22,537 bases of DNA, from positions 1-22,537 of the forward strand of contig JALGWK010000028.1 of NCBI GenBank assembly GCA_025774205.1. Direction: 5' to 3'. Within the stretch, counting starts at the first letter, position 1, and every line of letters begins with the position of its first letter. The notes beneath the pieces were generated by a model, which was given only the letters and a program-made list of their open reading frames with translations, made no database searches and was not told the DNA's origin. The translations under genes and the position numbers were made by a program. Positions 1 to 22,537 of this stretch are shown piece by piece. Source of the stretch: a bacterium (GTDB lineage: Bacteria > Blakebacterota > Blakebacteria > Blakebacterales > Blakebacteraceae).

Positions 1-2
1 GA

Positions 3-314
3 CTGGTGGAGAAGGACTTCTTCGAAAAACCGTATAGCATAGTCGAACTGAGACGTCTGGCCCAACGGTCCGGGGTTGAGGTGCTTGAACTCGCAGGTGG
101 TGGTACTCTGAAGAGTGATTGGTCGTGGTGGGTTATGGAAAACGTCAGGAGTACAATCCGAAAATTACGTCATGCTCCCCGCCCGGAGCTTCCTCCTCCA
201 TCGATCAAAGATTACCATCACCTCGATCTACTCCAGGAACAGCCCGACCCACGCACCTGGTTGGATCGACGATTCAGCAGCAATCTACTGTTCGTCGGTC
301 GCAAGCCGGTATAA
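3..314 (+). CDS. Probable SAM-dependent methyltransferase, C-terminal part only
   Basis: The frame is open to the left edge of the window, so the true start lies outside it; the internal GTG at position 6 is not a credible start. The visible ~103 residues begin with a segment reading FEKPYSIVELRRLAQRSG, which resembles the late helix of class I methyltransferases (usually YSxEELxxLLxxAGF). They end with SSNLLFVGRKPV, a typical final beta-strand of that fold. The SAM-binding motif would be upstream and is not visible, so the assignment rests on the C-terminal pattern alone. The substrate is unknown. The next gene, thiD, begins 92 bp downstream on the same strand. Confidence 0.5.
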   Translation: MVEKDFFEKPYSIVELRRLAQRSGVEVLELAGGGTLKSDWSWWVMENVRSTIRKLRHAPRPELPPPSIKDYHHLDLLQEQPDPRTWLDRRFSSNLLFVGRKPV

Positions 315-406
315 GCCTGCCATCATTCATGGTAATGAGCTTAGAATCGGATTACACTAATCCAGTGCGTTGATTGTTATCTCAATCACCTCAGGATTAA
401 TCATAC

Positions 407-1252
407 ATGGGCCGTCCATCGCATTCTTCTCGTTCACTGCCTGTTGCCATGACCATTGCCGGCTCCGATTCGGGAGGAGGAGCCGGGATCCAGGCTGACC
501 TGAAGACCTTTCATCAGTTCGGCGTCTATGGCACTTCCGTGATCACCGCCCTCACCGCCCAGAACACCCTGGGTGTGACCGCGATCCACACTCCTCCGCC
601 TGAGTTCGTGGCCGAGCAGTACCGTCAGGTGATGACCGATATCACAATCGATGCCGTAAAAACGGGTATGCTCGCAACCGGGGCGATCATCACCGCGCTG
701 GCGGAAGCGTTCGAGGAATTTCCACCCCCCAACCTGGTCGTCGATCCGGTCATGATCTCTTCCGCCGGATCGCGCCTGCTCGAGCCGGACGCCGAGGAGG
801 CACTGATCGGGAGGATACTGCCATTGGCCGACCTGCTGACACCAAACCTGCATGAGACCGCTGTACTCCTGGGAACGGATCCCCTCTCCACCCTCGCGGA
901 GATACGGGAAGCCGCGAAGGCAATCGCGTCGCTCGGTCCGGGGGCTGTCCTTATCAAGGGTGGGCATCTGCCGGTGGAAACAGATGCGGCGGAGGAGGCT
1001 GTCGATATACTGTACGATGGCTCCACCTTCACCGAGCTCCGGGCCCCCCTGCTCGATCAGAAGCATACACACGGCACCGGCTGTACTCTGTCGGCGGCGA
1101 TCACCGCCGGCCTGGCGAAGGGAGACTCCATGGCCGACGCGGTGCAGAGAGCCAAGGCCTTCATCACCGAAGCGATCCGTTCGGCGCCGGGACTCGGACA
1201 TGGCACAGGGCCTCTGAACCATTTTGTGGATCCGATGAAGGAAACGGACTGA
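407..1252 (+). CDS. thiD: Hydroxymethylpyrimidine/phosphomethylpyrimidine kinase ThiD
   Basis: This cytoplasmic thiamine-biosynthesis enzyme phosphorylates HMP and then HMP-phosphate to HMP-pyrophosphate. The 281 residues match the usual family length of about 265-280. The N-terminal signature [20 protein letters not shown] is at residues 15-34, followed by [14 protein letters not shown], then AVKTGML near 84-89, a DPVMISSAG segment, TPNLHE, and the ribokinase-fold anion-hole motif GTGC with the catalytic cysteine at residue 226. The ATG at 407 follows an AGGA at 393-396. The extra ~14 residues before MTIAGSD are a normal variation. It probably has no role in the neighbouring polysaccharide genes and marks the edge of the locus. 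Recognition is firm from the motifs. Confidence 0.95.
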
Positions 1253-1253
1253 A

Positions 1254-1364
1254 ATGGAAGCTGATTCCAGGGACCGTAACGTGCGCGCCCATGAAGGACT
1301 CAGGCAAGGATTACTTAACCCGGGTCGATCTGTTCAATATCAGGAAACGGGGAACAAAAAGTAG
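1254..1364 (+). CDS. Possible 36-residue small protein filling the thiD-glycosyltransferase gap
   Basis: An ATG lies one base after the thiD stop, and the frame ends in TAG three bases before the ATG of the next gene. The 36 codons therefore fill the intergenic gap almost exactly. AAGGA at about 1237-1241, inside the end of thiD, is a plausible ribosome binding site. The product is hydrophilic, rich in R, G, Q and N, ends in GNKK, and has no membrane segment or motif I recognise. A short open frame of this size can occur by chance, so this is a candidate only. Confidence 0.22.
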   Translation: MEADSRDRNVRAHEGLRQGLLNPGRSVQYQETGNKK

Positions 1365-1367
1365 CTA

Positions 1368-2555
1368 ATGAGGGCAGCCTACATCTCATATGCCGATTAC
1401 GGCGGGCCTCTTGTCCACACCAGGGAATTCACTATCGCCTTCAGGGAGTTCGTTCCCGACCTCATCGTGCATACCCCCTTTGTAAATACTCCGACTACGC
1501 CGAAACGCAAGTTCAGGGAGACCACAGCCAACCGGATCTTTAGCCGGCTCCCCGCCCCACTCCGCCAGCGCAAACTCGAGTTCTATCAGCTCAGGAAATA
1601 TCTGCGTGACCGGAGGAAACGCTCCTTTTTCAGTCGTCTCTATATTGAGAACGACATCGAGATCGTGATCATCCGTTTCGATGTGTTCGTCTCCGGAGCG
1701 ATCAGTGGTGCCCTTGACGCCGGCATCCCCTATGTCCTCGAGACGAACGGAGTGCTCTCATGGGACAATCCCGATCTGGTTGTCCGGAGGTTCGAACGCC
1801 GGGCCCTGGCAGGCGCGGCGGGTGTGACCGCCGTGACCGGACCCCTGCATGATATGCTTATCGAAGCCGGTGCCAGACCGGAAGACCTGATCGTGGTGCC
1901 GAACGGTGTCAGACCTGAAGCGTTCTCGGAGGCGTCACCGGAAGAAGTGCCCGAATCGATACGATCGGAAGTGGAAGGATCGATCGTGGTCGGGTACATC
2001 GGCACCTTCGCTCCCTATCACGACCTGCAGACCCTGCTGGAGGGATTCCGGATCGCGCGTGGATCCCTCCCTGAACTGAAACTGCTTCTCATCGGAGCCG
2101 GATTCAGGGATGTCTCGACTGTCGAGGCGGTCGACAGGAGCAGACTCTCCGACGCGGTTGTCTTCACCGGCAACGTCGCCCATGACCAAATCCCTACATA
2201 TGCCGCGCTGTGTGATATCCTGGTCAATCCTCTCCGTATGCTTTATGAGTCGGGCTTCCATGGCGTTCCGATCAAACTGCTCGAGTATATGGCAGCCGGT
2301 CGGCCAATCATCTCGACCGACATGCCCAATCTGCGGGAGGTCCTGGGCGGTTCGGCGCTGATGGTGAAGGAGGGAAGTCCGGAGGAGTGGGTAGGAGCAC
2401 TGACAAACCTGGCTACAGATGTCGATCTGCGGGAGCAACTGGGTCGGGTCGGTCCGGAACGGCTGGTCGATAAGGGATTCACCTGGCGTGATAACGCCCG
2501 TATCGTACATACGTTCTGCAGGAAGATACTGGACAATACCGGGGAAGGCGGCTGA
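1368..2555 (+). CDS. GT4-family glycosyltransferase
   Basis: A GT-B fold retaining transferase of 395 residues, presumably acting at the cytoplasmic face of the membrane on a lipid-linked oligosaccharide. The C-terminal Rossmann half is clear: VVPNGV at 177-181, VVGYIGTFAPYHDL at 207-220 (nucleotide-sugar domain start), LLLIGAG at 239-245, and the donor-site helix GVPIKLLEYMAAGRPII at 299-315. In the usual EX7E motif the second Glu is E306, but the first position is His (H298), as in the SPIKLFEYMA subgroup. The N-terminal acceptor half is basic and poorly conserved. The gene ends five bases before the epimerase gene, so the two are probably co-transcribed. Donor and acceptor sugars cannot be read from the sequence. 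Confidence 0.85.
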   Translation: MRAAYISYADYGGPLVHTREFTIAFREFVPDLIVHTPFVNTPTTPKRKFRETTANRIFSRLPAPLRQRKLEFYQLRKYLRDRRKRSFFSRLYIENDIEIVIIRFDVFVSGAISGALDAGIPYVLETNGVLSWDNPDLVVRRFERRALAGAAGVTAVTGPLHDMLIEAGARPEDLIVVPNGVRPEAFSEASPEEVPESIRSEVEGSIVVGYIGTFAPYHDLQTLLEGFRIARGSLPELKLLLIGAGFRDVSTVEAVDRSRLSDAVVFTGNVAHDQIPTYAALCDILVNPLRMLYESGFHGVPIKLLEYMAAGRPIISTDMPNLREVLGGSALMVKEGSPEEWVGALTNLATDVDLREQLGRVGPERLVDKGFTWRDNARIVHTFCRKILDNTGEGG

Positions 2556-2560
2556 ACCTG

Positions 2561-3658
2561 ATGCGTGTGATGCTCGTTGCCGGAGCGCGTCCCAATTTCA
2601 TGAAGGTGGCTCCCATCCTGAGAGCGCTGGATGCACGCGGTATAGACCGCGTCCTGGTCCACACGGGTCAGCACTACGATTTCGCCATGTCGGAGGCCTT
2701 CTTCGAGGACCTGGAGATACCCACCCCCGACGCCTACCTTGGTGTCGGCTCCGGCAGTCATGCCGATCAGACTGCCCGCATCATGCTCGCCTTCGAGCCG
2801 GTCCTACTGGAGCATCGGCCGACATGGTTGCTCGTCGTCGGTGATGTCAATTCCACATTGGCATGTTCACTGGTAACCGTGAAGCTGAGGGGGGAGACCG
2901 GCACCAGCATCGCTCACGTCGAAGCTGGTTTGCGCAGTCGCAACTGGAACATGCCGGAGGAGATCAACCGCATCATCACCGACCGGCTCTCCGACCTGCT
3001 CTTCACTCCCAGCCGGGATGCCCATCCGAACCTGATTGCCGAGGGTATCCCGGAAGAGCGCATCCGGTTCGTCGGCAACGTCATGATCGACACCCTGCTG
3101 AACCAGCTCCCGAAAGCCGGAAGCATCGATATGCCGGGACGCCTCGGTCTGAAGCGGTCGGAATACGCAGCTGTCACCCTTCACCGTCCTTCGAACGTCG
3201 ATACGGTCGAATCCCTCACCCGGGTCCTGGAGGCGCTGGGCGCGATCGCCTGGGAAATCCCCGTGGTCCTGCCCATTCACCCCCGGACAAAAAAGAATAT
3301 AGAAGCCTTCGGTCTCGACGTACTCCTCGATCCCCTCATGATCATCGAACCGGTGGGGTATTCCGAGATGATCTCCCTCATGGAGGGTGCCGCAACGGTG
3401 CTTACTGATTCGGGTGGTATCCAGGAGGAGACGACCGTTCTGGGTATCCCGTGCGTGACGATGCGCGAACAGACCGAGCGCCCGATAACCATCACCGAGG
3501 GAACCAACCGGATGGCGCCCTGGCCCATCACCACCGATGGTCTGGTTGCTGCCTGGAGAGAGGCTCTCACCTCGCGGGAGGAGAGCGAGGGCAGGAGGCC
3601 TGAGGGCTGGGATGGCGCAGCTTCAGAGCGGATCGTCGATGCCCTGCTGCCTGATTGA
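2561..3658 (+). CDS. wecB: UDP-N-acetylglucosamine 2-epimerase (non-hydrolysing), WecB/MnaA type
   Basis: This enzyme interconverts UDP-GlcNAc and UDP-ManNAc, supplying ManNAc-type sugars for surface polysaccharides. All main family signatures are present in 365 residues (family usually 360-380): GARPNFMKVAPI at 8-19, TGQHYD at 35-40, catalytic-site D95 in VGDVNST, HVEAGLRS at 119-126, PEEINR at 132-137 and D141, TLHRPSNVD with H208, PIHPRT at 238-243, SGGIQEE at 284-290, and REQTERP with GTNR at 314-317. That set favours the non-hydrolysing enzyme over the hydrolysing NeuC type, although substrate variants exist. GGGGAAGG lies just upstream of the ATG. The gene ends eight bases before the convergent flippase gene. 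No UDP-ManNAc dehydrogenase is visible nearby. Confidence 0.93.
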   Translation: MRVMLVAGARPNFMKVAPILRALDARGIDRVLVHTGQHYDFAMSEAFFEDLEIPTPDAYLGVGSGSHADQTARIMLAFEPVLLEHRPTWLLVVGDVNSTLACSLVTVKLRGETGTSIAHVEAGLRSRNWNMPEEINRIITDRLSDLLFTPSRDAHPNLIAEGIPEERIRFVGNVMIDTLLNQLPKAGSIDMPGRLGLKRSEYAAVTLHRPSNVDTVESLTRVLEALGAIAWEIPVVLPIHPRTKKNIEAFGLDVLLDPLMIIEPVGYSEMISLMEGAATVLTDSGGIQEETTVLGIPCVTMREQTERPITITEGTNRMAPWPITTDGLVAAWREALTSREESEGRRPEGWDGAASERIVDALLPD

Positions 3659-3666
3659 AGAGTGGT

Positions 3667-5154
3667 TCAAAGCAAGATCTGGACTCTTTTTCTTATGAGG
3701 AACGCCAGCGGCAGGTAAGTGGCTGCCCCGGAAGCCACCATCACGATCAGTGCCAGCAACGAATCCTGCTCGAATAGCAGAATATCTTCTGCCACAACCA
3801 CCGCACTCATCACTCCAACACATACCATTATCAGGCCGGTCATCCGGATGACCGGCTTCACAATCCCGGGTAGAATCTTTTGTGCAGACCGCATATGAAG
3901 GATGAAACTGAGGGCATAGATCGCAGTCGTGAAGAGACACACCCCAATTATTCCTCCGTACCTGAGGGCGGGGTAGATGCCTACAACAAACACTGTGAAT
4001 TCTACCAGCTTGTTGTTCCGCATGAAATCGGGCCGGCCCGATCCGAGAATAAGCGGCCCGGTGATAGAACCGACCGCCCGGAATAGGCCGAGGAAACAGA
4101 GTATCCGCAGGGCAGGAATCATGGGGATCCACTGTTCACTCATAACGACCGGCGTGAATTCTCCCGCAACCAGAGCGAGTCCTATCGACAGGGGAGCGAC
4201 CACCAGTGTGGTATAGAAGAATACCGTGACGAAACCCCGCTCCAGTTTCTCCGGCTCATCCTGGAGCCGTGCGTAGGCCGGAAAGACCACCTGTCCGATG
4301 GTCCGTGAAACGTGCAGAGTCGTGAAACTGGCAAGCCCGTATGCCATCGTATAGTAGCCCAGAACTGTCATCCCGAGTACTTTACCGAGGATGAGATCGT
4401 CGACGCTGGTAATGATGTACACCAGCACTGAAATGACGAACATCGGCTTGCCGAAGTTCAGGAATTCCAGGGTGAGTGAGCGATCGAACCGGAGGCGGGG
4501 CACGAAATCGACCATGATCCAGGAGAGGAGCAACAGGATCACCGAGGTGACCAGTTTCCCGAATACAAGTGCCCAGTATGATTGCAGGATGATCCCCAAA
4601 GTGATCGCAGCCAGAGAGCCGCACAATTCAGCGATCTGGGCGATGGCGACCTTCCGCTTGAACCGCATGTGCTTCTGCAGCTGTATCAGCGCGATGTTGT
4701 TGAAGCCTTCGAGCAGGAAAGAGAGCGCCAGGACCCGGAGGATGGGACCGAGAGCCGGTCGGGAGTAGAAGTCCGCGACCACACCGCTGAAAAGGGAGAG
4801 GAACGCGCAGAGGATCATCCCCCGGATGATGCTGATGACCCATCCGCTGTTCCAGTACCGGTCGTCGATCTCCTGCTTCTGCACCAGCAGAGAGGTTGCT
4901 CCGGTCTCTGTGAAGACCTGGAGCGCAGCGAATGCGGCCAGCGCGGTGCCGAAGAGACCGAAATCCTCCGGTACCAGCAGGCGTGCCAGTATGATCGTCC
5001 TCAGGAATGAGACGACCCGTGATACGACCGTCGCACCCGAGGTCCAGAACACGCCCTCGACGGCATCCCTCTGAAGGGATCCCTCCTCCCCGCGAGCGTT
5101 CTGCACGAATGATCTGATCCGGTCAGTAATTTTCATCACGGTCATCGATCGCAT
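3667..5154 (-). CDS. Wzx-type polysaccharide flippase (MOP superfamily)
   Basis: An inner-membrane exporter that moves undecaprenyl-linked repeat units to the periplasmic face. The 495 residues contain many hydrophobic helices, consistent with the 12-14 membrane spans of the family. The first helix region reads SGATVVSRVVSFLRTIILARLL and is followed by PEDFGLFGTALA, the hallmark of the Polysacc_synt/RfbX-like group. Later segments include NFGKPMFVISVL and GYYTMAYGLA, the latter matching the YxxAxxxA pattern of the sixth or seventh helix. Starts at 5154, 5145 or 5136 are all possible, and none has a strong Shine-Dalgarno sequence. This is the only gene of its block on the minus strand. It is convergent with the epimerase gene and divergent from the next glycosyltransferase. 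Confidence 0.9.
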   Translation of the reverse strand: MRSMTVMKITDRIRSFVQNARGEEGSLQRDAVEGVFWTSGATVVSRVVSFLRTIILARLLVPEDFGLFGTALAAFAALQVFTETGATSLLVQKQEIDDRYWNSGWVISIIRGMILCAFLSLFSGVVADFYSRPALGPILRVLALSFLLEGFNNIALIQLQKHMRFKRKVAIAQIAELCGSLAAITLGIILQSYWALVFGKLVTSVILLLLSWIMVDFVPRLRFDRSLTLEFLNFGKPMFVISVLVYIITSVDDLILGKVLGMTVLGYYTMAYGLASFTTLHVSRTIGQVVFPAYARLQDEPEKLERGFVTVFFYTTLVVAPLSIGLALVAGEFTPVVMSEQWIPMIPALRILCFLGLFRAVGSITGPLILGSGRPDFMRNNKLVEFTVFVVGIYPALRYGGIIGVCLFTTAIYALSFILHMRSAQKILPGIVKPVIRMTGLIMVCVGVMSAVVVAEDILLFEQDSLLALIVMVASGAATYLPLAFLIRKRVQILL

Positions 5155-5254
5155 GGGCGGTATCGGAGTACCGGGAAAAACATGGACGGAACGACGTACC
5201 GGAAGACTAAACTACGGGAGTAGGGGCGTCTGCAAGGGGAATGGGTCGCCCGAC

Positions 5255-5260
5255 GAGGGA
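5255..5260 (+). promoter_or_regulatory. Ribosome binding site supporting a TTG start at 5269
   Basis: GAGGGA sits eight bases before a TTG codon. No ATG or GTG start in the same frame nearby has comparable support, so this site decides the start of the following glycosyltransferase gene. Confidence 0.6.
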
Positions 5261-5268
5261 GAAGCGTA

Positions 5269-6456
5269 TTGGATCTCTCCGATCGGAACATTCGAGTCGC
5301 CGTCCTGGAGGTCTCGGGATTCGGGGGTTTCTGCTACTACGCTCACGGTCTCTGTGAAGGGCTGGCCGGGCAGGGCCTCACGGTATTCCAGCTGACGAGT
5401 ATCGGAAACGAGCTGATCGATACCCCGAGAACGTATGAACTGCTCGACATCATCGACAGGAAGGCGGGATACCGCGAGCAGTGGCAGACTATATTCAACG
5501 CCCTGCGGAAACATGGAGTGGACATCCTTCACATACAGTCGATCATCACCGCCCGGAAAGATATCTTGCCTCTCGCCCTGATGAGACTCAAGCCGTTCAA
5601 GGTCGTCTATACCGCGCACAACGTGCTGCCCCATGATGAGAAAGAGCGGAACGCCTTCGGCATGATGACAGTGTTCCGCCTCATCTACCGGTTCTCTGAC
5701 GCAATAATCACACACACCCGGGGGGACCGGGAGGAACTGATCCGGGATTTCAGTCTCAGTCCGGAGAAGATTTCCGCCATCCCCCACGGCAATTTCGATT
5801 TTCTGACTGCCGGGTCCGGGATCTCCGGTGATGAGGTGCGCGAGCGATTCAGCATCGGAGAGGAGGATCTCCTCATCCTCGTATTCGGCGCGATCCGCCG
5901 CTATAAGGGGATCCACCTGCTGATCGAGGCCTTCGCGGGTCTCTCTGAACAGAATCGGAGCGCCCGGATACTCATCGTCGGGAACCGGACCGATCCCGGA
6001 TATGCCGATGAACTGGAACAGATGATCGCCGAACAGGGGCTTGGAGAACGTGTGGGCTTCCACGGTGAGTATATCAGGACGGAGGACCTGGTGGGATACT
6101 TCGAGGCGGCTGATTGCGTCGCTCTTCCTTATGAGCACATCTACGACAGTGGAGTACTCCGGCTCTCACTCTCGACCGCGAAACCGGTACTCGCCACCCA
6201 TGTTGGTGTGTTCGCCGAGATTATCCGGGATGGTGAGCATGGGTTCCTGGTCGATCCGAGCGTCGCCGGTCTTGCTTCCGGTCTCAGTCGGGTACTGGAA
6301 ACCAGCAGACACGATCTCGCGACCATGGGTTCGACGGCCCGGAAGGCTTTCGAGGAGGAGCACAACTGGCAGCGGATCGCGGCAGAGACCGCGGCCATAT
6401 ACCGAACACTTCTGCCTGCGAGTGCCAGCAGCGTAGCAAACGGGACAGATCGATGA
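5269..6456 (+). CDS. GT4-family glycosyltransferase (GumH/AceA-like subgroup), TTG start
   Basis: A cytoplasmic GT-B transferase of 395 residues. Visible features are the acceptor-domain start FGGFCYYAHGLCEGL at 18-32, VVYTAHNVLPHD at 112-123, the phosphate-binding IPHGNFD at 171-177, the second Rossmann domain beginning LLILVFGAIRRYKG at 201-214, and the donor region LPYEHIYDSGVLRLSLSTAKP at 286-306. The usual EX7E glutamates are absent. This SGVLRLALS-type donor loop is known in GT4 enzymes of the xanthan/acetan class, so the loss is a subgroup trait rather than decay. Translation starts at TTG with a good GAGGGA site. The TGA stop overlaps the next ATG as ATGA, which implies coupled translation. 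Confidence 0.85.
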   Translation: MDLSDRNIRVAVLEVSGFGGFCYYAHGLCEGLAGQGLTVFQLTSIGNELIDTPRTYELLDIIDRKAGYREQWQTIFNALRKHGVDILHIQSIITARKDILPLALMRLKPFKVVYTAHNVLPHDEKERNAFGMMTVFRLIYRFSDAIITHTRGDREELIRDFSLSPEKISAIPHGNFDFLTAGSGISGDEVRERFSIGEEDLLILVFGAIRRYKGIHLLIEAFAGLSEQNRSARILIVGNRTDPGYADELEQMIAEQGLGERVGFHGEYIRTEDLVGYFEAADCVALPYEHIYDSGVLRLSLSTAKPVLATHVGVFAEIIRDGEHGFLVDPSVAGLASGLSRVLETSRHDLATMGSTARKAFEEEHNWQRIAAETAAIYRTLLPASASSVANGTDR

Positions 6457-7625
6457 ACAATTCCGCTCCGCGGATCGGCCTCTACTCGAACCAGTTCCAC
6501 GCACATATGAAGCGCGGCATTGCCACCTATGCCCTGCAACTCACCCGGCACCTGATCATGCAACTTGCCGAACCCCGGATCGCTCTCATCGACTGCCTCT
6601 TCCGATCGTCCGACCGGGCAAACACGCCACGGTTCGACCAGCCGAATGTCGAGGAGCGACTTATCCCCCTGCCCGGCAGAATTTTCGCGATCGTAAACAG
6701 GCACATGGACCTACCCCTTCTTCATCTCTTCACCGGTAAATTCGACCTCCTGCACGCCATGCAGGAACAGGTACCGGTACTCCGATCGGGATTGACGGTT
6801 ATGACGGTCCATGACCTCGGGCCGGTGCACCACCCCGAGCTGTTCGACCGGGAGTACGCCCGCCGATGGCGTATCTCTCTTGACCAGGGTCTGAAGCGAT
6901 CAGACCATATAGTCGCTGTGTCTGAGACCTTGGCAGATGAGCTGCGTGAATACCGTCCCGATCTGGCAGAGCAGTTCACCGGTACCCCGCTCGGCATCTC
7001 TCCGGTCTTCATGGCTCCCGAGGATGAGGAGAAGGAGGGATCGGTCCTGACGGCGTATTCCGTTCCCGCGCCCTACATCCTCCTGGTTGGGGCAGCGGAC
7101 CCGAAGAAAAATCTTGATGCTTTCATTAAGGGATACATCCTCTTCCATGAGCTCCGTTTCGGCGACGTACCGCACCTGGTGCTGGTGGGCAAGGAGGACT
7201 GGGGGGGATTTAAGTCCATCAGGGAGGCAATCGATCAGAGCGGCATCAGAGAAAAGATCCATTTCACAGGGTATATCGACCAGGATGACCTTCCCGGTCT
7301 CTACCGGAACGCTTCCCTCTTTGTGTTCCCGTCCCGCTTTGAGGGATTCGGCCTTCCCCTGGTCGAGGCGATGGCCTCGGGGGCCGCCTGCCTGGTCAGT
7401 GACATCCCTGTCTTCCACGAGCTGGGCGGTACATGCGTCGAATACTTCAATCCTCTCTCCCCAGAGGAGATGGCGGGTCGGCTCGACGAAGTACTCCACG
7501 ATTCAGATCGACTCACTGTCATGCGTAATGACAGCCGTGTGCGGGGTAGATTGTTCACATGGGAGGAGACTGCCCGCCGGACAATTCAGGTCTACGAGGC
7601 CATGCTAACGGCAGACCTGAGTTAA
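6453..7625 (+). CDS. GT4-family glycosyltransferase
   Basis: A 390-residue GT-B transferase in the WbpY/MtfB-like style. The N-terminal acceptor domain has the glycine-rich RGIATYALQLTRHL at 21-34 and TVHDLGPVHHPELF at 118-131, where VHD is typical of mannosyltransferase-like members. The donor domain starts YILLVGAADPKKNL at 208-221 and carries an intact EX7E motif, E297 and E305, in RFEGFGLPLVEAMASG. The start codon overlaps the previous stop by four bases. A run of seven G (7201-7207) lies inside the gene but the frame is intact. Sugar specificity is not determinable from sequence. Confidence 0.87.
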   Translation: MNNSAPRIGLYSNQFHAHMKRGIATYALQLTRHLIMQLAEPRIALIDCLFRSSDRANTPRFDQPNVEERLIPLPGRIFAIVNRHMDLPLLHLFTGKFDLLHAMQEQVPVLRSGLTVMTVHDLGPVHHPELFDREYARRWRISLDQGLKRSDHIVAVSETLADELREYRPDLAEQFTGTPLGISPVFMAPEDEEKEGSVLTAYSVPAPYILLVGAADPKKNLDAFIKGYILFHELRFGDVPHLVLVGKEDWGGFKSIREAIDQSGIREKIHFTGYIDQDDLPGLYRNASLFVFPSRFEGFGLPLVEAMASGAACLVSDIPVFHELGGTCVEYFNPLSPEEMAGRLDEVLHDSDRLTVMRNDSRVRGRLFTWEETARRTIQVYEAMLTADLS

Positions 7626-7660
7626 CTTCACGGGTCAGTGGTCACAATATTATGAGACCA

Positions 7661-7686
7661 GGTCAAATAAGCCGGCTGGTTTGACC
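7661..7686. repeat. 26-bp dyad element upstream of the AT-rich methyltransferase gene
   Basis: GGTCAAA (7661-7667) and TTTGACC (7680-7686) are perfect inverted arms. They flank an 8-bp palindrome AGCCGGCT (7670-7677) with exactly the same centre of symmetry. Two further GGTCA copies occur at 7633-7637 and 7640-7644. There is no T-run after it, so it does not look like an intrinsic terminator. The concentric symmetry, ending 19 bp before the next start codon, suits an operator or a structured leader. Confidence 0.45.
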
Positions 7687-7694
7687 AATCGTAT

Positions 7695-7700
7695 GGAGGT
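7695..7700 (+). promoter_or_regulatory. Strong ribosome binding site for the methyltransferase at 7706
   Basis: GGAGGT lies five bases before the ATG at 7706. It is closer to the consensus than the ribosome binding sites of most other genes in the window and fixes this start. Confidence 0.75.
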
Positions 7701-7705
7701 ACCTG

Positions 7706-8413
7706 ATGCTGTCATTCGTTAAACAGGTGATTAAGAACCTTCTGAATCGTTACCCAAAATGGATCAATAAGCGGGAGTTTGAGTCTCAATCCTTTACACG
7801 TTTCAACGAACGACCGGTTGAATTCAGCTTCGTCTTTAACAAACTCTGTGAAATCTATCCGAACACAATCCTTGATGTGGGCACTGGAACCACTGCATTA
7901 CCACACCTACTGCGCAATTGTGGATGCCTGGTGACCGCAATTGACAACGTCCGTGATTACTGGCCTTCTGGTATGCTGAATCGACACTATCACGTGATCG
8001 ATGATGACATTACCGCGACACGTCTATCGGATACGTTTGATCTCATCACATGCATTAGCGTCCTCGAACATATCCAGGAACCAGATGACGCTGTCCGGAA
8101 TATGTTTTCTCTGTTGAAGCCCGGTGGTCATCTCATTCTGACATGTCCATATAATGAGAGAAGCTACGTCAGGAACGTGTATGAATTATCCGGGTCAAGC
8201 TATGGCCAGGGAGCACCCTATATAACACAGGCATTCTCACGCAGTGATCTTCGGCGATGGCTGGAAGAGAATAACGGTATTACTATCGATCAAGAGTTCT
8301 GGCAATTCTGGGAGGGTGACCATTGGACGGTAGGTAAGCAGTTGATACCTCCAAAGCGCGTCACAGCTGAAGAAAAGCATCAGTTGACCTGCATTCTCAT
8401 GCAGAAGTTCTGA
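7706..8413 (+). CDS. Class I SAM-dependent methyltransferase
   Basis: This 235-residue protein has the class I methyltransferase motifs: motif I ILDVGTGTT at 55-63, the acidic end of strand beta-2 VTAID at 76-80, IDDDI at 98-102, the DLITCISVLEHI stretch at 112-123 (motif IV plus the VLEH of the Methyltransf_11 group), and LLKPGGHLILTCPY at 136-149. Position within the locus suggests methylation of a sugar or a lipid-linked glycan, but the acceptor is unknown. The gene is visibly AT-richer than its neighbours (24 of 60 bases GC in 7801-7860, against 39 of 60 in 15781-15840). It uses many AT-ending codons and is isolated by gaps of 80 and 102 bp, which suggests separate acquisition. Confidence 0.85.
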   Translation: MLSFVKQVIKNLLNRYPKWINKREFESQSFTRFNERPVEFSFVFNKLCEIYPNTILDVGTGTTALPHLLRNCGCLVTAIDNVRDYWPSGMLNRHYHVIDDDITATRLSDTFDLITCISVLEHIQEPDDAVRNMFSLLKPGGHLILTCPYNERSYVRNVYELSGSSYGQGAPYITQAFSRSDLRRWLEENNGITIDQEFWQFWEGDHWTVGKQLIPPKRVTAEEKHQLTCILMQKF

Positions 8414-8468
8414 TACACCGTCGAAACTGCCCCTCAGGATCCGTAAACTCCCGCCTGGGAACTTGTCA

Positions 8469-8510
8469 CAATCCAATGTTAATTATCAGATCGAGCCTCC
8501 GACTGGATTG
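8469..8510. repeat. Inverted repeat in the convergent gap after the methyltransferase
   Basis: CAATCCA (8469-8475) is matched by TGGATTG (8504-8510) across 28 bases. It lies between two convergent genes, where a bidirectional terminator would be expected. The stem is short, the loop long and no T-run follows, so the role is uncertain. Confidence 0.25.
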
Positions 8511-8515
8511 CGCTG

Positions 8516-10849
8516 TCAGCTCATTCCTGCCTGATCTTCTGACCTTCGACGTTTCAGGGCATAGAACAGGTTGAGGAGCTGGTCGGTGGTCTGTTCGGGG
8601 GAGAATCTGGTTGCCTGTTCGACAGCGATACCGGAAAGCCGGTCATATTCATCCCTGTCATCGAGGAGCTTCCGCATCTCGCCGATCCAGCCCTCGATAT
8701 CATCGGGTTCAAGGATCGGCAGGCCCTCAGCCTGCACCTCGGGCAAACTGCCGCCGGTCGATACGATCGCCGGGGTGCCGCTGGTCATCGCTTCAACGAC
8801 CGGAAGGCCGAATCCTTCTTTCAGTGAAGGCTGCAGCAGGGCGACCGCATGACGATAGAGCGCCCCCAGATCGCGCGAATCGATCGACTCGATCCATCTG
8901 ATCGATCCCGGGATACCCAGTTCCTCCTCCAGTCGGTGGAGGTCGGACCCTTCAGCACGGCTGCCGGCCAGTACCAGCAGCGCCCCGGGATGCGTCTCCA
9001 GCAGTCGCGGCCAGGCCCGCAGCAGAATCGCGACGTTCTTGTGGGGCTTGAAGTTGCCTACCACCATGAAGTAGGGACGGGTGATCGAGAACCGGTTGAG
9101 ACAGATCTCATCATCAAGCACGACTTCGGGCCGGAAGTGGGCTCCGGCGCGCTGATGAATGACGCGGATCCTCTCCCGCGGTATCGCGAGTGATGACCGA
9201 GCTTCATAGGCGGAAGCATCCGAGACCACCACAATCGCTGTCGATTGCCGGCATGATCGTTCTAAATACCATTTCATCCACCAGCGTCCCAGCCCGCTCA
9301 GGCCTCCCATCTCAGGCGGCAGGGTGAGCTGCATGACATCATGGATGGTGGATACCACCGGACAGGGCGCCCTCCAGGGTGTCTTCGGATAGGGGGAGAA
9401 AAACAGATCGGGTCTGTCACGGCGAAGGGCGCGGGGAAACACAACCTGGTCTACGACCGGTGCCGCTGACCTGTTCAACACCCGGTAGGTGATCCGTTCA
9501 TCATTGATCAATTCGATGTTTTCGGAGTGCTGGTAGAGGATCCACTGCCACTCCGGTCTCACTTCAAGAGAGCGCCTGATGATCTCTTCGAGAAACCTTC
9601 CAATCCCGGTATACCTGCCAGGGACCCACTCCCGCGCATCGGCAGCGATGACCATCTCCGAACGGAATTCCCCCCCCCCAGGTATCACCCGATCGCTGAA
9701 ACCTTCGGCGCGAAGATCCGGATCCCGGATCATCGCCAGTTGATTCCGGACCGCGCTCAGGACATCATCCACCGGGATCAGGCTCATGCAGTCGTAGGGA
9801 GTGCATTCGTCCGAGCGTTCCCGGGCCAGGGCTCGATCGAAGGTCACCACCTGGTGGTCAGCCCCCCACGGACCCCACTCATGATGACTGTCGAGGGGAT
9901 GAGTGGCCCCGAATATCGCCACCACCGGTACCTGAATGGCCGTGGCCATATGCATCGGACCGGTGCTGTTCCCCAGAAACAGGTCACATCGGCCAAGAAG
10001 TGACACCAAGGTTGTGAGCGGGAATCCACACGCGACGACCGGCTCTTCCTCCATCAGTCCGACAACCTCTTCGATGAGGTTCAGTTCCCCGGCCGATCCG
10101 GTCAACAGTACCGTGACGCCATGCATCCTGATGAGAGTGTCAGCAACAGCAGCGAATCCCACCTCGCTCCAACGGATGTATTCCTGTCTCGCGCCGGGGT
10201 GTATAGCGACTGTTACTCCTTCGATTCCTTCCCGTTGGAAGAACTCCTCGGCCTCTGTCTCTCCCTCCCTGGTCGTGGAGATCATCAATGACCTGTCAGT
10301 TGTGCTGCACCCGGCCAATCTGGCGATCTCGAGGGCGGAGCGGACCTCATGCCTGATGCGAACGGCGCGGTCATCCTTCTGTCGCCGGGTCAGATAGAAT
10401 CCTCCACCGGCGCCGGTATACCCGATCCGTACCCTGGCCCCGCTCAGCCAGGCTAACCGGTTCTGCCGGAGCCCCGGGTGCAGAACCAGGGCGACATCTG
10501 CATCGTGGATGAGAATCCGGTCAACACAGGGGTTGCTGACAACCAGGTCGCGGGTGTAACCGGCTATGAGCAGGTCGACGTCGGCCTCCGGCCAGGTCTC
10601 CCTGACAGCCCTGAGGACCGGCGTGGAGAGGATCAGATCCCCGATCCTGTCGATACGGATGATGAGCACCTTCCTGACGGGGTCGGGCCAGGTTTCCTTC
10701 CATCGCCCGGTCACGAGTCGCGGCAGGGCAATGAGGAGGTGTCCACCCAGGTCGAACAGACCGTAGAGCAGGCGTCGGGCTATCCGTCCGATATCGCTGA
10801 GGTTCGTCACACCGAGCCGGATGAGCACTCTCTTCAGGAAGTCCTTCAC
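8516..10849 (-). CDS. Bifunctional glycosyltransferase: GT9 (heptosyltransferase-like) fused to GT4
   Basis: One 777-residue frame encodes two whole enzymes. After a basic amphipathic segment (1-58), residues 61-372 form a GT9 domain with the heptosyltransferase motifs RIDRIGDLILSTP at 65-77, IHPGAR at 216-221, LLTGS at 248-252, GNSTGPMHMA at 293-302 and AIFGATHPLD at 311-320. Residues 399-760 form a complete GT4 domain: the classical opening VIAADARE then GRYTGIGRFLEE at 411-422, STIHDV at 500-505, YFMVVGNFKPHKN at 593-605, and intact EX7E (E678, E686) in KEGFGLPVVEAMTSG. Met399 is exactly where a free-standing GT4 would begin. The linker contains a G10 run (coding strand; 9670-9679). Translation starts at GTG in a 4-bp GTGA overlap with the upstream gene, indicating an operon. 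The domains probably add successive sugars, heptose or another for GT9; specificity is inferred only by family. Confidence 0.88.
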   Translation of the reverse strand: MKDFLKRVLIRLGVTNLSDIGRIARRLLYGLFDLGGHLLIALPRLVTGRWKETWPDPVRKVLIIRIDRIGDLILSTPVLRAVRETWPEADVDLLIAGYTRDLVVSNPCVDRILIHDADVALVLHPGLRQNRLAWLSGARVRIGYTGAGGGFYLTRRQKDDRAVRIRHEVRSALEIARLAGCSTTDRSLMISTTREGETEAEEFFQREGIEGVTVAIHPGARQEYIRWSEVGFAAVADTLIRMHGVTVLLTGSAGELNLIEEVVGLMEEEPVVACGFPLTTLVSLLGRCDLFLGNSTGPMHMATAIQVPVVAIFGATHPLDSHHEWGPWGADHQVVTFDRALARERSDECTPYDCMSLIPVDDVLSAVRNQLAMIRDPDLRAEGFSDRVIPGGGEFRSEMVIAADAREWVPGRYTGIGRFLEEIIRRSLEVRPEWQWILYQHSENIELINDERITYRVLNRSAAPVVDQVVFPRALRRDRPDLFFSPYPKTPWRAPCPVVSTIHDVMQLTLPPEMGGLSGLGRWWMKWYLERSCRQSTAIVVVSDASAYEARSSLAIPRERIRVIHQRAGAHFRPEVVLDDEICLNRFSITRPYFMVVGNFKPHKNVAILLRAWPRLLETHPGALLVLAGSRAEGSDLHRLEEELGIPGSIRWIESIDSRDLGALYRHAVALLQPSLKEGFGLPVVEAMTSGTPAIVSTGGSLPEVQAEGLPILEPDDIEGWIGEMRKLLDDRDEYDRLSGIAVEQATRFSPEQTTDQLLNLFYALKRRRSEDQAGMS
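9670..9679 (-). repeat. G10 homopolymer at the GT9/GT4 domain boundary
   Basis: Ten consecutive C on the plus strand read as GGG GGG GGG G in the coding strand (Gly391-393 and the first base of Glu394). The gain or loss of one base would shift the frame and stop translation within roughly 40 codons by my hand translation. It is the longest G or C run I noticed in the window. Confidence 0.9.
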
Positions 10850-11976
10850 GCCGGCGTTTCGATCGTCGAACCGTCGTTGTCGAGCAGTTTCAGGTAGAGC
10901 TCCTTGACCCGCGCGGCGTGCATTTCTACGGAGTATTTCTCAGCCGCCATCCCGGGGGCGACGGTCCGGAATGATTCCCGTCCCTCTCTGTTCCCGAGAG
11001 CCTTCTCCACGGTCCTGGCCAGGGTCTCGGGTGTCATGTCCTCCGCGACCCAGCCCAGGCCGGTCTCTTCATGCAATTCCTTCAGACCACCGGCCGGTGA
11101 CACTGCCAGCGGGAGACCAGCCGCCATCGCTTCGACGAATACCCGACCGAAGCCCTCAAAATCAGGGGCATGAATGAGCAGATCGGAGGCCAGCATCAGT
11201 TCCGGTACATCCTCCCTGAAGCCGAGCAGATGAACGCTGTCTTTCAGATCTCTGATCGCAATGAGCTCTTCCAGCTTCCGCCTGAATCCGGCGCCGTCAG
11301 CCGCCTCCCTGCCGCAGATCAGTAATTGCCATGAGAGCGATGGATCGAGCTGTGCCAGCGCCTTGATCACGCGGAAATATCCTTTGTGAGGCCCCAGTTC
11401 CCCGACGGCCAGGAGGAGGTAGTCCTCGCCCTGAAGGTATCGGGACCGAAGCTGATCCCGATCTTCAGATCCGGGATCGACCTCGTGTACCGGTATCGGA
11501 TTCGGGATCACATGGACCTCTGCCGAAGGATACCGTGAGGCTACCACCCTGGTCGGGGTGATGATCAGGGAAGCGTTTGAGGCCAGTGATCGATCGAAGA
11601 TGTCCCGTCCCTCCACCCGTACATGCCAGACGACCGGTATCCCACTGCGCCTGCCAGCCACGCCCGCGATCAACATCGATCTCGCGCTGTTGGCATGGAT
11701 GAGGTCGGGCTGTATCCCTGAGATCACCCGCCCGGCAGCCTTCCGGAGGCCGGGGAGGCTCCAGGGGCGCGCCCGGATCCGCGGTTGGGGCAGCATAACT
11801 ACAGATAAATCCTGCGCCTCCGCCCGGGCTGACAGCTCACCCGGTGCCGGAACCGCCAGGAGCGGCTCGATCCCCCCTGCTGCCTGCAGACCGCTGATCA
11901 GGTGGAGGAGGGATATCTCTCCCCCACCGACGATGTCGGCCTTGTCTGAAACGTAGAGTACGCGCAGGGGTCTCAT
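10846..11976 (-). CDS. GT4-family glycosyltransferase
   Basis: A 376-residue GT-B transferase. The acceptor domain begins RVLYVSDKADIVGGGEISLL at 5-24, in which GGGE is the usual glycine-rich loop. It continues with DLIHANSARSMLIAGVA at 91-107 and VIPNPIPV at 156-163. The donor domain starts LLLAVGELGPHKG at 187-199 and contains the EX7E pair E274 and E282 in FEGFGRVFVEAMAAG. The ATG is preceded directly by CGGAG. The gene begins six bases after the methyltransferase stop and overlaps the GT9-GT4 fusion gene by four bases, so the three form a tight minus-strand operon. Donor and acceptor cannot be deduced. Confidence 0.87.
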   Translation of the reverse strand: MRPLRVLYVSDKADIVGGGEISLLHLISGLQAAGGIEPLLAVPAPGELSARAEAQDLSVVMLPQPRIRARPWSLPGLRKAAGRVISGIQPDLIHANSARSMLIAGVAGRRSGIPVVWHVRVEGRDIFDRSLASNASLIITPTRVVASRYPSAEVHVIPNPIPVHEVDPGSEDRDQLRSRYLQGEDYLLLAVGELGPHKGYFRVIKALAQLDPSLSWQLLICGREAADGAGFRRKLEELIAIRDLKDSVHLLGFREDVPELMLASDLLIHAPDFEGFGRVFVEAMAAGLPLAVSPAGGLKELHEETGLGWVAEDMTPETLARTVEKALGNREGRESFRTVAPGMAAEKYSVEMHAARVKELYLKLLDNDGSTIETPA

Positions 11977-11982
11977 CTCCGG

Positions 11983-12567
11983 TCAGAGTACGAAGATCGA
12001 TTCGAAGAGTTCACCGGGACCACCCGCCTCGTCGACGGCCTGGATCACCCCGGGATGCTCTGATCGATAATCATGACCACAGATCGTTCCGGCGCCGGTC
12101 GTGATGGCCCATTCCAGGTCTTGCCGGGTCTCCTCATAGGAATGATCCGCGTCCAGGAAGATCATCGCCGGGACAGGTCCCTCCCAGGTCGAATAGAACA
12201 CCTCCTTGTCCATTCGGACCCGGGTCACATTCAGTACCAAGCGCCCGAGGTCAAGGATTCGACCCGTCATCAGGTGGAACAGCTCCGGTGACATTTCCAG
12301 TGAATTCCAGGTGTAGTTATCCACGGTGATCAGCTCGCGGTTCCGTTCCTTGCCCGCCGCCAGGACACCGGTCGATTTGCCCAGGTGGGTCCCGATTTCG
12401 ACGATCGGCCCCTCTCCCTCGAGCCTTCCGGCCAGTTCCATCAGGAACCCGGCTTCAGCATTGGTGATCTCGCCGGCAATCTGTTCTCCTGCCAGCGGCG
12501 AGCGGATCACCTCGTAGCCACGGGACGCCGCAGCCTTTCTTATCAGTCCCAGCAGAAGCGATCTCAT
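11983..12567 (-). CDS. Class I methyltransferase, Methyltransf_24 type
   Basis: A protein of 194 residues if it starts at the ATG at 12567; ATG at 12579 and an open frame to 12615 are alternatives, but the extra residues look non-coding. Motif I is IVEIGTHLGKST at 55-66, followed by LITVDNY at 79-85, the metal- or acceptor-site strand MIFLDADHSYEETRQDLEW at 135-153, and ICGHDY at 162-167 with GVIQAVDE at 173-180. This arrangement is that of the Methyltransf_24 / TylF-like O-methyltransferase group, often found in glycan loci. It is the first gene of the minus-strand operon and is divergent from the export genes. The substrate is probably a sugar hydroxyl, by context only. Confidence 0.8.
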   Translation of the reverse strand: MRSLLLGLIRKAAASRGYEVIRSPLAGEQIAGEITNAEAGFLMELAGRLEGEGPIVEIGTHLGKSTGVLAAGKERNRELITVDNYTWNSLEMSPELFHLMTGRILDLGRLVLNVTRVRMDKEVFYSTWEGPVPAMIFLDADHSYEETRQDLEWAITTGAGTICGHDYRSEHPGVIQAVDEAGGPGELFESIFVL

Positions 12568-12583
12568 ACCGGGTATCATACCC
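12567..12583. promoter_or_regulatory. Overlapping palindromes in the divergent control region
   Basis: GGGTATCATACCC (12571-12583, 6-bp arms around one base) overlaps ATACCGGGTAT (12567-12577, 5-bp arms around one base), giving three GGTAT/ATACC half-sites in 17 bp. They cover the likely start codon region of the minus-strand methyltransferase gene. They face the 131-bp gap that must drive both operons. This may be an operator or an RNA hairpin over the start. I could not identify convincing -35/-10 boxes in the gap. Confidence 0.3.
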
Positions 12584-12698
12584 CGTTGTGTCCCGCAACG
12601 CCATCCACAGAACAAGTAATGCCCTCAGGAATCAAGGAATGTGTCGGCATACCTCACTATCATCATATTAGTGGGCCGCTGCCCGGAGCAGGTCGCGG

Positions 12699-13811
12699 GT
12701 GCTTTGTGCCGTGAAGACAGGCCGAGTGAGGCAGAGATTGAAGCGATTCGCGTTTCTGGTTGGAATTGTGTTCTTTGCGGGCTGCGCAGGTAATGCTTCT
12801 CTCAGTGACCTGACGTCACAGCCCATACAGGAAACCGCCATCCCCATCGCCGGTCAGCAGCTGTCCCCTGAACGACAGTGGAACCGACCCTTTCAGCCCC
12901 AGTCAAACAGCACTTTTATGATGATCGACGGGATCCCGTATTACCGTATCGGGCCCGGTGATATCATGGAAATGCAGGTCTATCTCAATCAGGCATCCAC
13001 CACCTTCACGTTGCAGGTTGATCCGGCCGGTGACATCAGCCTTCCGGCCCATATTTCCCGGGATCGGATCAGGATCAGCGGGTTAACAAATTCTCAGGCC
13101 GAAGAAGCGCTGCGCAGTCACCTCTCCCGCACACTCCGGCTTCCCCAGGTTTCACTGAGAGTCGAAACCCATGGCAGTTCTTTCGTGACCCTGCTCGGTG
13201 AGGTCGGTGGGAAGACGAATACCGGAGATTCGGGCGAGGGACGGTATGCCATCACCGAACGGACCACGTTGCTTGAATTCATCCTGGCCCATTCCGTATT
13301 CAATGACCAGAGCGACAAATCGGCAGTCATGGTGACCGACGCGACCGGCCGGAGCGGCATTTTCGATCTCTCCACGGCCATGTACGCAGCTGATCAGAGT
13401 CAGAATCCGGTTCTCGACCGGGGTGACAATGTCCTGGTTCCCTCCACCACCGTCACGCGGAGCAGGATTTTCGTCATCGGCGAAGTCGTCAACCGGAGCA
13501 TGCTCCAGCCCCGGACAGGCATGACCGTACTTGACGCAATAGCAGAAGCGGGCGGGCCCACGGAGCAGGCCCGTACGAAGTGGGTGACTCTCGTCCGGGG
13601 TCGGGGGACCGATGCCAGGCTCTACCAGATCCCCTTCCGGAAAATCTGGAGAACGGGAGATATGGAGGCGAATGTTACCCTCATGCCCGGCGATATCATT
13701 CACCTGGGCACCAGCACCTACGAGTCGGTAATGAAGTTCTTCCGTGAAAGCTGGGCGATCATGCAGACCGCGATCGTAGCCACCATCCTCATAGACACAA
13801 TCAATCCATAA
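12699..13811 (+). CDS. Outer-membrane polysaccharide export lipoprotein, Wza/BexD-like
   Basis: This protein would form the outer-membrane and periplasmic export channel for the polysaccharide. A basic N-terminus (RQRLKRF) precedes a hydrophobic stretch and the lipobox FFAGC, with the lipidated Cys at residue 29 when counted from GTG 12699. GTG codons at 12711 or 12726 would give a shorter, more typical 20-25-residue signal peptide and may be the real start. The Poly_export domain begins YRIGPGDIMEMQVY at 82-95 and runs to about 155. Two SLBB domains follow (about 160-250 and 256-337), with VTLLGEVGG and FVIGEVVNRS as their opening strands. The hydrophobic C-terminal segment after 343 is consistent with the barrel helix of Wza. 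The TAA stop shares its last A with the ATG of the Wzc-like gene. Confidence 0.92.
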   Translation: MLCAVKTGRVRQRLKRFAFLVGIVFFAGCAGNASLSDLTSQPIQETAIPIAGQQLSPERQWNRPFQPQSNSTFMMIDGIPYYRIGPGDIMEMQVYLNQASTTFTLQVDPAGDISLPAHISRDRIRISGLTNSQAEEALRSHLSRTLRLPQVSLRVETHGSSFVTLLGEVGGKTNTGDSGEGRYAITERTTLLEFILAHSVFNDQSDKSAVMVTDATGRSGIFDLSTAMYAADQSQNPVLDRGDNVLVPSTTVTRSRIFVIGEVVNRSMLQPRTGMTVLDAIAEAGGPTEQARTKWVTLVRGRGTDARLYQIPFRKIWRTGDMEANVTLMPGDIIHLGTSTYESVMKFFRESWAIMQTAIVATILIDTINP

Positions 13812-16690
13812 TGGCCCGCTACGAACTGAATCTCCGCGACTATTACCGCATCCTCCGGCGACACCTGATCGTTATCGTTGCGGTGACGATCGGCCTCGGC
13901 GGGCTGTCGTTCGTCATGGCGCTGGAATCCCGCATAGAACAGACGTACACGGCTACCTCCAGGGTCCAGATATCCCAGGTCAGCAACATCGTCGACCTGG
14001 TGCTCCAGACGTTCACCTACAGCTCGGGAAATTATATCGCCACCCAGTCCATGCTGATCTCCAGCCAGCCGGTCCTCTGGGAGACGATCAAGCTGCTGGA
14101 AACATCGATCGATACTTCTATCACCTTCCAGCAGGTGCTGGCTGACGACGATCTCAAAGCTCGGTATTGGGACCTGATCAGGAATTACAGCGGATCGATC
14201 CAGGCCGAGCAGGTCGAATACTCGGGGCTGATCGATATCGTTGCCACCGAGAGCACCATGCAGCGGGCCATGGAGCTGGCCGAAAAGGCTGCTGAAGGCT
14301 TCAAACGGTACAGTCGCATCCAGGCCAACGAACAGAATGAAGAGGCAGAACGGTGGATTTCCGATCGGCTGATCACTGTTCGCAGCGACCTGCGTGCTCT
14401 CCAGGATTTATTGAAGACAGTGCGCCAGAGGACCATTTCCTTTTCAAGTTTCGACGAAAATTCACTGTCGAGACTGATTGAACGTCGCACCACTCTGGAG
14501 GATCGTACTTCCACCCTTACAGAATTGAAGATTCGGCTGATTGAAGGACAGGTGGGATTCTCCACGGTCGGTGCTGCCGTCGATCCGACCATTCTCACCC
14601 AGTACGCGGAAAGCTATTCCGAACTGTCACTCCTTCTGACCAACCGCGGTCAACAACTGCTTACGTATACCGAGAACGCTGAGCCGATCCGCATTCTCGA
14701 TGAGAGAATCAGGACTGTTAAAAGGGAGCTGATCAGTTCGATCGACAGGGACCTGGAGCTCCTCCGGAGCAGCCTGTCAACGTATGACCGTCTCCTCGAG
14801 GCCTTCCCCGACGAAGAGATCGAGATGGCCACCCTCTTGAGACAGGTCGAATTGAAGACCGAGCTGGTCACCCAGCTCGAGAGCAGCATGGAAGAGGTCA
14901 AGATCAGGTCGGCCAGTACGCGCGGGGAAGTGAGTATTGTCGGTTATCCCATCACAGCTATAAGCCGGCAGACTGGAGGAGTACCATTAAAAACCATCAT
15001 CGGTCTCCTGCTCGGCTTCATGCTCGGCATCGTCATCGCTTTCATCGTCGAGACGATGGATACCTCGATCGGGACGATCGAGGACGTCGAGGAGTATCTT
15101 GAAGTTCCGGTCCTGGCGGTCATTCCCCACCTGCCGGTGGAGAGGATGGTCGAGCAGCTCGTGGAGCAGAATCCCCAGCTGGCGGGTCATCCCTTCCTCA
15201 ACATGTTCGCGCGGCTTATCACCCAGTACGATCCGAAGTCACCTGCTGCTGAGGCCTACCGAACACTGCGAACCAACCTCCAGTTCGCGATCGGTGGCGC
15301 GGGGGAGTCGATCGAGCAGAAGAACACCTTCGTCTTCACCTCTTCGAGCCTGCAGGAGGGGAAGTCAACGACCATGGCCAACCTGGCCATCACAATCGCC
15401 CAGGCGGGCAATCGGGTCCTCCTCATGGGCTGCAACATGCGGCGTCCTACCATTTATAAGTCGTTCGGTCTGACTCTTGAGACCGGGATGACCGATATCC
15501 TGACCGGACAGAAGGAGTGGCGCGAATGCGTCAAGGGCATCACCGACATGATGGTTGGCCCCCTGAGCCTGCAGAACATCATGCAGATGCCCGGTCTCGA
15601 CAATCTGCATATCGTCACGTCCGGCAGCATCCCACCCAACCCCTCCGAGCTTCTCAGCTCACCCCGATTCAGCGAGATGATCAAGGAAGCCAGCGAAGAA
15701 TACGACTACGTTCTGGTTGACTGTCCGCCGGTCCTGCCGGTGACCGACGCTGCCATCGTTGGACGCCAGGTCGACTGGTCGGTCCTCATCTACCAGGTCG
15801 GCAAGGTACCCAGGAACGCGCTGCGCCGGGCGAAGTTCCATCTCTCCAATGTAGGTGCCCACGTTCTCGGTCTCGCCATGAATGATGTGAAGGCGGAGAT
15901 CGGCGGTTACTCTCCTTACAGCCAGTACATGATCAAATACTACGGAGAGGAGACGCAGGAGAAGAAGACCCTGTTCGGCATGGTGAAAGGGATCTTCAAG
16001 AAGCGTGAACCGAAATATAAAGAGAAACGGGAACAGGATCGACCGGAGTCCCAACTGATCACCCATGATCAATCCGGATCTCCCTGGATCAAGGTGGATT
16101 ATTTTGACGACCTCGAGCACGAGTCCACAGAGGGAGAAGTGGCACCAGAACGACCTGATATTGAGATCACCGAGCCGGACCGGGGGGAGAGGGGGGTGGA
16201 GGATGAGGACACCGGAGAGAGATCGCGGAAACGACGGATTCCCCTCTGGATCTGGATCGTACTGGCCGCGGCTGTGATCCTGCTGGTGGTGTCCATACTC
16301 CTCGGCCCCTCTTCTGATACAACCGCCCAGTCACTCTATACGCCACCGTCCACCGCCATCGCGGAGAGAGCAACTCTGCCCCCGGTCGAAACACCCGCTG
16401 CCCATGAACAACCTGTTACCGTTGTCTCCATCTGGACCGTCCACGTCGGTTCCTTCAGAACCCCTGGGGAAGCCGAGTCACTGAGGATTCTGCTCGGCAA
16501 TCTGAATCTGACCGGTACAAATCGGGTATGGACCCGGATCGAAGAGGTGCCGGGTCTTGGCCGATGGCACAGGGTATTCTTTGGCATGTACGAGGAACAG
16601 GTTGAATGCGCGCGCGGAGCGGAACTGCTGCGCGGAACAGGGCAGGTCACCCAGGCACGGATCCGTCGGGTGACACCTCCCTCTCCATAA
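13811..16690 (+). CDS. Wzc-like polysaccharide co-polymerase / BY-kinase-type protein with C-terminal SPOR domain
   Basis: A 959-residue inner-membrane protein controlling chain length and export. In order: Wzz domain with TM1 (about 19-38); a long helical, coiled-coil-rich periplasmic region; TM2 (about 392-416) followed by ETMDTSIGTIEDVEEYLEVP, the usual Wzz exit; and a cytoplasmic BY-kinase domain (about 465-715). The kinase has Walker A QEGKST (K518) and Walker B LVDCPP (D637). Walker A' is GCNMRRP at 540-546, where the family consensus is DxDxR, so both acidic residues are missing. A tyrosine cluster (Y700, 703, 706, 710, 711) would normally end such a protein. Here a charged linker, TM3 (about 810-832), a Pro/Thr-rich spacer and a SPOR-like domain (about 875-955; WTVHVGSF to RVFFGMY) follow. 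Topology places SPOR in the periplasm. The kinase-region and SPOR assignments are by pattern; activity is uncertain. Confidence 0.9.
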   Translation: MARYELNLRDYYRILRRHLIVIVAVTIGLGGLSFVMALESRIEQTYTATSRVQISQVSNIVDLVLQTFTYSSGNYIATQSMLISSQPVLWETIKLLETSIDTSITFQQVLADDDLKARYWDLIRNYSGSIQAEQVEYSGLIDIVATESTMQRAMELAEKAAEGFKRYSRIQANEQNEEAERWISDRLITVRSDLRALQDLLKTVRQRTISFSSFDENSLSRLIERRTTLEDRTSTLTELKIRLIEGQVGFSTVGAAVDPTILTQYAESYSELSLLLTNRGQQLLTYTENAEPIRILDERIRTVKRELISSIDRDLELLRSSLSTYDRLLEAFPDEEIEMATLLRQVELKTELVTQLESSMEEVKIRSASTRGEVSIVGYPITAISRQTGGVPLKTIIGLLLGFMLGIVIAFIVETMDTSIGTIEDVEEYLEVPVLAVIPHLPVERMVEQLVEQNPQLAGHPFLNMFARLITQYDPKSPAAEAYRTLRTNLQFAIGGAGESIEQKNTFVFTSSSLQEGKSTTMANLAITIAQAGNRVLLMGCNMRRPTIYKSFGLTLETGMTDILTGQKEWRECVKGITDMMVGPLSLQNIMQMPGLDNLHIVTSGSIPPNPSELLSSPRFSEMIKEASEEYDYVLVDCPPVLPVTDAAIVGRQVDWSVLIYQVGKVPRNALRRAKFHLSNVGAHVLGLAMNDVKAEIGGYSPYSQYMIKYYGEETQEKKTLFGMVKGIFKKREPKYKEKREQDRPESQLITHDQSGSPWIKVDYFDDLEHESTEGEVAPERPDIEITEPDRGERGVEDEDTGERSRKRRIPLWIWIVLAAAVILLVVSILLGPSSDTTAQSLYTPPSTAIAERATLPPVETPAAHEQPVTVVSIWTVHVGSFRTPGEAESLRILLGNLNLTGTNRVWTRIEEVPGLGRWHRVFFGMYEEQVECARGAELLRGTGQVTQARIRRVTPPSP

Positions 16691-16697
16691 GTCGAAT

Positions 16698-18165
16698 ATG
16701 GCATCCTTCACCACTGACGATCGTGTAATCGGCATCGGATTGGCGGTGGTGGTTGGAGTGCTGTGTATCGTCTCGGCCCAGGCCATCTCGAGCACCGACA
16801 ATATCATCGGGCTGGCCATCACCCTCGGTATCCTGGTCCTTCTCATATGTTTCTTCTGGCCGGAGGTGGGACTCTATATCCTCGTCCTCTCCATGCTGCT
16901 GGGTCCCGAGCTTCTCGTCGGAAATCTCGCGGGCGGCGGAACCGGCTCGCGCGGAGTAACCCTGCGGGTTGATGATTTCCTTATCCTCATCATCGCCTTC
17001 GCATGGTTCGCCAGGGGAGCGATAAACAAGGAACTCGGACTCTTCCTCAGTACGCCCCTGAACCGGCCGATCGTGGCGTATCTGCTTGTGGCGGTGGTGA
17101 GCACGGCGGTCGGGATGCTCTTCGACCGGGTCAGGCCGGTGGTCGGGTTCCTGTTCGTGCTGAAGTACATCGAGTACATTTTCGTCTATTTCGCGGTGGT
17201 GAACTTCATCACCACCAAACAGCAGATCCGGCGTTTCGTCTGGGTCATCTTTCTTACCGGTATCCTGGTCGCGATTTATGCCAGCCTCCAGATACCTGGC
17301 GTTGATCGGGTGACCGCTCCCTTCGAGGGGGAGGCGGGCGAACCGAATACCCTTGGCGGATACCTGATGTTCCTGATGGCCCTGTTCGCGGGTCTGCTCG
17401 TCACCTCGGGCGGACTCAAGTCCGCCCTGCGATTCACCCTCGGCCTCATCATCCTCGGGATCCCGTTCCTCTTCACGCTTTCGAGAGCTTCTTATCTCGG
17501 GCTGCTGGTCGTGGCGATCGTCATCGTCGCCCTGACGCGCTACAAGCTCATTGCTGCCCATTGCTGCCTTCACTCTGACCATATTCCTGCTCGTGATCAT
17601 CCTTCTGGCTCCTCCCGCGGTGGTGGATCGGGTCAATTACACCTTCGGAGGACAGGTGTCGTCCGTCGGCCAGGTGTCGGTCGGCTCCATCAGGCTCGAT
17701 ACTTCGACGTCGGCCCGGCTGTTCGTAATGCAGAATATCCTGAGAGATTTCCCCAAGCAGCCCCTGCTGGGCTATGGCGTGACCGGGTATGGTTTCGTGG
17801 ACGGCCAGTATCCCCGGGTTCTGATCGAGATGGGGCTGCTCGGTATGGCAGCCTGGCTCTTCCTGATCTTCTCTCTCTTCAGAGAGGGCCTGAGATCGCT
17901 GCGCTCGACAGACGATAGATGGGAGCGTGGGCTCTCTATCGGATTCATAGCCGGTCTGGCCGGACTGATGATCCACGCCCTCGCATCGAACACCTTCATT
18001 ATCGTCAGGATCATGGAACCGTTCTGGTTCATCGCCGGCATCGTGACCGTACTGAGGATGATCAACACCGGAGAGATCGAAGAAGAATCCACTGGCGTGT
18101 TGCCTGTCGAGGAGGGGCGGATCTCGACCGGTCTGATCAGTCCCCTCGGCGGGAGACCGATGTGA
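16698..18165 (+). pseudogene. Wzy/O-antigen ligase-like membrane protein, frameshifted by a 10-bp duplication
   Basis: Two frames make one protein. The first runs from ATG 16698 through residue 287 and then reads nonsense to a stop at 17918. The second takes over at about 17560 and ends at 18165. Removing one copy of a perfect 10-bp tandem repeat (17549-17568) joins them into a 485-residue product with continuous hydrophobic helices, ...RYKLIAAFTLTIFLLV.... The product is a polytopic membrane protein of the O-antigen polymerase/ligase (Wzy_C) type: EPNTLGGYLMFLMALF and the FTLSRASYLGLLVV segment precede the break, and the periplasmic loop plus RLFVMQNILRDFPKQPLLGYG follow it, the latter typical of ligases and polymerases. 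It would polymerise or ligate repeat units in the periplasm. It may be a pseudogene, a switched-off state, or a sequencing artefact. It starts seven bases after the Wzc stop. Confidence 0.85.
17549..17568 (+). repeat. Perfect 10-bp tandem duplication inside the Wzy-like gene
   Basis: CATTGCTGCC is present at 17549-17558 and again at 17559-17568. Ten bases shift the frame by one, which is exactly the offset between the two halves of the interrupted gene. Deleting either copy restores a single open frame. Confidence 0.95.
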
Positions 18166-19334
18166 TGCACTGGCTCCTGGCCTGTGATCGAACGGCGATC
18201 GATTCACTGGGCGGGATGACAGTCACTCTCCTGGAAACTGCCCGCCAGTTCATCGCCGCGGGTGACCGCGTGACCTGGCTGACCGGCAGCCTGAACGATT
18301 CCATCCCGACGGAGGGGCTGATCGACGGCATCGAGGTGGTCAGTCACCCGGCCCCCGATATCGGTTTCCGAGATCTTGTCGGTCTGCGAACCTTCTTCCG
18401 TTCCACTCTCGACCGTCTCATAAGCGGGAACGATTTCGACGCGGCCGTCATCCACCAGCCGATCGCGGGGGCGGCTATCGGGCGGCAGCTGAAAAGGGCC
18501 GGCATCCCGGCCTGTTACTTTTTCCACAGCCCCTGGGCCCGGGAATACCGGATCCAGGCCGGTTTCGGGGATCCGGTACGTCGCCTGGGATACCATCTGA
18601 GGAGAAGGATAGAGCGGAAGGCCGTCACCTCGTTCGAAAAGGTGATCGTATTCAGCAGGACCATGACCGATCTCCTCGATATTGATCATCCGGGTGCTCC
18701 GAAACCCGTTCGAGTCACTCCGGGAATCGATCTGGAGCGGTACCATCCCCCACCCGACCGTCTCGCGTCACGGAACCGTCTCCAGTGGCCCGGATCGGAC
18801 ACCCTGCTCCTGACCCTGCGGAGGCTGGTCCCCCGGATGGGGGTCGATCTGCTCATCGAGGCGTTCGGCGCCATCAGCAGAGAGCATCCGGAGGTGACCC
18901 TGTTGATCGGGGGATCGGGCCCCCTGCGGGAAGATCTGGAGTCGCTGGCGTATCAGCTGGGGATCGCCGACCGGGTCCGGTTCCTCGGATACCTGCCTGA
19001 TGAGGATCTGGTTGAAGCCTACGGCGCCGCCGATCTCTTCATCACCCCGACCCGGGAACTGGAAGGTCTCGGTCTGGTGACTCTGGAAGCCATGGCCTGC
19101 GGTACGGGCGTTGTGGCCACTCCGGTCGGCGGGAACGTGGAGTTGCTGACACCCTTCGACCCTGACCTGCTCGCTCCCGAGACGTCTGCTGAGGGTCTTG
19201 CCGGCACCCTCCACGCCGTTCTGTCCAGGGGACCGGGGTACCTCCAGGAGCTCGGAGGGCGCGCCCGGGAGCACGTTGCTTCGAGATACGGCTGGGAGAG
19301 GACCGCGACGGACATCCGGGCCCTGTTCAACTGA
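18165..19334 (+). CDS. GT4-family glycosyltransferase
   Basis: A 389-residue GT-B transferase. The ATG at 18165 overlaps the stop of the preceding gene (TGATG). The same frame is open further upstream to 17919, but that part is antisense-like nonsense over the Wzy-like gene and is excluded. The acceptor domain begins MHWLLACD and has GGMTVTLLETARQF at 16-29. YFFHSPW at 118-124 is a common acceptor-loop motif, and VTPGIDLERYHP at 184-195 is the canonical interdomain signature. The donor domain has LLTLRRLVPRMGVDLLIEAF at 215-234, LLIGGSGPLRE at 246-256, and EX7E with E300 and E308 in LEGLGLVTLEAMACG. Motifs resemble PimB/WcaL-like mannosyl- or glucosyltransferases, but sugar identity is not determinable. 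Confidence 0.88.
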   Translation: MHWLLACDRTAIDSLGGMTVTLLETARQFIAAGDRVTWLTGSLNDSIPTEGLIDGIEVVSHPAPDIGFRDLVGLRTFFRSTLDRLISGNDFDAAVIHQPIAGAAIGRQLKRAGIPACYFFHSPWAREYRIQAGFGDPVRRLGYHLRRRIERKAVTSFEKVIVFSRTMTDLLDIDHPGAPKPVRVTPGIDLERYHPPPDRLASRNRLQWPGSDTLLLTLRRLVPRMGVDLLIEAFGAISREHPEVTLLIGGSGPLREDLESLAYQLGIADRVRFLGYLPDEDLVEAYGAADLFITPTRELEGLGLVTLEAMACGTGVVATPVGGNVELLTPFDPDLLAPETSAEGLAGTLHAVLSRGPGYLQELGGRAREHVASRYGWERTATDIRALFN

Positions 19335-19339
19335 CCGCC

Positions 19340-20512
19340 ATGCTGACCGAAGCCCCCATCCTGCACATCATCACCCGCCTGGAGGCAGGGGGCGCCCCCA
19401 CGAGCCTCCTGCTGCTCCTCAAGGGTCTGGCTGATGAGGGGGTCCCGGTCGAACTGGCCACCGGCCTCACACCTCCTCCCGATGACGATATGCTCCCGGA
19501 GGCTGAGGCACTCGGCATCCCCATCCATGTGATCCGGTCACTGAAACGGGATCCTCTACCCTGGCACGATCTGGCCGCCCTCGTCAGTCTCTGGCAGTTG
19601 ATACGGCGCGTGAGGCCCGCCATCGTGCACACCCACACCAGCAAGGCCGGATTTATCGGCCGCCTGGCGGCCCGTCTGGCCGGGACGGCACCCATCCTCT
19701 ACTCCCCGAGAGGTACGATCCTGGAGGGTTATTTTCCCGGCTGGAAGAAACGGTTGTTCACGCGGCTCGACCGGATCGCGGCCCGATGGACGAAGGTCAT
19801 CATCGGACTGACCAGGGAAGAATCGGAAAGCTATATCGAGGCCGGCATCGGCCGGCCGGAACAGCATATACAGATCCCGATCGGCATCGACCACACGCTT
19901 TACGCCCCTCCCGATCAGGCCGTTCGTGCTGCCCGTCGGCGTGATCTCGGCCTCGGTGACGATGAGATCCTGATCATCACCTCGGGCCGACTGGTGCCGG
20001 TCAAGGATCAGGGTACCCTGATCACTGCCCTCGGCCTGGTCGGCGACCGGGCCGGGCCCTGGCGCTGCTGGATCGTCGGGGCCGGATCTGAGGAGGCCCG
20101 CCTCAGGGAACAGATCACGGCGATGGATTGCTCCGACCGGATCCACCTGATGGGCTACAGAGAGGATGTGCCTGATCTTCTCGGACTGGCGGACATCTTC
20201 ATCCTCTCCTCGATCAATGAAGGATTCGGACGGGTGCTGCTGGAGGCGATGTCGGCGAGGCTGGCGATCATCGCCACCTCGGTCGGAGGTATTCCCAGCG
20301 TGCTTGACTCCGGTCGGGTCGGCCGGCTGGTGCCTCCTTCCGATCCGGCAGCGCTGGCAGAGGAACTCCTTTCACTGATGGTCTCTCCGGAGGAGAGGGA
20401 GAAACTGGCCGCGAGCGGTCTGGAGCGGGTTGCTGCCATCTATACTTCGAAGGTGACGACCGATCAGCATATCTCTCTTTACCGGAACCTTCTCACTGAC
20501 CGGGAGATATGA
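19340..20512 (+). CDS. GT4-family glycosyltransferase
   Basis: A 390-residue GT-B transferase that begins five bases after the preceding stop. Motifs: HIITRLEAGGAPTSLLLLLKGL at 9-30, HTHTSKAGFIGRLAARLAG at 97-115 (a highly typical acceptor-side helix of exopolysaccharide GT4s), SPRG at 122-125, IPIGID at 179-184, ITSGRLVPVKDQGTLI at 213-228, WIVGAGSEEARL at 244-255, and EX7E with E294 and E302 in NEGFGRVLLEAMSA. It is the last gene of the long plus-strand series that starts with the Wza-like gene. A 146-bp AT-richer gap with a possible promoter follows it. Specificity is unknown. Confidence 0.88.
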   Translation: MLTEAPILHIITRLEAGGAPTSLLLLLKGLADEGVPVELATGLTPPPDDDMLPEAEALGIPIHVIRSLKRDPLPWHDLAALVSLWQLIRRVRPAIVHTHTSKAGFIGRLAARLAGTAPILYSPRGTILEGYFPGWKKRLFTRLDRIAARWTKVIIGLTREESESYIEAGIGRPEQHIQIPIGIDHTLYAPPDQAVRAARRRDLGLGDDEILIITSGRLVPVKDQGTLITALGLVGDRAGPWRCWIVGAGSEEARLREQITAMDCSDRIHLMGYREDVPDLLGLADIFILSSINEGFGRVLLEAMSARLAIIATSVGGIPSVLDSGRVGRLVPPSDPAALAEELLSLMVSPEEREKLAASGLERVAAIYTSKVTTDQHISLYRNLLTDREI

Positions 20513-20573
20513 GAGAGGAGAGGAAGAAAACAGACAGGATCAACGCCATTTCTCTGTGTGGCGAATGATTGTT

Positions 20574-20588
20574 CTGTATAAATTACAG
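20574..20588 (+). promoter_or_regulatory. Possible promoter -10 region inside a small dyad
   Basis: TATAAA (20577-20582), close to a -10 consensus, lies within CTGTA-TAAAT-TACAG, a dyad with 5-bp arms. No good -35 hexamer is visible at the normal distance, so an activator or extended -10 recognition (TG just upstream) would be needed. It lies in the longest gap of the right half, about 70 bp before the ATPase start. Confidence 0.3.
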
Positions 20589-20644
20589 ACAGTTGTGCTA
20601 CAAAGAGATGTGGGAAACGAGTACGAACTTCAACTGCTTGAACA

Positions 20645-20651
20645 AAAGGGA
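20645..20651 (+). promoter_or_regulatory. Ribosome binding site for the ATPase start at 20659
   Basis: AAAGGGA lies seven bases before ATG 20659. The open frame extends 30 codons further upstream, but that extension (Cys/Asn-rich, no family similarity) lacks a comparable site, so 20659 is the likely start. Confidence 0.65.
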
Positions 20652-20658
20652 CTGCGGG

Positions 20659-21465
20659 ATGTACCTGGAAAACTGGAATCTGGACCGGATGCCGTTCAAG
20701 AACACCCCCGATCCGGATTTCTACTATCACTCTCCTCAGCATGAAGAGACCCTGAGCCGGATGCTCTTCTGCGTGCAGAATGACATGGGCGCGGCTCTTC
20801 TGACCGGTGTCTTCGGGTGCGGTAAAACGCTGGTCATCAATCTGCTCAAGTCACGTCTCGACAAGGCCAACTACCGCTTCATCGTGGTCTCCAACCCCCA
20901 GCTCAATGACCTTGAACTCCTCCGGATGATCCTCATCAAGATGGGCCTGACGGCGGTCCCGGAGAACAAGGCTGATGTCGTTCAATTACTCGAGGATGCG
21001 CTGCTGAACAACTATCGGGACGGGCGGGAGACCATCCTCATCATCGATGAAGCCCATATCATCGAGCAGAAAGAGACCTTCGAGGAGATCCGTCTCCTCC
21101 TGAACTACCAGTCTGACGGGAAAACTCTCCTGAGTCTATTCCTGGTCGGTCAGCCGGAACTGGGACTGAAGGTGGATCTCAACAAGCCGCTGTCGCAGCG
21201 GTTGGCGATGCGGGCTCATCTGGGACCGTTCACAGAGGCGAACACTACCGATTATATCCGCCACCGCCTTACGACCGCCGGCGCCAGTAAGGACCTCTTC
21301 ACGCTGAAGGCGTATGAACTGGCTCATGATCTGAGCGGAGGCATCCCCCGCAGGATCAACAACATCTGCAACCTGGCGCTCCTGCTCGGGGCGTCGCGTC
21401 AATTGGCTGAAGTGGATGAGATGGTCATCTACGATGTCTCCCGAACCCTGGAGGGAGAGTATTAG
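20659..21465 (+). CDS. ExeA/GspA-type AAA ATPase of polysaccharide loci
   Basis: A 268-residue P-loop ATPase. The N-terminus YLENWNLDRMPFKNTPDPDFYY is the signature opening of the ExeA / XrtA-associated ATPase group (YxxFxxxxxPFxxTPDPxFxY). Walker A is GVFGCGKT at 50-57 (K56), Walker B is ILIIDEAH at 126-133 (D130, E131), sensor 1 is FLVGQPEL at 161-168, and the arginine-finger region is SQRLAMRAHLGP at 179-190. GGIPRRINNICNLALLLG forms the lid-domain sensor 2. It ends soon after the AAA lid, with no C-terminal peptidoglycan-binding domain such as ExeA carries. Family members often sit beside Wzc/Wza genes and are thought to assist assembly of envelope export complexes. The exact role here is inferred. 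Confidence 0.88.
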   Translation: MYLENWNLDRMPFKNTPDPDFYYHSPQHEETLSRMLFCVQNDMGAALLTGVFGCGKTLVINLLKSRLDKANYRFIVVSNPQLNDLELLRMILIKMGLTAVPENKADVVQLLEDALLNNYRDGRETILIIDEAHIIEQKETFEEIRLLLNYQSDGKTLLSLFLVGQPELGLKVDLNKPLSQRLAMRAHLGPFTEANTTDYIRHRLTTAGASKDLFTLKAYELAHDLSGGIPRRINNICNLALLLGASRQLAEVDEMVIYDVSRTLEGEY

Positions 21466-22537
21466 GCGCGGAAACCGCCACCACCCTGTGACACCGGCTC
21501 CGCAGTCGATACTCATCCTTTCTCTTCTCTATCTCCTCCTCACGCCCGATCCCCTGGCAGCGGACTCCTGCGCCCATATCCAGGAAGACGATCCTGAGTG
21601 GGACGTGCTGCTCCACTCCCATGGCGTCATCACCGGTGACTGGGATTCGGTCGAGGAACTGCAGCGACAGGCGATGGCGGCGGGAGTGGACGCCGTTGTA
21701 CTCACCGAGCAGCTCCTCACGGAATGGGAGTGGAGCCCCCCGGTCATTCGGACCTTCTGGGCGTTCCGGCATAAGAATTCCGCGGCGCCGTCCATCCGGG
21801 GGCTGTTTCGGGTTGAACCGTCGGTGAAGCGTCTCGGCTGTGATACGTACTTCGAACAGGCCGCCCGGGCGGATCAGGCCGTACCCGGCATCACCCTCCT
21901 GGCGGGAGTGGAGATCGCTCCCTACTACTACTGGACCGGGGCTCCATGGAGCCGGGACCTGACCATGTGGAACTGGCAGCGGAACATTCTCGTCCTCGAC
22001 CTGCCTGAACCGCAGGACTACCGGGAGCTGCCGATCCTCGGAATGCGCACCTCTCTCTTCGGTTCCTGGAAGAACATCCCCTGGATGGTGGTCCTGATTC
22101 TGTGCCTCTCCCTCTTTCTCTACACCCTTAACAAACACTACCCATTCCGGGCCATCCTGACTCTGATCCCGGTCGCTCTTCTCATCTGGTCCGGCCCTCC
22201 CAGTCTGGATCCGTTCAGCCCCTATCGCGATGATGCCGGGATGGAGCCGTACCAGGCCCTGATCGACAGGGTCAACGAACTCAACGGCTTCTCCATGTGG
22301 ACCCAGGTGGAGACGACTGATGATCATCACTACGCGGGTGTTAGTATCCACACCAGCTGGCACCCGGAGGTCCTGCTGGAAACCAGGGACTTCACGGCTT
22401 TCGGCTCGATCTATCCCACCTCGAACACCAGGGCTGAGGATCCCGGTAATCAGTGGGATCAGGCCCTCCTGGCCTACCTGGCCGGGGAACGTCGATTCGC
22501 CCCATGGGGATGGGGTGAACTGGCCCTTCATCCCCAG
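21434..22537 (+). CDS. Membrane-bound PHP-like protein, C-terminus outside the window
   Basis: The frame is open to the right edge (368 codons seen). ATG 21434 overlaps the ATPase gene by 32 bases and gives a basic n-region (RESIRRGNRHH) before a hydrophobic stretch (about 25-36) ending ADPLAAD-like, i.e. a signal peptide or anchor; GTG 21488 is an alternative start. VLLHSHG at 58-64 matches the first PHP metal motif (HxH). The following ELQRQAMAAGVDAVVLTEQ ends in EQ where active PHP enzymes have DH. GVEIAPYYYW at 158-167 and WQRNILVLDLPEPQDY at 181-196 fit a PHP-like group. Two membrane spans follow (about 215-231 and 238-253), then a second soluble part with FTAFGSIYP, PGNQWDQALLAYLAGE and WGWGELALHP. 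The likely location is the periplasm or membrane. Hydrolase activity is unproven. Confidence 0.7.
   Translation, partial: MSPEPWRESIRRGNRHHPVTPAPQSILILSLLYLLLTPDPLAADSCAHIQEDDPEWDVLLHSHGVITGDWDSVEELQRQAMAAGVDAVVLTEQLLTEWEWSPPVIRTFWAFRHKNSAAPSIRGLFRVEPSVKRLGCDTYFEQAARADQAVPGITLLAGVEIAPYYYWTGAPWSRDLTMWNWQRNILVLDLPEPQDYRELPILGMRTSLFGSWKNIPWMVVLILCLSLFLYTLNKHYPFRAILTLIPVALLIWSGPPSLDPFSPYRDDAGMEPYQALIDRVNELNGFSMWTQVETTDDHHYAGVSIHTSWHPEVLLETRDFTAFGSIYPTSNTRAEDPGNQWDQALLAYLAGERRFAPWGWGELALHPQ

Follow-up and report, generated by a model that had tools for sequence, protein, structure and literature searches.

A gene on the forward strand of the analysed window (the whole stretch of 22,537 nucleotides, contig JALGWK010000028.1) encodes what is, judged by its sequence, a Wzc-type polysaccharide co-polymerase/BY-kinase carrying a third transmembrane helix and a SPOR domain. 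While the Wzc core and the SPOR module are both known, the joining of a SPOR arm to Wzc via a third helix appears to be new; no description of a Wzc-TM-SPOR architecture was found in the literature searched, in agreement with the sequence-only reading, the author of which knew of none. That the SPOR arm tethers a Wza-Wzc conduit to the wall with an altered ligand preference, possibly including targeting to the division site, is given about an even chance.

Layout of the gene product

The 959 amino acids are encoded by one uninterrupted frame (13811-16690, +) without internal stops. The features of the gene and its neighbours are the following:

12699..13811, +: wza-like outer-membrane exporter gene (Poly_export and SLBB matches), its stop codon overlapping the wzc start
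13811..16690, +: whole gene, predicted Wzc-like PCP-2a/BY-kinase with third TM helix and SPOR domain (single open frame; TIGR01007; ortholog)
13850..13906, +: TM helix 1, residues 14-32 (hydropathy; overlaps the Wzz match 5-94)
Residues 341-412: putative GNVR region, preceding and overlapping TM helix 2 (PF13807 match just below the cut-off)
14975..15073, +: TM helix 2, residues 389-421 (hydropathy; PF13807)
15209..15910, +: BY-kinase domain, approximately residues 467-700 (TIGR01007, TIGR03018 and PDB Wzc matches; alignment)
15341..15370, +: Walker A, SSSLQEGKST, residues 511-520, intact
15419..15448, +: Walker A' position, LLMGCNMRRP, residues 537-546, with G540-C-N542 in place of the canonical D-x-D; invariant in the ortholog
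15707..15730, +: Walker B, YVLVDCPP, residues 633-640, intact
15911..15946, +: tyrosine cluster SPYSQYMIKYYG, residues 701-712 (sequence)
15947..16228, +: charged cytoplasmic linker, residues 713-806 (sequence; 54% identity to the ortholog)
16229..16327, +: third TM helix, residues 807-839, core 814-832, preceded by SRKRR (hydropathy; positive-inside charges)
16328..16426, +: Pro/Thr-rich, predicted periplasmic spacer, residues 840-872, poorly conserved (21% identity to the ortholog)
16427..16675, +: SPOR domain, residues 873-955 (Pfam; AlphaFold2 and structure comparison; FtsN profile match)
16442..16444, +: His878, aligned with the peptidoglycan-binding Gln (RlpA Q270/FtsN Q251; structure and profile alignment; PMC6895207)
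16565..16573, +: W919-H-R921, counterpart of FtsN W283/R285 on the peptidoglycan-binding face (FtsN match, alignment; PMC6895207)
16698..18165, +: wzy-like O-antigen polymerase/ligase gene, read in two frames (homology to the gene in L034, see below)

Over residues 1-712 the protein resembles Wzc (TIGR01007, 169 bits, cut-off 108), and its top PDB match is E. coli Wzc (E 2.7e-38). Wzz (PF02706, residues 5-94, 25.4 bits) and GNVR (PF13807, 25.6 bits) were matched at the expected places with scores just below the cut-offs (25.5 and 27.7, respectively). Known Wzc proteins contain two TM helices and stop after the tyrosine tail (PMC11986026). Here, the chain does not end at this point, unlike in PCP-2a/Wzc proteins: 247 residues follow C-terminal to the tyrosine cluster, including the third helix (Kyte-Doolittle maximum 3.01) and 120 residues beyond it. 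The earlier placement of the SPOR domain in the periplasm behind a third helix is supported by the three helices found by hydropathy and by the positive-inside charge pattern of helix 3, present in 44/52 relatives.

The SPOR module suspected in the tail was recovered both by profile and by predicted structure. PF05036 matched residues 875-941 with 23.9-24.3 bits (E 5.3e-5, cut-off 21) when the tail was searched alone and with 19.7 bits, below this cut-off, in the full-length protein; the ortholog tail scored 38.9 bits (E 1.1e-9). The sole PDB profile match to the window tail was FtsN. In the AlphaFold2 model of the tail, strands (51-59, 83-90, 94-104 and 127-131) and helices (62-73 and 107-119) form a predicted beta-alpha-beta-beta-alpha-beta fold, RNP-like as in SPOR domains (block pLDDT 74-93). 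Comparison with SPOR structures yielded Z-scores of 11.4 to 6i05/6i09 (RlpA SPOR) and 10.1 to 1x60, which are stronger evidence for the assignment than the modest Foldseek E-values against PDB SPOR domains (2e-3 to 8e-3). The full-length AlphaFold2 model, built with two sequences, was unusable (pLDDT 36). A whole-genome scan identified three SPOR genes in the window genome, the Wzc one included. A frameshift was looked for and none was found; the single frame and the same layout in the ortholog rule out that the tail is a separate gene or a frameshift product. Neither of the outcomes named beforehand as refuting the reading, a tail without SPOR match or fold and a frameshifted tail, was observed.

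Recurrence and gene neighbourhood

The only relative found in the scan of genome contigs was an ortholog from an independent MAG (JALGVQ010000044.1, L034/L005), which is 65% identical and has the same layout; wider sampling drew on further genomes. A SPOR domain is present on 43 of 52 related tails, while three of the nine tails lacking it run off contig ends. The genome search proposed earlier for the Wzz-BY-kinase-TM-SPOR architecture found it again and again, in at least four phyla (window genus; family f85; families f54, f239 and f277; family f138). The presence of pmoA in 10/16 genomes of family f191 suggests that the phylum of f85 may be Methylomirabilota, with f85 Rokubacteria-like. The SPOR-bearing Wzc proteins fall inside one clade (SH-aLRT 96), some members of which have no SPOR domain. 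Within this clade, the gene order wza-wzc-wzy recurs, and tandem SPOR repeats occur in some relatives. Between the window protein and its ortholog, the SPOR domain is 52% identical (dN 0.38) and the spacer 21% (dN 1.01); by this comparison the SPOR domain is more constrained than its spacer.

The wzy-like gene, frameshifted in the window assembly, is homologous to an intact gene (481 aa) downstream of wzc in L034, and its homologs elsewhere match Wzy_C. OmpA-type domains are wall binders. None was found on the window Wza in a domain scan; among the relatives scanned, an OmpA domain was found on 4/10 Wza proteins encoded beside SPOR-less Wzc compared to 0/15 beside SPOR-bearing Wzc, in a small sample in which kinship is ignored and several members have neither domain. 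It looks as if a wall anchor is needed, but can be placed on either partner, Wza or Wzc.

An altered Walker A' motif

The aspartates of Walker A' are generally known to have a catalytic role in BY-kinases. This motif is altered in the window genus and in every f85 sequence aligned, while Walker A, Walker B and the tyrosine cluster are retained. Of the three motifs marking an active BY-kinase (Walker A, A' with D-x-D, and B), only A' is altered, and the loss of all Walker motifs and C-terminal tyrosines typical of an EcpK-type pseudokinase was not found. The kinase domain, which according to the alignment contains an insert around residues 573-593 relative to typical Wzc, is 91.5% identical between window protein and ortholog (dN/dS about 0.04). 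Since the Walker A' aspartates, the catalytic role of which has been described (PMC12004946), are replaced while the domain is strongly conserved, a non-catalytic or atypical kinase is suggested. No second BY-kinase above the cut-off was found in the window genome. The changed Walker A' had been missed in the sequence-only reading; it bears on the control of the export machine.

The SPOR binding face

Denuded glycan is the ligand of the SPOR domains of FtsN, DamX and RlpA, which contact it through a Gln in strand 1 (PMC6895207). This residue is absent from the window SPOR (His878) and is also His in the ortholog, while Glu is found in 28/28 readable f85 members. In the same genomes, the Gln is kept in 27/28 other SPOR domains, but only in 1/12 attached to Wzc (p = 6e-8, an optimistic value, as the control SPORs were among the better-scoring hits and a Gln in itself raises the profile score). 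The Gln positions were rechecked on 40 domains by profile coordinates and alignment; counts by regular expression did not cover all tails. The Gln matters for function but does not define membership of the SPOR family, as one control SPOR also lacks it. The FtsN-type GSF, W919 and R921 are kept in the window SPOR, and the strand-3 Arg is lost outside the window genus, f85 members included. Loss of the Gln would re-tune the binding face, whose favoured glycan probably differs to some extent from the canonical denuded strand; together with the strand-3 Arg loss in f85, it could even mean that wall binding is lost altogether.

Recruitment to the septum, proposed in the sequence-only reading, would have the SPOR domain bind amidase-denuded strands and couple surface-polymer export to division. 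It is a possible but doubtful explanation. The ligand of the FtsN, DamX and RlpA domains and the retained GSF, W919 and R921 speak for it, as does a Gram-positive precedent, CpsD, which at the division site links capsule to the cell cycle (PMC4574921). Furthermore, G056, G552 and G509, which represent three families of one phylum different from that of the window, carry ftsQAZ upstream of the operon encoding SPOR-Wzc and in the same orientation. Against it stand the replaced Gln and the position of ftsZ: among the remaining SPOR-bearing genomes looked at, the entire f85 set included, none has ftsZ close to the gene, and within the window genus ftsZ was located only in G001, on another contig. 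The evidence supports septal recruitment only in part. A division-gene neighbourhood as a general rule was rejected, as it was seen in three genomes of one phylum only.

An unlikely alternative is that the SPOR fold has taken on a ligand other than peptidoglycan, for instance the polysaccharide being exported or the ring of Wza, and clamps the conduit in the periplasm. The consistent replacement of the Gln across lineages, with a strict Glu in f85, would fit such a role, as would the missing strand-3 Arg outside the window genus, the tandem repeats in relatives and the jellyroll domain of E. coli Wzc, which already binds glycan in the export machine (PMC12881504). However, most of the FtsN binding face is retained in the window SPOR, and the OmpA domains that relatives carry in a comparable position are wall binders.

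A possible tether to the cell wall

In the favoured explanation, wall tethering, the gene product would be the inner-membrane half of a Wza-Wzc type export conduit (PCP-2a), extended at the Wzc C-terminus by helix 3 and a SPOR domain in the periplasm. If the protein is an octamer like Wzc, each complex could extend as many as eight SPOR arms, borne on flexible spacers, into the peptidoglycan layer and so hold the conduit to glycan at its passage through the wall; the arms may also bias it toward remodelled or dividing wall. The degenerate Walker A' suggests that tyrosine autophosphorylation plays a smaller part, or none, in assembly and disassembly; positional or control input could then come from the helix-3/SPOR arm, which directly continues the tyrosine tail. 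Tethering is favoured because of the SPOR match and fold, the recurrence in four phyla, the positive-inside topology and the constraint on the SPOR domain, and is also backed by the OmpA domain on Wza of some SPOR-less relatives. The altered Walker A', the lack of a second BY-kinase and the ftsQAZ genes in three families were counted in favour of tethering or control, while the rarely kept Gln, the Arg loss in f85 and the SPOR-less clade members were counted against tethering.

A more far-reaching and rather unlikely idea is a phosphorylation-independent class of exporters, in which the SPOR arm would sense or grip a certain form of the wall and set place and time of conduit assembly, so that wall control from outside would replace the tyrosine phosphorylation cycle inside. 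A chance or recent joining of SPOR and wzc, or an assembly error, to which the single MAG contig and the frameshifted adjacent wzy might point, is extremely improbable and already contradicted by conservation, as the layout is shared by the ortholog from an independent MAG and 42 further relatives in four phyla and the SPOR domain is under stronger constraint than the spacer.

In bacteria with two membranes, little is known of how capsule and exopolysaccharide machines pass through the peptidoglycan or of what keeps their output in step with growth and division. A Wzc that carries its own SPOR domain would give a direct handle on both, and the recurrence in four phyla, the apparent alternative of OmpA on Wza and the changed SPOR residue allow specific and inexpensive tests. 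With the altered Walker A', the phosphorylation-independent PCPs would come to include a single-chain Wzc whose active site is otherwise intact.

Relation to known systems

The window protein shares with Wzc/Etk a probable Wzz-type N-terminus, the long periplasmic helical region, a probable GNVR region, two flanking TM helices, a BY-kinase with Walker A and B, the tyrosine cluster and the wza and wzy genes alongside. Unlike Wzc/Etk, it has an additional linker of about 95 residues, third TM helix, spacer and SPOR domain, and its kinase contains an insert and G-C-N instead of D-x-D in Walker A'. The BY pseudokinases EcpK and HfsB (phosphorylation-independent PCP-2) are similar in the BY-kinase fold, the Wzx/Wzy-type pathway and altered catalytic residues. 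EcpK, however, is a stand-alone protein that has lost all Walker motifs and tyrosines (PMC12004946), whereas the window protein is altered in Walker A' only, keeps the tyrosines and combines kinase and PCP in one chain.

With the inner-membrane divisome proteins FtsN, DamX and DedD, the window protein has in common a cytoplasmic part, one TM helix, a low-complexity spacer and a C-terminal SPOR domain of the same fold, but its cytoplasmic part is the kinase of an export machine and its key Gln is a His. CpsC/CpsD of S. pneumoniae also include a capsule BY-kinase, one with links to both cell cycle and division site (PMC4574921); these are two separate proteins of a Gram-positive bacterium, without SPOR domain and localised by another route. 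GspB/OutB of type 2 secretion belong to a different protein family and serve a different cargo, but are described (PMC9239104) as an inner-membrane component anchoring a trans-envelope export machine to peptidoglycan.

Architecture and topology of the extended Wzc-like protein

The gene at 13811-16690 (+) is a single, uninterrupted frame of 959 residues. Residues 1-712 form a polysaccharide co-polymerase of the Wzc type that includes a BY-kinase domain (169 bits to TIGR01007, cut-off 108), and E. coli Wzc in the PDB was matched by the protein at E 2.7e-38; the Wzz and GNVR regions scored slightly under their respective Pfam cut-offs. Beyond the tyrosine cluster the chain runs on:

residues 701-712, tyrosine cluster
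between tyrosine cluster and third helix, charged linker (from sequence)
residues 807-839, third helix, strong
between third helix and SPOR domain, Pro/Thr spacer
residues 873-955, SPOR domain

The sole close ortholog found (MAG contig JALGVQ010000044.1, from the sister species) shares 65% identity over the full length and an identical layout. The extension proposed in the sequence-only reading is thus part of one unbroken frame and repeated in a second species.

The SPOR domain is genuine. Pfam SPOR was matched above the cut-off of 21 bits by the tail alone (23.9 bits), in a whole-genome SPOR scan (24.3 bits) and by the ortholog tail (38.9 bits, E 1.1e-9), the full-length protein scoring slightly under it (19.7 bits). 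A profile of both tails matched one PDB chain, the SPOR domain of E. coli FtsN (1uta, E 0.011). The AlphaFold2 model of the tail contains the six SPOR elements in correct order (block pLDDT 74-93) and resembles the SPOR domains of P. aeruginosa RlpA (6i05; 6i09 with denuded glycan bound; Z 11.4) and B. subtilis CwlC (Z 10.1), unrelated folds reaching only about 6. Between the two species, with synonymous sites close to saturation, identity is 21% in the spacer (dN 1.01) and 52% in the SPOR domain (dN 0.38); this stronger constraint agrees with the domain being real.

With a cytoplasmic kinase and three helices, the SPOR domain is placed in the periplasm by its predicted topology, as had been proposed. 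SRKRR precedes helix 3 and an uncharged stretch follows. In the 52 relatives possessing a third helix, the 15-residue flanks averaged 4.2 Lys+Arg before and 2.3 after it, with the higher value before the helix in 44. The genome also codes for a Wza-type exporter and two lipoprotein-like SPOR genes, as expected for a diderm. The latter (L001 and L002, on contigs C474 and C136) keep the canonical Gln. Besides them and the Wzc-like gene, this 86%-complete assembly yielded no SPOR gene, FtsN-like ones included.

Distribution and gene neighbourhood

The complete protein and a profile built on seven rows served as queries against genomes, domain-wide and inside phyla. Pfam SPOR was matched in 43 of 52 tails of Wzc relatives extending past the tyrosines; the architecture recurs in what the tool groups as four separate phyla. 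Of the nine remaining tails, three end at a contig edge (L090, L098, L099), four are short but follow a third helix, and two come from proteins without that helix; three were tested directly and six inferred from a tail length too small for SPOR. Carriers number two genomes in the window's genus, 29 in family f85, 11 in f54/f239/f277 and one in f138, to which a separately confirmed f138 carrier (L166) is added. Family f85 is probably a Rokubacteria-like family of Methylomirabilota, since pmoA was found in 10/16 genomes of f191, which belongs to the same phylum. The architecture is rare in the domain-wide sample (6/386 genomes). In the kinase tree every carrier falls inside one clade (46 rows, SH-aLRT 96) alongside third-helix-only relatives, and the SPOR state changed at least four times. 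In five tails (L039, L046, L081, L085, L166) the SPOR-like repeats are in tandem and the spacers longer, at about 90 residues or above; the window tail, by contrast, has one repeat and about 33 spacer residues.

The recurring gene order is wza, wzc and a Wzy_C-type polymerase/ligase. Further genes were noted in the window:

16698-18165, wzy-like gene broken into two frames (intact 481-aa gene in the ortholog locus L034), with a short direct repeat at the break (17560-17570); assembly error or real
20662-21465, AAA ATPase of the XrtA/PEP-CTERM-associated type (TIGR03015, ExeA-like), 40% identical to an ATPase of the same type in an f85 cluster with SPOR-Wzc (L126:6028-6834)
8516-10849 (-), 777-aa frame, apparent fusion of a first half resembling a heptosyltransferase-type (GT9) enzyme and a second half resembling a GT4 glycosyltransferase

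Binding face, possible wall anchors and division genes

Denuded glycan is read by SPOR domains via main-chain contacts, a conserved Gln (RlpA Q270, FtsN Q251) and a basic patch (RlpA R302/R309/R311, FtsN R285), FtsN W283 also being required (PMC6895207). The window domain keeps the FtsN-type GSF, W919 and R921. The Gln position is His878, is likewise His in the ortholog, and is Glu in 28/28 readable f85 tails; the strand-3 Arg is absent from Wzc SPORs outside the window genus. Gln is present in 27/28 other SPOR domains from 16 of the same genomes and in 1/12 Wzc-attached ones (Fisher p 6e-8, ignoring relatedness and with a control biased by a profile that favours Gln). Judged from these residues, the binding face of Wzc-attached SPOR domains is consistently re-tuned, which weakens a simple transfer of septal localisation from SPOR and is still compatible with wall binding.

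An independent hint that a wall anchor may matter for the system comes from Wza. The OmpA-type domain is a peptidoglycan binder in known proteins. It was found N-terminally on the adjoining Wza in 4/10 scanned SPOR-less relatives and in 0/15 Wza beside SPOR-bearing Wzc or their close relatives ending at a contig edge, these being small numbers that include related sequences. OmpA-Wza fusions beside SPOR-less Wzc:

L040:3982-5418
L048:2-1480
L049:3748-5226
L053:1-1476
also L006

A pointer to a division link comes from one phylum: in three of its families, ftsQ-ftsA-ftsZ lie a few kb upstream of wza-wzc(SPOR)-wzy and in the same orientation:

L123 (G056:C7)
L129 (G552:C109)
L134 (G509:C61)

Between the fts genes and the operon lie a response regulator and a radical SAM gene, plus a cNMP/FHA protein in L123 and L129. 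As a general rule this adjacency was rejected by an ftsZ search of 55 genomes: ftsZ lies beside the operon in no f85 genome, and the sister species, where it sits on a different contig, is the one member of the window genus in which it was located. Of the proposed septal recruitment, the FtsN-type residues and the three ftsQAZ neighbourhoods speak in favour; the lost Gln and the restricted adjacency speak against.

The kinase domain

Autophosphorylation of the Wzc tyrosine tail destabilises the octamer (PMC11986026, PMC12881504), and Walker A' is described as serving in tyrosine recognition and the start of phosphorylation (PMC12004946). The window kinase has an unaltered Walker A (SSSLQEGKST) and Walker B and keeps the tyrosines; its Walker A' reads G540-C-N542 where D-x-D is normal. 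Gly-x-Asn is present in 34/106 compared sequences (window genus, f85, with one Asn-Ala-Asn, and a few SPOR-less near relatives), and nearly all wider Wzc rows have D-x-D. Gly-x-Asn Walker A' motifs:

window 15419-15448
L034 (ortholog)
L037, L065-L093

The domain is nevertheless conserved between the two species (91.5% identity, dN/dS about 0.04), and no second BY-kinase above the cut-off was found in the window's 86%-complete genome. Because of the changed Walker A', this conservation and the missing second kinase, the enzyme is likely non-catalytic or atypical. EcpK-type pseudokinases have lost all Walker motifs and the tyrosines, whereas here only Walker A' is altered; a partly degenerate BY pseudokinase clade retaining Walker A/B and tyrosines is possible.

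Proposed role and comparison with known systems

The SPOR arm is best read as a putative wall tether of the Wza-Wzc conduit. If the protein assembles into an octamer as Wzc does, each conduit would have as many as eight SPOR arms holding its channel within the peptidoglycan layer, and their glycan preference would differ from that of canonical SPORs. Such a tether might concentrate export at septa. SPOR and Wzc are each already known; new to us are that the two are combined, how widely this occurs, the re-tuning of the SPOR face and the change in Walker A'. No paper joining SPOR with Wzc and tyrosine kinase was found in a literature search whose coverage left out most subscription papers. CpsD, a Gram-positive capsule kinase at the division site, couples capsule to the cell cycle (PMC4574921); such coupling thus exists there, via another route than SPOR-Wzc.
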